From assembly GCA_025362035.1 (NCBI GenBank), contig JANYIN010000074.1, forward strand, positions 104,238-168,237: a stretch of 64,000 nucleotides of DNA. Reading direction: 5' to 3'. Source of the stretch: Gemmatimonadaceae bacterium. Its GTDB lineage: Bacteria; Gemmatimonadota; Gemmatimonadetes; Gemmatimonadales; Gemmatimonadaceae. Shown one piece after another: positions 1 through 64,000 of the stretch. A model generated the notes under the pieces. The model saw nothing but the letters and a program-made list of their open reading frames with translations. It was not told the DNA's origin and searched no databases. The translations under genes and the position numbers were made by a program. Each line of letters opens with the position of its first letter. The first letter of the stretch is position 1.

Positions 1-153
1 ACACCACCCCTTTCAGGAAGTAGTTGATGAAACGTGTCATGATGCTCGGCGGCGGTCGGGAGGCGAGTGTTAAGGTATCCGGCGCGAGGGATGCGCGCAG
101 GTATCGGGAGTGGCAGTCTGCGAGTTACAGACGTCAGCACATATCTTTCACAC

Positions 154-768
154 ATGCCTGCCGCCAATCATCGTCCTGCCCTGGCCCACCTCAACCGCGC
201 GGACCCAATCCTTGCCGGACTCATCAGGCGCATTGGGCCTTACCGGATGGAACTCCGACGGAGCGGCACACACTACGACGCGCTAGTTCGGTCGATTGTG
301 TTTCAGCAGCTCTCGGGAAAGGCAGCGGGCACGATTCACCGCCGCTTCTGCGAGTTGTTTCCTGGCAAGCGGCCGCGCGCCCAGGACGTGGCGAGCAGTA
401 GCGACGACAGGCTTCGATCCGCTGGCCTCTCTCGGCAGAAGCTCGCATACGTGCGAGATCTCTCCGCGCGCGTTGCCGAGGGATCTCTGCCGCTGGCGCA
501 CCTTGGGCGTCTGGCGGACGAGGCGATCATCGAACACTTGGTTCAGGTCAAAGGGATCGGCCGCTGGACGGCGCAGATGTTTCTCATGTTCCGGCTTGGT
601 CGACCGGACGTGCTGCCGGAGTTGGACCTAGGTGTCCAGGCGGCGATTCAGCGCGCATATGGCCTGCGCGTGCGCCCGACGCCACGAGAGGTCGTCCGAA
701 TCGGAACCCCGTGGCATCCTTACGCCTCGGTAGCGAGTTGGTATCTCTGGCGGTCGCTCGAAGAATAG
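154..768 (+). CDS. DNA-3-methyladenine glycosylase II (AlkA-like HhH-GPD)
   Basis: ORF 67..768 with likely ATG at 154; HhH motif VKGIGRWTAQMFLMFRLGRPDVLPELDLGVQ with catalytic Asp. Confidence 0.9.
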   Translation: MPAANHRPALAHLNRADPILAGLIRRIGPYRMELRRSGTHYDALVRSIVFQQLSGKAAGTIHRRFCELFPGKRPRAQDVASSSDDRLRSAGLSRQKLAYVRDLSARVAEGSLPLAHLGRLADEAIIEHLVQVKGIGRWTAQMFLMFRLGRPDVLPELDLGVQAAIQRAYGLRVRPTPREVVRIGTPWHPYASVASWYLWRSLEE

Positions 769-920
769 GACGGTGACAGCAGATCCCGAAGGCGGAAGCA
801 CATCGATCCTGAAGCCGCAGGCGGCGGTGGCACTCCACGTCACCCCCGTTCCCTCGTTCCCGACCGTCCGACATGCTTGTCGTCCGCGACGATTCCGAAA
901 AGATCCGTCAGTACGCGATC

Positions 921-2132
921 ATGCGTCGCAGAGCCACCGCGCTCCTGGCGGCGTTCACCGTGCTATTCGCGGTCGCGGCGATTGTCATGCACTTGCGGCC
1001 CGATCTCTCGCCGTTCTGGATGGGTCTGGTGCGCGCGACAGCCGAAGCCGCAATGGTGGGTGGAGTCGCCGACTGGTTTGCCGTCACCGCTCTCTTTCGC
1101 CATCCGCTCGGCATTCCCATTCCGCACACGGCCATCGTGGCGCAACGCAAGGATCGCATTGGTCGGAGTCTGGGCAACTTCGTAGGCAGTAATTTTCTCT
1201 CGCGTGACGTAATCGCGAGGCAGCTGTCGGGACTGCGGCTGGGTGAACGCGCCGCGACCTGGCTGGCGGCGCCGGAACATCGCACGCGCGTCGCCCGCGC
1301 CATCGCGGGCGGAGTGGCACGCGCGGCAGAGTCCATTCCAAGCGAGGAGCTGCAGGTGTCGGTGCACGACACACTCGTCGCGCAGCTGCAGAAGGCACAC
1401 ATCGCTCCGATCCTCGGTGACCTGTTGACTCTCGCCACGACGGACGACCGGCATCACGAGATGCTCAACCGGCTCGTGCATCTCGTGAGCCGAATCGTGG
1501 ACGAGAACAAGGAACTCATCCGCGATCGCATCGCTCGCGAAAGTCCGTGGTGGATGCCAGGCGCCGTCGACGATAAGCTCTACCAGAAGATCGTTGCCGG
1601 AATCGAGCGCACGCTCAACGAAGTCGTCGCCGACGAGCAACATCCGTTGCGCGGGCAATTCGACTTGGCGCTCCGCGGCTTCGTCGAAAAGCTGCATTCG
1701 AGCCCGGAGACTATCGCAAGGACCGAGGCAATTAAGGAGCGGTTGCTGGCGCATCCGGCCATTGCGGAGCTCTCGGGATCGCTGCTGGTGGCGGCGCGGA
1801 ACTCACTGGCGAAATATGCGGGACCCGACGCGCCCTCGCCGGAACCACTGGAGCGCGCAATCGGCGCGATCGCGGAACGCGTGCTGGGGAACGAGGCCTT
1901 GCTACGCGATGTGGATGATGCGGTGGAACGCGTGGTACTCGGTGTGGTGGACCAATACCGACCCGAAGTCGCGGAATTGATAGCCAAAACCGTGGAAGGG
2001 TGGGATGCGACCGATGCGTCCAGGAAGATCGAAGTGCAGGTCGGTCGCGACTTGCAGTTCATTCGCATCAATGGGACACTGGTGGGGGCGCTCGTGGGGT
2101 TGCTGCTCTTTTTCGTCAATCGGTTCGTGTAG
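921..2132 (+). CDS. DUF445 domain-containing membrane protein
   Basis: MRRRATALLAAF...EAAMVGGVADWFAVTALFRHPLGIPIPHTAIV is the DUF445 signature; N- and C-terminal TM segments. Confidence 0.9.
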   Translation: MRRRATALLAAFTVLFAVAAIVMHLRPDLSPFWMGLVRATAEAAMVGGVADWFAVTALFRHPLGIPIPHTAIVAQRKDRIGRSLGNFVGSNFLSRDVIARQLSGLRLGERAATWLAAPEHRTRVARAIAGGVARAAESIPSEELQVSVHDTLVAQLQKAHIAPILGDLLTLATTDDRHHEMLNRLVHLVSRIVDENKELIRDRIARESPWWMPGAVDDKLYQKIVAGIERTLNEVVADEQHPLRGQFDLALRGFVEKLHSSPETIARTEAIKERLLAHPAIAELSGSLLVAARNSLAKYAGPDAPSPEPLERAIGAIAERVLGNEALLRDVDDAVERVVLGVVDQYRPEVAELIAKTVEGWDATDASRKIEVQVGRDLQFIRINGTLVGALVGLLLFFVNRFV

Positions 2133-2161
2133 TCGCCCGTGACCTCATCGCTTGGAGAATC

Positions 2162-3652
2162 GTGATCAGTCGCCTGGCACTTTGGGCGCTGCTCGCCCCA
2201 ACGGGGCTCGCCGCGCAGGCTCAGCAGGAATACGCCGGCCGGCGGGCCGACCTCGCCGCGCGGCTTCCGGACGGCGTGTTCGTCGCGCTCGGCGGGCGTG
2301 AGCCGGCTCAGGACTACGTGTCCTTTGAGCAGACGCCGTCCTTCTACTATCTCACCGGCTTCAGGGAGCCGGACGCGGCGCTGCTGCTGATCAAGCAGGG
2401 CGGCGCCGTGCGCTCTGCCACAATCTTCGTGCAACCGCGGCAACCGAATCGCGAGGTGTGGACGGGCTCGCGGGTTGGTGTCGACGCCATCGGCACGCTT
2501 ACGGGAATTCGTGGGCGGGCCGCGCATGAATTGCCCCGGGTGCTGGACAGTCTCGCCGCGGCGGGCCTGCCCTTCACGGTGGTGGGCGACCTGAGTCCGC
2601 GCGGGTCGGACGAGGACGGCGCAACCGGCAGCTTGCGTACGTCCGACGAACAACTTTTCGATCAGCTCAGAAGGAAGCACCCAGCATTCAAGCTGACAGC
2701 GGTGAACGATATCGTCGAGCAACTGCGAGGTCGGAAGAGCTCCGCGGAGCTGACCCAGATTCGCAACGCGGTGGACATCACCGTGCGCGCGCAAAAGGAG
2801 GCGATGCCCGCGGTGAAGCCCGGCATCAACGAGTTCGAGATCCAGGCGCTCATCGAGTACACGTTCCGCCGCAACGGCGCGGATCGTCCGTCGTTCTCCA
2901 CGATCGTGGGATCGGGGCCCAACTCCACGACACTGCACTACAACCGTGACGACCGATTCATCGAATCGGGCGACCTGGTGGTCATGGACGTCGGCGCGTC
3001 GTTCAAGGGGTATGCTGCGGACGTTACGCGAACGGTGCCGGCAAGCGGAACCTTCACGTCGCAGCAGCGGGCCGTGTATCAGATCGTTCGCGACGCGCAG
3101 GCGGCGGCGGAGCGACAGGCCACGCTGGGGAACGCCGCACGTTTGATGACCGATTCGTCGAACGCGGTACTGGCGGCGGGGCTCGCGCGCCTGGGCCTGA
3201 TCGAGTCGCCGAACGCGACGTACGATTGCTCGGCGGGTGCGCAGCCACGACCGTGCGCTCAGTTTCGCCTGTATTACATGCACGGGTTGGGGCACGGCAT
3301 CGGACTCGAGGTTCATGATCACGAGCAGTTCTACGATACGGGGCGCATCCAGCCCGGCAGCGCCTTCACGATCGAACCGGGTATCTACGTGCGTGAACAT
3401 CTGCTGGACGAAATTCCGGATACGCCGCGCAATCGCGAATTCGCCTCCAGGGTTCGAAACGCGGTCACGACGTACGGCAACATCGGCGTGCGCATCGAGG
3501 ACGACTACATCGCGACCACTAACGGAGTGGAATGGCTGTCGCAGGGCGCGCCGCGGGAGATCGTCGAGATCGAGGCCCTGATGAAGCAGGGTTCCACAGG
3601 CGTCGCGGCTCGTGACGAGTTTCGCGTCGAGAAGTATCGAATGACGCCCTGA
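2162..3652 (+). CDS. Xaa-Pro aminopeptidase (M24B), secreted
   Basis: ORF 2000..3652; likely GTG start at 2162 followed by a signal peptide; VMDVGASFKGYAADVTRT, HGLGHGIGLEVHD, FTIEPGIYV, RIEDDY metal-site motifs. Confidence 0.9.
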   Translation: MISRLALWALLAPTGLAAQAQQEYAGRRADLAARLPDGVFVALGGREPAQDYVSFEQTPSFYYLTGFREPDAALLLIKQGGAVRSATIFVQPRQPNREVWTGSRVGVDAIGTLTGIRGRAAHELPRVLDSLAAAGLPFTVVGDLSPRGSDEDGATGSLRTSDEQLFDQLRRKHPAFKLTAVNDIVEQLRGRKSSAELTQIRNAVDITVRAQKEAMPAVKPGINEFEIQALIEYTFRRNGADRPSFSTIVGSGPNSTTLHYNRDDRFIESGDLVVMDVGASFKGYAADVTRTVPASGTFTSQQRAVYQIVRDAQAAAERQATLGNAARLMTDSSNAVLAAGLARLGLIESPNATYDCSAGAQPRPCAQFRLYYMHGLGHGIGLEVHDHEQFYDTGRIQPGSAFTIEPGIYVREHLLDEIPDTPRNREFASRVRNAVTTYGNIGVRIEDDYIATTNGVEWLSQGAPREIVEIEALMKQGSTGVAARDEFRVEKYRMTP

Positions 3653-3655
3653 GGC

Positions 3656-5644
3656 GTGCGTCTCCACGGGTTCCGACGATGGAGCGCGGCCATCCCGACA
3701 GGCGCCGCGTTGCTGCTGTCCGTATTCGGCCTGTACCCGCTTGCTAATCGCCTGAGCGACGGGGACGCGGCGCAGTGGTACCCCCACGCACTCGCCTTTT
3801 GGTTCGTGTTCGGCGGGCTCCTGCTGGTGGTGCTAGTGGCGCTCTCGCGCTGGTTGCCACGACGAATGGACACGCTCTGGCGCGCGGCGAGCGCGAGTGT
3901 GCTCCGGATGCCCACCTCGGCGTTCCTTGGCGCCGTGGCGCTCTTCACGTTCGTCGCGGCTGCCGCCATCGCGACGATCTGTTTCGGGCGCCAGCCGCAC
4001 AACGCGGACGAGGTGGCCCAACTCTTCCACGCGAAGATCCTGCTCAGCGGGCGACTCGCGTTGCCACCCGATCCGAATCCCGAGTTCTTCGGGATGGACA
4101 ACATGATCGACGTGGGCAAGTGGTATTCGCAGTTCCCGGTGGGAGGCCCCGCGCTGCTCGCATTGGGGGTCGCGCTCGACGCCGCGTGGCTACTCAATCC
4201 GCTGCTGCTGGCGCTGACCGTCGTCTCGTTGCACGAGTTCGCGCGGCGAGCCTATGGCGAAGCGGTGGCACGCGCGGCCGCACTTCTGCTGGCTCTCTGC
4301 CCCTTCGCCCTATTCATGGCCGCCAGCTTCATGAATCACATGCCGGTGCTCTGGCTGGCAAGCGTGTCCATGGCGCAAGTGGCGGCCTGGACGGACGCGG
4401 AGCGGCCACGCGATTCGTTTCGAACGGCGGCCACGATTGGACTCGCGCTCGGCGCAGCGTTCACGATCCGACCGCTGGATGCGATCGTGGTCGCAGCGGT
4501 GATCGGTGGCATGCAACTCACGCAGATGAGAAGAAATAAGGCGCGCGTCGGGTCGATCGTGTGCGAAGTCGTTGCGGGGTTGATACCGCTTGCGGCGTTG
4601 TTTTCCGTGAATATGCGGACCACCGGCGCCCCGCTTCGTCTCGGGTACGAGGTGCTCTACGGCAACGCGCACCAACTCGGCTTCCATGTGGATCCCTATG
4701 GAACGCTGCACTCACCCCTGCGCGCGCTCGTTTTCGCTTCGAAGTACCTGTTGGAGCTCAACCTCTTCGCGTTCGAGTGGCCGCTGCCCGCGATGGCGAT
4801 CGTCATCGCCGGCCTGCTTGCACTCCGGGCACCCACAAAGTGGGACTACTTCCTCATCGCGTTGCTCGTAGCGCAGGTGGTGGCATACGCACTCTACTGG
4901 CACGACGGAAGCTTCCGCGGGCCCCGCTTTCTGTTCACCGCGCTGCCCGCCGTCGTCATCTTCGCCGCGCGGGCGCCTTTCGCCGTTGCCGACGTCACCC
5001 GAGGTGTTACCCGTCGCGTAGTACTCTTTGCACTGCCCGTCTGCGTGCTGTTCGCCTGGCTGGCGTACGGCTTCAGTGACAGTGTGCCCGGAAGGATCCG
5101 GATGTATCGGCGCGCATCGCCGGTTGGTCGTGTGGATGCCGTGACGCTCGCGAGAGATGCAAGCCTTCACCACGCCCTGGTCTTTGTGAATGAGGGACGC
5201 GAAGCCCGGAACCTCCACTACCTGTGGACTCTCGGGCTCGGTCGTGGAGACGCGGCGCGGGTGATGGTATCTGCGTCATCGTGCGCGGTCCGGCTGTCGA
5301 TCGACGATGAAGAGAAGCTCACGACAGTCAGGGCCGCCGGCCGGCTCGCGCGGTTGGTGCGCGGCGCGCTCGCCCACGATCAATCGTCGTCCAGTGCGAT
5401 TCCCGAGCTTTGCGCCGCGGATGACCGCCTGGACGAAAAGGGGTCCGCATCCTACGCTCCGTTCTTCCCCGCCAATTCCATCGACGCGAACGGAAGGATT
5501 GGCGGGGACGTGGTGTATGTCCTCGAGCTCGGAGCGCACGACGAAGTGCTACGTGCGCGCTTCGGCGACCGTCGCTGGTACCGGTTCGGGCAATTGCGAG
5601 CCCGGGGCGATTCGCTACCGACCCTCATGCCCTACAAGCCATAG
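3656..5644 (+). CDS. Polytopic membrane protein, glycosyltransferase-39-like
   Basis: Many TM segments; N-terminal loop with NADEVAQLFHAKILLSGRL resembling GT39-type acidic loop. Confidence 0.6.
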   Translation: MRLHGFRRWSAAIPTGAALLLSVFGLYPLANRLSDGDAAQWYPHALAFWFVFGGLLLVVLVALSRWLPRRMDTLWRAASASVLRMPTSAFLGAVALFTFVAAAAIATICFGRQPHNADEVAQLFHAKILLSGRLALPPDPNPEFFGMDNMIDVGKWYSQFPVGGPALLALGVALDAAWLLNPLLLALTVVSLHEFARRAYGEAVARAAALLLALCPFALFMAASFMNHMPVLWLASVSMAQVAAWTDAERPRDSFRTAATIGLALGAAFTIRPLDAIVVAAVIGGMQLTQMRRNKARVGSIVCEVVAGLIPLAALFSVNMRTTGAPLRLGYEVLYGNAHQLGFHVDPYGTLHSPLRALVFASKYLLELNLFAFEWPLPAMAIVIAGLLALRAPTKWDYFLIALLVAQVVAYALYWHDGSFRGPRFLFTALPAVVIFAARAPFAVADVTRGVTRRVVLFALPVCVLFAWLAYGFSDSVPGRIRMYRRASPVGRVDAVTLARDASLHHALVFVNEGREARNLHYLWTLGLGRGDAARVMVSASSCAVRLSIDDEEKLTTVRAAGRLARLVRGALAHDQSSSSAIPELCAADDRLDEKGSASYAPFFPANSIDANGRIGGDVVYVLELGAHDEVLRARFGDRRWYRFGQLRARGDSLPTLMPYKP

Positions 5645-5675
5645 GCGGCGGCGCTCATTCCGGGACGATGGGCTG

Positions 5676-7133
5676 TCAGTGCAGCGGGCGACCGCCCGCC
5701 AATTGTCTGCGGCTCGCCTCCCACAGTTCGCCATCGGGATACCGCGCGATGAGTGTCGGCTCCGCGAACTGCGCAGGATCGATGATGTGCCTGGCGAGCG
5801 CCCACGCGAGCGTCTGACCCTGGCGTGGATCGAGGACCAAAAACGCTCTCCGCGACGAGTACAGCGGGACGGTCAGCATGGCCGTATCCGCTCCGGCGCG
5901 AGGAAAGTAGTACAGCAGGGGGCCGAAGGTTGGAATCAACGCGAGCACGCGATCGCCGGCGCGAAGCCTCGGGCTAAGGATCGCCGTCATGTCCCGGGCA
6001 GACCGAAACGTGCCCGTATCATCTGACTGTTCAGCAGCATGCGTCGTGGCCGCCACCACGAGTGTAATCGTCGCCACGGCGAGCGGCATCCACTTATCGC
6101 GCGGAACGTCGCGGGAGGCGAACCGTGGCAGGCAGCGAAGCACGCCTCGCGCGACGGCGATGAGGAAGAGTGGCAGGAGAAACAACCAGACGCGCACGAA
6201 CGGCGCGCGATGGGTCGCCATGAGAAGCGCACCGCACCAGATTGCCGCGGCGGCCACGAGCGAAGGACGATCATCGGGCGCGCGCCTACGAACGCCAATC
6301 AGCGCGAGAAACGCGACGCCGGCCGTGCTCCACCACGGCAGCGGACTGACCCAGCTGGCGAGAGTGCTGACCACCATTCTCGGTAGCGCGGCCGCGAACT
6401 TGGGCCATGGACTGGGCTCCACGAACTTGTTGCCGGCAAGCGCATGAAGTCCGGCGGTTGCAACGATTGGAAGATAGAGGAGACCGGCCAGGATACCGGC
6501 GCTCAGACTTGCAGCCGCGAGCGCGGCCAGGAATCGCGGGCGGCGCATCCGGTCCATCGGTCGCGACGCCAACGCGAGCCACACGACGACGACGCCGAGA
6601 GGATACAACATCACGGGGATCGTGTAGAGTCCCGCCGCCGCAGTGAGCGAGAACATCGTCCATTTGCCGAGCGCGGCGCTGAGGCGGAGTTCGTCGGCCA
6701 CGAGCAACAGCACGAGGAAGAGTGCGACGACGAGCGAGTAACCGCGCGCGTTAGTCGCGTAGAGAACGAGTTGCGTGGCGCCCACGCTCAGCGCAGCCGC
6801 CAGCATCGCGCTCTTCTCGTCCGCGAAGCGCCTCCCTACCGCCCACGTGAGCGGCACGATGGCCACCCCGGCGATGAACGCGGGAAGTCGCAACGCCCAG
6901 GGCGCATAGTCGACCCCCTGCGCCAACAGCTTGGCGAGCAACGAATAGAAAACGTGATTGTTCGGCTGCTGATACGATGCGACGATGCTGCCCCATGGTC
7001 GGCCGACATAATACGCCCACGAGATGGATTCGTCGAAGCGCATCGGCTGGCCGATGGCGAACAACCGGCACGCGGCGCCGAGGAGGGTGATGCCGAGGAT
7101 CGTCGGGACTTGCCGCGACCGCTGGTCGGGCAC
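5676..7133 (-). CDS. Glycosyltransferase family 39-like membrane protein
   Basis: MRFDESISWAYYVGRPWGSIVASYQQPNNHVFYSLLAKL is the GT39/ArnT N-terminal motif; multiple TM segments. Confidence 0.75.
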   Translation of the reverse strand: MPDQRSRQVPTILGITLLGAACRLFAIGQPMRFDESISWAYYVGRPWGSIVASYQQPNNHVFYSLLAKLLAQGVDYAPWALRLPAFIAGVAIVPLTWAVGRRFADEKSAMLAAALSVGATQLVLYATNARGYSLVVALFLVLLLVADELRLSAALGKWTMFSLTAAAGLYTIPVMLYPLGVVVVWLALASRPMDRMRRPRFLAALAAASLSAGILAGLLYLPIVATAGLHALAGNKFVEPSPWPKFAAALPRMVVSTLASWVSPLPWWSTAGVAFLALIGVRRRAPDDRPSLVAAAAIWCGALLMATHRAPFVRVWLFLLPLFLIAVARGVLRCLPRFASRDVPRDKWMPLAVATITLVVAATTHAAEQSDDTGTFRSARDMTAILSPRLRAGDRVLALIPTFGPLLYYFPRAGADTAMLTVPLYSSRRAFLVLDPRQGQTLAWALARHIIDPAQFAEPTLIARYPDGELWEASRRQLAGGRPLH

Positions 7134-7134
7134 G

Positions 7135-8313
7135 CTAAGCCGAGTACACCTCGAAGACCCCTGCCGCTCCCATGCCTCCGCCGATGCACATGGTGACTAG
7201 TCCGTATCCGCCGCCACGTCGTGCAAGTTCGTGCACGAGTTGGGTGGTGAGCTTCGCGCCAGTGGCGCCGAGCGGATGACCGAGCGCGATGGCGCCGCCG
7301 TTCACATTGACCTTGTCTTCCGGCATTTCCAGTTCACGCATCACGGCGACGACTTGGGCCGCGAACGCTTCGTTGAACTCGATGAGATCGATGTCGGACA
7401 TCGCCAGGCCCGCGCGCGCAAGTGCCTTCGGCACCGCCTTGACCGGGCCGACGCCCATGATGTCGGGATCAACGCCGGCAACGGCGAAGCTGACGAAGCG
7501 CGCCAGCGGCTTGAGGCCGAGCGCATCCGCACGTGACCGTCGCATGAGCAGCACCGCCGCCGCACCATCGGAGAAGGGGCTCGCGTTGCCGGCAGTGACG
7601 GTGCCGGTCGCCTTGTAGGCCGGCCGAAGCTTGGCGAGACCCTCGGCGCTGGTGTCCGCGCGAACGAGTTCGTCCTTGGCAAACTCCCCTTGATGCACTT
7701 GCTTCTCCGTGCCGTTCCACGTGACGCGCTGCACCGGCACCGGCACGATCTGCGAGTCGAACGCGCCGGTGGCGATCGCCGCCGCCGCCCTCTGCTGGCT
7801 GCGCAGCGCCCAGGCATCCTGTTCCGCGCGGCTCACCTTCCAGCGTTCGGCCACGCGTTCCGCCGTGAAGCCCATGCCGATGTACGACTCCATCGCGTCG
7901 AGATCCAGACGGGCATGATAGCCCGACATCGGCACCTGGCTCATCATCTCGATGCCGCCGCTGAGTACGACGTCCGCCATGCCGCTCATGATCTGCATCG
8001 CGCCATCGGCGATCGTCTGCAGTCCCGAGGAGCAGAACCGGTTGATCGTCTGGGCCGGCACCTCCACCGGGAAGCCGGCGCGCAGCGCGCTCAATCGGGC
8101 GACGTTCAGCCCTTGCGACGCTTCCGGCATCGCGCAACCCCAGGCCACGTCGTCGATGATGGCAGCGTCGATGCCCGCGCGCGCCACCGCCTGCTTCATC
8201 AGGAGCGCACTCAGCTCGACCGGGTGCGTGGTCGCCAGGGCACCGTCTTTCTTGCCTTTCGCCACGGCGGACCGCACCGCCGTAACGAGCACCGCCTCGT
8301 TCTTGTCAGTCAT
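7135..8313 (-). CDS. fadA: Acetyl-CoA acyltransferase (thiolase)
   Basis: [12 protein letters not shown] active site, [19 protein letters not shown] and [13 protein letters not shown] motifs. Confidence 0.93.
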
Positions 8314-8321
8314 GATCTCCT

Positions 8322-10640
8322 CTAGTTGCGAAGCGGCTTGCCGGTCTTGAGCGTGTACGCGATGCGCTCCTGCGTCTCCTTCGTTCCGAGCAACCGAAGA
8401 AAGGCTTCGCGCTCGAGGTCGAGGATGTCCTGCTCGGTCACGGTACGCGCCGGCCCGTCGCCCCCGCAGAGCACGTACGCGAGCTCCTTTGCGATACGCA
8501 CTTCGTGATCGGTGATCGCGCCTCCTTCACGCATGGCCCAGCCGGCGTACAGCAGATTGCCCAAGCCTTCCTTTCCGATTGCCGTGATCGTGCGAGGCGC
8601 TGGCGCGATGTAGTCGTCCGCAAGATCGAGCACGCGCGCCTTTGCGTCGGCGATGAGCCGATCGCGATTCATCGAGATGCGGTCGGCCGCGGGACGGAGG
8701 AAGCCAAGATTTCTCGCCTCGAGCGCGCTGGTGCTTGTTGTCGCCATCGCGATGAGCCTGAAGGCTCGCTTTGCGGCTTCAAACGGATCAGCCTCCTCGA
8801 ACGGCTCGAGAGCCTGCGTAAAACGGAACAGCAACTCCTTGGTTCCGCCGCCCGCAGGAATCAATCCGACGCCGGCTTCGACGAGTCCCATGTACAGCTC
8901 GGCATGTGCTTGAATACGGTCGCAATGCAGCGCGTACTCGCAGCCGCCGCCGAGCGTCAGCCCGAACGGGGCCGCGACCACGGGAAATGGCGCGTACCGG
9001 ACGAGCTGCGCCCCTTCCTGGAAGTAGCGCACCATGGCGTCGAGTCCCTTCCAATCGCCAGCCTGCACTTGCGCGACCACCGCCGCGAGGTCGGCTCCCG
9101 CGCTGTACGCACGCGGGTCGTCGTTGCCGATCACCAGCCCGACATACTTGCCTGATGCGATGCATGCGAGTCCCGAGCGCAGCATCGCGAGCACGCCGGC
9201 TCCCATCGTGTTCATCTTGCTGCGCGCTTCGAGCAGCAGCACGCCGTGGCCGAGATCGAGGAGGTTCGCGTCCGCCGACCCTTCCACAAAGCAGGTTTTG
9301 CGTCCCCGCACTTCGCTAAGCAGTATCCGTCCGGGAATCGGGGGCACCGGGGAGTACAGCGCCTTCTCGGTCAGCACCGACCAGCCCCCGTCGTGCGCGT
9401 GATAGAAGGCACCGCCCTTGGCGTCCGCCAGCAGCTGCGGCACGTCGAGCTGGAGCCGCGCGAATCCTTCGCGGAGGGCGTCGTGACCGAACGTGTCCAT
9501 CTGCTGGAACGGCCCGGCTTCCCAGGCGTATCCCCATTCGATCGCGCGGTCCACGGAGACGAGATCGTACGCGATTGTCGGCGTAGTCTTCAGCGTGTAG
9601 TGCGACATGCGCACCAGGTAGTTGCGCACGAACTCGCCGTATTTCCCTGGCAGCTTCGCCGCCATCGGAAGTCGCTGCTCGAGCGGCAATCTTGCGAGTG
9701 CCGAGAGCGCCGGATCGCCCACCTTGCTCTGCGGAGCGTACACGAGCGTCTTCCAGTCCAGCGTGAAGATGTCCTTGCCGGCCTTCTTGTAGAAGCCGGC
9801 GCCGGTCTTGTCACCGAGTCTACCGCTTTCCGCCAACGCCGTGACCCACTCGGGCATGCGGAAGTCTTCGCCGGTGCTGGCGCTCAGTCCCTTCGAGACA
9901 TGGAGCAAGACGTCCAGGCCGGTGATGTCGGCAGTGCGGAACGTGGCGCTCTTCGCGCGGCCAAGCAGGGTACCGGTGAGCGCGTCCACCTCGTCGATCG
10001 TGAGGTCCGACTCCATCAACCCTTTCATCGCGGCGATCATACCGTACACGCCAAGCCTGTTCGCCACGAAGCCGGGAACGTCCTTGGCGATGACCACGCC
10101 CTTACCGAGCGCGACTTCACTGAAGTGTCGAGTCGCCGCCAGCACCTCCGTTGTCGTGTCCGGCGTAGGGATGATCTCGAGGAGATGCAGATATCGCGGC
10201 GGATTGAAGAAGTGCATGCCGAGGAAGTGGCGCTTGAACCGTTCGCTGCGCCCATGGGCGAGCACCTTCATGGGAATCCCCGAAGTATTCGAAGCGACGA
10301 TCGTCGTCTCGTTGAGCAGGGGCTCGAGTCGCTCGTACAGCGCCTGCTTGGGCGCCGGTTGCTCGACGATGGCCTCCAGAATCAGATCGCAATCCCCCAG
10401 TAGCGGGAGCGAGTCGTCGAGATTGCCAATGGTGATCAGTGACGCGCGCGCAGAATCCATGAACGCCGCGGGCCGCGCTTTTCTGACGCGTTCCAAGCCC
10501 GCCCTGGCCGGTCCGTTCCTGTCACCGTCGCCGCCCGCGATGTCCAAAAGGATGACGGGGATACCGGCTGATGCCGCGAGGGCAGCAATGCCGCTTCCCA
10601 TGGTGCCGGCACCGATTACGCCGAGCTTGCTGATGCGCAT
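8322..10640 (-). CDS. 3-hydroxyacyl-CoA dehydrogenase / enoyl-CoA hydratase fusion (FadN/YusL-like order)
   Basis: Start at ATG 10640 ([19 protein letters not shown]); HCDH domain precedes crotonase domain ([45 protein letters not shown]); directly upstream of thiolase. Confidence 0.9.
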
Positions 10641-10731
10641 TGGTCGAGATCTTGGCGAGGGAGAAACAACATTCCGGCGACGAACGTGATACGCGCGGAA
10701 GCTAGCGGCTTGGCAGAGTGTGGGTGAGCGC

Positions 10732-13224
10732 CTACACGCGGTCAGGCTCGGTGCCGAATGGATCGCCGGGAGGCGCCGCGAGTGCTGGGCTCGGCTTGGG
10801 CAATTCGCGGCGGTCGATCCACCGTGCAAAGTCGCCGGAGATGGACGACCAGTGCGCCCTGGTCATCGGGTCACCCGAGCCGGCCCTCTTCTGGGCCACG
10901 CCGCGTAGTCTGCCAATCTCGTACTCCGCCACCGCCCGTACCTCCGGAGCCGCATCAACATCTGCCGCCAGCAGCAGGAGCCGGTCGGCAACCGCGCGTT
11001 GCGTCACCCGGCGCAACGCGTCGTGCTTGGCATCACCGCGCGCGCCACGCGGCTCCCACGTGGCGGCGACGAGCGAGTCGATCGTTTCGTGGAGTGTGAG
11101 CATGTTTGGGGCACGCGACGCGAACGCCACGAGTCGCGCCGCGCGCTCCCGCTGCAGCATCCCGTCCACGATCATCTGTGCCAGAGTCCTCGCCGCCGCG
11201 AGTTCGTCGAACGCGGGATCGGTGTGGCCCCGGAATAGCTCGCCGACCGGACTGTCACTGTTGTTGACCGGGCCGCTGTACCCGCTCGGGCGCGGTCCCA
11301 GCAGGTTGAGGACGCTGTCGGGAATCGCGAGTTCAGCGGGCTGCAGTTGCGTTAGGAGAAGCGAGAGCGCCTCGCGTTGCCGCTCGCCGCCGATCAGCGT
11401 GGTGGCCGACTGCCCGTCGCCGCGCACCGCGTTGGCGTACTCCATTCCGCCCAGCGTCTTCGTCACGCCGTTCAGGGCGAACCGATGCCAGAAATACAGC
11501 GGCGCAAGTCGTTCCTGTAGCGTGGCGATGGGCTCCCCGACACGAATGTTGCGCAGCCCGAACCTCGACAACGCGACACGACGCACCGCAGTCTGGCGTC
11601 GGAGAAACTCCACCGGCGACGACGCGTCGTCCCAGAGGTTGACGCGCGGGTCGCTGGCATAATCGGGGCGCGCGTCGCCGTCGCTCAAGTAGAGGTAACC
11701 TTTCCTGAGCCCTTCGCTCACGATGGCCGCCAGCGAATCCTTCTCCGTTGCCGAGGGGAAGATGCCATAGGCCCATCGCACCGCCCACACGTCGAAGTCA
11801 CCAGGTCCGGAAGCGTACGCACTCGAAATGTCGATCTCGCCGTCCGGTGTGAGACGCACCCGCGGCGCCGGGTAGTCCATCACCGACGAGCGCTCATTGA
11901 TGCTCGCGATGTAATTGTGGGACATACCGAGCGTATGGCCGACTTCGTGTGCGCTTACCTGCCGCACGCGCGCCAGGACGAAGGCGGTGTCAGCGACCGC
12001 CGCATCGGCGCCGAGTAGCGCCGCGTAGATGTTGTAGTCCGTCCGTGCGCGATGCGAATCCATGCGCGCCATGCCCTTCAGGATCTCGCCAGTGCGGGGA
12101 TCGCCGAGCGACCCGCCCACGGACCAGCCGCGCTCATTGCGGTTCTCCCATTGCACGATGTTGTAGCGCGCATCCAGCGGATCCGCCCCTTCGGGCAGAT
12201 ACTCGGCGACGAATCCGCCCGCGAGCCCGGCCCGATTGAAGGCTTCGGTCCAGAAGCGCACTCCGTCCAGCGTCGCCTGCTTCATCGGCTCGGGAATGCC
12301 TGGATCCACGTAGTAGCGAATCGGATTTCTGATCGGAGACCGGGCGTCACTTGAATTGGTGCGCTCGAGACGGTGGCGACCGATCCATCGCTGCTCGAGC
12401 GCATTCTGAATGGGCTGGCCGTAGTCCTTGAACGACATCCCGTAGAAGTTCACGCGCGGATCGAGCGCGCGCGGATGATAGTTCGTATCCGGAAGCGGCA
12501 GTAGCGAGACGTGCTGGCGCATAGTGAAGGCACGGCCGTCGGGGACGATGCGCGCGACGATGCCGCCGGGACGACCGGTGGTGGTGAATGTGAGTGAGAC
12601 GTCAATTTCGGAATTCGTCGGATACGCCTGCGTGTGAGCGCGATCGATGGATGAGCGGTCGCGTGCTACGGTGTACGTTCCTTGATTCGCGCGGGCCATG
12701 GTCCCGGCGATGTCGTTCCAGTCGCGATACGCCACTTCGGTCAGGTCCACCAACACGCGTCCGCCCTCGTCCGCCAACACCGGCAACGACGCTACCGTGC
12801 TCACGGAAAACGCCTCGTCAATGCTTCGCTTGTGCGCGGCATTGTCCAGCGAAGTGCGGAAGCCCTGATTCTCCAGCACCATGAGCACCCGGTCGCCGTC
12901 CCGGTCGAAGCGCACTACCTGATCTTCGCCGCTCGCACCCCGATCCAGGCCGATCGGGTTCGATCCGAATCCGCTGGCCAAGCTCACCCAGAACAATGCG
13001 TGAGTGGCGCCACTCGGCAGCTCCGCATAGAGTCGGCCCTGCTTCGAATCGACATAGAGCGGAACGAAGCCTTCGCGACGTTCGAAGCCAACGGTTCGCG
13101 ACGCGATCGTCGCCGCGGGCGCGCCCGATTGCGCCGGTAGCGAGCCGGGCGCGCCCTGCGCGCTGACACCGGAAGGAACCAGGATGACGACGGCCAGCAG
13201 CGTTACAACGATCAGCTTCGACAT
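10732..13224 (-). CDS. Zinc-dependent metalloprotease (DUF5117/metzincin-like), secreted
   Basis: HEVGHTLGMSHN (HExxHxxGxxH) plus signal peptide MSKLIVVTLLAVVILVPSGVSAQ. Confidence 0.9.
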   Translation of the reverse strand: MSKLIVVTLLAVVILVPSGVSAQGAPGSLPAQSGAPAATIASRTVGFERREGFVPLYVDSKQGRLYAELPSGATHALFWVSLASGFGSNPIGLDRGASGEDQVVRFDRDGDRVLMVLENQGFRTSLDNAAHKRSIDEAFSVSTVASLPVLADEGGRVLVDLTEVAYRDWNDIAGTMARANQGTYTVARDRSSIDRAHTQAYPTNSEIDVSLTFTTTGRPGGIVARIVPDGRAFTMRQHVSLLPLPDTNYHPRALDPRVNFYGMSFKDYGQPIQNALEQRWIGRHRLERTNSSDARSPIRNPIRYYVDPGIPEPMKQATLDGVRFWTEAFNRAGLAGGFVAEYLPEGADPLDARYNIVQWENRNERGWSVGGSLGDPRTGEILKGMARMDSHRARTDYNIYAALLGADAAVADTAFVLARVRQVSAHEVGHTLGMSHNYIASINERSSVMDYPAPRVRLTPDGEIDISSAYASGPGDFDVWAVRWAYGIFPSATEKDSLAAIVSEGLRKGYLYLSDGDARPDYASDPRVNLWDDASSPVEFLRRQTAVRRVALSRFGLRNIRVGEPIATLQERLAPLYFWHRFALNGVTKTLGGMEYANAVRGDGQSATTLIGGERQREALSLLLTQLQPAELAIPDSVLNLLGPRPSGYSGPVNNSDSPVGELFRGHTDPAFDELAAARTLAQMIVDGMLQRERAARLVAFASRAPNMLTLHETIDSLVAATWEPRGARGDAKHDALRRVTQRAVADRLLLLAADVDAAPEVRAVAEYEIGRLRGVAQKRAGSGDPMTRAHWSSISGDFARWIDRRELPKPSPALAAPPGDPFGTEPDRV

Positions 13225-13256
13225 GGTGGGCGGGAATTTTGAGAGGGGTTCCGACG

Positions 13257-15071
13257 TTATCGATCGGTGGTACCGTGCAGGATGCCGGCGCGAATACGAA
13301 CCGCGCGAGCCGAGGCGGCCGGATCCTCTTCGAGGTGCGGCGTCGACGCGCCGTACGCCAGCGCCGCGCGAAGGGTGAGCGTATCGCCCCCGCGCATGAC
13401 GACCAGCGGAAGTGAGGTTCCCGACGGACGGCCGGTGTAGCGCAGGCGGAACTTCACGCCGAATTCCGCGTCCGCAATTGGGACGTCCCCCACGCTCACC
13501 AGCACGTCACCTGGCTTGACTCCCGCGCGCGCTGCCGTGCTGCCTGGCTCGATGGCGACGACGTGAATGGCACCAACGGTGTCCGCGGTCGTCGTGAGGC
13601 CGATGTGCGGCGTGCTGTCGGGCACCAGACGGAGACCGGCGATCGTGAGCACGGTGGGCCAGGGATACGGATCGCGACCATCGACGTATTGACGTTCAAA
13701 CTCGTCGAAGCGCTTTCCGTTGGCCGCGCGACGCACCGCACCCCAGAAGTCCTCGTGGGTGAAACCTCTGGCCTTCTTGTACGTGGTCTCGTAGAGCTCC
13801 CGCATCACGCCGTCCAGCGAGTGCTTGTTGTCGCTCGCCTCGCGAATCCCGATGTCGAGCATGAATCCGGCAAGCGACCCTTTGGGATAGTAGCTGTATT
13901 CAGTGCCGTCCTTCGGATGAATCCATGTATTGAGCGACGCGTCGGTCAGCGCGAACGGCACCGTCGCGGCGATCTCCGCGATCTTCGCCGCCGTGAGGGC
14001 GTAAAAGCCCCGGACTTCGAGCACGCCGCTTCGGACTTCCGCGAGGTCCGCGTAATAGTCCGTGATACCCTCGCTCACCCACAACCACGGGGTGGGTTGC
14101 GGCCGATCGTAGTGATAGGGGACCAGGTCCGCGGGGCGCAACCGCTTCACGTTCCACGAGTGGAAGATCTCGTGTGCGTACAGCGAGGGGATGAAATCAC
14201 TACCGATGCCCTGGGCGCCCACCACATCCACGTGTGAGTTGGCGTGCTCGAGCCCACTCGCTCCCTGGTACGCGGAGTCGGCGATCTGCATGACCGTGTA
14301 CGACTCCCACGGTATGTCGCCGAAGACCGCCGCCTCGACAGGAATCACGCGCTTGAGCTGGCTCCACGCCGTCGCCCGCGCCGCCTTCGCAACGCTTCCG
14401 GTGGGATAGGTGGCGTAACGCACCGTCCTGTTCGAGATCGTGGCGCTGTCGAGATCGAACTTGCCGACGAACACCGGCATGTCCACCAAGTCGTGGTAGT
14501 TCGTTGCGCTGTACGTCCGCGCTCCACTCGCCGTCATTCCGGTGGCAACCAGGAAGTCCGGCTCTGTCCTGATAATCACGGTCGATGCGAATTCCGGCGA
14601 GCGCCCTTCCGGGTAGAGGAAGAGATTAGTTCCGTTGAACAATGCGAAATCGGGACGTGTCCACGACATGGCGTTGTCGAGCGTGTCGGCCACGATGGCG
14701 AACGAGACGATCACTCGGCCTGCTTTCGCGGGTCGAATGCGCCACGTGTCGTAGTCGAGCTTGTCCCAGCGCAGCGGAGCGTCGTTTTCCGTCGCGCGAA
14801 ATCCGCTCACCGAGCGCGCAAAGTTACTGATCTCGTACGCTCCCGGCGTCCAGGCGGGAAGCGAGAGCAGGACGATCGCGTCGTCCGCCACTTCGAACGT
14901 GGTAGTGACCGCGAGCCGCCGAGCGAAGAGCGTCGCGCGATCAGCGGTGACCTCGTAACGGATGCCGGTGATCGGCGCGGAAACAGCCGCGTCAGGCGCC
15001 TGACGCTGCGCGGGGAGTGAGGGAACGACGAGAGCGAGAAAGGCGAGCGAGGCGTGCGAAATGCGGAACAT
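13257..15071 (-). CDS. M61 family metallopeptidase with C-terminal PDZ
   Basis: Start MFRISHASLAFL; HEIFHSWNVKRLRP, LWVSEGITDYYADL, PDZ-like GSTAARAGVKPGDVLVSVGDV. Confidence 0.9.
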   Translation of the reverse strand: MFRISHASLAFLALVVPSLPAQRQAPDAAVSAPITGIRYEVTADRATLFARRLAVTTTFEVADDAIVLLSLPAWTPGAYEISNFARSVSGFRATENDAPLRWDKLDYDTWRIRPAKAGRVIVSFAIVADTLDNAMSWTRPDFALFNGTNLFLYPEGRSPEFASTVIIRTEPDFLVATGMTASGARTYSATNYHDLVDMPVFVGKFDLDSATISNRTVRYATYPTGSVAKAARATAWSQLKRVIPVEAAVFGDIPWESYTVMQIADSAYQGASGLEHANSHVDVVGAQGIGSDFIPSLYAHEIFHSWNVKRLRPADLVPYHYDRPQPTPWLWVSEGITDYYADLAEVRSGVLEVRGFYALTAAKIAEIAATVPFALTDASLNTWIHPKDGTEYSYYPKGSLAGFMLDIGIREASDNKHSLDGVMRELYETTYKKARGFTHEDFWGAVRRAANGKRFDEFERQYVDGRDPYPWPTVLTIAGLRLVPDSTPHIGLTTTADTVGAIHVVAIEPGSTAARAGVKPGDVLVSVGDVPIADAEFGVKFRLRYTGRPSGTSLPLVVMRGGDTLTLRAALAYGASTPHLEEDPAASARAVRIRAGILHGTTDR

Positions 15072-15379
15072 GTCCCGTGGGGTTCTTGCTTGAACGGTGA
15101 TCGGGGCGTCGGCAGCCTTTCTTAGCGGCGGTCGGCCGCACAAGGTTGCAGCCGCGCGCCCGACAAGATAGGGCGAAGCTACAGTCTAGACGTGCCCCGT
15201 CCACTGGGCACCGCTCGTGCATTGACCACCTGCATTGCGGTCGCGGGTCGTGGGCCGCACAAGGAACCACAACGAGTTACGAATATCGGGCACGACGTGA
15301 GTGTCCTCCATCGGGGACGAGACTGTCCACCTTGCGAGACTCCAGCGGAACGTGAAGCAGGACTGGACCTGTCCGGAGC

Positions 15380-16510
15380 ATGACCATGAAGAGCATATCT
15401 GGCTTTCTCGCTGTCGGGAGCCGTTCGCGCTACTCCTCAGCTCTGTTCACCCTCGTCGCGCTCCTGGGGTCTTCTCAGGCGACCGCCGCCCAGGTTCCCG
15501 TCAGGGGAGCACCACTCCCCGTCATGCCCCCCCCACCGGCGACGCCCCAACCGTCTTCGTACTATCCCTCGGAAATCGATCGCATCGTGTCGCCGATTGC
15601 GCTCTATCCCGATCCGCTACTGGCGCAGGTGCTCACCGCCGCCACCTTCTCGTCGCAGATTCCGCTCGCATTGCAGTGGGTGGACGAACGTCGGGGCATG
15701 AGTGGCGCGCAGCTCGCCGACGCGCTCGCGGCCGAGCAGGTGTCATGGGATCCCAGCGTGCAGGCACTTGTTGCCTTCCCGACCGTGTTGCAGATGATGG
15801 CGTCGTCGATGCCGTGGACCACGGAAATCGGTGAGGCATTTATGGGTCAGCACGCCGACGTGATGGACGCCGTGCAACGACTACGCGCGCAGGCGCAGCG
15901 CTATGGCTACCTTCAATCGACTCCCAACCTGCGCGTGACGCGCGCTCCGGTCATTGAGATCGTGCCCGTGGAGCCGGAGTACATCGTCGTCCCGTACTAC
16001 GATCCCGTCGTCGTGTTTGCGCCGCCGCGCCCACGTTTCATCCTGTCCACGGCCATTTACTTCGGCTACGGCGTGCGACTCGGGTTCTGGGACGATCCGT
16101 GGGGATGGGGATACAGTGGATTCTATTGGCCCGCGCATCGTGTGATAGGTGCATATCCGGGCTGGGGCCGCGGGTATCGCGAGCCCTTTCGTCCCGCCTG
16201 GTACACGCCCCCGCGGGTCTTTGCGACGCCTCGTGGATACACCGATCCACGCGGGCGGTGGCCGGGTGAGGGACACGACCGTCCATCAGTCCATCCGTCC
16301 GCGCCGCCGGGCACTCTTCGTACGGCGCAGCCTCGACCCAGTATGGAAATACAGCGCGGACCGTCACATGGCATGCCCCGGCTCGAAGAGCCTCGGAGCG
16401 AACCGCAGCGGGTGGAAACGCCGCGGAGCGCCGGTCCCCGTCCCGCGCCTCGAAGCGGTGGGGACGGTGGAACGCATGGTGATCGCGCCGCGAAGGCGCG
16501 TCCGCGATAG
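15380..16510 (+). CDS. DUF3300 domain-containing secreted protein
   Basis: YYPSEIDRIVSPIALYPDPLLAQVLTAATFSSQIPLALQWVDE typical of DUF3300; Pro/Arg-rich C-terminus. Confidence 0.85.
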   Translation: MTMKSISGFLAVGSRSRYSSALFTLVALLGSSQATAAQVPVRGAPLPVMPPPPATPQPSSYYPSEIDRIVSPIALYPDPLLAQVLTAATFSSQIPLALQWVDERRGMSGAQLADALAAEQVSWDPSVQALVAFPTVLQMMASSMPWTTEIGEAFMGQHADVMDAVQRLRAQAQRYGYLQSTPNLRVTRAPVIEIVPVEPEYIVVPYYDPVVVFAPPRPRFILSTAIYFGYGVRLGFWDDPWGWGYSGFYWPAHRVIGAYPGWGRGYREPFRPAWYTPPRVFATPRGYTDPRGRWPGEGHDRPSVHPSAPPGTLRTAQPRPSMEIQRGPSHGMPRLEEPRSEPQRVETPRSAGPRPAPRSGGDGGTHGDRAAKARPR

Positions 16511-16681
16511 ACCGCGGATGACCCCCATCAGGGCGCATTGCGTCCGGGCATCCGGAATTCGCGGAGATGCCAACTGGCGTCCCGCGGGCGCCGCCCATCA
16601 TATTCGGCCGGCTTCCCTGGGCTGATCTCGTGTCGATCGACCCGCGTTCACGAGACCAGACCGCGCGAAGGAGCGCCGAGC

Positions 16682-18892
16682 ATGACGCAGCCGAATGGCA
16701 CGCCGGATGTAGAGCCGGGATCTTTTAGCTCGTACATCCCCTCGACCGAATCGCCGAAGGAATTCAGCGTCGGCGCACTCGTTCTGGGCGTTGTACTGGG
16801 CTTGGTGTTCGCGGCGTCGAGCATCTACCTAGCGCTCAAGGTGAGCCTCACGGTCAGCGCATCCATACCGATCGCCGTTCTGTCGATCACGATCTTTCGC
16901 TACATCGCGCGCGCGTTTCGCGCCGCACCGGCGACGATTCTCCAGAACAATCTCGTGCAGACGACCGGGTCCGCCGGCGAGTCCATCGCCGCGGGCATCG
17001 CGTTCACGCTCCCGGCTCTGCTGCTTCTTGGTTATGAGCTGCCGTGGATCAAGGTCATGGCCATCGGCGTGGTGGGCGGCGTACTCGGCGTGTTGTTCCT
17101 CGTTCCCATTCGCCGCAGCTTGATCGTCAAGGAGCATGCGAACCTGAAGTACCCCGAAGGGACGGCATGCGCGCAGGTGCTCATCGTCGGCGAGAAGGGG
17201 GGAATGCAGGCAAAGACGGTGTTCTTGGGCTTTGGACTTGGCGCGGCTTACAAGCTTCTGAACGGCGGATTCCACGCGTTCCTCGAGGTGCCGAAACACG
17301 CATTCACAAAGGTCATGGCCAACGGCCAGACGCAGCTGTTTGGAGAGATCCAGGCGGAAATCAGCCCGGAGCTCACCGGCGTTGGTTACATTATCGGGCC
17401 GCGTATCGCCGGATACCTCTTCGCCGGCGGCTTGTTCTCCTTCTTCTGCCTCATTCCGGCCATCAAGCTGTTCGGCGGCGGACTCACGGAGCCGATCTTT
17501 CCCGCCACCACGCTCATCAGGGACATGAACGCGATGGACGTGCGGTCGAAATACGTGTACTACATCGGTGCGGGCGCGGTGACGATGGCCGGCATGATCA
17601 GTCTCGCGAGGACCCTCCCCACCATCTGGAGTTCGCTCATCGCTGGCCTCGGGGACTTCCGCGGCGTGCGAAGCAGTGACGGGGTAGCACGGACCGATCG
17701 CGACCTTCCGATGGGTGTTGTTATCGTCGGCACGCTTGTGTGCCTCGCTGCGATGGTACTGCTCCCGCAAATCGGCATCAACATCGTGGGCGGCGTCATC
17801 GCACTGTTCTTTGCGTTTCTCTTCGTGACCGTGTCCAGCCGCATCACCGGACAGATCGGAAGCTCGGCCAATCCGGTGTCGGGAATGACTGTGGCGACGC
17901 TGCTCCTCACGTCCCTGATGTTCCTCGCCGTTGGGTGGGTGGGCATCGAATACCGGGTGCTCGCGTTGTCCATCGGAGGTGTAGTCTGCGTCGCCGCATC
18001 CACGGCGGGCGCGACGTCACAGGACCTCAAGACCGGGTTTCTCGTCGGCGCAACACCGCGCTTCCAGCAGGTCGGTCTCCTCATCGGCGTGACGGCCAGC
18101 GCACTCCTCGTGGGCGGGATCATCCAGTTTCTCAACGACGCCAAGACCACGATCGTCGCGAAGAGCTATCCTGGTGTCCACGTTTCCACCATCGAGCAGG
18201 GCGCGCGCTTCGCGCTGGCCAACGGGCGTCTTGTACCCGCAGCGGATGCGGGTGGCGCACCAACGTATCGTGTCGGCCGTCTGTTTGAGGCCACCGGCCC
18301 AGCGATTGCCGGCAAGTATCTCGTGGACGAGGCCGGGGCCATCACGTACGTCATCGACCCTGGCGTGGGTGGGCACGAGCCAACCAATTACGACGGTCGA
18401 ACGGTCGAAAAGCTGGACTCGCCCAAGGCACAGATCATGGCACTGGTTGTTGACGGTATTTTGACCAAGAAACTGCCGTGGGGACTGATTCTCATCGGTG
18501 CGTTCCTGGCAATTGCAGTGGAAGTTCTTGGCGTTCCATCACTTCCGGTTGCGGTCGGCGTGTATCTCCCCATCTCGACTTCGGCCGCGATGTTCCTGGG
18601 CGGCGTCATTCGTTGGCTCGTGGACCGACGGCTGACGCCGGCCGAGCGGTCGGGCGCTGACGCCGACTCCGGTCCGGGGGTCCTTCTCTCATCAGGTTTG
18701 ATTGCCGGCGGCGCCATCATGGGTGTGGTTCTCGCCGGCCTGGCGGCACGGCACTACGATGAACGGTTCGATCTCTCCAGGAATCTCGGTATCATCGCGA
18801 CCAGCAACATCGCGTCGATTCTGGCATATTTGGTCTTGTTGGCAGTCCCGCTGTTCATGATTGCTCGTCGCCCTCGTAACGTGAACAGCTGA
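16682..18892 (+). CDS. OPT family oligopeptide transporter
   Basis: ATG 16682 after purine-rich RBS; EFSVGALVLGVVLGLVFAASSIYLALKVSLTVSASIPIAVLS and LKYPEGTACAQVL motifs; many TM segments. Confidence 0.93.
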   Translation: MTQPNGTPDVEPGSFSSYIPSTESPKEFSVGALVLGVVLGLVFAASSIYLALKVSLTVSASIPIAVLSITIFRYIARAFRAAPATILQNNLVQTTGSAGESIAAGIAFTLPALLLLGYELPWIKVMAIGVVGGVLGVLFLVPIRRSLIVKEHANLKYPEGTACAQVLIVGEKGGMQAKTVFLGFGLGAAYKLLNGGFHAFLEVPKHAFTKVMANGQTQLFGEIQAEISPELTGVGYIIGPRIAGYLFAGGLFSFFCLIPAIKLFGGGLTEPIFPATTLIRDMNAMDVRSKYVYYIGAGAVTMAGMISLARTLPTIWSSLIAGLGDFRGVRSSDGVARTDRDLPMGVVIVGTLVCLAAMVLLPQIGINIVGGVIALFFAFLFVTVSSRITGQIGSSANPVSGMTVATLLLTSLMFLAVGWVGIEYRVLALSIGGVVCVAASTAGATSQDLKTGFLVGATPRFQQVGLLIGVTASALLVGGIIQFLNDAKTTIVAKSYPGVHVSTIEQGARFALANGRLVPAADAGGAPTYRVGRLFEATGPAIAGKYLVDEAGAITYVIDPGVGGHEPTNYDGRTVEKLDSPKAQIMALVVDGILTKKLPWGLILIGAFLAIAVEVLGVPSLPVAVGVYLPISTSAAMFLGGVIRWLVDRRLTPAERSGADADSGPGVLLSSGLIAGGAIMGVVLAGLAARHYDERFDLSRNLGIIATSNIASILAYLVLLAVPLFMIARRPRNVNS

Positions 18893-18936
18893 CGAGTCAG
18901 CCAACGCCCACTTGGCGGGCGATCAGTGAGGCGAAA

Positions 18937-19716
18937 ATGAGCGGCACGTTGATGCGGTGGGCCCGGGTGGCAACGAGTGTCGCGGGGTTCCTCGCGGCGG
19001 CGGATGCACCGACTTCCCTTACGGCGCAGCAGCCGTTCTCGACGCTCGTGGGGAGCGTCCGCGATTCGGCTGGCCACCCCGTGCCCAACGCCGAAGTCCG
19101 GCTTACTGGCTCCGACGTGTTCACGCGCACGAACGACTCCGGCGGATTCCGTCTCCAGGGCCTGCCGCTGGGCATGGTCAACGTCACGGCGCGGAGGCTT
19201 GGCTTCGCTCCCGCGAGTTTCGATCTGAAGATGCGGCAAGGCCAGCGCGATTCGCTGGTGCTCACGCTCACGATGCTGGCGCAGAGTCTTCCGGGCGTGG
19301 TGGCGATAGACGAGGCGATGGCGCGCTCGCAGCGGCTGCTGGCCGGTTTCTGGGCTCGTCGGTCGCAGGGCTTCGGCCACTACCTCACGCGAGAGGAGAT
19401 CGTGCAGCGCGATGCGCACGAATTCACGGAACTCGTCCGCATGATCCCCAGCGTCAGCGTCCAGATACGGAGCGGGCGTCCAGTGGTCCGGTTTCCACGC
19501 TTCGGCCAGTCGGCGCTCCGGAGCGATTGCCCGCCGCTTTATTGGGTGGATGGCCAACGCCTCGAGAACGCCTCACCTGATGAATTCCCGCCGAACGACA
19601 TCGAAGCAATGGAAGTCTATGCGGGGGCCGCGACCATTCCGCCCCAGTTCGCGCCTCGGATGTCGTCGTATACCTGTGGAGTTATCGTGATCTGGACGCG
19701 TCTCCCCGGACTATAG
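18937..19716 (+). CDS. Carboxypeptidase-regulatory-like + TonB-plug-like protein lacking a beta-barrel
   Basis: VGSVRDSAGHPVPNAEVRLTGSDVFTRTNDSGGFRLQGLPLGMVNVTARRLGF followed by plug-like LYWVDGQRLENASPDEFPPNDIEAMEVYAG; ORF ends after plug. Confidence 0.75.
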   Translation: MSGTLMRWARVATSVAGFLAAADAPTSLTAQQPFSTLVGSVRDSAGHPVPNAEVRLTGSDVFTRTNDSGGFRLQGLPLGMVNVTARRLGFAPASFDLKMRQGQRDSLVLTLTMLAQSLPGVVAIDEAMARSQRLLAGFWARRSQGFGHYLTREEIVQRDAHEFTELVRMIPSVSVQIRSGRPVVRFPRFGQSALRSDCPPLYWVDGQRLENASPDEFPPNDIEAMEVYAGAATIPPQFAPRMSSYTCGVIVIWTRLPGL

Positions 19717-19799
19717 GCCTTTTGTTTGAACCAAATTGCTCTGCATGGTCGCGGATGCTCGATCCGCACTTTCGGTACTTCACTTGTTACCCACCCTTC

Positions 19800-21470
19800 A
19801 TGCGCCGCCTCGTTCCATTTGCCCTCGCGCTCGCTGTGCCGCTTGCCGCTCAGAGCGTGCGGACGGCCGATCTCATTGTCATCAACGCCCGCATCTACAC
19901 GGTGGACGATTCGCGTCCAGTCGTTTCCGCTCTGGCGGTCCGCGATGGCCGCATCGCCTTCGCGGGGTCGGTGCGCGAAGCGATGGCCCTGAGGGGCGCG
20001 GGGACGCGAGTGCTCGACCTGAAGGGACGCACGATCATACCAGGCATGATGGACGCACACGCGCACCTCCTCGCCCTCGGAAAGTCGCTGCAGACGGTGA
20101 ACCTCGTCGGCACCAAGTCGTATGAAGAGGTCATCGCGCGCGTTGTGGAGCGATCGAAGGGCGTTGCGCCGGGCATATGGATCACCGGGCGCGGTTGGGA
20201 TCAGAACCAGTGGGGCGACACTCGCTTTCCGACCCACGAGGCCCTCTCGCGCGCACTGCCGAACAACCCCGTGTATCTCGAGCGCGTCGATGGTCACGCG
20301 CAGCTGGCCAATGCGGCGGCCATGACGGCGGCGGGCATCATGGCGGTCACGAAGGATCCCAGCGGGGGCCGATTGGAGCGAACCGTCAGCGGCGAACCGA
20401 CGGGCGTCTTCGTGGACAACGCCATGGATCTTGTTAGGCGCGTCATTCCGCCCACATCGCGCGCCGAGGATCGACTGGCCATTCGGGCCGCCATCGCGGA
20501 GTCGCAGAGGTGGGGGCTCGTCGGACTGCACGACGCCGGCGAGTCGCGCCCGACCATCGACCTGCTGGAAGAGATGGCGCGTGCCGGCGAGCTTCCGTTT
20601 CGCCTCTATGTCATGATCGGCGACGACTCCACCGCCGTCGCGCACTATCTGGCGCGCGGGCCGCAGAGCGCTCTGTACGACAGCCACCTTTGGATTCGCG
20701 CCATCAAGCTCTTTGCCGACGGGGCGCTGGGCTCACGCGGCGCGGCGCTACTTGAGCCGTACAGCGACGACCCTAAGAACAACGGCCTGCTGCTCTCTCC
20801 GCCCGCCCACCTGCAGGACGTCAGCACGCGCGCGCTGCGCGCCGGCTTCCAAGTGAACACGCACGCCATCGGCGACCGCGGCAATCGCATCGTGTTGGAT
20901 GCCTACCAGGCGGCGCTTACAGCGGTTCCAACCGCGGACCACCGCTTTCGCATCGAGCACGCACAGATCATCAATCATGACGACATTCCGCGGTTCGCGA
21001 ACCTGGGTGTCATCCCGTCGATGCAGGCGGTGCATCAGACGAGCGACATGTACTGGGCAGGCGCCCGACTCGGCCCGACGCGGCTGCTCGACTCTTACCC
21101 CTGGCGATCACTGCTGAACACCGGCGTCGTCATTTCAAATGGCAGCGACGCCCCCGTGGAATCGATCAATCCGCTCTTCAGCTTTCACAGCGCCGTGTCG
21201 CGCCAGGACGCCGATAACTGGCCCGCGGGCGGGTGGTTGCCAGAGCAGAAAATGTCCCGGGATGAGGCACTGAAGAGCATGACCATCTGGCCCGCGTTCG
21301 CCGGGTTCCAGGAGGCGACGATGGGCTCGCTGACGCCTGGCAAGCTGGCAGACTTCGTCGTCCTCGATCGCGACATCATGACGGTGGCCGACCGCGACAT
21401 TCTCGGCACGGCGGTACTTGCGACGTATATTGGAGGCAAGCCGGTGTACGAACGGGCGCTGATGCCCTGA
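19800..21470 (+). CDS. Amidohydrolase (YtcJ-like, amidohydrolase 3)
   Basis: VINARIYTVDDSRPVVSALAVRDGRIAFAG, PGMMDAHAHLLALGKSL, NTHAIGDRGNRIVLDAY, SNGSDAPVESINPLFSF. Confidence 0.9.
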   Translation: MRRLVPFALALAVPLAAQSVRTADLIVINARIYTVDDSRPVVSALAVRDGRIAFAGSVREAMALRGAGTRVLDLKGRTIIPGMMDAHAHLLALGKSLQTVNLVGTKSYEEVIARVVERSKGVAPGIWITGRGWDQNQWGDTRFPTHEALSRALPNNPVYLERVDGHAQLANAAAMTAAGIMAVTKDPSGGRLERTVSGEPTGVFVDNAMDLVRRVIPPTSRAEDRLAIRAAIAESQRWGLVGLHDAGESRPTIDLLEEMARAGELPFRLYVMIGDDSTAVAHYLARGPQSALYDSHLWIRAIKLFADGALGSRGAALLEPYSDDPKNNGLLLSPPAHLQDVSTRALRAGFQVNTHAIGDRGNRIVLDAYQAALTAVPTADHRFRIEHAQIINHDDIPRFANLGVIPSMQAVHQTSDMYWAGARLGPTRLLDSYPWRSLLNTGVVISNGSDAPVESINPLFSFHSAVSRQDADNWPAGGWLPEQKMSRDEALKSMTIWPAFAGFQEATMGSLTPGKLADFVVLDRDIMTVADRDILGTAVLATYIGGKPVYERALMP

Positions 21471-21490
21471 GCACTGCGTCTCGAGCGTGG

Positions 21491-21958
21491 ATGGTGCGCA
21501 TGGTGTTTCACCCTCCGGTCACTGAAGCGGAGTCGCCTGTTCGCGCCGACTCCGCGCGCTATTCCTGGCTCACTACCGAACGCCAGACGCACCTACGGGG
21601 TGTGCTACTCGGCATCACACTGTTCTTCGGGCTCGTCGTGTGGGTCTGGCATTCCGTTGGCGCGGGGTCGCCGCATTCGGGAGATTTCGCCAGGAAGCTG
21701 CGCATCGTTGGTATCATGACCTGGCTGTATGCACTCGTACAGATCCTCGACATGCGCTTCGTGAACAGCGCCATCACGCGTCGGCGCAGGGCCTCGATGG
21801 GTATTCCCGAGAGCATCATCGCGTGGCTCTTCGGGCAGATGCTCGCGTGGTTCGGCATCGCCTACTACGCCTTCACAGAAGATGCGCGTTGGTCCATCGC
21901 GGGGCTCGCCGTGCTGCTCGTCACGTTTGCGGCATTCCCCGTGAAGCGTGGCGAGTGA
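21491..21958 (+). CDS. Hypothetical membrane protein
   Basis: Compact ORF between same-strand genes, several hydrophobic segments. Confidence 0.6.
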   Translation: MVRMVFHPPVTEAESPVRADSARYSWLTTERQTHLRGVLLGITLFFGLVVWVWHSVGAGSPHSGDFARKLRIVGIMTWLYALVQILDMRFVNSAITRRRRASMGIPESIIAWLFGQMLAWFGIAYYAFTEDARWSIAGLAVLLVTFAAFPVKRGE

Positions 21959-22874
21959 CTCACGCGGGATAGCCCCACGCGTAATCACGCTGCTTCCCGC
22001 CGGTACGGAGATTGTGGCCGCACTCGGTGGTCTCGAGAGCCTCGTGGGCATCAGCCACGAGTGCGACTACCCACCCGCGGTGACGGAGCTTCCGCGCGTA
22101 ACGGCCAGCGTGGTGAACCCCGAGGCGTCGTCGGCGCAGATCGACGCTGACGTCTTGACTCGTGTGCGGTCCGACGCACCGCTGTTCGCGCTGCGCATGG
22201 AGGACCTGCGGCGCCTTGCCCCGACCCTGATTATCACCCAAGCGCTGTGCGACGTCTGTGCGGTTAGCGAAGCGAAGATCCGGAATCTGGTCGGTGTGCT
22301 CGATCCCGCGCCAAGGATCATCCCGCTCACGGGAAGCACGGTTAGTGGGGTACTAGCCGACATGCGGACGGTCGGCGATGCGATTGGCCGCTCCCACGAA
22401 GCAGCGCTGCTGCTGGCGAACATCGACAGCCGGATGCGGGAGGTGCATAGTGTATTAAAGGCGGCGCGCGCACCGCGTCCGCGGGTGGCAGTCATCGAGT
22501 GGATCGACCCCGTCTTCGTGGCGGGCCGCTGGACTCCGGAGTTGGTGAAGCGTGGCGGCGGTATCGCCGTGCTCGCCGAGCCAGGCGCGCATTCGCTGCA
22601 GGCGAGCGTAGAGCAAATCCGGGAGGCCAAGCCCGAACTGCTGCTGTTCGCGCCGTGCGGATTCAGCCTCGAGCGAAGTGCGCGGGAGGCGCGCGAGTTG
22701 CTGGCGACGGAGGCGTGGTCGTGGGCTGGCGGCGTCGAGGCATGGGCGCTGGACGGGAACGCGCTCACGTCGCGACCCGGGCCCCGGTTGGCGGATGCCG
22801 TGGATGTGATTGCGGCCATCGTGGCGCCTGCGTTGTTCCCGGCGCCGGCGCTGGAGTACGCTCTGCGGCTCTAG
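21948..22874 (+). CDS. ABC transporter substrate-binding protein, cobalamin/BtuF-like
   Basis: RVITLLPAGTEIVAALGGLESLVGISHECDYPPAV; LIITQALCDVCAVSE; IEWIDPVFVAGRWTPELVKRGGG. Confidence 0.8.
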   Translation: MASDSRGIAPRVITLLPAGTEIVAALGGLESLVGISHECDYPPAVTELPRVTASVVNPEASSAQIDADVLTRVRSDAPLFALRMEDLRRLAPTLIITQALCDVCAVSEAKIRNLVGVLDPAPRIIPLTGSTVSGVLADMRTVGDAIGRSHEAALLLANIDSRMREVHSVLKAARAPRPRVAVIEWIDPVFVAGRWTPELVKRGGGIAVLAEPGAHSLQASVEQIREAKPELLLFAPCGFSLERSAREARELLATEAWSWAGGVEAWALDGNALTSRPGPRLADAVDVIAAIVAPALFPAPALEYALRL

Positions 22875-22906
22875 GAGAGCGGTACGGAGCCAGCGACTGC
22901 CCATGA

Positions 22907-22942
22907 GAACGCGGCTCAGCGCAGATGCGCCGAGCCGCGTTC
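22907..22942. terminator. Candidate bidirectional terminator hairpin
   Basis: GAACGCGGCTC (22907-22917) and GAGCCGCGTTC (22932-22942) are perfect reverse complements, between converging genes; no clear T-tract. Confidence 0.5.
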
Positions 22943-22963
22943 ACACTCGTGGTTGGTCGAGGC

Positions 22964-24235
22964 TCAGGGTGAGCGAGGCTTTGCGGAACGCCCCGAGCTT
23001 CCGCCGTTGGACGACGAACCCTGCGCCGCGCTGGACGAACCGGACGACGTGGAGGATGGCTGTGAAGACGGAGAGCGGCTACCCGTGCTGGACGGAGCCG
23101 GCGACGTATCACGCGTATACCCTCTGCCCTTTACGGCATGTGCTGTGGCACCGCCGGCGCCAGCGACGATGTTTCCGTACAGAATGATTACGGGCGGCCG
23201 ATACCCGGACCCGCCGTAGTTCGAGTAGAACGGCGATCCGTAACCCATGTAGCCGTAGCCGCCGTATCCATACGCGTAGTCGTTCAACCCGTAGAACCCC
23301 GCATCGTAGCCCAAGGGTCCGTACGGCGATCCGTAGTAGCCGGCATATCCATACGGGCTGAAGGCCCATGGATTGAAGCTCGCGTATCGCTCGCGCGTAT
23401 ACACAGTATCCGGCACCAGCTCAATCGCCGAACTCTGCCCATCGGCGACGTCAATGTGGGCGACGGTGAACGTGCCGGGATAGGAACTGGCCACCATGGC
23501 GTCGATGAGGCGCTCTGGCATGCCGGCATCTGCGAGCACCGCGACTTTGGCCGCGTCCAGCCCGAACTGCTGATGCCGCTCGAGTAGCCACGCTTCGGCA
23601 ACTGCCGGTGTGACGGCATTTGATGTCTCGAGCACGTCCGCCGTGGTCACGGCCGACCCGGCCGCGAGCCGTGCGGCCTGCATTGCGTAGCCGCGGTCGC
23701 CAAGAGCGCTCATGATTTCCGCCGGCAACCCGCGGGTCGCGCCGGCATCGCGATAACGCATGACGCGGACGCTGCTGCCCTCGCCCGCGCTCAAGCTCTG
23801 AATGTCGATCCATTCGCCCGAGGGCGTCAACGCAAACAGTCCCGAAGTGATGCGCTGCAGACCGCCGGAGCAGATAGCCGCAGAATGAGTATACAAGCGG
23901 CGTCCGTCTGTGGACCACCTGGCGCTCTGCGTGCCACGGCAGCCCGATGCGGTGAAGTCGGCGTCGCGTCCTGTGGCGTCGATCTGCGAGCGCGACACGA
24001 CCTTGCCGTCGGTCACGGTATTGAACTCCAAACCGTCGCCGATGGGCAGGACGCAAACTACCGGTGCTCCTGAGTTCACCGATGTACGGCTATCCGCGAA
24101 GCCTGGAATCGCGCGCCAACATCCGGTGAATGCATCAGAGCGTGCACGTAGGACCTGAGCGCTCGCGGTGTTCGTCATCGCTGCGCTCGCCCACGCGGCG
24201 GCGAGCACCACCAACGTCCGACGGACTGTCAACAT
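22964..24235 (-). CDS. Hypothetical secreted protein with Tyr/Gly-rich low-complexity region
   Basis: Signal-peptide-like N-terminus MLTVRRTLVVLAAAWASAAMTNTASAQ; SPYGYAGYYGSPYGPLGYDAGFYGLNDYAYGYGGYGYMGYGSPFYSNYGGSGYRPP. Confidence 0.65.
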   Translation of the reverse strand: MLTVRRTLVVLAAAWASAAMTNTASAQVLRARSDAFTGCWRAIPGFADSRTSVNSGAPVVCVLPIGDGLEFNTVTDGKVVSRSQIDATGRDADFTASGCRGTQSARWSTDGRRLYTHSAAICSGGLQRITSGLFALTPSGEWIDIQSLSAGEGSSVRVMRYRDAGATRGLPAEIMSALGDRGYAMQAARLAAGSAVTTADVLETSNAVTPAVAEAWLLERHQQFGLDAAKVAVLADAGMPERLIDAMVASSYPGTFTVAHIDVADGQSSAIELVPDTVYTRERYASFNPWAFSPYGYAGYYGSPYGPLGYDAGFYGLNDYAYGYGGYGYMGYGSPFYSNYGGSGYRPPVIILYGNIVAGAGGATAHAVKGRGYTRDTSPAPSSTGSRSPSSQPSSTSSGSSSAAQGSSSNGGSSGRSAKPRSP

Positions 24236-24264
24236 GGAACGCCTCCGTATGAGAAACGTCATGA

Positions 24265-25056
24265 TCAGAATCTGACGGTGAGTCCGAGCGTTGTAAACAC
24301 TCCGGACAGGTCGAGACGATCGAACCCGGAAAAATCACTGCTGAGCGACCCCTTGGCGTACGTGTACCGCGCCGCGCCTGTGAGGGCGAACCGTGCATTG
24401 AGGGAGACATCCGCTCCCACGGCGGCGTTAGCGGTCGGGGCCCACCCGCTTGCTTCCGAGGTGGCGTTGAAGACGTCATTCGTCTTGTAATCCACGAAGT
24501 CGCCGTACTGTCGGAATTGGAACCAGGTGAACCCCCCACCGCCCTCCACCCACGGCGTGAAGCGGTTCGGAATCCACACGAACCGGCCGATCGAGCGGCC
24601 ACGCGGGGTCAGATACGCGCGGACACTCGCCACCACCGGGACGCGGCGGAAATCCGTCGTTTGCCGGATGGGCTGGTTGTTCTGGTCCACGAGTCTCCGA
24701 AACTCCGACCGTGGCGACACGCCCGCATAGTCGGCTGATACCGAAAGGTCGAACTGTGGCGAGAGGCGGAGCGCCATCTCTGCGCCCGCCGTCGCGCCGC
24801 TGAAGCTGCTCTTCCCGAGCGTCAGCTGGTCGGTGGTGAAGGCGAAGAGATCGCTGGACGCGCTGGCGCCGGAGTACCCGCCCCTGATCGAGAAGCTGCC
24901 GGCCGGTTCGCTGAAGAGAAAGCCGTCGCCGGTGTTTCGCTGAGCGCTCGCCTCGTGAGCCATGCAGATCGCGAGCACCGCTACCAGTGTCCCGCCACGA
25001 GAGCCGAGCACGGGGAATGAAAGTGTCACGTGAGCCTTCCGGGTTGTTCGAAGCAT
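24265..25056 (-). CDS. Outer-membrane beta-barrel-like protein
   Basis: Signal peptide, alternating beta strands, terminal ...SGVFTTLGLTVRF ending in Phe. Confidence 0.65.
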   Translation of the reverse strand: MLRTTRKAHVTLSFPVLGSRGGTLVAVLAICMAHEASAQRNTGDGFLFSEPAGSFSIRGGYSGASASSDLFAFTTDQLTLGKSSFSGATAGAEMALRLSPQFDLSVSADYAGVSPRSEFRRLVDQNNQPIRQTTDFRRVPVVASVRAYLTPRGRSIGRFVWIPNRFTPWVEGGGGFTWFQFRQYGDFVDYKTNDVFNATSEASGWAPTANAAVGADVSLNARFALTGAARYTYAKGSLSSDFSGFDRLDLSGVFTTLGLTVRF

Positions 25057-25283
25057 GCTTTACCCCGCTGTGCGCCGGGTGTTCAATAACTAATGCGCCG
25101 CGGCTTTGTAGTCAATACTGCATACATATATATGCACACTTGCACGCCCCTCGCCGAACATCGCCGTGCCCCCGACGTCATCCGCCAAACGTCTGGTCGC
25201 TCTACGCACCCAAGGGGAATTCCACCGTACTTCCTTCCGCACAGGTGGCGGACTAGCATTCTCACTTCCCTCCGCCCACCAAT

Positions 25284-26360
25284 TTGTCCATGCTCAGTTC
25301 GTCCTCCGTTGCATTCCTCAAGCGTCTTCTGGACGCACCTGCGCCGTCGGGGTTCGAGACGGCCGCTGCACGCGTCTGGCGCACCGAAGCCGAAGGTTTC
25401 GCCGACAGTCTCGTTGTGGACATCGCGGGCAACAGCATGGCGGAGGTGAACCCGGAGGGGGACGTCACCATCCTTCTCGACGGCCACATCGACGAGATCG
25501 GCGTCATCGTCCAGTACATCGATGACGACGGCTACATCTATATCGCGCCGATCGGCGGCTGGGACCCGCAGGTGCTCGTCGGTCAGCGCATCCGGTTCCT
25601 CGGCAACGACGGCGACGTGATCGGGGTGGTAGGCAAGAAACCCATACATTTGATGAAGGCGGAAGATCGTGAACACGCCAGCAAGTTCACGGACCTGTGG
25701 GTGGACATCGGTGCCGCCAAGCGCGATGAGGCGGAACTCCGCCTCAGTATCGGCGATCCAGGGGTACTGGATTCCCGCGCCCTCGACTTCCCGAACGACC
25801 GCATCGTCTCGCGTTCCATCGACGACCGCATCGGGGCGTTCATCGTACTTGAGGCCCTGCGGCGCTACGCGGCGAACCCGGGCACGGCCCGGGTCGTCGC
25901 TGCGGCCACCACGCAGGAGGAAATCGCATGGCACGGCGGCGGCGCACTCATCTGCGCCCACAAGGTGAATCCCCAGGTTGCTCTCGTGGTGGACGTCACC
26001 TTCGCCACCGACCATCCAAACATAGAAAAGAAGGAGATCGGCGAACACAAGATGGGCGGCGGTCCGATCATTAGCCGCGGCGCGCTCCTGTCACCCGTGG
26101 TGCACCGGATCCTGCGCGAGACTGCAAGAGCCCACGAGATCAAGCACGCGGTGCACGCCGTCGGCCGCGATACGTCCACCAATGCCGACGCGATTCACAT
26201 CGCCCGGGAAGGCGTCGCCACCGGGCTGGTGTCGATACCAAACCGGTATATGCACTCGCCCAACGAAATGGTGTCGCTCGTTGACGTGGACAACGCCGCG
26301 ACGCTGCTGGCAGAGTTCTGCCGCACGATCACCAGCGCCACCGACTTCACCGCGCGCTAG
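25284..26360 (+). CDS. M42 family metallopeptidase
   Basis: LLDGHIDEIGVIV, SIDDRIGAFIVLEAL, AATTQEEIAWHGGGALICAHKVNP, GVATGLVSIPNRYMHSPNEMVSLVDVDNA. Confidence 0.92.
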   Translation: MSMLSSSSVAFLKRLLDAPAPSGFETAAARVWRTEAEGFADSLVVDIAGNSMAEVNPEGDVTILLDGHIDEIGVIVQYIDDDGYIYIAPIGGWDPQVLVGQRIRFLGNDGDVIGVVGKKPIHLMKAEDREHASKFTDLWVDIGAAKRDEAELRLSIGDPGVLDSRALDFPNDRIVSRSIDDRIGAFIVLEALRRYAANPGTARVVAAATTQEEIAWHGGGALICAHKVNPQVALVVDVTFATDHPNIEKKEIGEHKMGGGPIISRGALLSPVVHRILRETARAHEIKHAVHAVGRDTSTNADAIHIAREGVATGLVSIPNRYMHSPNEMVSLVDVDNAATLLAEFCRTITSATDFTAR

Positions 26361-27984
26361 CCGGACCGTCCGATCCGCCGCTCGTCCGCGCTATTCGTCC
26401 CAGCGCGTAGGTGGCCGCATCACGGACATCCTGCTCCTTGTCGTTCCGAAGTGCGCGGAGCGCTTCCATCGCCTCGGCAGTCCGCGCCTCGCCCAGCCCC
26501 TGAATCGCGGCGATCCTGAAGGCGGTCGTCTTCTTCTTGAAGAGGCCGCGCGCCGGGTCGGACGCCTGGAGCAGTCGCTGCACGGCGTCCGGCGTCTTCA
26601 GCTTGCCGAGCGACAGGAGGAAGGCCGCCCGCACCTCCTCGTCCTTTTCGGCGTCGAGGGCGCGAATCAGCGTCGCGGCGGTGTGCAGGTCCTTTCGCGT
26701 CGCCATCGCTGCTGCAGCGTCGATCCGCGCCTGGGGCGTAGTGTCCTTCAGCGCGCCGTCGATGGCCAGCATCGCGCGGGGCGTTCCGAGGCGCATCAGT
26801 GCAGTACTGGCGGCACGACGTGCACGCTCGTCCTCGTGCGTGAGCATATCCGTCAGCGGGCCCTCCGCCTGCGGCACCTGCATTTCGCCGAGCAATTCCG
26901 CCGCGGTGCGCGCCACGAACCACCGCGAGTCCGCCAGCATGTGCACCAGCGTCGGTACGCCCGCCTTGAGTTCGCGCAGCGCGTCGAAGTACACGCGCCG
27001 GTCGCTCGTGTGCGACATCGCGGCAAGCTGTTCTACCAGGGCGTCCGCGCCATCCTCACCGGCGCGAACGAGGATGCTCATCAGTGCATCGCGCCCATCC
27101 GGCCGATGCGGCAGTTCGGTGGCGACCATCCGCAGGACGTTCGGCCTGGCCAGCTGTTTGAGCGTCGCGCTGAAGATGCGCTTGATCTCGAACTCGTCCG
27201 CCCGGGCCTCGCGTCGCCCCAGGTGAGAGAGAATGTTGCTCACGACGGTGGCCTTTCCTTCTCGCGCCGCATTCTCGGCGAGAAGCACGAGATCTTGGAG
27301 CAGATCGGCTAGCTCGTCCCCATCGACGGCGACATCCAATCTGACGAGGAGCTCGTCGGAGGTCTCCGTCGGCAGCCGGGCCGCCGCGAACTGCGCGAAC
27401 AGGCCCGTGCGTCGCTCGCTCGGCCTCTCCCCCGACTTGGGAACGGCGGGCCACTGTCGCGGGGTCTCCCGCAGCTTCGCCTCGGCCAACGGATCATCGA
27501 AGACTTCTCCGAAGTCGAACTCCGAGATCGGATCGCTTGTGTGTGCCGTGGTTAGGACGGACGGAGCGTTTGCCGTCGATGCGCTGTCTGGTACGCGAGC
27601 GGCGAACCTGACGGTGGACGCCCCGAGCGCAAGACGTTTTGCTTCGGCGGCGGCTCCGCCGTCATTCAGTACCGGCATCCCGGCTAGAAGGCGCGCCACG
27701 CCGAGGACATCCGCGGGCAGCGCATCGCCGTCTACCGTAATGGCCGCCAATCCGTGCGCTCCCATCTGCGCCGCAACGTCTTCCGCACCCGCCAACGGCG
27801 TCGGCACCAGTTGGGCGTCGGTCGTCAGCAGTCCATCCCGCACCACGAGGGTCAGCGGTCCGGATCTGGAAATGGTGACCAGAGCACGAAGCTCCGCTTT
27901 CTGCTTGTCGATCTCACCCGGCTTTCGCATGATGAGCCAGACGAGCCGGGAGAAGTGGCGAGCGAAAGTTACGGAATGATCCAT
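26347..27984 (-). CDS. HEAT-repeat domain-containing protein
   Basis: Successive HEAT-like units: FVARTAAELLGEMQVPQAEGPLTDMLTHEDERARRAASTALMRLGTPRAML...VRDAATYALGRIA. Confidence 0.8.
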   Translation of the reverse strand: MDHSVTFARHFSRLVWLIMRKPGEIDKQKAELRALVTISRSGPLTLVVRDGLLTTDAQLVPTPLAGAEDVAAQMGAHGLAAITVDGDALPADVLGVARLLAGMPVLNDGGAAAEAKRLALGASTVRFAARVPDSASTANAPSVLTTAHTSDPISEFDFGEVFDDPLAEAKLRETPRQWPAVPKSGERPSERRTGLFAQFAAARLPTETSDELLVRLDVAVDGDELADLLQDLVLLAENAAREGKATVVSNILSHLGRREARADEFEIKRIFSATLKQLARPNVLRMVATELPHRPDGRDALMSILVRAGEDGADALVEQLAAMSHTSDRRVYFDALRELKAGVPTLVHMLADSRWFVARTAAELLGEMQVPQAEGPLTDMLTHEDERARRAASTALMRLGTPRAMLAIDGALKDTTPQARIDAAAAMATRKDLHTAATLIRALDAEKDEEVRAAFLLSLGKLKTPDAVQRLLQASDPARGLFKKKTTAFRIAAIQGLGEARTAEAMEALRALRNDKEQDVRDAATYALGRIARTSGGSDGPASAR

Positions 27985-28225
27985 GTCCTCGTGGTCGCCC
28001 GCCGATGAGCGGGATCAGGAGACAACCTACGCAGAAGCGGGTCCATTCGCACGGCGCGGCAGAGCGCCCAGGACCCAGCTGACACCGATCCACGGGTCCG
28101 ACTGGCATTCGCCATGACTTTGACGACCTGATGCGGACTCTCAAGTATCGTGCTCGCGCGCGTGTATCCACGCGATGTGCACGCTGTCTGCGACGGGAGC
28201 CGACCCAGGCGGCCCCTGGTAAGAC

Positions 28226-28656
28226 GTGAGCCGCGATTTGTCCCGGGCCGACGAGTACGTTGTGACCGGCGCACATTTCGACCACCCTGTGCGGTCCACC
28301 ATCCGCGCGCTCGATGCGGACGCTCGGGACGCTATTCGGCTGGGAGCGGACGACAACGTGTCCGGCTCGGCTGCGGTGTCGGAGATGGGCCCGCTGTCGT
28401 CGGCCCGCGACCGCCACGATGGAGCACGCACACCATCCCTCTGATCATGCGTCCTTATCCGCGAGGGGCAATTCCGATCCTTCACTTTTTCACGGGCATG
28501 CACGGGGACCACCACTCGGCCGGCGACGCCGACCGGATCAACGCGGCTGGCGAGGCGCGTGTGATTGCGATAGCAGAGCGCGTCGTGCGTGCGACTGCTG
28601 CTCGCTCCACGCGGTTGACGCTGCGAACGCTCTCGCGCCGGAATAGCTCGGCATGA
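28226..28656 (+). pseudogene. M28 family peptidase remnant (frameshift and internal deletion)
   Basis: Frame 1: DEYVVTGAHFDHP...RLGADDNVSGSAAVSEMG (28229-28400). A different frame: IPILHFFTGMHGDHHSAGDADRINAAGEARVIAIAERVV (28470-28590). The middle of the peptidase domain is absent. Confidence 0.75.
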
Positions 28657-29555
28657 CGCTGACGTTGTGGTCCTCAGCGCATTACTCGTTTCCGCTGCCG
28701 CACGGCCATCGGTTCCCGGTGGCGAAGTACGCAATGCTCCGCGAGCGGGTCATCGCGAACGGAACCGCCTCTGCCGATCGCGTCATGGATCCTCCTCCCG
28801 CGACAGATGACGAGCTGCGACTCGTGCACTCGGCCGACTATGTCGCGCGGTTCAGCGATGGCGCGCTCTCACTGGCGGAGCAGCGGCTCATCGGCCTCCC
28901 CTGGTCGCCCGCACTGGTCGAGCGCTCGCGGCGCGCCGTAGGCGGCACACTGGCGGCGTCACGCCACGCGCTCGCGGATGGCATCGCGATGAACCTCGCC
29001 GGGGGGACGCATCACGCATTCCACGATCATGGTGAAGGGTTTTGCGTATACAACGATATTGCCGTCTCGATTCAGACGATGCGACGGGACGGCGCCATCC
29101 GACGAGCTGCGGTCATCGATCTCGACGTACATCAGGGGAACGGAACGCATGCCATCTTCGCCGACGACCACGAGGTGTACACGTTCAGCATGCACGGGGG
29201 CAGCAACTATCCGTTCCACAAGGTGCCCGGCACTCTGGATGTCGAACTCGCGGACGGAACCGGCGACGACGAATATCTGCGCATGCTGCGCGACGTACTT
29301 CCGCGAGTGATTGCCAAGGCGGCGCCGGACCTCGTGATTTATATTGCGGGCGCCGACCCGCACGAGCGAGACCGCCTGGGCCGGTTGTCCCTGACATTCG
29401 AAGGCTTGGCGAGCCGCGATGCATTCGTCATGGAGCAGTGTCGTGAGATCGGTCTGCCTATCGCGATCACGATTGGCGGCGGGTACGGACGCGACATCAT
29501 GGACACCGTCACGGTGCACGCGAACACGGCTAGGATCGCGGCGAGTTTCTCTTGA
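28653..29555 (+). CDS. Histone deacetylase family protein (AcuC/HDAC-like)
   Basis: NLAGGTHHAFHDHGEGFCVYNDIAVSIQTM; VIDLDVHQGNGTHAIF; AGADPHERDRLGRLSLTFEGLASRD; TIGGGYG. Confidence 0.9.
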   Translation: MTLTLWSSAHYSFPLPHGHRFPVAKYAMLRERVIANGTASADRVMDPPPATDDELRLVHSADYVARFSDGALSLAEQRLIGLPWSPALVERSRRAVGGTLAASRHALADGIAMNLAGGTHHAFHDHGEGFCVYNDIAVSIQTMRRDGAIRRAAVIDLDVHQGNGTHAIFADDHEVYTFSMHGGSNYPFHKVPGTLDVELADGTGDDEYLRMLRDVLPRVIAKAAPDLVIYIAGADPHERDRLGRLSLTFEGLASRDAFVMEQCREIGLPIAITIGGGYGRDIMDTVTVHANTARIAASFS

Positions 29556-29570
29556 ATCGAGGATCGTGGC

Positions 29571-30824
29571 TCAGTGCCCGAGCTCCGCGATCCTCTTCTC
29601 GAGAAACCGCCGGTGCGGCGCCTGGGCCGTGAGTGCAAGCGCATTCGCGTACGCCGTGACCGCCTCGGTGCGGCGCCCGAGCCGCCGAAGTAAATCGGCT
29701 CTCGCTGCGTGAGCTAATTGATAGGACGTCAGCTCGCCGCGGGCGAATAGTCCATCGATGAGCGCGAGCCCCGCTGCGGGCCCGTCGCTCATTGCCACGG
29801 CCACGGCGCGATTGAGTTCGACTACCGGCGAGGCGTTCATTTCCATCAGCACGTCGTAGAGCCCCACGATCTGCCGCCAGTCCGTCCGGCCCGCACTGGG
29901 CGCCTCCGCATGCACGGCACCGATCGCCGCCTGCAGGGCATAGGACCCGTAGCGGTGGGAGGTCAGCGCGCGCTCGGTGCGTGCGACACCCTCGCGGATC
30001 TGGTCCGTGTCCCACAGCGCGCGGTCCTGCGCCTCGAGCAGCAGCGGCTCGCCACTGGTTGACACACGCGCCGCGCGCCGCGAGTCGTGCAGCAACATGA
30101 GCGCCAGTAGACCCTCCACTTCCGGCTCCGGCAGCAGGTCAAGGAGCAGCCGGCAGAGCCGAATCGCTTCTGCGCAGAGATCGCCGCGCGTGAGCGAGTC
30201 GCCCGAGCTTGCGGAGTAGCCCTCGTTGAAGATGAGGTAGAGCACCGCGAGCACCGTGTCGAGACGGCCCGGCAGGTCGCGCGCTGCCGGAATCTCGTAA
30301 GGAATCCGTGCGCAGCGGATCTTGTTCTTCGCGCGCACGATTCGCTGCGCCAGCGTGGGCGCGGGCATGAAGAAGGCGTGCGCAATCTCCTCCGTCGTCA
30401 GGCCCCCTACTGTGCGCAGGGTGAGCGCGACCTGGGCGTCGGGGGACAGCGCGGGATGGCAGCACGTGAAAATCAAGCGGAGGCGGTCTTCGCCGATCGC
30501 ATCGTCCTCGTGATGATCCGCATCAACCGTGGCGGAGGCAATCATGTCACGAGCGATTTCCTCCTGCTTTGCGTCGAAATTCGCGCGGCGTCGTGCCCGG
30601 TCGATTGCCTTGAACCGTCCCGCGCTCACCAGCCACGGAACGGGTTTGGCCGGAACGCCCGCACCTGGCCAGCGCTCGAGCGCGGCGACGAACGCGTCGT
30701 GCAGCGCCTCCTCGGCTGCGTCGAAGCTGCCGGTCAGACGGATGAGGGTCGCAAGAACGCGTCGTGAATGAGCGCGATACAGCTCGTCCACGGTCCGTTG
30801 CACGATGGTCAGCTCCTCGCTCAT
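29571..30824 (-). CDS. ECF RNA polymerase sigma factor with DUF6596-like C-terminus (ECF42-like)
   Basis: ATG at 30824 (MSEELTIVQRTVDELYRAHSRRVLATLIRLTGSFDAAEEALHDAF); EGYSASSGDSLTRGDLCAEAIRLCRLL; LNRAVAVAMSDGPAAGLALIDGL. Confidence 0.9.
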   Translation of the reverse strand: MSEELTIVQRTVDELYRAHSRRVLATLIRLTGSFDAAEEALHDAFVAALERWPGAGVPAKPVPWLVSAGRFKAIDRARRRANFDAKQEEIARDMIASATVDADHHEDDAIGEDRLRLIFTCCHPALSPDAQVALTLRTVGGLTTEEIAHAFFMPAPTLAQRIVRAKNKIRCARIPYEIPAARDLPGRLDTVLAVLYLIFNEGYSASSGDSLTRGDLCAEAIRLCRLLLDLLPEPEVEGLLALMLLHDSRRAARVSTSGEPLLLEAQDRALWDTDQIREGVARTERALTSHRYGSYALQAAIGAVHAEAPSAGRTDWRQIVGLYDVLMEMNASPVVELNRAVAVAMSDGPAAGLALIDGLFARGELTSYQLAHAARADLLRRLGRRTEAVTAYANALALTAQAPHRRFLEKRIAELGH

Positions 30825-30922
30825 CGATCGTCGCGCTCCACAGCGCCTGTTGTGGCCGGGACGGCCGCTGCGTGTCGGAACGGACACACAGCGGCTCGTG
30901 GCGTGTACGTCTAACACTGCCG

Positions 30923-31270
30923 CTACATCTGGGCGATGGGCCGCACCTCGATCGATCCATCGCGCACCGCAGGGATACGCGCCGCTACCTGAATCGCGTC
31001 GTTTAGATCGCGCGCTTCGATCAGGTAGTAACCGCCGAGTTGTTCCTTGGTCTCGGCGAACGGACCGTCCGTGGTGCCGATGGACCCGTTGCGAACCCGC
31101 ACAGTGGTGGCCGTGGCGGTCGGCTGCAAGGGATTGCCACCAATGTAGTGTCCGCTCGACTTGATGTCTTCGGTGAACGTGTAGTACTCGCCGTAGATCT
31201 TTCCCGATTCCTCCTTGCTCATCGTCTCCCAGCGCTTCTCTACGTCGTAAATCAGGCACAGGTATTTCAT
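30923..31270 (-). CDS. YciI/DGPF-family protein
   Basis: MKYLCLIYDVEKRWETMSKEESGKIYGEYYTFTEDIKSSGHYIGG...GTTDGPFAETKEQLGGYYLIEARDLNDAIQVAARIP (DGPF motif). Confidence 0.9.
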   Translation of the reverse strand: MKYLCLIYDVEKRWETMSKEESGKIYGEYYTFTEDIKSSGHYIGGNPLQPTATATTVRVRNGSIGTTDGPFAETKEQLGGYYLIEARDLNDAIQVAARIPAVRDGSIEVRPIAQM

Positions 31271-31489
31271 CGTCTCCTCGCGAGTGAGTGGGTTGCCTTC
31301 GACCAGTAATCGAACGAGAGAAGCAGGAATCGACAGCGCTCCCCGGTTCGACGTCGAAGCTAGGGGCAGCTGCGCCGCGCCATGCATTGTCCTTGGACGC
31401 GCTCTGCACCACGGAGAGGACCTCGCCGACCTTCAATATTCCCAAGTGATCCCTTCCCTCTCGAGACGCTCGAGGACATTCTGTCTCTG

Positions 31490-32389
31490 ATGCCACCCAT
31501 TCCCCCGCCCAGGGCGGACGGCTTTACCACGTCCACCGAGGTCCCGCTCTACTGGGCCGAGTACGGCGACGCGAGCGCGCCCCCGCTGCTGCTGCTCCAT
31601 GGTGGTCCTGGCGCCAGTCACGAGTACCTGCTTCCGCAAATGCTCGAGCTGGCGCGCGATCATCGCGTGGTCTGCTACGATCAGCGCGGCGGCGGGCGTT
31701 CGCGACACGACGAGGATCGCGCCGAAATCGGCTGGCGTAACCAAGTGCACGATGCCGGCCTTGTCGCCACGGAGCTTTCTGTCCACCCGCTCACACTGGT
31801 GGGATACTCGTGGGGTGGGCTACTCGCCTTGCTGTATGCCATCGAGTGCAACGCTGGACGCGCGCAGCCCGTGCCCGCGGCCCTCGCCCTGGTGGACCCC
31901 GCTCCGATAACGAGCGCATTTCGCGAGTCGTTCGAGCTTGAGTTCGCGCGCCGACAATCCAGCCCCCACATTGCAGCGATGAGAGCGAAGTTGGCCGCAT
32001 CCGGGCTGCGCGAGCGGGACGCGGATGCCTACCGGCAGCGCGCATTCGAGTTGAGCGTCGCCGGATATTTCGCCGATCCTCATCGCGCGGTCGACCTCAC
32101 GCCATTTCGGGTGACGGGCCGCGTGCAGCAGTCTATCTGGAAGTCACTCGGCCAGTTCGACCTGGGCGAGTCGCTGCGAAGCGTTCACATCCCGTCCTTC
32201 GTCACACATGGCCGTCAGGATCCGATTCCCCTCGCGTCGTCTGAGACAGTCGCGCGTGCCCTGGACACGGAGTGCCTCGTCCTGGAAGACTGCGGGCACG
32301 TCCCCTATGTTGAACAACCTGCATCGCTCTTCCCGCCTCTGCTCGCGTTCCTGCGAGGCGCGGAAGCTCCGCTCCCCAACGTCTTCTAA
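31490..32389 (+). CDS. Alpha/beta hydrolase, proline iminopeptidase-like
   Basis: LLLHGGPGASHEYLLPQMLEL, YDQRGGGRS, LVGYSWGGLLALLYA, DCGHVPYVEQP. Confidence 0.85.
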   Translation: MPPIPPPRADGFTTSTEVPLYWAEYGDASAPPLLLLHGGPGASHEYLLPQMLELARDHRVVCYDQRGGGRSRHDEDRAEIGWRNQVHDAGLVATELSVHPLTLVGYSWGGLLALLYAIECNAGRAQPVPAALALVDPAPITSAFRESFELEFARRQSSPHIAAMRAKLAASGLRERDADAYRQRAFELSVAGYFADPHRAVDLTPFRVTGRVQQSIWKSLGQFDLGESLRSVHIPSFVTHGRQDPIPLASSETVARALDTECLVLEDCGHVPYVEQPASLFPPLLAFLRGAEAPLPNVF

Positions 32390-32397
32390 GGGCGCCG

Positions 32398-32846
32398 TGG
32401 CCGACGAGACTATCCAACCACACATCACGACCCTCGACTACGACGGACGGTGCTTCAACGTGAGCTGTCGCGTGGCGTTCGACGGTATTGAGTACGTCGG
32501 TCGCTTGTATTTTGCCGACGAGTCGTGGGATGACGCGGGCTTGCCCGATCGCGGTGCGTTGCCGGGCCGCACGCGCGAGGAAGCGCTGGCCATGGCGCGG
32601 CGGCTCACGCCGCAGGACATGCTGCTGCGCTATCGGAGAGCCTTGGCGGAAAAGCGGCGATTCATCGGACTCCGCAAGGCGACGGACGAGATCCTCGGGA
32701 AGATCCGCTATCTGAACCAGGTCGCGATCTCGATGCGCGCCGGCATGCTCGATTCCGAAGGCGCCGCGGCGGAGATCGACCTCACGGAATCACAGTTGCA
32801 CGAGATCATCGAGCGTCTACGCGCGTTCGCGGGGCACGAGGGATAG
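32398..32846 (+). CDS. Conserved hypothetical protein
   Basis: Likely GTG start 32398 (VADETIQPHITTLDYDGRCFNVSCRVAFDGIEYVGRLYFAD...) within ORF 32208..32846; sits directly before nth. Confidence 0.6.
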
Positions 32847-32849
32847 TCG

Positions 32850-33587
32850 ATGCCCGCGCGAAAGGCCGCCTCGGGGGGGGCCGCACCGCAACAGTCTGGA
32901 AGACAACGGAAGCCGCCCGGCAGCCAGCCGGCGAAACGAAAGGTTTTTCGAGGCGCGGCACTCCGGCTGCAGGCCACCGTTGTTCTCGACCGGCTGCTCC
33001 GCGCGTATCCCCACGCGCACTGCGCGCTGGATTTCACGAACGCCTACGAGTTGCTCTGCGCCACGATTCTCAGCGCGCAGTGCACCGACAAGCGCGTGAA
33101 CCTCGTCACGCCGGCACTGTTCCGGCGGTACCGGGACGCGTCCGCGCTGGCGTCGGCGAAGCCGGAGGACGTCGAAGCCATCATCAAGTCCGCCGGCTTC
33201 TTTCGCAGCAAGTCGAAAAGTCTCATTGGCATGGCTGCCGGCCTGGTCGAGCGGCATGACGGAGCCGTGCCCGCCGACATGGATGCGCTCGTGAAGCTTC
33301 CCGGGGTCGGACGCAAGACGGCCAACGTGATCCTCGGGAACGCCTTCGGCAGGAATGACGGTATCGTGGTCGATACGCACGTGACGCGGCTCAGTAATCG
33401 GCTGGGCCTCACCAGAGAAACGGACGCCGTCAAGATCGAACGCGATCTCCTGACACTCTTTCCGCAGCAGCACTGGACGATGATTTCCCATCTGCTGATC
33501 GAGCACGGTCGGCAGGTGTGCCTGGCGCGAACACCGCACTGCACCGACTGCGTGCTTGCCGACGTGTGTCCGTCCGCATTGGTGTGA
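32850..33587 (+). CDS. nth: Endonuclease III
   Basis: LPGVGRKTANVILGNAFGRNDGIVVDTHVTRLSNRLGL HhH-GPD; C-terminal C-x6-C-x2-C-x5-C FeS cluster CLARTPHCTDCVLADVC. Confidence 0.95.
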   Translation: MPARKAASGGAAPQQSGRQRKPPGSQPAKRKVFRGAALRLQATVVLDRLLRAYPHAHCALDFTNAYELLCATILSAQCTDKRVNLVTPALFRRYRDASALASAKPEDVEAIIKSAGFFRSKSKSLIGMAAGLVERHDGAVPADMDALVKLPGVGRKTANVILGNAFGRNDGIVVDTHVTRLSNRLGLTRETDAVKIERDLLTLFPQQHWTMISHLLIEHGRQVCLARTPHCTDCVLADVCPSALV

Positions 33588-33609
33588 GCGACTCCTTGCA
33601 TCCAAGGCC

Positions 33610-34119
33610 ATGACCGCTCGTACCTCGCGCGTCTCGACGCGCCTCGCCTTGTTCGCCCTGCTTGCGAATCTGTGTGGTTGCTCGCACGCCGCGCCCGAGC
33701 CGGAACCCGATCCTGAATTGGTGGCCGAGGTGCCGGTTCGCGTTGCTCCGCCCGATGGAGCTGTCGCGCCGGGCGACTGCCCCGAAGCATTGCGACGTGC
33801 CGCCGTCAGGAACGACCTGCCGGTGGATCGACTGGCATCGCCGGTAAGGATGATCCCGCCGCCGATTGCGCGGCGAGGCATGCCGGAGGCCGTGCGCCGA
33901 GCGAGGTACAACGAGGTGCGGGTAACGGTGCTGGTGGATACCCTCGGCAAGCCCGACATGACGACGTTCACCGTGGTCAAGACGTCGCATCCCTGGCTCG
34001 CCACGAGCGTGAAAGCGGCGGTGGCCAAGTGGACGTTTTCGCCTGCGCAGCTTGCGGGCTGCAAGGTGCCGCGACTGTGGCTGGGTGCGTACACGTCCGG
34101 AAAGACGCCAGAGCCGTGA
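33610..34119 (+). CDS. TonB C-terminal domain (energy transducer-like) lipoprotein
   Basis: Lipobox-like LLANLCGC; VRVTVLVDTLGKPDMTTFTVVKTSHPWLATSVKAAVAKWTFSPAQLAGCKVPRLWLGAYTS. Confidence 0.75.
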   Translation: MTARTSRVSTRLALFALLANLCGCSHAAPEPEPDPELVAEVPVRVAPPDGAVAPGDCPEALRRAAVRNDLPVDRLASPVRMIPPPIARRGMPEAVRRARYNEVRVTVLVDTLGKPDMTTFTVVKTSHPWLATSVKAAVAKWTFSPAQLAGCKVPRLWLGAYTSGKTPEP

Positions 34120-34138
34120 TCGGCCGCGGACCGGGCGG

Positions 34139-36709
34139 CTACCGGATCCGCAAAATCGAAATCCCGATGGCCGACGCCGGCGCGATCGCGCCGCCTCCCG
34201 CCTCATGAAGATCGAACAGTTGCGTGGGACTGGACCCGGCGCCTCCCACCTGTATGAGCATTGTGCCCCCGCCATTCAGCGTGACCGCACTGGTCGTGAA
34301 CGGACCGAACGTGACACTGCGCAACGCGAGTGGCGACGCGGGCGGTCGCGACGAGATATCGGTGCTGTAGCCGAGGAATACCCCGGGCAGGCTCCAGCTC
34401 GCTTCGACGAACGGCGCGGACGCGTTGGGCAGGTCGTCTGCTGCAAGCATGAGCGAGAACTGCGAGAGCAGCTCTGGCCATGTCTTTCCCGCCGCGTTCG
34501 CCACGTTGTCAACGCCGTACTGCGTGAAGTTTCTGATGATCGAGTGCAGGAACGCGCCTTCATCCGCGCCGCCATATGTATCCACGAGCCAACGGGTAAA
34601 CATCCACGAGCTTCCGTAGATGTCGTTATCGTCGGTACCGCTGAGGATGGTCTTGCTTTCGATGTTCTCGAGGTAGTCGGTGAGAAACGCAAAGTGATTG
34701 CCCATCACGTAGACGCCGCCTCCACATCTCGGCGTCGTCGGGCGGATTTCGCAGTCGAGCGTGCCGAAGTAACTCGCATTCGTACGCCAGTCGTTGCCGT
34801 GAATGACGCGTCCGTACATCTCGCTCGCGAGCTGTGCCGTCGCTTCCTCCAGCCACGTTTCCTCGTCGTTTGTGATGATCGGGGTCGCATTGCGCTCCGC
34901 GTTCGCCACGATGTGTTTCGACTCGTGAATGAGCGTGCCCGGCATTAGTCGCTTCCAGAGGGAGCGGCCGTCAAGCGAGGTGCTGGTGGGCGACGTATCC
35001 GTCACCGCGCGGGCATAGAATATCTCCTGCTGATTGCTGCCGTTCACCCGCGGGTCGGCGGCGGGCGAATAGAAGTCGCACGGCTGGACGAAGCCGAGCA
35101 GGTTGGAGGCCGCCTTGTTGACGCGCGGGGTAAACAACATCACGATCCGCCCGAGACGAGAGAGAGAATCGTCGTACGCGAGCGGATCCCCGAACTTCAA
35201 CAGGATGGGCCACGACACCGTTTCATAGTCCTTCGCCAGCGCGACCATGTCCGCATCGACCTTGCCCGCCAGCGCGGACGCCGTGTCCTCCAGCACGATC
35301 GCCTTGGGTCCGACATACACGACCCGCGCCCCGATCAACGGGGAGCCGGCGGTCGTGCAGCTGTTGTAGTTGAATCTGATCGACGCGGTCGCACCCACAG
35401 TTTGCGGCACCGGCACTTGGGACTTCGACAACCCGGGGCGTCCCGGCACTAGCGACAGGTTCGGGCGCGATGACCTGAACCGGTTGGGCGGACCAAGTTG
35501 CCGCCTCAGCTGCTCGCCCTCCTGCAGACGTCGCAGATGTTCGCTCACTGCCACGGCGACCGCGGGGTCGACTGGATTCGGAGCTGCCGACGCCCGCGCC
35601 GGAGCCAGCGTCGGTCGAACCTGCTTACCGAGCTTCGCCGCCACGATGCCACCGCCGGATCCGGTGAGTTCAAAGGACGCGGTCTGGATGCGGTTCTTCC
35701 CGGCGTTGAACACGCTCACCAGGTAGGTGCCAGTGGCCGGGAGTTCGTTGCAGGCCACGTTTCCGGCCGCGGTCGCCATGAAGCTGGCGCCCACCGCCAG
35801 CGAGCGTTGCGTCGCCACGGCCAGCTGCTGCTTGATTCCCACCGTGCCCGCAACTGTGGTCAATTCGACGCTCACCGATTGCGTGCTCTGACAGGGGATG
35901 CCAGAGGTCGGCACCGTAAACGCGATCTGCGTGGTGGAGGCGGTCGTGAGGACGGCGGGCACACCAGCCACCCACACCACGTTGCTGGCTAGAGTGGCAC
36001 CGAAATTCGTGCCCATCACCGTCGCCGTCGTACCAGGCGTGAGCGTCGACGGCGAAATTGAGTTGATGGACGCGAGTGCCGTGCCCGCTGGAGCAGCGAC
36101 AGCGAGGCTCACCGTCGCGCTTACACCCTCGCTCACCGCGGTGATTGTGGTGCTTCCGCCACTCGACGTGGTCACCCGCCCGCTCGCGTCCACCCTGGCC
36201 ACCCGTACGGAGCTCGAACTCCACGTCACGCTTCTGCCGGTCAAGCTGGCCCCATTCCTGTCTGTCAGGGCCGCAGTGATCGTGAATGCCTGACCGGCAA
36301 CGATCCCAACAGGCACTCCACTCAGTGACACCGCTTTCACCGGCGGGGGAAAGACCGTGACGTTTGCCGAGCCCGACTTGCCGTCGACGGTAGCCGTGAT
36401 CGTCGCGGTCCCGACGGACAGACCGGTCACCACGCCGGTTGCGGCGATGACCGGGGCGACGGCTGGATTCGACGAGCTCCACGTGGCCGACTTGCCTGAA
36501 ACCAGCGCACTGAACTGGTCGCGAATTTCCGCGCTCAGCGTCGTCGTCGTGCCCTGCTCGATTGACGCGAGCGCGGGCGAAACGGAGATGAGCGTCACCA
36601 CCGGGGTGGTGGGCCCGCCGGTGCCGGGTGAGGTGCCCGGGTCTCCGCCCCCGCATGCGAGCAGAAAGACGAGGGATGTGGTGCTTAGGGAGATGTGAGA
36701 GACGCGCAT
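34139..36709 (-). CDS. Ig-like (BIG2) + IPT/TIG domain protein with HExxH metallopeptidase-like domain
   Basis: Two BIG2-like repeats ([23 protein letters not shown]...; [21 protein letters not shown]...), IPT-like [19 protein letters not shown], then [15 protein letters not shown]...[15 protein letters not shown]. Confidence 0.8.
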
Positions 36710-36854
36710 CGCTTCAGAATCCTGGAAGACCGTTCAAGAACTGACACGGGTGAACGGCGAGGCCCTCTACGACGCGACGTGCGCGCGGGCCCGCCCCATG
36801 ACGCCGTGGGCTCGACGCACTATCTTTCGCCACTCACCCCGTACGGAGGCGCCG

Positions 36855-37313
36855 TTGAAGACAGCTACTTTCGAGACCAACCGCGGGACCATCACTGCGG
36901 AACTGTACGACACCGACGCCCCCAAGACTGTCGAAAACTTCGAGAAGCTCGCGAACGAAGGTTTTTACGATGGCGTAAAGTTCCATCGCGTGATTCCGGA
37001 TTTCGTCGTGCAGGGGGGCGATCCCCTTTCCAAGGACCTCCCCGATGGTGATCCGCGCGTCGGCTCGGGCGGACCGGGGTGGAAGATCAAGTGCGAGACA
37101 GCTGGCAATCCTCGTAAGCACGAGGTCGGGGCACTTTCCATGGCCCATGCCGGAAAGGACACCGGCGGAAGCCAATTCTTCATGGTACTGTCCGAGGACA
37201 ATACACGCCATCTGAACGGCGCCCATACTGTGTTCGGCAAGATCATCGGCGGAATAGACTTCATGAAGCAAATCAAGAAGAACGACGTCATGAACTCGGT
37301 GCGCGTCGTATGA
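36855..37313 (+). CDS. Peptidyl-prolyl cis-trans isomerase (cyclophilin)
   Basis: TTG start at 36855 ([32 protein letters not shown]); [43 protein letters not shown]. Confidence 0.93.
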
Positions 37314-37468
37314 GTGCATCCGGCCAGACTGACAAGTCCGCAGGATTCACCGGACTCATCCTCGGTGCGATAGCCATATTCGTCATTCTGTTCAGCATCG
37401 TGCGGATCACGAACGCCAGCTACGTCAGCGAAGGCGGGGAAAAGGCGACGGTGGAGACGCCGAAGTAG
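37310..37468 (+). CDS. Small single-TM membrane protein (52 aa), absent from the supplied ORF track
   Basis: ATGA overlap with the cyclophilin stop; [52 protein letters not shown]. Confidence 0.6.
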
Positions 37469-37540
37469 CCTGCCCCACTCGCGGCTTCTCGCAGGGTCAG
37501 GCCGAAGTATACAGTCGGTGCCTCCAGACAGGCCATCACC

Positions 37541-38422
37541 TTAGCGGTCGATGCCCGTGCCGAGCGCGCGCAGATAGCGCGCCGGTGCGTTCAGGAAATC
37601 GCGCGTCAGCGTCACAAATTCCAGTTCGTCGTAAGCTACGGCGACGGCGGGCGCCGTGTCGAAGCTGTAGATGGTCGCGCCGGGAAATGCTGTGAGAATC
37701 GGTGAATGCGTCGCAATGATGAACTGGGCATCCTGCGCAATCATGTCCTGGATCATCACCATCAACGCGAGTTGACTCTGCGGGCTCAACGGCGCCTCCG
37801 GCTCGTCGAGGAGATACAGTCCTCCCGGCACGAACCGGGATTCGAACAGCTTCAGAAAGCTTTGGCCGTGTGAGTTCGCATCGAGATTCGTGCCGTAGCG
37901 TCGCTCCATCTCGGCAAGCGACCTGCGTGCGGGCATCATGGCCAGCGCCTTCGCGCCAGCGGAGCGGTCCGCATACTCGAGGTCAAGGTCGGCGATCCGC
38001 TGCAGAAATTCGGCCCGCATGGTCGAGATTCGCTTGGCGAACCCGAAAAAGTCCTCGGCCCGCAGAAAGAATCCCTTATGTGTCCGTGTGGTCCAGACGA
38101 GACGCAGTGCATCGCCGAGCTCGCGTTGCGCGCCGAGTGTGACGTCTGCCGTCATGTCGGCGGAACCGACGGCCGGAAGACGCGCGGCCGTCGCGATGCC
38201 CTCCAGGAGAGTCGATTTCCCGGATCCGTTTTCACCAACGAAGAAGGTGACGGAGCTCGTGAACGGCAGGGACGCGAGCGCGCGGATCACCGCGACGGAG
38301 AAGGGGAACCTGGCGTCGTCCGCCGTCGCGTCTCGCGTGACCGCGCGAAGGAATGGCGCGGCGCTTTCGTGCGCTTCTCGCGCGGCGGGATTATGCTTCC
38401 GTGATCCTGCTCGACGTGGCAT
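37541..38422 (-). CDS. AAA family ATPase (ABC/SMC-like ATP-binding protein)
   Basis: Walker A FFVGENGSGKSTLLEG, Walker B-like GGLYLLDEPEAPLSPQSQLALM, H-loop FIIATHSPIL; start MPRRAGS at 38422. Confidence 0.88.
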   Translation of the reverse strand: MPRRAGSRKHNPAAREAHESAAPFLRAVTRDATADDARFPFSVAVIRALASLPFTSSVTFFVGENGSGKSTLLEGIATAARLPAVGSADMTADVTLGAQRELGDALRLVWTTRTHKGFFLRAEDFFGFAKRISTMRAEFLQRIADLDLEYADRSAGAKALAMMPARRSLAEMERRYGTNLDANSHGQSFLKLFESRFVPGGLYLLDEPEAPLSPQSQLALMVMIQDMIAQDAQFIIATHSPILTAFPGATIYSFDTAPAVAVAYDELEFVTLTRDFLNAPARYLRALGTGIDR

Positions 38423-38498
38423 GCTGTAATCCTGTCGTGGTGACGATCCGTCCCGCAATTGGCCGCGTCCGAATTCGCCATCAACCATTGCCAGGCAC

Positions 38499-39122
38499 AT
38501 GCTCCCATCCCGCGACGACGCACTCGCTCTGGTCCACGAGTACACCGCCAGCGAATCCCTCCGCAAGCACATGCTCGCTGTGGAGGCCGCGATGCGCGCC
38601 TACGCGGAGCGCGGCGGCGAAGACGTGGAGCGATGGGGACTGGTTGGGCTGATCCACGACTTCGACTACGAGCGGTTTCCGAATGCAGCGCATTCAGCAA
38701 CGGAGGAACATCCAGCCGAGGGGGTCCGGCTACTCCGAGCGCGAGGCTGGCCCGAGGACATTTTGGACGCCATTCTCGGCCACGCGCAGTATTCCGGCGT
38801 CCCGCGCGTGACGCCGATGGCGCGGACGCTCTTCGCGGTAGATGAGTTGACGGGGCTCATCACCGCCACCGCGCTGGTGAAGCCAACGCGCAGCGTGCAC
38901 GAGGTAGATGTACGGTCGGTGCGGAAGCGCCTGAAGGACAAGGCCTTCGCTCGGGGCGTGAGCCGCGAGGACGTGATCCTTGGCGCGGAGGCGCTCGGAG
39001 TGGACCTGGACGAGCATATCGCGTTCGTCATCGGCGCCATGCAGCGTTCGGCGGCGGTGCTGGGCTTGGCGGGAACACCCACGGTGGACCTGACTGCCAA
39101 TTCAACGCTGCACCCGGGGTAG
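38499..39122 (+). CDS. HD domain-containing hydrolase
   Basis: LRKHMLAVEAAMRAYAERGGEDVERWGLVGLIHDFDYERFP (H...HD motif), DAILGHAQYSG. Confidence 0.85.
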   Translation: MLPSRDDALALVHEYTASESLRKHMLAVEAAMRAYAERGGEDVERWGLVGLIHDFDYERFPNAAHSATEEHPAEGVRLLRARGWPEDILDAILGHAQYSGVPRVTPMARTLFAVDELTGLITATALVKPTRSVHEVDVRSVRKRLKDKAFARGVSREDVILGAEALGVDLDEHIAFVIGAMQRSAAVLGLAGTPTVDLTANSTLHPG

Positions 39123-39158
39123 CCGTAGAAGGGATGACGTCACCCCACCGCTGGAACC

Positions 39159-39749
39159 ATGCTCGCGACCTCTTCGCCGTTGTTGTCGTATGCCGCGCCT
39201 TTGCCGGCTGAAGGCGTGATCTCGGAGCGCGCGATTGTGATTGCGGCGCAAGGTGGCTCGAACGACGCCTTTTCGGCGCTCGTTCGGATGCACCAGCGAC
39301 GGGCGTACGCCATCGTTCGCGCGATCGTGCTGTCGCACGAAGACACGGAGGACGCCGTTCAAGAAGGGTTCTTGCACGCTCATCGTGCGCTCGACCGGTT
39401 TCGTCCCGACCAGCCATTCGGGGCGTGGCTCTACCGGATCATGGCGAATGCCGCGCTCGATCTGGTGCGACGCCGCAAGGTGCGCCTCGCGGAAGAGTTG
39501 TCGGAGACCGTACCGATGCCGTTCCGCGATCCGGCGGAGTCGGGCGAACTCCGCGAGCGGCTACAGCAGGCGCTTACGCATCTCACCGACCGCCAGCGCG
39601 CGGTCATCGTGATGCATGACGTGGAAGGGTTCACTCACGGCGAGATCGGGCGAACGCTCGGCATTCCGGAAGGAACGGCTCGTTCGGATCTTCATCATGC
39701 CCGCGCCGCGTTACGCAGGCTTCTGCAGAATCTTCGGAGTACATCATGA
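39159..39749 (+). CDS. ECF RNA polymerase sigma factor
   Basis: AFSALVRMHQRRAYAIVRAIVLSHEDTEDAVQEGFLHAHRALDRFRPDQPFGAWLYRIMANAALD; DVEGFTHGEIGRTLGIPEGTARSDLHHARAALR. Confidence 0.92.
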   Translation: MLATSSPLLSYAAPLPAEGVISERAIVIAAQGGSNDAFSALVRMHQRRAYAIVRAIVLSHEDTEDAVQEGFLHAHRALDRFRPDQPFGAWLYRIMANAALDLVRRRKVRLAEELSETVPMPFRDPAESGELRERLQQALTHLTDRQRAVIVMHDVEGFTHGEIGRTLGIPEGTARSDLHHARAALRRLLQNLRSTS

Positions 39750-40111
39750 CGCAAGACCGCTGGACATCCGGCGACGCCGACCTCACGAACGCACTTCGCG
39801 CGCTCTACGCGGCACCGGTGGAAGAGAACTACTGGGAGGCGCTCGAGGCGCGGATCATCGCGCACGTCGCGCGCGCCGACGAGCGCACCGTGTGGTGGGC
39901 GGAATTGGCGGAAATGGCCAGACCAGGTCTCGTTGCGGCGGCCGCGCTCATTCTCGCGGCGAGCCTCGCGCTGGTGCACTCGCGGCAGCTCGAGGTCCGC
40001 AGCGCGTACGCCGGCGTAATTTCTCCAGCGGCCCCGTCGGTGGAGCCCGCCGCTCGCGCGGCCTCCGTCGGCGATGGTGATGCCGCGATCCATTTCCTCA
40101 TCTCGCGCTAG
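39746..40111 (+). CDS. Candidate membrane anti-sigma factor
   Basis: ATGA overlap with the ECF gene; short cytoplasmic N-terminus then one TM (MARPGLVAAAALILAASLALVHS). Confidence 0.65.
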   Translation: MTQDRWTSGDADLTNALRALYAAPVEENYWEALEARIIAHVARADERTVWWAELAEMARPGLVAAAALILAASLALVHSRQLEVRSAYAGVISPAAPSVEPAARAASVGDGDAAIHFLISR

Positions 40112-40119
40112 GTCCGCGA

Positions 40120-40500
40120 ATGCAGAACCCTAAACAGCAAGCCATCGCGTTTCTACTCGGCGCTCTGTTGGTTGGTGGCGTTGTCGGTTTTGCCTCTGAC
40201 CGCATGCTCCGCAAGGACGACTTCTCCATCGCGGCGCGGCGCAAGGCATTGTACGACGATCTGGCGCTTCAGCCGCCGCAGCGCGCCGCCGCCGACTCGC
40301 TGTTCGACGCGCGAAACTGCCAGTTCGACGCCGTCTTCAAGCCCCTCCAGCCCGCGCTGGATTCGATCAAGGCAAACACACGCACCCAACTGAACGCGCT
40401 ACTCACGCCGGAACAACGGGTGCGGCTCGACGCGCGTCGCAAGGAAGAACAGGCCCGGCACGACGCCGAGCGGAAGCACATCAGGTCTGCCTGCCGCTAG
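40120..40500 (+). CDS. Spy/CpxP/CnrX-like periplasmic helical protein
   Basis: N-terminal TM; helical Gln/Arg-rich segment with TRTQLNALLTPEQRVRLDARRKEEQ (LTxxQ-like). Confidence 0.6.
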   Translation: MQNPKQQAIAFLLGALLVGGVVGFASDRMLRKDDFSIAARRKALYDDLALQPPQRAAADSLFDARNCQFDAVFKPLQPALDSIKANTRTQLNALLTPEQRVRLDARRKEEQARHDAERKHIRSACR

Positions 40501-40517
40501 GCGGTGGCGCGGTCGCC

Positions 40518-40787
40518 TACTTCACGGTGAACGTGAATGGCAACCGCACTATCGTGCGCGCGCTGCGGCCGGCCATTTCGCCCGGCGCGAAGCGATACCC
40601 CCCAATCGCATCGCGGACGCCACCGCCCTCGTCGTCGCGAACAAAGCGGTGTCCGCGTCGCTCCAACTGTTGATCCACCGGTCGGCGCCTTCCGGCTCGC
40701 TATGGTCCCTAGCGACCGGTCCCGGGAGGACTTCCACCTCCTGACTACCGCCATAACGGGCGTACAAAGATGAAGGGGCGCCGGCAA
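40518..40787 (-). pseudogene. TonB C-terminal domain relic (frameshifted)
   Basis: Reverse strand: one frame reads ...SDADTALFATTRAVASAMRLGG, the next frame continues GGYRFAPGEMAGRSARTIVRLPFTFTVK* (stop at 40518-40520), typical of a TonB C-terminus. Confidence 0.6.
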
Positions 40788-40802
40788 TTGCCGGCGCCCC
40801 TT
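40773..40802 (-). terminator. 30-bp perfect palindrome, candidate terminator of csbD-like gene
   Basis: AAGGGGCGCCGGCAATTGCCGGCGCCCCTT, 21 nt downstream of the CsbD stop on the minus strand. Confidence 0.65.
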
Positions 40803-40822
40803 CCATCAACCGTCGGGAAAAC

Positions 40823-41023
40823 TCAGGAATTGCGATCGATATGGGTTTCTGCCTCGCCGACCTTCCGCTGGGCCTTGCCCTCCATTTCCTTCGCCTTTCC
40901 CTTGACTTGCTCGCTCGTGTCGCCGGTCAGGCCGCCGGCAGCGTTGCGGAGCTTGCCTCCGACTTCCTTCGCCGCCCCCTTGACCTGGTTCTTCAGTCCG
41001 TCAGTTCCAAGATCGTCACTCAC
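40823..41023 (-). CDS. CsbD family protein
   Basis: GLKNQVKGAAKEVGGKLRNAAGGLTGDTSEQVKGKAKEMEGKAQRKVGEAE. Confidence 0.92.
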   Translation of the reverse strand: MSDDLGTDGLKNQVKGAAKEVGGKLRNAAGGLTGDTSEQVKGKAKEMEGKAQRKVGEAETHIDRNS

Positions 41024-41181
41024 GCTGATATCCTCCGCTTCGGATGAATCGTCATTGGTCCCTTGCGACAGTCAACTAAGCAACCGACGTGCCGGACCTC
41101 AGCGGAGCGAACCCATCATCTGAAGTTGCGACACACTTGCTGCGCCGCTTTTTTCCTGACGGTACCCTGACCTGGAGAAAG

Positions 41182-41772
41182 ATGGATCCGATCGAGCTGT
41201 CCAACTATGCCGGGCTCGGTGCGATTGGTACGATGACGCTGAACATTCTTCTCGGGCTTCTTATCTCGACGAAGTACAACCCCGTCCGTCAATGGCCGCA
41301 CCGGCGGATCAACACAGTGCGAATCCACAACGTCACTGGCTACGTCGCGCTCGCGCTGGTCCTCGTGCACCCAGCGCTGTTGCTGCTTCAAAACCGCGTC
41401 GCATTTCACGTGCAGGATCTCTTCTACCCGCTCGCTGGCCCTAAGCAGCCGCTCGTGAACTCGGCGGGTGCTGCCGCCGCCTACCTGATTCTGCTCGTCG
41501 TCAGTACGTCGTACTTCCGTTTCGCGATCGGCCGGAGATGGTGGAAACGCATTCACTTCACGACGTATGCGCTCTTTCCGTTGTATGCCGTGCACGCGCT
41601 CCTGACCGACCCAGCGTTGAAGGACAATCCTGTCGACTGGCTGGACGGAGAAAAGGTGTTTGTGGAGCTGTGCGTGCTCGTCGTCGCGATCGCCATCGTC
41701 GCGCGCATGCGCGCTCGGTTCCAGCAAGAGGCGCCACGCATGCACCGGCCCAAGTCAGCCCGTGCCGCGTAG
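41182..41772 (+). CDS. Ferric-reductase-like transmembrane (cytochrome b-type) protein
   Basis: Multi-TM; HNVTGYVALALVLVHPALLL and WWKRIHFTTYALFPLYAVHALLTD paired His helices; GTG start at 41089 also possible. Confidence 0.75.
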   Translation: MDPIELSNYAGLGAIGTMTLNILLGLLISTKYNPVRQWPHRRINTVRIHNVTGYVALALVLVHPALLLLQNRVAFHVQDLFYPLAGPKQPLVNSAGAAAAYLILLVVSTSYFRFAIGRRWWKRIHFTTYALFPLYAVHALLTDPALKDNPVDWLDGEKVFVELCVLVVAIAIVARMRARFQQEAPRMHRPKSARAA

Positions 41773-41976
41773 CGGAACAGTAGCCGTTGTTCGCTACCGC
41801 CTCATGGATGTATCTCATGGCGCTTCACCAGAGGCGCCGCGGGGGACGCGCGCGCAGGGCGAGCGCTTACGTCGGTGCCGATGCGTCGCGCAGCGACTTC
41901 TGGGCGGCCGTGAACCCACGAACTAATCGCGCGCTTTCTTACACCACCCCGCACTCGTAACACGCCCCTCAACCGA

Positions 41977-43215
41977 CTAGACGATCACGTTCATCCGGAT
42001 TCGTGGCAGGCTGCGAACGCGATCCATGAGTTCCGGCAATTCCATGCGGAGGCGCTCCATCTGTGGGCGGACGTTTTCCAGTTCCATCCGGATGCGCGGT
42101 TCGATCCGCTCGAGCTCTGGCCGGATAGCGTCCAGTTCCCGTTGCACCCGAGGACCGATCTCGTCCAGCTGCGGGCGGAGTTCCCTGAGCTGCACGCGTA
42201 GCTCGTTCATGCCCCAACGGAATTCCGGGCCGAGGTCCGCGCGGTCTACTTCCATTGGAGGCATTGGCGTCATGGCACGCATGGACGGCCGCGCAGGCAT
42301 GGGCGGCATTGGTGGCATTGGTGGCATCATGCCGTTCAATCCGTCGCCGCTGAAGAACATGCCCTGGCCTCTCGGCAGGTCGCCGGCGCGAGCAACTTTC
42401 ATGGTGACGTCGCGGAACCTGCCCTGCGAATACACCTTCAGCGTGACGTTATCGCCGGGCTTGAGTTGCGAAACCTCGCGCTGCAGCCGTTGCCCCTTCG
42501 CTTCGCCAAGGTAGCGGTCGCCGGCATCCTCTGCCGTGACCCTCAGGTTCACGCCGTTGATGGCGGCGATACGATTCCCTTCTTCCAAGGCGGCCCGGGC
42601 CGCCGGTGACGAATCCAGAACGCTCATCACCAGGACTCCGAGCGTGTCGCGACGGCTCCCCGAGCTTCCGATGCCCAGCCCCAACGTGGGCCGGTCGGCT
42701 CGATCGGACCGTGTGAACCAGCCGGTTTCCGTACGGCGGAACAGCGAATCCGAGTCGACCGTCTTGACCTTCATGTTCTGCACGCGGCCGTCGCGATAGA
42801 CGCGCAATTCAACCTCGTCGCCGGGCTTTGCCTTGCCGAGCTCGCGGATGAGGCGTCGCGTCAGCGCGCTGGAGATGTCATGGTCCTCCACGTCTGCCGC
42901 ATTCGCGCGGAGGCTCACGCCGTTAATCGCCGCCAAGCGGTTGCCCTCTTCAAGTCCAGCCTTTTCGGCCGGACTGTTCCTGGTGATCGACGTGACGAGC
43001 AGGCCCAGCGTGTCACGAAGGGTTCCGGAAGTAGAGGTACCGAGCCCGAGCGCGGCACGATGCTCCTGCTCGAGCTCCGCGTCCATCCGAACGCGGCGCG
43101 GCGACCCGCTGCGAGCTCGGATTTCGGTGGAGGCGCGCGGCGACTCTTGAGCGTGCGCCGAAGCCGCGAGGGCGCCGACGGCAAAGGCGACTGCAGTCAG
43201 ATGCATGATTCGCAT
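41977..43215 (-). CDS. Secreted double-PDZ protein with Met/Pro-rich linker and coiled-coil tail
   Basis: Two PDZ-like units (LLVTSITRNSPAEKAGLEEGNRLAAINGVSL; VLVMSVLDSSPAARAALEEGNRIAAINGVNL); signal peptide MRIMHLTAVAFAVGALAASAHAQ. Confidence 0.82.
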   Translation of the reverse strand: MRIMHLTAVAFAVGALAASAHAQESPRASTEIRARSGSPRRVRMDAELEQEHRAALGLGTSTSGTLRDTLGLLVTSITRNSPAEKAGLEEGNRLAAINGVSLRANAADVEDHDISSALTRRLIRELGKAKPGDEVELRVYRDGRVQNMKVKTVDSDSLFRRTETGWFTRSDRADRPTLGLGIGSSGSRRDTLGVLVMSVLDSSPAARAALEEGNRIAAINGVNLRVTAEDAGDRYLGEAKGQRLQREVSQLKPGDNVTLKVYSQGRFRDVTMKVARAGDLPRGQGMFFSGDGLNGMMPPMPPMPPMPARPSMRAMTPMPPMEVDRADLGPEFRWGMNELRVQLRELRPQLDEIGPRVQRELDAIRPELERIEPRIRMELENVRPQMERLRMELPELMDRVRSLPRIRMNVIV

Positions 43216-43323
43216 GGAGTGGTCCTCTGGTCCGAAGAAACTTTGTATTCTTCAGACACGGCAGGTGCGTTCAAAGGTTGCCTCCACTGGGCGGGCCTTT
43301 GACCACCCCTCCATATTCCGACC

Positions 43324-44478
43324 ATGGCAACGATCATCCCTCCCGCACCACCGCAAGGCGAGCGCAGCGAGCCCGATCTCCACGCATTCGAACACCATTG
43401 GCAGGACGAGGCGGACGCCGCGTATCTCTACGGTCTGCTCGCGAACGCGGAACACGATCCGAACAAGAAGCATATCTACACTCGGCTCGCGGAAGTCGAA
43501 CGCCGCCATCTGGACATCTGGGCCGGCCTGCTGGCCGCGCATGGGCGCGCCGTCGGCCCATTCAAGCCCGCCGCGCGCACTCGCCTGCTGGCGCTGCTCG
43601 GCAAGCAGTTCGGCCCGGACTTCCTTCTGCCCTTCCTCCTCGCGGAGGAAGGACGCGAGGTCAAGCAGTACCTCGACATGCATCGCATCACGCAGCTTGG
43701 AGTCGCGGGGCGTGATGAAGCGCTGCTGCTGGCCAGGGAATCCGCTGACCACGCCACCACACTGAACCAAGTGGCGGGACGAACGGGAGAGCCTTGGCAC
43801 AAGACGGGCGCCGGTGGGTTCCTGCGCAACGTCGTCTATGGCTTCAACGACGGTCTCACAGCGAACTTCGGTCTGGTGGCCGGCGTCATCGGTGCCTCGG
43901 CATCGTCGCAGCATCACGCAGTGATCGTGGCCGGCGTGGCCGGCCTCATTGCTGACGCGCTGTCGATGGGTGCCAGCGGGTATCTCGCGGCGCAGAGCGA
44001 GCGCGAAGTATACCAACATGAGATCGCGATGGAGCGCGACGAAATCGCGCTGATGCCCGACATCGAGCGCGACGAGCTCGCCCTCATCTACGAGGCGAAG
44101 GGCATGGATGCCGAGTCGGCCTACCGGATTGCGACACAGGTGATGGCCGATCCGGAAAAGATGCTGGCGGAGCAGGTGCAGGAGGAGCTGGGGATCAGTG
44201 AATCAGCCACGTCGCCGATGCGCGAGGCGTGGATCACGGGGACGGCCACCGCCGTGGGCGCGCTCATTCCGGTGATGCCGTTCTTCCTCCTCACGGGCAC
44301 AGCGGCGGTCGTCGTGTCGTTCACCCTCGCGATGCTCTCCCATTGGGTCGTCGGCGCGGCGCGCTCGGTGTTCACCGGACGCAGCGTGTTCCGCTCGGGA
44401 ATGGACATGTTCGTCGTCGGGCTCGGCGTGGCGGTAGTGGGGTACTTCGTCGGCCAATGGATCGGCGGAATGCTCTGA
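43324..44478 (+). CDS. Ferritin-like (rubrerythrin) + VIT1/CCC1 transporter fusion (MbfA-like)
   Basis: N-terminal DEADAAYLYGLLANAEHDPNKKHIYTRLAEVERRHLDIW; C-terminal GGFLRNVVYGFNDGLTANFGLVAGVIGAS...ADALSMGASGYLAAQSEREVY. Confidence 0.9.
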   Translation: MATIIPPAPPQGERSEPDLHAFEHHWQDEADAAYLYGLLANAEHDPNKKHIYTRLAEVERRHLDIWAGLLAAHGRAVGPFKPAARTRLLALLGKQFGPDFLLPFLLAEEGREVKQYLDMHRITQLGVAGRDEALLLARESADHATTLNQVAGRTGEPWHKTGAGGFLRNVVYGFNDGLTANFGLVAGVIGASASSQHHAVIVAGVAGLIADALSMGASGYLAAQSEREVYQHEIAMERDEIALMPDIERDELALIYEAKGMDAESAYRIATQVMADPEKMLAEQVQEELGISESATSPMREAWITGTATAVGALIPVMPFFLLTGTAAVVVSFTLAMLSHWVVGAARSVFTGRSVFRSGMDMFVVGLGVAVVGYFVGQWIGGML

Positions 44479-44520
44479 TCGCGCACGCGGCCCGTCTCCC
44501 TCCTAACCAGCCAATCATTC

Positions 44521-45084
44521 ATGCGTCTGACCCCGCTTCTTCTCGGCCTCGCGCTTACTGTCATCGCCGGCAGCGCCTCTGCGCAGACCACGTCCGATCC
44601 TTTGCCGACACCGCCGCCCGCGCCGCGGACGCAGTCCGACATGTACTCCCCGCTGTACGGCGTCACGGCCGGCATTTCCATTCCGCTTGGCCGGCTCTCG
44701 GATGATCACCAGGCAGGGTACACCGTGGGCAGTCTGGTGGAGTACGCGGTGGCCGGCCAGCCGTACTCGCTGCGCGGAGAGGTCGCCTTTCAGCGGTTCC
44801 CGCAGAAGTCCGGCGCGACGAATGGCTACGACGCCAATCTCATTTCTCTCGGCTCCACCATTGTCTACCGGCTGCAGAAGTCCGCGACGCAGACATTCGT
44901 CGCCGGCGGCATCGCCATCTACAACGCCACGCGCGAAGGCACGCGCCCTGGTTTCAATTTCGGCACAGGGGTGGAGATTCCACTCACGGGCTTCACCGCC
45001 CTCGCCGAGGCGCGCGTGCACGTGATGCTGGCCGACGCCCGGCCCATCTTGTCGTTGCCGCTCTCGGTGGGCGTGCGGTTCTGA
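44521..45084 (+). CDS. Outer-membrane beta-barrel-like protein
   Basis: Signal peptide LLGLALTVIAGSASAQT; beta-rich; ends ...LPLSVGVRF. Confidence 0.7.
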   Translation: MRLTPLLLGLALTVIAGSASAQTTSDPLPTPPPAPRTQSDMYSPLYGVTAGISIPLGRLSDDHQAGYTVGSLVEYAVAGQPYSLRGEVAFQRFPQKSGATNGYDANLISLGSTIVYRLQKSATQTFVAGGIAIYNATREGTRPGFNFGTGVEIPLTGFTALAEARVHVMLADARPILSLPLSVGVRF

Positions 45085-45103
45085 CGGCCGACGCGCCTAC
45101 GGC

Positions 45104-47617
45104 TTATAACACGATATTCAGCATCCGCCCCGGCACGAACACCACTTTTCGCGGCTGTCCGGTTACGAACTTCGTAATGTGCGGATCGGCCATCGCCGCC
45201 GTCATCGCGTCGCCCTGCGTCGCATCCTTGGCCAGAGAGACCGTGCCGCGCGTCTTTCCGTTCACCTGGACGGCCATCGTAATGCGATTCTCCACCGTGA
45301 GCGCTTCGTCGTACGTCGGCCAGCGCGAGTCGAACACGCTGCGAGTGTTCCCCAGCACCGACCACAGCTCCTCGGCGATGTGGGGCGCGAACGGGCTGAC
45401 GAGTTGCACGAGGGGCCGTACTTCGTCGACGTGAGGGCGTCGCTCGCCGGAGCGCATCGTGTTCATATACTCCATCATCGCCGCGATCGCCGTGTTGTAG
45501 CTGAGCCGCGAAATGTCGTCGCCGACCTTCTTGATGGTCTGGTGCAGCTTGCGCTGCACGTCCACTTCGAGCGCGCCATCGGCGCGCGCGTCGTGCACCG
45601 AACGCCACAGGCGATCGAGGAATCGCTTGACGCCCGAGATGCCCTGGTCACGAAAATCGCCTCCTTCCTCGAACGGGCCCAGGAACATCAGGTACGTGCG
45701 GAACGTGTCCGCACCCCACTCATCGATGTAGAGATCGGGGTTGACCACGTTCCCCTTGCTCTTGGACATCTTCGCACCGTCGCGCACGATCATCCCGTGC
45801 GCTCGGAAGCGGCGGAACGGCTCCTCGAAGGCAAGCAGTCCCGCGTCGTGCAGCACCATCGTGACGAATCGTGAATACAGCAGGTGCAGCACGGCGTGTT
45901 CGTTTCCGCCAATGTAGCTGGCGACCGGCAGCCATTTCTTCGTGATCGTGTCGCTGAACGGGACGTCGGCCCGTCGCGAGCTCGGATAGCGCAGGAAATA
46001 CCAGGAGCTGTCCAGAAACGTGTCGCTGACGTCCGTTTCGCGGCGCGCCGGACCACCGCACTGCGGACATGCGGTGTGATACCACTCCGCATGGCGCGCC
46101 AGCGGACTCACGCCCGAATCATCCGGTCGGAAGTCGTCGATCATCGGCAACAGCACCGGCAGCTGGGATTCGGGAACCGGCACGGTGCCGCACGCGTCGC
46201 AGTATACGATCGGGATGGGCGGACCCCAGTAGCGCTGACGAGAAATGCACCAGTCGTGCAGACGATAGTTGACCACCGGCGTGGCGGCATGGCGCGCCGA
46301 CAATTCCGTGACGATCGCCGTCCGGCCCTCATCCACGGTCAGGCCATTGAACCGGCCCGAATTCACCAACCGGCAGCCCGCCGTCTCGGTGAAGGCCGCG
46401 TCCCCAAGCGGCAAATCCGCAGTGTGCTCCGGGCTGGCGATCACGCGGGTGATGGTCAGGTCGAACTTCTGCGCGAACTCGAAGTCGCGCTCGTCGTGCG
46501 CCGGCACGCCCATGATGGCGCCCGTGCCGTATTCCAGCAGGACGTAGTCGGCGATCCACACCGGAATGGCGTCGCCTGTGGCCGGGTTGGTGGCGTACGC
46601 GCCCGTGAAGACGCCGCTCTTTTCCTTGGTCGTCTTGCGCGTTACGAGGTCCTGCTTGGCCGCGTGCGCCACATACGCTGCGACATCATCGCGCTGCTCG
46701 TCGCCCGCGATGATCGAGACCAGCGGATGCTCGGGCGACAGCACCAGGTACGTCGCGCCGAACAGGGTGTCAGGCCGCGTCGTGAAGACGCGAACTTCCA
46801 GGGCGTTCGCGACGACCTCACCCGACGCGCCCGCGCTGGCCATCGCGCTGCCCCCGTACAACATCACGTCCTGAATGGGGAAGACGACCTCCGCTCCCTC
46901 GGACTTCCCGATCCAGTTGCGCTGGGCAGTCTTGGTGCTCTCCGACCAGTCGAGCCCGTCGAGGTTTGTCAGCAGTCGGTTGGCGTAGTCGGTGATACGG
47001 AAGAACCACTGCTCGAGAAAGCGCTGCTCGACCATCGTGCCGCAGCGCTCGCAGGCACCGGCGATCACCTGCTCGTTGGCGAGCACCGTCTTGTCCAGCG
47101 GGCACCAGTTCACGGCGGCTTTCTTCTTGTACGCCAGACCCTGCTTGTACAGCTGCAGAAAGACCCACTGCGTCCACTTGTAGTACGACGGATCCGTGGT
47201 GGACAGCTCGTGCGTCCAATCGATCATGAGGCCCACACGCTGTAGCTGACGCCGGAAGTTGTCGATGTTCCTGGGAATGAGCTCACCAGGATGGAGCCCC
47301 TGTTTGATCGCGAAATTCTCGGAGTGAATGCCGAATGCGTCGTAGCCTATGGGCTCGAAAGTCGTGTGCCCCTGCAGCCGCTGGAATCGTCCATAGATGT
47401 CGCTTCCCGTGAAAGCGAAGAGGTTGCCCACATGGAGCCCCTCCGCGCTGGGATAGGGAAACATCATCAGTGCGTAGAATGGATTTTCCCCGCGCGCCAG
47501 GTCAGGCGAGTTCGTGCCTTCGGCGTCCCAGTGAGCTTGCCACCGACGCTCCACGACGGCAGGGTCGTACCCGATCGGCGCATCGCCGACGGGGCGGGGT
47601 GGTGCGAGATCTGTCAT
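45104..47617 (-). CDS. leuS: Leucyl-tRNA synthetase
   Basis: MMFPYPSAEGLHVGN (HIGH-type), KMSKSKGNVVNPD (KMSKS), editing-domain motifs; start MTDLAPPRPVGD at 47617. Confidence 0.97.
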   Translation of the reverse strand: MTDLAPPRPVGDAPIGYDPAVVERRWQAHWDAEGTNSPDLARGENPFYALMMFPYPSAEGLHVGNLFAFTGSDIYGRFQRLQGHTTFEPIGYDAFGIHSENFAIKQGLHPGELIPRNIDNFRRQLQRVGLMIDWTHELSTTDPSYYKWTQWVFLQLYKQGLAYKKKAAVNWCPLDKTVLANEQVIAGACERCGTMVEQRFLEQWFFRITDYANRLLTNLDGLDWSESTKTAQRNWIGKSEGAEVVFPIQDVMLYGGSAMASAGASGEVVANALEVRVFTTRPDTLFGATYLVLSPEHPLVSIIAGDEQRDDVAAYVAHAAKQDLVTRKTTKEKSGVFTGAYATNPATGDAIPVWIADYVLLEYGTGAIMGVPAHDERDFEFAQKFDLTITRVIASPEHTADLPLGDAAFTETAGCRLVNSGRFNGLTVDEGRTAIVTELSARHAATPVVNYRLHDWCISRQRYWGPPIPIVYCDACGTVPVPESQLPVLLPMIDDFRPDDSGVSPLARHAEWYHTACPQCGGPARRETDVSDTFLDSSWYFLRYPSSRRADVPFSDTITKKWLPVASYIGGNEHAVLHLLYSRFVTMVLHDAGLLAFEEPFRRFRAHGMIVRDGAKMSKSKGNVVNPDLYIDEWGADTFRTYLMFLGPFEEGGDFRDQGISGVKRFLDRLWRSVHDARADGALEVDVQRKLHQTIKKVGDDISRLSYNTAIAAMMEYMNTMRSGERRPHVDEVRPLVQLVSPFAPHIAEELWSVLGNTRSVFDSRWPTYDEALTVENRITMAVQVNGKTRGTVSLAKDATQGDAMTAAMADPHITKFVTGQPRKVVFVPGRMLNIVL

Positions 47618-47792
47618 GGTCAGACGGCTTGGCGCTTGGACCTCTGGCAGGGCAAGAGAGCACCTGCGGCCGCAGGAAGGTCGTTGTTCGCAATTTAGTA
47701 CCGTGTGATGGGCATTCAAGCATGCCGCGAGGACGCGGTGTACGGCACTCTCACACGACACCACGCTTCTCAGCGCCACCCGTGACGCCCTG

Positions 47793-49109
47793 ATGTCGTT
47801 TTTCTCGCTTGTGGCGCCGATTCAGGCGCGCTCGGCCCCATCGGTGCGCCGGCGCTTCGTCAGCCGCGCCGCGTTCACGGGCCTGGCGGTCGTCGGCGTG
47901 TACTGGTTCGCCGCACGACTGCTGATCCCGCCCGGTCCGGGGGTGGATACCGCCGTCGGGTTGGGCGTCGCCGCCCTTGTCGCGGTGGTGTCCGCCATCA
48001 TTGCGGGAGCGGAGCGGTACCTGAACACAACGGTTTCGATCCCAGCCACGGAACTCGCCGAAGCCGCCGAAGGGGTGGCGGCGGGAGACTTCACCATCCA
48101 GCTTCGCCATGTCTCGTCCGACGATGAAATCGGGCGTCTCGGACGCGCCGTCGGGGCAATGATCCTCGAGTTGCGCCGCCTCGCCGAGGCGATCGCCACC
48201 TCGGCGCTCGAGACGAATGCCATGTCGTCGGAAATCACGGTCAGCTCCGAACAGATGGCGTCCACGGCCGGCGAGATCGCCAATACGGCCAGCGACCTGT
48301 CCGGGCAGGCGACCTCGATGGCCGAAACGATCGCGACGCTCGCGGGTTCGGCATCAGCGCTGCAGATGCTCGCGTTCAACCTGGATGACGGGGCCCGCGA
48401 AGGGGTGGCCCGCAACAGCGCGTTGCGCACGCTCGCGAGGGAGAATCGCGCCGGGCTGGACGCAAGCGCCGAGTCGCTGGTGACGCTTGCCGGGGACGTG
48501 AACGAGAGTGCGGCCGCGATCGTGGCGCTCGGCGAGGCAAGTGAAGAAGTCCGGTCGTTCGTCACTCTCGTGCGCAAGCTCGCACGCCAGTCCAAGTTGC
48601 TGGCGCTCAACGCGGCCATGGAGGCTGCCCGTGCGGGCGCACAGGGCGCCGGGTTCGCCGTGGTCGCGGGAGAGGTACGACGGCTCGCGGCGATGTCGTC
48701 GGACGCCGCCGACCACACCGAGTCCATCGTGAACAGCGTACTGAAAGGCATTTCCCATTCGCGCGAATCTTCGGAGCGTGCGGTGATCACGGCAGAGCAC
48801 GTCCGGTTGGCCACGGCGCGAGCGACCGAATCCTTCACCGAGATCGAGCGAGCCGTAGCCGACGCGGAAGCGTGGACGACCGTCATCGAGCGCGCGTCCG
48901 CCGAGACGGGAGCGCTCGTGGGAGAAATGTCGGAACGCCTGGGGGTGCTGGCCGGCGGCACCGAGTCGTTCGCGGCAGCGATGCAGCAGGTGGCGGCGTC
49001 GAGTCAGGAGCAGAGCGCGAGCACGCAGGAGATCGCCGGATCGGCCAATGCGCTCGGCGCCGCTTCGGAACGACTATCGAAGCTGGTTGGTGGCATGAAG
49101 CATTCGTGA
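47793..49109 (+). CDS. Methyl-accepting chemotaxis protein without an obvious sensor domain
   Basis: Two TM helices, HAMP-like ELAEAAEGVAAGDFTIQLRHVSSDDEIGRLGRAVGAM, signalling tip KLLALNAAMEAARAGAQGAGFAVVAGEVRRLA. Confidence 0.9.
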   Translation: MSFFSLVAPIQARSAPSVRRRFVSRAAFTGLAVVGVYWFAARLLIPPGPGVDTAVGLGVAALVAVVSAIIAGAERYLNTTVSIPATELAEAAEGVAAGDFTIQLRHVSSDDEIGRLGRAVGAMILELRRLAEAIATSALETNAMSSEITVSSEQMASTAGEIANTASDLSGQATSMAETIATLAGSASALQMLAFNLDDGAREGVARNSALRTLARENRAGLDASAESLVTLAGDVNESAAAIVALGEASEEVRSFVTLVRKLARQSKLLALNAAMEAARAGAQGAGFAVVAGEVRRLAAMSSDAADHTESIVNSVLKGISHSRESSERAVITAEHVRLATARATESFTEIERAVADAEAWTTVIERASAETGALVGEMSERLGVLAGGTESFAAAMQQVAASSQEQSASTQEIAGSANALGAASERLSKLVGGMKHS

Positions 49110-49340
49110 GGGCGCGCTTCGGCGCTGCGCGCCTCGCTTTTCAGCCCGCTTCGGCGCTCCGCCCCTCGCTTTTCAGCCCGGCCGCTGACGCGGCCTCTTC
49201 GGCCAACGTTGAGCGGTTAACGTCGGCGCCGAAGAGCGAGGCGGCGCAGCCGCCGATGCGGGCCGAATAGCCGAAGAGCGAGCCGCGCAGCGGCGAGCGG
49301 GCCGAAGAGCGTTGGCGCGTCAGCGCCGACGCGCGCCGTG
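49110..49340. repeat. Structured repeat array A (inverted halves)
   Basis: Units such as gccgaagagcgaGCCGCgcaGCGGCgagcgg on + and their reverse complement (cgcttttcagcccg) on the left half; 49252-49302 matches 50736-50786 at 50/51. Confidence 0.85.
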
Positions 49341-49345
49341 CGTGC

Positions 49346-50554
49346 TCACTCCTTCGGTATCGACATCGTGCCCGAGATTGGCTTCCCCTTGGGGCGGTCG
49401 TCGCGCTTGTAGAGAAACGCCGACGGGATGCGTCGAGCCCCCTGCGCGTCGCAGACGACATAGCTGCTGCCCTCGTACGCGCAGGCGCCGGCGAAATCGC
49501 CCTTCTTGTTGATCGCGTAGAAGTTGAGATCGAAGTACGGGCGCCCGTTGTCGTCGAGCAGGCGTTTCTCCGTCATGGCGATCGTGCGCTCCATGACCTT
49601 CATGAGCGCCGCCTCCGGCGTCATGCCCATGCGCATGAACTCGACGGCCAGGAATGCGCCGCAGACCTTGATGTTGGCCTCGCCGCGCCCAGTCGATCCC
49701 GCCGCGCCGACGGTATTATCGCAATACTGTCCGGCGCCGATGATCGGACTGTCTCCCACGCGGCCGGGCACCTTCCACGACAGTCCGCTGGTGGTCGTGA
49801 CGGATGCGATGTCACCGCTGGCCGTGACGGCATTCATGTTGATGGTGCCATAGGTGTGCGGCACGCCGTGCTCATCGTGGAAGACGTGCGTTCCGTTGTC
49901 CTCGCCATGGCGAAATGCCGGCGCCCGCATCGAGGTTCGCGGCGGCCGCGTTGGTGTGGCGATGCGGACGTCGCCGTGATAGTCGAGATACGGATCGTCG
50001 GCATTCAGGTTGGCACGCCAGCGAAGCCAGTCCTGACGGCTCTTATCGGTCAGCAGGTTCTGCGGCGTGAACCCCATCTCGATGGCGAACTTCCTGGCGC
50101 CGGCTCCCACCAGCATGATGTGGTCGGTGTAGTCCATCACCGCCTTCGCGACCAGGGACGGCGTGGCGATGTCCTCCAGCGCCGCAACGGCGCCGGCGCG
50201 CTTGGTTGGCCCGTGCATGACACTCGCGTCGAGCTGCACCACGCCGTCTGCATTTGGCAGCCCGCCCAATCCGACCGACTGGTCCGTGGGATCGAGCTCC
50301 TGGATGTTCACCCCGGCTATGGCGGCATCGAGCGGGTCGGCGTTCTGCTGCGTCATCAGGTCGTAGGCGACCTTGGCTCCGCGAATGCCGTTATCGCTCG
50401 TCACGATGGCCGGACGGCCAGCAAAGGCGGCTGACGGCGGCGTCGCGCGATCCACCACACGGATGAACGGCATGCCGTCAGCGCGGCGCGGCAGGATGAG
50501 TCCGGCGGCGGTGACGGCGCCGGCGCCAAGGAAGTCGCGGCGAGAAATGGGCAT
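49346..50554 (-). CDS. Isoaspartyl peptidase/asparaginase family (glycosylasparaginase-like), Tat signal
   Basis: MPISRRDFLGAGAVTAAGLILPRR Tat-like signal; TYGTINMNAVTASGDIASVTTTSGLSWKVPGRVGDSPIIGAGQYCDNTVGAAGSTGRGE (Ntn-hydrolase Thr region). Confidence 0.9.
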   Translation of the reverse strand: MPISRRDFLGAGAVTAAGLILPRRADGMPFIRVVDRATPPSAAFAGRPAIVTSDNGIRGAKVAYDLMTQQNADPLDAAIAGVNIQELDPTDQSVGLGGLPNADGVVQLDASVMHGPTKRAGAVAALEDIATPSLVAKAVMDYTDHIMLVGAGARKFAIEMGFTPQNLLTDKSRQDWLRWRANLNADDPYLDYHGDVRIATPTRPPRTSMRAPAFRHGEDNGTHVFHDEHGVPHTYGTINMNAVTASGDIASVTTTSGLSWKVPGRVGDSPIIGAGQYCDNTVGAAGSTGRGEANIKVCGAFLAVEFMRMGMTPEAALMKVMERTIAMTEKRLLDDNGRPYFDLNFYAINKKGDFAGACAYEGSSYVVCDAQGARRIPSAFLYKRDDRPKGKPISGTMSIPKE

Positions 50555-50629
50555 TGAAGTAGGCTGCTGGAGGTGTAAGGAGTTGGCTAATTACGGTTGT
50601 GCGCGGGTAATGCGCCAGAAGCGCGGGGC

Positions 50630-50855
50630 CTGACGGCTCTTGAGCCCGCTCGCCGCCGCGCGGCTCGCTTTTCGGCCCGGCCGCTGCCGCGGCCTCTTCA
50701 GCCAAACGCAGTCGCTGAAAAGCGAGGCGCGGAGCGCCGATGCGGGCCGAATAGCCGAAGAGCGAGCCGCGGAGCGGCGAGCGGGCTGAAAAGCGCGAGC
50801 AAGCCGCGAAGCGGCGGGGCGAGCCGCCGCGCAGCGGCGAGCGCGCCGAATAGCT
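50630..50855. repeat. Structured repeat array B (inverted halves)
   Basis: Same unit family as array A: gctgaaaagcgagGCGCggaGCGCcgatgcgg, gccgaatagccgaagagcgaGCCGCggaGCGGCgagcgg; left half ctcgcttttcggcccg is in opposite orientation. Confidence 0.85.
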
Positions 50856-50869
50856 AGTAGTATTTCCCC

Positions 50870-52777
50870 ATGACATCTACCGCCACCACCGCCACACGCG
50901 ACGAACTTCGCTCCCTCAGCTTTCTCGAGGGCCTGACCGACACCGCGGTCCATCAACTCGCGCGGCTCGTTCAGGCCGTCGAGTACGACGTGGACGCTCT
51001 GCTCTTCGAGGAAGGAGGGCCCCGAAACTTGCTCGCGCTCATCGTGTCCGGCGCCGTAGCCATCGAAAAGGGCAAGACCGCCGCCCACCCGGTGCGGCTC
51101 GCCACCTTTGGCGCCGGCCAGGCGGTGGGGGAAGGACTGCTGCTCGACGACTCGAACCACGGCACCACCGCCCGCGCCCTGGTGAAGACCCGCGCTTTCG
51201 TCCTCACGCTCAGCCAGGTGCAGGACATGCTCAAGGAGACGCCGACCCTGTACGCGGCGCTCGTGGCGCGCGCTGGCCGGTCGATCAAGCAGCGCCTCTC
51301 CGTGGTGGACGCCACGCTGGTCGGGCGCGGCCGTGCCCTTGGCTTTGGTGGCAGCCGGACCCGCAAGGAGCGTGACCTCCTCGGCGAGCGCGATGTACCC
51401 GACGACGCGTTGTACGGCATCCAGACGCTGCGCGCGATGGAGAACTTCGCGATCACCGGCATTCCGCTCCGCGAATTCCCGGCGCTCATCGAGGCGCTCG
51501 CCGCGGTAAAGGAGGCGGCGGCGCTGTCGAATGCGGAACTGGGGCTGCTGCCAGCCGAGGTCTCCGATGTCATTGTTCGGGCGGCGGCGGAGATCCGGTC
51601 GGGCCGACATCACGAGCATTTCATGGTGGACATGATTCAGGGTGGCGCGGGCACCTCCACCAACATGAACGCCAATGAAGTGATCGCCAATCGAGCGCTC
51701 GAGCTCTCGAACCAGGCGCGGGGCGACTACACGTTCGTCCATCCAAACAACCACGTGAACCTCAGCCAATCCACCAACGACGTGTATCCCACGGCGGTGA
51801 AGATTGCCCTGCACACCGCCATCGAGCAGCTCCGCACCGCCATGCGCGAGCTCGCGAACGCGTTCCTGGCCAAGGGCACGGAGTTCGCGCCATTCATCAA
51901 GATGGGCCGCACGCAGCTGCAGGACGCCGTGCCCATGACGCTGGGACAGGAGTTCACCGCATTCGGCCACACGATGCTGGAAGACGTCGATCGCCTCGGT
52001 GAGGCACAGGCGCTCATTCGCGAGATCAACATGGGTGCGACCGCGATCGGCACTGGCATCAACGCCCCGCGCGGCTACGCCGAGGCGGTGCGCGCGCATC
52101 TCTCCCGGATCACCGGCCTGTCGCTGATCACCGCCTTCGACCTGGTCGAAGCCACGTCCGACACCGGCGCGTTCGTGCAGCTCAGCGGCGTGCTGAAACG
52201 ATGCGCCGTGAAGCTCTCCAAGATCTGCAACGACCTCCGGCTGCTCAGCTCCGGTCCGCGCGCTGGCTTCGGCGAGATCAATCTGCCGGCTATGCAGCCG
52301 GGCTCGTCGATCATGCCCGGCAAGGTGAACCCGGTCATCCCCGAGGTGGTGAATCAGGTCTGCTTCGACGTCATCGGCGGCGACATGACCGTCACCATGG
52401 CGGCCGAGGCCGGGCAGCTGCAGCTCAACGTGTTCGAACCCGTCATTGCATTCCGGCTGCTGGCGGGGCTGGGCGCGATGACCAATGCGTGCTCGGTGCT
52501 GCGGGAGCGATGCGTAAATGGGATCACGGCCAACCCCGATCGCATGCGCCAGTTCGTCGAGCAGTCGATCGGCATCGTCACGGCGCTCGTGCCGGTCATT
52601 GGCTACGAGGTCAGCACGGAGATCGCGCGCGAGGCACTCGCGACTGGGCGCGGCGTGTACGACCTCGTGATGGAGCGCGGGCTGCTCACGCGCGCGCAAC
52701 TCGACCACGCGCTCGATCCGCAAGCGATGCTTCGATCGATGACCCCGCCGCTCGGGACGCCGCTGCAGCAGGAGTAG
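50870..52777 (+). CDS. aspA: Aspartate ammonia-lyase with N-terminal cyclic-nucleotide-binding-like domain
   Basis: cNBD-like LRSLSFLEGLTDTAVHQLARLVQAVEYDVDALLFEEGG...GAGQAVGEGLLL; lyase motifs GERDVPDDALYGIQTLRAMENF, GAGTSTNMNANEVIANRA, STNDVYPTAVKIAL, GSSIMPGKVNPVIPE. Confidence 0.92.
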   Translation: MTSTATTATRDELRSLSFLEGLTDTAVHQLARLVQAVEYDVDALLFEEGGPRNLLALIVSGAVAIEKGKTAAHPVRLATFGAGQAVGEGLLLDDSNHGTTARALVKTRAFVLTLSQVQDMLKETPTLYAALVARAGRSIKQRLSVVDATLVGRGRALGFGGSRTRKERDLLGERDVPDDALYGIQTLRAMENFAITGIPLREFPALIEALAAVKEAAALSNAELGLLPAEVSDVIVRAAAEIRSGRHHEHFMVDMIQGGAGTSTNMNANEVIANRALELSNQARGDYTFVHPNNHVNLSQSTNDVYPTAVKIALHTAIEQLRTAMRELANAFLAKGTEFAPFIKMGRTQLQDAVPMTLGQEFTAFGHTMLEDVDRLGEAQALIREINMGATAIGTGINAPRGYAEAVRAHLSRITGLSLITAFDLVEATSDTGAFVQLSGVLKRCAVKLSKICNDLRLLSSGPRAGFGEINLPAMQPGSSIMPGKVNPVIPEVVNQVCFDVIGGDMTVTMAAEAGQLQLNVFEPVIAFRLLAGLGAMTNACSVLRERCVNGITANPDRMRQFVEQSIGIVTALVPVIGYEVSTEIAREALATGRGVYDLVMERGLLTRAQLDHALDPQAMLRSMTPPLGTPLQQE

Positions 52778-52781
52778 GCCG

Positions 52782-53846
52782 ATGCCTCCGCGCCGCCGCA
52801 AACGCCTCGATCCCTTGCTGTTCGAGCTGCCCATGGCGCGAATTCGCGCCGGGGAGTTCACCGACGTCTACTTCAACCGGTCACGCGACGCGCTGCGCGC
52901 TGCGGGTCGCGACGCGCACGTTACATGGCAGGTATCCGTCAAGCGCGGCGGGTGGCTCGGCGGCATTGACGAGGCCGTTGCCCTGCTGAGGCTGGGCAGC
53001 GACGACTTTTCCGCCCTGGACGTGCACGCCCTGTACGAGGGCGATCGCGTCGAGCCCTGGGACACCGTCCTCCAGGTGGAAGGTGAATACGTCAACTTCG
53101 CCCACCTGGAGACGCTGATTCTCGGCACGCTGGGACGACGGACGCGGGTGTGCACCAACGTTCGCCTGCTCGTGGACGCGGCGCGGCCGAAGCCCATCTA
53201 CTATTTCGGCGCTCGCAGCGACCATCCCCTGCTGCAACCCGGCGACGGTTTCAGCGCCCACGTTGGCGGCGCGGCGAACGTGTCCACCGACGCGCAGGGA
53301 TCGTTCGCGGGCAAGAAGGGCGTGGGCACCATTCCGCACGCGCTGATCGCCGCGTGCGGAGGCAGCACCGTGGCGGCGGCGCTGGCGGTGGCGCATGTGC
53401 TTCCGCCGGACGTCCCGCTCGTCGCGCTGGTGGACTACGAGAACGATTCCGTGGCCACCAGTCTGGCGGTCGCGCGCGCGCTGGAAGGCCGCCTCTGGGG
53501 TGTGCGTCTGGATACGTCCGAGTTGATGGTGGACAAGTCCGTGCTGCCCCACATGGGCGCCTTCGTGCCGACCGGCGTCAACCCCGCGCTCGTCTGGAGT
53601 GTGCGCAACGCACTGGACGCAGAAGGCTTCGGCGACGTCCGGATCGTCGTGTCCGGCGGTGTCAACGTTGCGCGCATCCGTTCCTTCGCGGATGACGGGC
53701 TGCCGGTCGACGCCTATGGCGTCGGTGCCAGCGTCCACGATGGACGCTGGGATTTCACGGCTGACGTCGTCAGACTGTCCGGCGCCCCTCAGGCCAAAGC
53801 CGGGCGCGAACTGCGGCCCAACAGTAAACTTGAAAAGGTGAAGTAG
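52782..53846 (+). CDS. Nicotinate phosphoribosyltransferase
   Basis: LDPLLFELPMARIRAGEFTDVYFNRSRDAL; VEGEYVNFAHLETLILGTLGRRTRVCTN; VLVDYENDS-like VALVDYENDSVATSLAVARAL; IVVSGGVNVARI. Confidence 0.85.
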   Translation: MPPRRRKRLDPLLFELPMARIRAGEFTDVYFNRSRDALRAAGRDAHVTWQVSVKRGGWLGGIDEAVALLRLGSDDFSALDVHALYEGDRVEPWDTVLQVEGEYVNFAHLETLILGTLGRRTRVCTNVRLLVDAARPKPIYYFGARSDHPLLQPGDGFSAHVGGAANVSTDAQGSFAGKKGVGTIPHALIAACGGSTVAAALAVAHVLPPDVPLVALVDYENDSVATSLAVARALEGRLWGVRLDTSELMVDKSVLPHMGAFVPTGVNPALVWSVRNALDAEGFGDVRIVVSGGVNVARIRSFADDGLPVDAYGVGASVHDGRWDFTADVVRLSGAPQAKAGRELRPNSKLEKVK

Positions 53847-53884
53847 CTCGCTCCGGACCAAACCGACGAGCCCAGGGGGGAGTG

Positions 53885-54277
53885 ATGGCGGGGAAGAAGC
53901 TGGACGGTGCCGGCACCGAAAAGATGAAGACCATCGACGAGGCGACCATCCTGCTCCAGCGGCTGCATGGGCTTGTCGAGGGCTACGCGCTGGCGCTCAA
54001 GCAGAACAAGCCGACGTCGCTGTACGGCATGCAGGTCAAACGCGGCCTGTCGCCCCTGGTCGGACTGCTCAAGCCACAGTTCGGCTTGATCTCGGATCAG
54101 GTTGCCTCCCTCAACCTCGTTGCGACGCGCGGCGGCAGCGAACCCGCGAAAATCCGTATGCTTCGCGAAGGCGTGGGCTCCATCCGGCAGCAGCTCGAGA
54201 TCGCTGTGGTGCGGATCAAGGACAATCACGCCGTGGAAGAAGAAGTCGTGCCGGGCGCGCGAAAACCGGGCGAGTAG
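53885..54277 (+). CDS. Hypothetical protein
   Basis: Same-strand compact ORF MAGKKLDGAGTEKMKTIDEATILLQRLHGLVEGYALALKQNKPTSLYG. Confidence 0.6.
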   Translation: MAGKKLDGAGTEKMKTIDEATILLQRLHGLVEGYALALKQNKPTSLYGMQVKRGLSPLVGLLKPQFGLISDQVASLNLVATRGGSEPAKIRMLREGVGSIRQQLEIAVVRIKDNHAVEEEVVPGARKPGE

Positions 54278-54458
54278 CGGCGGCGCACGCACGTGATTGT
54301 GGGGAAAAATCCTACATGAAATCACGGGAAATGGCGCTCGCTTCGCGTTGCTTTCACCCATGGCGCCCGGTACTTTCCCTAGCTGTATGACCTCCGCACG
54401 AGCGCGACCAATGGGTGCGATCGCGCCACCCCCGATCCTGTCGGAACAAGGACATCGC

Positions 54459-55796
54459 ATGCCCCTGCCACCCCGACTGCGCCGGCACCATGCCGCTGCG
54501 CTGCCGGCCCTTCTCGCGATTTTCATCGCTGGCTGCGCCAACGCAGACTATCCGAACTCCGTCTTTACCCGATTCACGGAGTTCAATCGCGACATCGGCT
54601 ATCTGTTCAAGCTCCTGATCTACCTTGGCACCTTCGTCTTCATCTTCGTGGAGGGCATCCTGCTCTACACGATTTTCAAGTTCCGGCGCAAGAGCGATTC
54701 CGAGCGTCCCAAGCACGTACACGGGAACACCACGCTCGAGATTCTCTGGACGGCAATCCCGGCGGTAATTCTCGCCTTTATCGCGGTTCCCACCGTCCGC
54801 ACGATCTTCAAGAGCCAGGCGGTCGCGAGCGCCGACGCCCTGCAGGTGGAAGTGATCGGACACCAGTGGTGGTGGGAATTCCGGTATCCGCAGTACCAGA
54901 TCACCACGGCCAACGAGATCTACCTTCCCGTGGGCCGAAAGGTGAACTTCAAGTTGACCACGCAGGACGTGCTGCACTCGTTCTCCATTCCGCAGCTCGG
55001 CGGCAAGCGCGACCTGATCACGAACCACGTGAACTACCTGTGGTTCACGCCGGACTCGGTGGGAGAGGGTGCGTGGAACGGGTTCTGCGCCGAATTCTGC
55101 GGCACGTCGCACGGCAACATGCACTTCCGGGTGTTCACCGTGGCGCCGTCCAACTTCGAGGGCTGGGCGGCGAACCAGCAGAAAATGGCCGCGTTCGGCG
55201 CCGTGGCGCCCGCCGCCGCGTCCGTGGTTCCGGTTTCGACGCCCGATGGCACTGCCAGGGGCTCGGCGGTGGCACTTCCCGCTGCGACGGGAATCGCCGC
55301 GGCGACGCCAACGGTTCCGGTCGTGACCAATCCGACGCACCCGGCAGGCACCGCGGTGCCCGCCACATTCGTGTCCTTTCCGTACGACAAGCTGGGCGTG
55401 CACAACATCCCGCAGACGCCGCTCCCCGAGGGGCTCACGTTCAACGAGTCGCTCAAGGGCGATCCGCAACGCGGCCTCGACTTCATGACGAAGCAGATGG
55501 GCGGTGGCTGCGTCGGGTGCCACATGATCAACGGGAACCCGGTGATGCGGGGGGTGATCGGACCGAACCTCACCCACGTCGCGTCGCGCACCACCCTCGC
55601 GGGTGGCATCTACCCGAATGACGCAAAGCATCTGGCGCTCTGGGTCAAGAACGCGCGCTGGATGAAACCGGGCGTGATCATGCCCACGCTCGGCGCAGGG
55701 CAGTACGACCCCATCACCAAGACGTACATCCCCAAGACTGGCCTCAACGACCAGCAGATCGCTGACATCGTGGCCTACCTGCAAGCGCTCAAGTAA
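54459..55796 (+). CDS. coxB: Cytochrome c oxidase subunit II with fused cytochrome c domain (caa3-type)
   Basis: Lipobox-like LAIFIAGCA, EILWTAIPAVILAFIA, HQWWWEFRYP, CuA FCAEFCGTSHGNMHF, C-terminal CVGCH heme c site. Confidence 0.95.
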   Translation: MPLPPRLRRHHAAALPALLAIFIAGCANADYPNSVFTRFTEFNRDIGYLFKLLIYLGTFVFIFVEGILLYTIFKFRRKSDSERPKHVHGNTTLEILWTAIPAVILAFIAVPTVRTIFKSQAVASADALQVEVIGHQWWWEFRYPQYQITTANEIYLPVGRKVNFKLTTQDVLHSFSIPQLGGKRDLITNHVNYLWFTPDSVGEGAWNGFCAEFCGTSHGNMHFRVFTVAPSNFEGWAANQQKMAAFGAVAPAAASVVPVSTPDGTARGSAVALPAATGIAAATPTVPVVTNPTHPAGTAVPATFVSFPYDKLGVHNIPQTPLPEGLTFNESLKGDPQRGLDFMTKQMGGGCVGCHMINGNPVMRGVIGPNLTHVASRTTLAGGIYPNDAKHLALWVKNARWMKPGVIMPTLGAGQYDPITKTYIPKTGLNDQQIADIVAYLQALK

Positions 55797-55822
55797 CGCC
55801 GACCCCCGGAGATAAGGACGAC

Positions 55823-57814
55823 ATGGCAATTACAGCTACCGCCCCGGCCTACGCCCCGGTCGAGAGCTACGTCGGCGAGAGTGGCCTGTGGAGCTGGCTC
55901 ACGACCGTCGATCACAAGCGGATCGGCACGCTTTATCTGTTCACCTCGCTTTTCTTCTTCGTCGTTGGCGGATTGGAAGCGGGGATGTTGCGCTGGCAGC
56001 TCGCCGGACCGAACAAGCACGTGCTCTCGGCCGAGTTGTACAATCAGATGTTCACGATGCACGGCACGACCATGATTTTCCTGGCGATCATGCCGCTGTC
56101 CGCTGCATTCTTCAACTACATCATTCCCCTGCAGATCGGCGCACGTGACGTCGCGTTTCCACGTCTCAACGCGTTCAGCTACTGGGTGTTTCTGTTCGGC
56201 GCGCTGTTCATGAATTTCTCCTGGCTCATCGGCGCGGCGCCCAACGGCGGGTGGTTCGGCTATGCGCCGCTCACCACCATGCAGTTTTCGCAGGGCTTGA
56301 ACATCGACTTCTGGGTCATCGGTCTTCAGATCCTCGGCGTCAGTTCGCTCGCGGCGGCCTTCAACTTCATCACCACGATCATCAACATGCGTGCGCCGGG
56401 GATGAACCTGATGCGCATGCCGATGTTCACCTGGAATGCGTTCGTCGTGCAGTTCCTGCTCGTGTTGGCATTTCCCGTCATCACCATCGCGCTGGTGTTC
56501 CTGCAGTTCGACCGGTTTTTCGGCACGAACTTCTACACGATCGCCGCGGGGGCCGACCCGCTCCTCTGGCAGCATCTCTTCTGGATCTTCGGACACCCGG
56601 AGGTCTACATCCTGATCCTGCCCGCGTTCGGGCTGACTTCCGAGATCATCCCGACGTTTTCGCGCAAGCCGATCTTCGGATATCCGGTCATGGCGTACGC
56701 CACGATGCTCATCGCCTTCCTGGGCTTCGGCGTCTGGGCACACCACATGTTCGCGGTCGGCATGGGACCCATCGGCGATACCGTGTTCGGCGTCACCACG
56801 CTGCTGATCGCCATTCCCACTGGCGTGAAGATCTTCAACTGGATCTTCACGATGTGGGGGGGCTCGCTGCAGTTCACCACGGCCATGAAGTTCGCGATCG
56901 GGCTCGTTGGGCTCTTCACCATTGGCGGCATCTCCGGCGTGATGCACGCATCGCCGCCGGCCGACTTGCAGCAGACCGACACGTACTTCATCGTGGCCCA
57001 CTTCCATTACGTGCTGTTCGGCGGGTCGATGATGGGCATCTTCGGTGGCATCTACTATTACTACCCGAAGATGACGGGCCGGCTGATGAGCGAGTCGCTC
57101 GGGTCCTGGAATTTCTGGCTCACCTTCATCGGCATGAATCTCACGTTTTTCCCGATGCACTTCTCGGGCTTGATGGGGATGCCGCGCCGCATCTACACCT
57201 ACGACTCGGGCCAGGGTTGGGACGGCTTCAACCTCGCCAGCTCCATTGGCACGATCGTTCTCATGATCGGAGTGGCGCTTTTCCTGCACAATTTCTTTCG
57301 CAGCTTTCGCAGGGGTGCCATCGCCGGGAATGATCCCTGGGGCGCGGCGACGCTCGAGTGGTCCATCCCCTCGCCGCCGCCGGAGTACAACTTTGAGAGC
57401 ATCCCGCGCGTGACCTCGCGCTCGCCGCTGTGGGACGTCAAGACGCCGACGCTCTCGGCTGAAGTCCCGCACACGAGCGGCGGCGATCAGCGGGTCAACG
57501 TCAGTTTCGCCGGGTCGCACGTGGGACATACCGACTCCGCGCCGCTGACCAGCGAACCGCGGCAACGCGCCGAATCGGGCATGCACATCGAACTGCCCAC
57601 AGGCAAGTCCGCGCGGGAACTCGGCATTCCCATGCCGAATCCCTCGATCAAGCCACTGCTCTGCGCCGGTTCCATGGTCATCATGTTTTCCGGACTGCTG
57701 TTCATCCACAAGGACAACTTGCCGCTCGCCCTGGCCGTGATCATCGGAGGCGCCCTGTCCATGACCTTCTCACTCTATGCGTGGGTCCTCACCCCGCTGG
57801 AGGACGCTCACTAA
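55823..57814 (+). CDS. coxA: Cytochrome c oxidase subunit I
   Basis: WIFGHPEVYILILPAFGLTSEII, VWAHHMF, THGTTMIF-like MHGTTMIFLAIMP, HFHYVLFGG; XGHPEV Glu suggests A1-type. Confidence 0.97.
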   Translation: MAITATAPAYAPVESYVGESGLWSWLTTVDHKRIGTLYLFTSLFFFVVGGLEAGMLRWQLAGPNKHVLSAELYNQMFTMHGTTMIFLAIMPLSAAFFNYIIPLQIGARDVAFPRLNAFSYWVFLFGALFMNFSWLIGAAPNGGWFGYAPLTTMQFSQGLNIDFWVIGLQILGVSSLAAAFNFITTIINMRAPGMNLMRMPMFTWNAFVVQFLLVLAFPVITIALVFLQFDRFFGTNFYTIAAGADPLLWQHLFWIFGHPEVYILILPAFGLTSEIIPTFSRKPIFGYPVMAYATMLIAFLGFGVWAHHMFAVGMGPIGDTVFGVTTLLIAIPTGVKIFNWIFTMWGGSLQFTTAMKFAIGLVGLFTIGGISGVMHASPPADLQQTDTYFIVAHFHYVLFGGSMMGIFGGIYYYYPKMTGRLMSESLGSWNFWLTFIGMNLTFFPMHFSGLMGMPRRIYTYDSGQGWDGFNLASSIGTIVLMIGVALFLHNFFRSFRRGAIAGNDPWGAATLEWSIPSPPPEYNFESIPRVTSRSPLWDVKTPTLSAEVPHTSGGDQRVNVSFAGSHVGHTDSAPLTSEPRQRAESGMHIELPTGKSARELGIPMPNPSIKPLLCAGSMVIMFSGLLFIHKDNLPLALAVIIGGALSMTFSLYAWVLTPLEDAH

Positions 57815-58495
57815 ATGGCACACGCCGCCGCCGTGCACAGCGCGCACGACACGCACGGACATCCGCCGACGTCAACGGGACTCGACAACAAGAAGATCGC
57901 CATCTGGGCCTTCATCGGCTCCGAGTGCATGCTCTTCGCGTCGCTGATCTCCACTTATCTGATCTACAAGGGCCGGAGCGTGGTCGGACCGTATCCGCAC
58001 GACGCATGTCTGCCGCCGGCCTGCAGCACGCCCCTCAAGGCCATCCTGAACATTCCGGTCACCTCCGCCTCCACATTCGTGCTGCTCATGTCGTCGCTCG
58101 CCATGGTGTTGGCGCTGGCGGCGGTGGAAACGAAGGATCAGCCCAAACACACCACTGGTGAGCGCATCCTCGGCTCGTCCAAGCTGTGGCTGTGGATGAC
58201 GGCGCTGCTCGGCGTCACGTTCCTGGGCTTCCAGGCGTTCGAATTCACGTCGTTCGTTCACGAAGGGTTGACGATCCGGACAAACCTGTTCGGCTCGTCG
58301 TTCTTCACGCTCACCGGCTTCCATGGTGCGCACGTGACGGCCGGGGTGCTGTGGCTGCTCACGCTGCTGGCCATCGACTATCGGCGGGGGCTCGGCCCGA
58401 AGGATGCCCTCAACGTGGACCTGGCCGCGCTCTATTGGCACTTCGTCGACGTCGTCTGGATCGCGATCTTCACGCTCGTCTACCTGATCAAGTAG
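57815..58495 (+). CDS. coxC: Cytochrome c oxidase subunit III
   Basis: IWAFIGSECMLFASLISTYLIYKG, LGVTFLGFQAFEF, FFTLTGFHGAHVTAGVLWLL, LYWHFVDVVWIAIFTLVYL. Confidence 0.95.
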   Translation: MAHAAAVHSAHDTHGHPPTSTGLDNKKIAIWAFIGSECMLFASLISTYLIYKGRSVVGPYPHDACLPPACSTPLKAILNIPVTSASTFVLLMSSLAMVLALAAVETKDQPKHTTGERILGSSKLWLWMTALLGVTFLGFQAFEFTSFVHEGLTIRTNLFGSSFFTLTGFHGAHVTAGVLWLLTLLAIDYRRGLGPKDALNVDLAALYWHFVDVVWIAIFTLVYLIK

Positions 58496-58505
58496 GCCAA
58501 CGACC

Positions 58506-58871
58506 ATGGCACACGACCCCTCTCACGACGAGCACACGACCCACGTTGACCATGCCGCGATGGGCATGGTCAAGGAACATCCGACCTGGTCCACGTATTG
58601 GAAGGTCGCGGTGATCCTCACGCTGATCACGGTCGTGGAAGTCTGGATCTATTACGTCCCCAGCATCCGCGATTCACGCGCGTTCGTCCCGATGTTGCTC
58701 ACGATGTCGGCGGTCAAGTTCGCGACCGTCGTCCTGTTCTACATGCATCTCCGCTACGACCACAGGCTGTTTCGCGTGCTGTTCACTGGACCGCTCATCA
58801 TCGCGTCATTCACTATCGTGGGGCTGCTGTTCCTGTTCGGGCACCTGCGCATTGGAGCGGGAGCCACCTGA
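58506..58871 (+). CDS. Cytochrome c oxidase subunit IV family protein
   Basis: Three TM; YWKVAVILTLITVVEVWIYY and SAVKFATVVLFYMHLRYD. Confidence 0.9.
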   Translation: MAHDPSHDEHTTHVDHAAMGMVKEHPTWSTYWKVAVILTLITVVEVWIYYVPSIRDSRAFVPMLLTMSAVKFATVVLFYMHLRYDHRLFRVLFTGPLIIASFTIVGLLFLFGHLRIGAGAT

Positions 58872-59719
58872 TGTTCCCGCCGATGTCGCTGCTATTGCAC
58901 CCGGCGGCACGCATCGCACTGTCCGAATTCACCGTTCACCCCAGTACGGTCGTTGGACTGGCCGCGCTCGGCGCGTCGTATCACTGGCGCGCGCGGCACG
59001 CGGCGGCGGAACAGGACACGCCCACCACCGGACAACGCGCCACGTTTTTCACCGCACTGGCGCTGATCTTCTTCTCGTTGAACGGCTGGCTGCACGACCT
59101 CAGCGACTACTATCTGTTCAGCGCGCACATGGTGCAGCACCTGATGCTGACCCTTGTCGCCCCGCCGCTGCTCATCATGGGGACGCCAGGCTGGATGCTG
59201 CGTCCCGCACTGCGATGGCGCGGAGTAGGACCCGTCGCCCGCTGGCTCACGGCGCCGACACGCTGCTTCGGCATCTTTAGCGTCGTCCTCGCCGTCTGGC
59301 ACCTGCCGCCGGTCTACGACATGGCGATGCAGCATCACAACGTGCACATCGTGCAGCATCTCTGCTTCATGGCCGCGGCGACGCTCATGTGGTGGCCTGT
59401 TCTGAGTCCCCTGCCCGAGCTGCCGAGGATCTCGTACCCGCTCCAGATGCTGTATCTCTTCCTGCTCAGCATCCCGATGTCGCTCATCGCCATCTGCATC
59501 GGGTACGCCGACCACATCCTCTATCCGGCGTACTCCAGCGCGCCCAGGCTGTGGGGCATCACCCCAATGGCGGACCAGTTCATCGGTGCGCTCATCATGT
59601 GGGTGCCGGGCGGGTTGTTCTTCTTTGCCATCATTTCGGTGGTGTTCTACCGATGGCAGCAGGTGGACGGTGACGAATCGCAGGCCGGGGCGCAGGTGGA
59701 TTGGCACCCGGCGCGCTGA
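58871..59719 (+). CDS. ctaG: Cytochrome c oxidase assembly protein (CtaG, caa3 type)
   Basis: ATG 58871 overlaps the preceding stop; LHDLSDYYLFSAHMVQHLMLTLVAPPLLIMGTPGWML, VQHLCFMAAATLMWWPVLSPLPELPRI. Confidence 0.92.
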   Translation: MFPPMSLLLHPAARIALSEFTVHPSTVVGLAALGASYHWRARHAAAEQDTPTTGQRATFFTALALIFFSLNGWLHDLSDYYLFSAHMVQHLMLTLVAPPLLIMGTPGWMLRPALRWRGVGPVARWLTAPTRCFGIFSVVLAVWHLPPVYDMAMQHHNVHIVQHLCFMAAATLMWWPVLSPLPELPRISYPLQMLYLFLLSIPMSLIAICIGYADHILYPAYSSAPRLWGITPMADQFIGALIMWVPGGLFFFAIISVVFYRWQQVDGDESQAGAQVDWHPAR

Positions 59720-59746
59720 GCATGCACCGTTGCCGCTGCAGGACAG

Positions 59747-59777
59747 GAACCGGTCGACACAGCGTGTCGGCCGGTTC
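59747..59777. terminator. Candidate bidirectional terminator hairpin
   Basis: GAACCGGTCGACAC-AGC-GTGTCGGCCGGTTC, 14-bp stem (one G-U wobble on one strand) between converging genes. Confidence 0.6.
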
Positions 59778-59794
59778 TGCCATGCGGCGCGGCC

Positions 59795-60289
59795 TCACTG
59801 CATCTCTCCCCCGCCTAGCGCGTAGTTCAGCTCGCCCTTCAATTCGGGGTGGGATCGCCACATGTAGGTGCCCATCACCAGCGCGGCGATCAGATTGCCC
59901 GTTGCCACCTGCGCCCACCCGAGCGCGCCCAGAAACGGCGACTCCTGCAACGCGGAACTCATGCCGTAGAAGCCGATCTCGAACACCACGAACAGCATCA
60001 TCGCGCCCGCCAGCACGGTCGGCGCGGATTGCGCCCAGTACACGATCACCGAGACCAGGAGACCGGCGGCGATGAAGGCCAGAAAATGGAAGATGGTATA
60101 GGCGACCACGAACGTCACGGTTCCCTCCATGCCCGGCGGACCGAGTAGCCGGAGCAGACCGCGGCCCAGCGCCGCCGGAGTGGCAAATGCGTGGGCATAC
60201 AACATATCGACGCCCAGGAACCACAACGCGACAGCGGTCGCCCCGATGACTCCAGCAACGACGCCGTCACGAACGAGCGAATGACGCAT
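59795..60289 (-). CDS. Hypothetical four-TM membrane protein
   Basis: MRHSLVRDGVVAGVIGATAVALWFLGVDMLYAHAF; four hydrophobic stretches. Confidence 0.65.
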   Translation of the reverse strand: MRHSLVRDGVVAGVIGATAVALWFLGVDMLYAHAFATPAALGRGLLRLLGPPGMEGTVTFVVAYTIFHFLAFIAAGLLVSVIVYWAQSAPTVLAGAMMLFVVFEIGFYGMSSALQESPFLGALGWAQVATGNLIAALVMGTYMWRSHPELKGELNYALGGGEMQ

Positions 60290-60551
60290 TCGAACCTCCC
60301 TCTTGGCGTGGTGTCTGACAGTGCTGCTATCCGACACGCGCGATCTCGCGCGGCTTCACCTGGGCGTTCGCAAGCAGGCTGCGCACCTGCCGTCCTTGAA
60401 TGTGCGCGCCGCGGGCGGGTCCCGATAGAACGTTGCTTCGCCCGCCTCGACAAACCGGCACACTCGGGTTCTAGTTAGACAGACTCCATGAACTTCAGAA
60501 TCGTTCCCGGTGGTTCCTCCCGGTCCGCGTCATCTTGCCGAGGTCGCTAGC

Positions 60552-61826
60552 ATGACCACCACACTGCCGTCCATCCCACGATCGACCGTCTCGGCATTCC
60601 GCGATCCTGAGTCGCTGAAGCCGAATACGCGTGAGCGCCTGCTGTCGCTGGACGTCTTTCGGGGCCTCACGATTGCCGGCATGCTACTGGTCAACGATCC
60701 CGGGAGCTGGGAGCACATTTACGCGCCGCTCGAACATGCGCCGTGGAATGGCTGGACGCCCACCGATCTCATCTTCCCCTTCTTTCTCTTCATCGCCGGC
60801 ATCACGACCCATCTGTCACTGTCGGCGCGACGCGCGCGCGGAGACAGCGAGCGGGCGATTCGTAACCAGATCATTCGACGGGGAGCGCTGATCTTCCTTT
60901 TCGGATTTCTCGTCAACGGGTTTCCGTATTTCACCTGGGGTGACGTGGCCGGTATTACGGATCCGACCTTTCTGCAGCGGGTTGGCGACCGGCTGCTTCA
61001 CTGGCGCATCATGGGCGTGCTGCAGCGGATCGGTCTCGCCTACCTCTGCGCGGCGTTGCTCACCTTTCGCACGTCGTTGCGCCAGCAGGTGCTGACGATC
61101 GCCGGCCTGCTGTTCGGCTACTGGATGGTCATGACCGTCCTGCCCGTGCCCGGCGAAGGAACCATTGGCGCGCTCCTGCTGGACTTCCCCGCGCGGACGA
61201 TGGCGGCATGGACCGACCGCATGGTCCTGGACTGGTCACGGTGGGGCCTTGGCAACCACCTCTGGGTTTCCAGCCGGACGTGGGACCCCGAAGGGATTCT
61301 CTCCACCGTGCCCGCCATCGCGACGTGCATGCTCGGAAACCTTGCCGGACGGTGGATCGCGCAGCGCGCGCCGCTCAGCGAGCGCCTGGCGGGGCTCTCC
61401 GCTGGCGGCGCCTTGTTGATGATGACCGGTCTGATGTGGCACTGGGTGTTCCCTATCAACAAGAGCCTGTGGACCAGTTCTTACGTGCTCTTTTGCGGCG
61501 GCATGGCGGCGCTCACGCTCGCGACGGTCATGTGGATCGTGGATTTTCAGAAGATCCGTGGATGGACGAAGCCGTTTGTGGTCTACGGCCTGAACCCCAC
61601 GATCGCGTTCGTGGGCTCCGGCATCATGGCGCGCTGCATCTACTCGATCTTCACGGTGACCGTGGGGGGAACGAGGGTATCGCTCGAGGAAGGGATCTAT
61701 CAGACGTTCTTCGCGTCCTGGCTCGCGCCGATCAATGCCTCGTTGGCGTTCGCGCTGTCGTTCGTCCTCTTGTGGTACGGGATCCTGCTCGTCCTCTACC
61801 GGCGGAACATCATTCTCAAGGTCTAG
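60552..61826 (+). CDS. Acyltransferase-like membrane protein (DUF5009/HGSNAT-like)
   Basis: [58 protein letters not shown]. Confidence 0.9.
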
Positions 61827-61907
61827 CGGCACGCGCCGCGGTCATGGGGCTAGATTCTGCGTACCAGTCTTTCTTCGCTGGAACGCGAGTTGCCTTCTCT
61901 GACAGCA

Positions 61908-63530
61908 ATGTCCCATACAGTTTCCTGGTTGCGCGCGCTCGCGGTCGCAACCCCCGTCGTCATCGCGCTTTCCACCGCGACCTTCGTTGACGCGTCGGCC
62001 GCCGCTTTTGCGCCCGCTACGGGCGGGTTCGCGGCGCTCGCGCAGTCGCCCGCCGTCCGAAAAGGCGGCAAGCGCGCGCGCGGCAAGAAGCCGGTCCGCC
62101 GAAAAACGGTAGCGCGCAACGCGCGGGTGGCCACGGCCTCCACGGCGTGGACCTCGCCGCGCGGCGCGCCGGCGCTGGCGGCCGACCTTGGCGAGATGAT
62201 CAGCCATCGCGTGCGCAGCGGCACGTTCGGCGCGATGGTGGTATCGCTCACGCGCGGCGACACGCTGTTCGCCAAGAACGGCGGCGAGATGATGCAGCCG
62301 GCCTCCACGATGAAGCTGTTTTCGACCGCCGTCGCGCTCGATCGCTTCGGACCGGAATTCAGCTTCTCCACCGAAGTGCTCCGCGACGGGGCTCTCACGC
62401 CCGATGGCAAGCTGCAGGGCAACCTGTACCTGCGAGGCGAGGGCGATCCATCCATGTCGGCCCGGTTCTTCAAGGACCCGAACCTGCCGATGGCCACGCT
62501 CGCCCGTTCCATCGCCGCCGCCGGCGTCAAGAACGTAAGCGGCGACCTGGTGTACGACGCGTCCGCGTTCGACGACCGCAAGATCCCGGAGGGCTGGAAG
62601 ACCAGCTATCTCGGCGCTTCGTACGCCGCGCGGGTGTCGGCGCTGTCGCTCAACGAGAACCTTGTGTGGGTCGTCGTCAGTCCCGCCGGCAAGACCGCGC
62701 AAGTGACCCTGGAGCCAGTGACGACCACCATTCCGGTCCGCAGCAATGTGCGAATCGTCGGGGGGCGGCGCGGGCGGATCAGTGCGCGTCGTGCCGCGGA
62801 TGGCGGTATCGACGTGGCCGGCACCATCGGTTCGCTGAGTGGCCCCCTGCGTTATTCCCTCGTGGTCGAGGATCCCGCGCTGTTCGCCGTTGGGGCGCTG
62901 CGCGCCGCGCTGCAGAACGTGGGAGTGAGCTTCGACGGCACCATCCGCTCGGCGCGCACGCCGGCAACGGCCGTGAAGGTCGCGAGCTTCTCCTCGCCGC
63001 CGCTGTCACAGATCGTCTCCGAGATGAATCGCGAAAGCATCAACATCGTGGCGGAACTCCTCTTCCGTGACGCTGCTCGGGCCTCGACACCCGATGGCAC
63101 CAGTTCGGCCGACCGCGGGCTCGCCCACCTGCGCGATTTCCTCAGCAGGAAGGTGGGCGCCGATCCGCAGGCCATTCGGGTCTACGACGGCTCCGGGCTC
63201 TCGACGCTGGACTTTCTCACGCCGCGCACGATGGTTCAGCTGCTCAGCTACGCGCACAAGGGTCCATGGTCGTCCGCATTCCATGGTTCACTTCCGGTTG
63301 CTGGCGAATCGGAATTGCTCCGACGGCGCATGCGCGGCACACCCGCCGAGGGGAACCTCCACGCAAAGACCGGCACGACCAACACTGTCATCGGGTTGGG
63401 TGGGTACGTGACCGCCAAGGACGGCGAGATCGTCGCCTTTTCGTTCCTGTACAACGGGAACGACCGCTGGAACGCCAAGGCGACGATGGATGCGATGGGC
63501 GCCACCCTCGCGAATTTCGTCCGCGAGTAG
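61908..63530 (+). CDS. dacB: D-alanyl-D-alanine carboxypeptidase/endopeptidase (PBP4, S13)
   Basis: PASTMKLFSTAVALDRFGPEF (SxxK), SFSSPPLSQIVSEMNRESINIVAELLFRD (SxN), HAKTGTTNTVIGLGGYV (KTG). Confidence 0.94.
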   Translation: MSHTVSWLRALAVATPVVIALSTATFVDASAAAFAPATGGFAALAQSPAVRKGGKRARGKKPVRRKTVARNARVATASTAWTSPRGAPALAADLGEMISHRVRSGTFGAMVVSLTRGDTLFAKNGGEMMQPASTMKLFSTAVALDRFGPEFSFSTEVLRDGALTPDGKLQGNLYLRGEGDPSMSARFFKDPNLPMATLARSIAAAGVKNVSGDLVYDASAFDDRKIPEGWKTSYLGASYAARVSALSLNENLVWVVVSPAGKTAQVTLEPVTTTIPVRSNVRIVGGRRGRISARRAADGGIDVAGTIGSLSGPLRYSLVVEDPALFAVGALRAALQNVGVSFDGTIRSARTPATAVKVASFSSPPLSQIVSEMNRESINIVAELLFRDAARASTPDGTSSADRGLAHLRDFLSRKVGADPQAIRVYDGSGLSTLDFLTPRTMVQLLSYAHKGPWSSAFHGSLPVAGESELLRRRMRGTPAEGNLHAKTGTTNTVIGLGGYVTAKDGEIVAFSFLYNGNDRWNAKATMDAMGATLANFVRE

Positions 63531-63569
63531 CGGCGGCCTTCACTCGAGCGGCGCTCCCGGCGTGGCTCG

Positions 63570-64000
63570 TTACGAGCTGGACTCCCGCACGTCCATGCCG
63601 CGCCGCCGCAGCTCCGCGATGTAGGACTCGGCGGGAATGCACTCGTCGGGCGTCCACACGCCCGGCGGTGTGACCCGCCCGGTGGCCTGCATCTGGCCGG
63701 TGATCGATAGCGAGTACCCCGTGGTTCGCATCATCGCACTGATGCCCCGCGTGTCGTCATAGCGATCGATCAGATCGAACTGCCGAACGGCGGGAGCGCC
63801 GGCGCTCGTCCCGGCAACGGTAACCCGCAACGCCAGCAGGTCCCTGCCCTTGGGTTTGTTGAGCTTCGGCCCCACCACGCTGACGAACACGTCACGCGGA
63901 ATGACCTTCATTCCCTTCACGTCCACCGGCTCCTTATCGAGCAGCCCCAGGGAGCGAATCGTCTCCATGATCTCGGCATGGCCGGGATAGCGGAGCGTCT
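63570..64000 (-). CDS. Saccharopine dehydrogenase-like protein, C-terminal part (gene continues beyond window)
   Basis: Reading frame open to window edge: TLRYPGHAEIMETIRSLGLLDKEPVDVKGMKVIPRDVF resembles saccharopine dehydrogenase C-terminal domains. Confidence 0.75.
   Translation of the reverse strand, partial: TLRYPGHAEIMETIRSLGLLDKEPVDVKGMKVIPRDVFVSVVGPKLNKPKGRDLLALRVTVAGTSAGAPAVRQFDLIDRYDDTRGISAMMRTTGYSLSITGQMQATGRVTPPGVWTPDECIPAESYIAELRRRGMDVRESSS

Follow-up and report, generated by a model that had tools for sequence, protein, structure and literature searches.

Head-to-head intergenic arrays of GNA/GNNA-capped hairpins: a probable REP-like family of dispersed DNA palindromes in a Gemmatimonadaceae genome

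Between two convergent genes of a Gemmatimonadaceae bacterium, one for a methyl-accepting chemotaxis protein (+ strand) and one for an asparaginase of the Asparaginase_2 family (- strand), a first-pass annotation had noted an array of short stem-loop repeats, the stems of which differ between units but still pair, and had recognised in them no named repeat family. What these repeats are, in which nucleic acid their fold matters and how they came to occupy this gap are the questions that the locus raises. They were pursued in the window (the whole stretch of DNA analysed, 64,000 nucleotides), in the 4.64-Mb assembly of 212 contigs to which it belongs (here G000) and in related genomes.

The array (array A) was recovered at the location given, with inverted and direct repeats as described, and a second array of the same family (array B) is equally real (Table 1); the asparaginase gene has arrays on both sides. 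Array B ends about 8 bp before the start codon of an aspA-like (aspartate ammonia-lyase-like) gene. The Rfam 15 covariance models gave no match at E <= 1 in positions 48900-51000, in agreement with the earlier remark on named families, and no description of this hairpin-array family was found in the open-access literature.

Table 1. Positions in the window of arrays A and B and of their component units and hairpins.
Feature	Coordinates	Strand	Description
Array A, whole head-to-head hairpin array	49111..49337	.	occupies the whole interval from one convergent stop codon to the other
Array A, unit	49112..49145	-	GCTGAAAAGC-GA-GGCGC-GCA-GCGCC-GAA-GCGCGCC
Array A, unit	49144..49177	-	GGGGC-GGA-GCGCC, one mismatch
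Array A, central hairpin	49180..49195	.	GGCCGC-TGAC-GCGGCC; on the - strand the loop is GTCA (GNNA)
Array A, centre	49196..49227	.	TCTTCGGCCAACGTTGAGCGGTTAACGTCGGC; orientation flips here (from the list of centres and the orientation strings)
Array A, unit	49228..49263	+	6-bp stem, GGCGGC-GCA-GCCGCC
Array A, unit	49270..49303	+	GCCGC-GCA-GCGGC
Array A, terminal unit	49301..49337	+	GAAGAGC linker, then GGCGC-GTCA-GCGCC hairpin
Array B, whole array	about 50643..50860	.	between divergent asparaginase and aspA-like genes
Array B, unit	50643..50676	-	GCCGC-GCG-GCGGC; rare non-GNA loop
Array B, central hairpin	50679..50694	.	GGCCGC-TGCC-GCGGCC; on the - strand the loop is GGCA
Array B, unit	50714..50747	+	GGCGC-GGA-GCGCC
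Array B, unit	50754..50787	+	GCCGC-GGA-GCGGC
Array B, hairpin	50803..50815	+	GCCGC-GAA-GCGGC; from sequence and fold
Array B, hairpin	50826..50838	+	GCCGC-GCA-GCGGC; from sequence

A typical unit reads GCYGAARAGC-GA-stem-GNA-stem-GA(T/A)-GCGGGC and is repeated with a period of 32 bp, or of 40 bp where an extra GAATAGCC-type linker is present. The flanks are constant, as had been reported, but are better written as GCYGAARAGCGAG on the left and as GA(T/A)GCGGGC, rather than GAnGCGG, on the right. Likewise, all four stems named by the first-pass annotation are present, but the one placed at 49177-49196 in fact occupies 49180-49195 and represents another module, devoid of the GCGAG flank. Unit stems were GGCGC/GCGCC in 39 cases, GCCGC/GCGGC in 13, GCTGC/GCAGC in four and GGCGGC/GCCGCC in two, together with nine 2-bp GC/GC stems and, besides the main types, a few mismatched hybrids; the shortest units, with the 2-bp stem, hold an exact GCGAAGC heptamer. 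Other modules with the same linker display longer stems and GNNA loops (e.g., GTGCC-GCCA-GGCAC and GCCGC-GGCA-GCGGC). On either side of the stem GA is conserved, which would permit tandem G-A pairs through which the helix could reach the outer GC pairs.

In the aligned units, 96.6% of the stem cells were paired, compared to 86.4% in shuffled controls and 19-61% (at most 61.4%) when the alignment was slid, and 17 cells had changed on both sides, compared to 7.8 in controls; stem pairing is thus better than expected by chance. Of the five stem pairs, one alternates between C-G and G-C (13 versus 13 distinct sequences) and one between C-G and T-A, while two are invariant and in the remaining pair one side alone changes. 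The claim of compensatory stem changes holds, resting on these two pairs and on three main stem types.

The conserved part of the hairpin is the loop, the first and last bases of which are held while the interior drifts. Among perfect hairpins with a stem of at least 5 bp, triloops in the arrays conformed to GNA in 72/80 cases, compared to 28/216 in the 176 kb of surrounding sequence used as background, and tetraloops to GNNA in 26/32, compared to 32/254. Combined, 98 of the 112 short array loops were of these two types (background, 13%), and 96 of these 98 were closed by a C-G pair; the middle base of the GNA loops was G in 37, C in 22, A in eight and T in five. These counts include related copies, so that a nominal Fisher p-value overstates the evidence; a stronger argument is the variety of loops found on one and the same stem, GCCGC, which carries GCA, GGA, GAA, GGCA, GTCA, GCTA, GGGA, GGTA, GTGA, GCCA and GTTA. 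In the arrays of a congener, G006, GNA accounted for 21/23 triloops, and tetraloops were not enriched for GNNA (3/10), so that the loop rule there rests on triloops.

Where a GNA or GNNA loop caps two or more G-C pairs, the resulting DNA mini-hairpin is extraordinarily stable and resists nucleases; one of them, GCGAAGC, melts at 78 C (PMC4686876). By sequence, the array loops fall into this class. With the d(GCGNAGC)/GNNA mini-hairpins of Hirao and Yoshizawa (cited in PMC4686876) they share the loop class, the C-G closing pair and the GCGAAGC heptamer itself; those, however, are laboratory oligonucleotides, whereas here the motif occurs naturally, at the conserved core of a genomic repeat.

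Alternatively, the hairpins might exert their effect in RNA: as terminators working in both directions, as stabilisers of mRNA 3' ends or as sites of processing. In support, the arrays lie between genes, often directly against a stop codon, the covarying stems would be paired no less well in RNA, and REP-type repeats are often located downstream of genes (PMC3733652). The terminator-only and mRNA 3'-end readings are nevertheless weakened by gene context. According to gene calls made by a simple script, the 21 classifiable arrays or single units, all of them intergenic, lie between divergent genes in seven cases, convergent genes in six and co-directional genes in eight (chi-square p 0.37), with no excess between convergent genes, and array B is located upstream of two divergent genes. 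Furthermore, no T-run was seen after the arms on reading the sequence, and there was no match to an Rfam family. In RNA, GNRA loops need a purine at the third position; in the array GNNA loops this base is C in 17, T in four, G in three and A in two (C/T in 21/26), a departure from the GNRA type by which a DNA fold is favoured over RNA. The loop class thus appears to favour DNA, while being compatible with RNA, and we consider a role in RNA to be unlikely. Of the earlier proposal that selection acts on a folded RNA or DNA form, the folded form is supported, and the evidence points to DNA.

Among 23 arrays, 12 contain units in both orientations, and in 12/12 these are arranged as reverse units, a centre and forward units, with the linkers facing the centre; every two-sided array read in G006 is head-to-head likewise. 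Units are tandem within an arm and the two arms meet at the centre, which makes the whole array a large imperfect palindrome. In array A (orientation string <<<>>>) the end arms, 49111-49127 and 49321-49337, are 94% complementary inverted repeats. A MITE would combine terminal inverted repeats with a target-site duplication, and the congeners are too diverged to define such a duplication. The best predicted single-stranded DNA (ssDNA) fold of this array is one long hairpin pairing the two arms, and not a series of small hairpins; the ssDNA folds of arrays A and B were far more favourable than those of shuffled sequences (z -6.0 and z -5.25, respectively). The GGCCGC-TGAC-GCGGCC module in the middle of array A recurs at other array centres.

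Array centres also hold AAC...GTT motifs which, along with the flanking of the asparaginase gene by arrays on both sides, are reminiscent of the recombination sites (attC) of integron cassettes. By eye, however, no matching RYYYAAC/GTTRRRY boxes with the spacing of attC were seen in the centres; some neighbours are housekeeping genes, such as those for EF-P and RrnaAD, and arrays adjoin genes in all relative orientations. We attach almost no probability to this explanation. The array centres of G006 (L136-L149) read GGCAAC...GTTGCC, with CAAC/GTTG-rich variable middles, unlike the AACG-rich centres of G000.

The dispersed intergenic copies anticipated by the first-pass annotation were indeed found. 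A covariance model (R1) built from 38 units gave 62 matches in G000, and the unit pattern GAADAGCGMGSSSCGNAGCSSCGA, allowing up to two mismatches, gave 66 matches compared to 0 for a reversed control, which excludes chance. These copies make up about 25 loci, arrays and single units taken together, a total derived from targeted searches, and are intergenic wherever genes could be called. Seven contigs (C94, C139, C104, C181, C190, C92 and C166) start or stop within or near an array; the arrays therefore break the assembly, their true number is probably higher and longer ones are probably missing. Strain duplication, suggested by two rsmD-like genes beside arrays, was rejected, as the two proteins are just 46% identical.

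In a wider genome collection the G000 unit pattern had four isolated matches and no arrays (one stretch recurring in Cryobacterium species accounted for three of them, a single hairpin in an Acidobacteriaceae genome for the fourth), and viral contigs yielded no matches. As for weak matches of the covariance model in other genera, most of the six shown looked like non-array sequence. A generic stem pattern, GCGAGC-N3-5-GCGAGC, was not enriched over its reversed control in the relatives, so that the short modules are not countable genome-wide.

Three congeners (G001, G006 and G007) contain the same hairpin core with other linkers. The linker tag is GAARAG in G000, RTAAG in G006 and GTCMAG in G007 and in the few copies of G001. 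Accordingly, GCGGGCYGAARAGC occurs 116 times in G000, compared to 39 for the control, and near or below the control level in the nine congeners; GCGCCCCRTAAGC occurs 83 times in G006 and 8-20 times elsewhere, and GSCCCGTCMAGCGAGCG 29 times in G007 and 0-4 times elsewhere. The linker is the species-specific part of the unit, while the hairpin core is retained among congeners.

Different array loci of G000 align with one another solely inside the arrays, over up to ~200 bp including the centre. At the site orthologous to array A, the two stop codons in congener G004 are separated by 10 bp, and the array B site is empty in G001, G004 and G007. These empty sites, and others that are differently filled, imply that arrays entered this lineage, or disappeared from others, as whole units; neighbouring genes were left undamaged. 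Together with the confinement of similarity to the arrays, they indicate that the arrays spread as DNA. In G006 the array A site (L115 ~2690-2860) holds an unrelated palindrome, GTCATCCCGCA...TGCGGGATGACA with GAGCGTAGCGAG inside, and the array B site, upstream of the asparaginase gene on L115, an unrelated inverted repeat of GGCTGCGGCTGCAGC-type units. The array A gap may take up palindromes repeatedly.

Such spread could have required no enzyme. Template switching and slippage at palindromes might have expanded the arrays neutrally, and the loop rule would then merely reflect that only well-folded hairpins can be copied. A search for the PF01797 domain revealed no transposase in the four genomes with array cores, and the mixed stems (GGCGC with GCGGC) and the variation in unit number in 32- or 40-bp steps suggest recombination within arrays. 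On the other hand, whole two-arm arrays complete with centres at unlinked sites, and one dominant tag per species, are harder to obtain without a dedicated activity, and neutral expansion therefore seems to us rather improbable.

The other extreme is that these are classical REPs moved by RAYT (TnpA-REP), a Y1 transposase. Several traits agree with REPs: the elements are dispersed between genes and specific to a species, they form head-to-head dimers, and each hairpin, of the ssDNA type, has a tag directly on its 5' side (PMC3733652, PMC8266576). In REPs, GTAG occupies the position of the IS200/IS605 guide sequence and is read by the Y1 enzyme (PMC8266576); the tag of the arrays lies at the same position. 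A GTAG or GTGG tag 0-2 nt 5' of the hairpin is, however, absent, GAARAG, RTAAG and GTCMAG being found instead, and Y1_Tnp/RAYT (PF01797), the kind of transposase which the first-pass annotation had thought worth seeking, was not found in the array-bearing G000, G001, G006 and G007, the assemblies of which are 76-93% complete. The domain is present in G005 and G008 alone, where no array core was found. Mobilisation by RAYT is thus very unlikely, and as both GTAG and PF01797 are missing from the core-bearing genomes, the arrays are not classed as strict REPs.

In a broader sense, high-copy short palindromes that are intergenic and head-to-head, here 62 and in 12/12 two-sided arrays, are what defines REP/BIME elements, and the species-specific families are a further likeness. 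The differences, besides tag and transposase, are the tandem same-orientation units within each arm, which are rare in REPs, the variation of the tag between congeners with the hairpin kept, and the restriction of loops to GNA/GNNA. Nor is a dedicated transposase known for the CGTC-tagged REPs (Di Nocera 2013, including RPE and dRS3; PMC3733652), and CGTC is found directly 5' of the hairpin in the linkers of G007. Those REPs have an 8-9 bp stem starting with A/T, a loop of 4-5 nt and a CCA tail, whereas in the present units the stem is 2-6 bp plus the outer GC, the loop has 3-4 nt, and neither a stem of that kind nor a CCA tail occurs; CGTC is confined to G007-type units, the tags of G000 and G006 being different. 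Palindromic selfish hairpins of sponge and Volvox mitochondria likewise proliferate between genes with no obvious enzyme, in another host and with other sequences.

We conclude that these dispersed, non-coding arrays of palindromic DNA hairpins probably represent a new family akin to REP/BIME, which is probably either passive or mobilised by an enzyme. Its unit is a linker tag 5' of a short hairpin, GC-GA-(2-6 bp stem)-GNA-(stem)-GA-GC, or GNNA in other modules. The relevant fold is most likely the DNA hairpin, which would form when the region is single-stranded (on the lagging strand, during repair or transfer) or when a cruciform is extruded; with a GNA/GNNA cap, even the 2-bp stem of GCGAAGC is stable. 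The arrays would then copy into intergenic sites as DNA, conceivably by way of the single-stranded hairpin, and units would subsequently be gained, lost and exchanged within them. The tag, as the fast-changing part, may guide this copying, matched to a protein or target that mediates it; alternatively, each species may have amplified its own founder. A more specific version, which we put forward as a tentative possibility, is a RAYT-independent class of mobile ssDNA hairpins in which GNA/GNNA serves as the handle and the swappable tag as a specificity code, and in which an enzyme other than Y1/RAYT copies head-to-head arrays.

Being natural and present in many copies, the arrays are suited to testing whether DNA mini-hairpins of very high stability arise inside cells and have any importance there. 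They also pose the question of what copies REP-like repeats without RAYT, and why sister species change the tag and not the hairpin; the cognate protein becomes a tractable target, since the tag swap allows the genes of G000, G006 and G007 to be set against those of array-free congeners.

The aspA-like gene beside array B (window 50870-52777) encodes an aspartate ammonia-lyase/fumarase-type enzyme with an N-terminal cyclic-nucleotide-binding domain (PF00027, PF00206, PF10415). This fusion of PF00027 to an ammonia-lyase/fumarase looks unusual; in a tblastn search with the enzyme, several congeners matched from residue 3-7 onward, which suggests that the fusion is common to them.

Follow-up and report, generated by a model that had tools for sequence, protein, structure and literature searches.

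The question raised by this locus is whether the array of short palindromic repeats between a divergently transcribed asparaginase and aspartase serves these genes as a regulatory element or landed there as one member of a dispersed family. The locus lies in a window, meaning the whole 64,000-nucleotide stretch that was analysed, of the metagenome-assembled genome of a soil bacterium of the Gemmatimonadaceae, 4.64 Mb in 212 contigs (G000 hereafter). The minus-strand gene (49346-50554) encodes an isoaspartyl peptidase/asparaginase (Asparaginase_2) and the plus-strand gene (50870-52777) a cNMP-binding domain fused to aspartase/fumarase (Lyase_1, FumaraseC_C). A sequence-only reading had described the array, called B, as the second copy of a neighbouring array A, filling the divergent region and possibly forming part of the promoter or 5' UTR of either gene. 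We suggest that B probably belongs to a species-specific, non-autonomous family of BIME-like palindromic repeats, in which a strand-specific hairpin is conserved and the linker turns over.

Array B occupies positions 50636-50854 on the plus strand, and each of its units consists of the linker GC[C/T]GAA[A/G/T]AGC (GCYGAADAGC) and then a short, mostly perfect palindrome. The array runs from an inverted unit through a central GGCCGC hairpin and an apex into forward units. The inverted, minus-strand part contains the hairpin GCCGC-CGC-GCGGC (50652-50664), whose loop reads GCG in linker orientation and is an exception to the GNA rule described below, and the linker GCTTTTCGGC (50667-50676). The central hairpin GGCCGC-TGCC-GCGGCC (50679-50694), also assigned to the minus strand, where its loop is GGCA, is followed by the strandless apex of the inversion, TCTTCAGCCAAACGCAGTC (50695-50713). 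The plus-strand units then comprise the linker GCTGAAAAGC (50714-50723), the hairpin GGCGC-GGA-GCGCC (50726-50738), the double linker GCCGAATAGCCGAAGAGC (50746-50763), the hairpin GCCGC-GGA-GCGGC (50766-50778), a second GCTGAAAAGC (50785-50794), the hairpins GCCGC-GAA-GCGGC (50803-50815) and GCCGC-GCA-GCGGC (50826-50838), and the last linker GCCGAATAGC (50845-50854). The inverted arms (50636-50676 and 50754-50794) are complementary at 88%. The B strand folded better than 200 of 200 dinucleotide shuffles, with z scores of -6.0 as DNA and -7.2 as RNA, statistics that do not tell a DNA role from an RNA role. The array was therefore real, as first described, and the gene calls (asparaginase start at 50554, minus; aspartase start at 50870, plus) and the end of the last linker at 50854, 15 nt before the aspartase ATG, were correct. 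Its position in the divergent region also held, but it does not fill that region completely, because it leaves 81 bp next to the asparaginase (50555-50635) and 15 bp next to the aspartase free.

The sequence of B recurs throughout the genome. BLAST of B against G000 gave 60 matches, and the linker-spacer-linker pattern occurred 82 times compared to 0 for a reversed-pattern control. At least 25 arrays in the genome have more than one linker, including B and array A (49110-49338, plus strand), which lies at the convergent 3' ends of an MCP-type gene and the asparaginase; this number of arrays is a lower bound because some matches (contigs C61 and C63) were left unread. Each array carries 2-9 linkers, periodic and head-to-tail within each half, and the order inverted, centre, forward is frequent. 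Among the 25 arrays, eight lie in tandem spacers, five in convergent and four in divergent ones, seven at contig edges and one at an edge with an ORF overlap; 24 are non-coding, and the 25th is the contig-edge array under a probably spurious ORF. The flanking genes, called with a simple codon-usage caller, share nothing obvious (gyrase A-type, EF-P, ribosomal protein L5, Obg, 2-oxoglutarate dehydrogenase and others). They are ordinary housekeeping and metabolic genes, and no transposase was found among those adjoining the arrays. Contig-end arrays were noted at L041, L043, L044, L045, L047, L048, L051 and L053; arrays at several contig ends probably break the assembly, and the real copy number is then higher. 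The G000 arrays are thus a family of short, multicopy, extragenic palindromes, as in REP sequences, and they form mosaics of linkers and oppositely oriented palindromes, as in BIMEs.

The relation of B to A was judged in this setting. The segment 50736-50786 indeed matches 49252-49302 of A at 50 of 51 positions, and the two arrays belong to the same family. However, they are only two of at least 25 arrays, and the same 51-nt segment is found with 2 mismatches at L052, 3 at L048 and 4 at both L032 and L051. It is therefore a common module pair rather than a piece of A copied into B, and a special duplication or gene conversion between A and B was ruled out.

What the units have in common lies less in their stems than in their loops. 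Stem variants include GGCGC/GCGCC, GCCGC/GCGGC, GCTGC/GCAGC, GTGCC/GGCAC and GGCCGC/GCGGCC, and stem chimaeras such as GAGCCGC-GCA-GCGCC occur. The stems covary: 94.7% of the cells were paired, and the score of 0.260, compared to 0.132 after shuffling, was reached by none of 500 shuffles (slid controls, at most 0.056). The closing pair was C-G in 96 of 99 hairpins. In linker orientation, GN(N)A loops were present in 39 of 61 distinct hairpins versus 40 of 559 control hairpins from the same loci (Fisher 2e-24), and TN(N)C loops in 5 of 61 versus 47 of 559. Fisher values on distinct hairpins overstate independence here, because units within one genome share ancestry and the copies are not independent. 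At other Gemmatimonadaceae loci, GNA-type loops made up 12-17% of hairpins with stems of 5-6, both orientations summed. According to PMC4686876, which cites Hirao, Yoshizawa and colleagues, DNA mini-hairpins with a GNA or GNNA loop and G-C pairs are extraordinarily stable and nuclease-resistant. By sequence, the array hairpins belong to this type, with two or more G-C pairs closing the loop. The four-base loops in G000 mostly have a pyrimidine at the third base (GNYA: GTCA, GCCA, GGCA, GCTA, GGTA, GTTA), unlike the RNA GNRA loop, which favours a DNA role without proving it. Because such loops are stable and the four-base ones are mostly GNYA, the conserved property would be a hairpin of single-stranded DNA.

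The linker behaved differently from the hairpin. A search of 98 other genomes with the G000 linker pair yielded just 8 scattered matches; these fell in 7 genomes, all outside the genus. None of 394 other genomes of the phylum contained a stricter pattern. The hairpin body GCGAGGCGCGNAGCGCCGATGCGGG was present in congeners (5 in G001, 2 in G006 and 5 in G007; controls there, 0), joined to the linker CC[A/G]TAAGC in G006 and to one ending in CCGTCMAGCGAG in G007 and G001. The G006 linker pair was found 12 times in G006 and not at all in 40 other genomes; the G007 linker occurred in G007 (34 times), G001 (6) and G000 (3), and 0-1 times elsewhere, with controls reaching 5. The loop rule was strong in G006 (27 of 38 distinct hairpins; controls, 4 of 89; Fisher 8e-15) and weak or missing at the loci read in G007 (7 of 22) and G001 (0 of 3). 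G006 has kept hairpin bodies and loop rule alike, with a different linker.

Comparison of orthologous sites bears directly on the role of B. The spacer between asparaginase and aspartase is 315 bp in G000 versus 116 bp in G007 and 108 bp in G004, and both congeners are free of the array. The sequence-only reading had itself named an array that was a variable insertion absent from close relatives as evidence against a promoter or 5' UTR role, and this is what was found: B is missing from the orthologous spacer of G007 and G004, and is therefore a variable occupant of it. Likewise, the spacer between the MCP-type gene and the asparaginase, which holds array A and is 236 bp long in G000, measures about 26 bp in G004. 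At two further sites, both in L035, the array was missing in the congeners examined (G004, G006 and G007 at site 2). Clean insertion was not the pattern here. At site 1 the array occupies the place of a gene present in three congeners, and at site 2 the spacer sequence of ancestral type was lost, with the array in its stead; such replacement of local sequence is not predicted by transposition alone. By eye, no target-site duplication was seen at the arrays despite their overall inverted symmetry, and the boundaries in L035 replace local sequence. In the comparison of L035 3009-3217 with L219, L222 and L221, the gene at the array's place between the same neighbours looked cytochrome-c-like by eye.

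The spacers around these genes also hold other repeats. Those orthologous to A and B in G006 (L078 3410-3620 and L057 3370-3570) contain inverted repeats of the GTCATCCCG...CGGGATGAC and GGCTGCAGCC types. Further types (CTAGCC-rich, GTCATCCTGAGC...GGGATGACA, TTGTCAGTTGTC and GGGGTCAGAC...GTCTGACCCC) are present in the same or adjacent spacers of other relatives (L084, L063, L083 and L090). The MCP-asparaginase-aspartase region looks as if it were a recurrent landing place for repeats. The gene content of the region appears to vary too: in G004, G006 and several outgroups the MCP-type gene and the aspartase flank an asparaginase gene, which was not detected in that place in G009, G002, G003, G008 and G005 (L075, L077, L079, L133 and L090).

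The position of B in a divergent spacer and its end 15 nt before an ATG would suit a role dedicated to the asparaginase, the aspartase or both, as promoter or 5' UTR element. That B could alter expression stands; that it evolved as a dedicated element is very improbable, because the family occupies at least 25 intergenic sites, convergent 3' ends included, beside unrelated genes, the orthologous site in congeners lacks the array, and the conserved -10 box lies outside it. This box is the hexamer TAGTAT (50858-50863, plus strand), -10-like and of the leaderless type, directly after the array and 6 nt upstream of the aspartase ATG. A TANNWT motif ending 5-10 nt before the start codon was found in 30 of 55 upstream regions of aspartase orthologs, compared to 0 of 5 control windows, and it is also kept in orthologs without an array. 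With the hexamer downstream of the array and so near the ATG, B is unlikely to be an aspartase 5' UTR. A scan for sigma-70 promoters in 49000-51000 found none. A conserved -35 element is weakly supported, with TTG at that position in 7 of the 30 orthologs with TANNWT, and in the window the -35 position falls within B. We infer that the insertion of B may have displaced the ancestral upstream half of a leaderless promoter and left its -10 box, and aspartase expression may have changed as a side effect. The many intergenic copies, and the same hairpins with other linkers in sister species, suggest a spreading repeat that landed by chance in a promoter region rather than a dedicated switch.

Three other explanations concern the family as a whole. 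It is conceivable, though unlikely, that the arrays are scars of recombination or repair, made when template switching at fold-back hairpins patched local deletions. The inverted symmetry, the stem chimaeras and the replacements in L035, where a gene of the congeners at one site and the ancestral spacer at the other gave way to arrays, would all be in keeping with this process. However, dozens of unlinked sites share a fixed linker, which requires copying between loci and is beyond local repair. Somewhat less likely still is a bidirectional transcription terminator or mRNA 3'-end protector, whose inverted halves would offer each incoming transcript hairpins and then a T-rich linker (TCGCTTTTC). 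Symmetric arrays do occur in convergent spacers shortly after stop codons, and a lenient scan of 49000-51000 found 4 terminator-like sites versus 1.1 expected, three of them within A and B. But four arrays, B among them, sit in divergent regions; neither the commonest linker, GCTCTTC, nor that of G006 is a T-run; and, of the one-sided arrays, 4 have the orientation that an incoming transcript would require and 2 the opposite one. Finally, 7 to 8 of the 25 arrays lie at contig ends, as might be expected of an assembly artefact. We give this explanation the least credence, because the contig that holds A and B is 168 kb long, with both arrays in its interior, and the MCP-asparaginase-aspartase synteny is shared with G004 and G006.

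How a BIME-like family of this kind spreads is a more tentative matter. No RAYT/TnpA-REP gene (Y1_Tnp, PF01797) was found in G000, G001, G006 or G007, whose assemblies are 76-93% complete, with a control search positive in 5 of 14 known genomes. On inspection, no GTAG or CGTC tag adjoined the palindromes in the G000 linker and unit sequences; CGTC does occur in the linker of G007, yet without the stem and tail of the CGTC-REP in PMC3733652. An Rfam search returned no family match apart from one sub-threshold chance match elsewhere. Searches of phages, plasmids and viral contigs with the array gave no match, and thus no evidence for such a source. An integron attC site, suggested by the AACG/CGTT apex, was dropped by eye because the RYYYAAC/GTTRRRY pair is not conserved. 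We found nothing relevant in the literature on such repeats in Gemmatimonadota, and a literature search for the related-looking GTCATCCTGAGC-type sequences gave primer matches only. It is possible, but we would not call it probable, that the arrays represent a Gemmatimonadaceae class of single-stranded DNA mini-hairpin arrays, in which the body and the GNA/GNNA loop are heritable, the linker is swapped between sister species, and a putative enzyme other than a REP transposase spreads the units. On the preferred BIME-like reading, exposure of one strand, as in replication, would let the hairpins form, and they would be recognized strand by strand; the putative enzyme, not of the Y1 REP transposase type, would copy them into new intergenic places, and the linker would perhaps be a recognition tag that changes between species.

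Known repeats offer partial parallels. Like the G000 arrays, REP and BIME elements (PMC2817692, PMC3733652, PMC8266576) are short intergenic palindromes in many copies and opposite orientations with linkers, and include some species-specific families and strand-specific hairpins. The arrays differ in having 2-9 linkers at a head-to-tail period in each half, and stems that vary around a fixed loop type and linker, and in the missing tag and Y1 transposase. TnpA-REP enzymes bind single-stranded REP hairpins of one strand only, and loop reversal abolished binding in one case (PMC8266576), which may serve as a working analogue for recognition of the arrays. For constant modules with exchangeable partners, the best analogue is the BOX elements of Streptococcus (PMC3049150), which are modular, vary in the number of internal modules and, in S. 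suis, combine boxB modules with differing end modules, much as the G000-type hairpin body is found with differing linkers. In contrast, their sequence is unrelated, and their defined end modules and proposed IS partner (PMC3049150) were not seen in the arrays. The mini-hairpins of PMC4686876 match those of the arrays exactly in loop and G-C closing pairs, but are isolated or engineered there rather than dispersed in arrays; none of the literature searched ties GNA/GNNA mini-hairpins to a dispersed bacterial repeat family. Judging by title and abstract, palindromic repeats also form a family in an organellar genome (e.g. PMC4524435), but the genomes differ and no shared sequence is known.

For those who work with metagenome-assembled genomes, our results carry a warning that intergenic arrays can be promoter-altering insertions and assembly break points alike. 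They also suggest that a REP transposase is not needed for the spread of BIME-like repeats. Since the stems vary and the linkers change, and the loop stays GNA or GNNA on one strand, the pattern points to a structure of single-stranded DNA, and the arrays offer a clean natural system in which to ask what dispersed bacterial palindromes are selected for.
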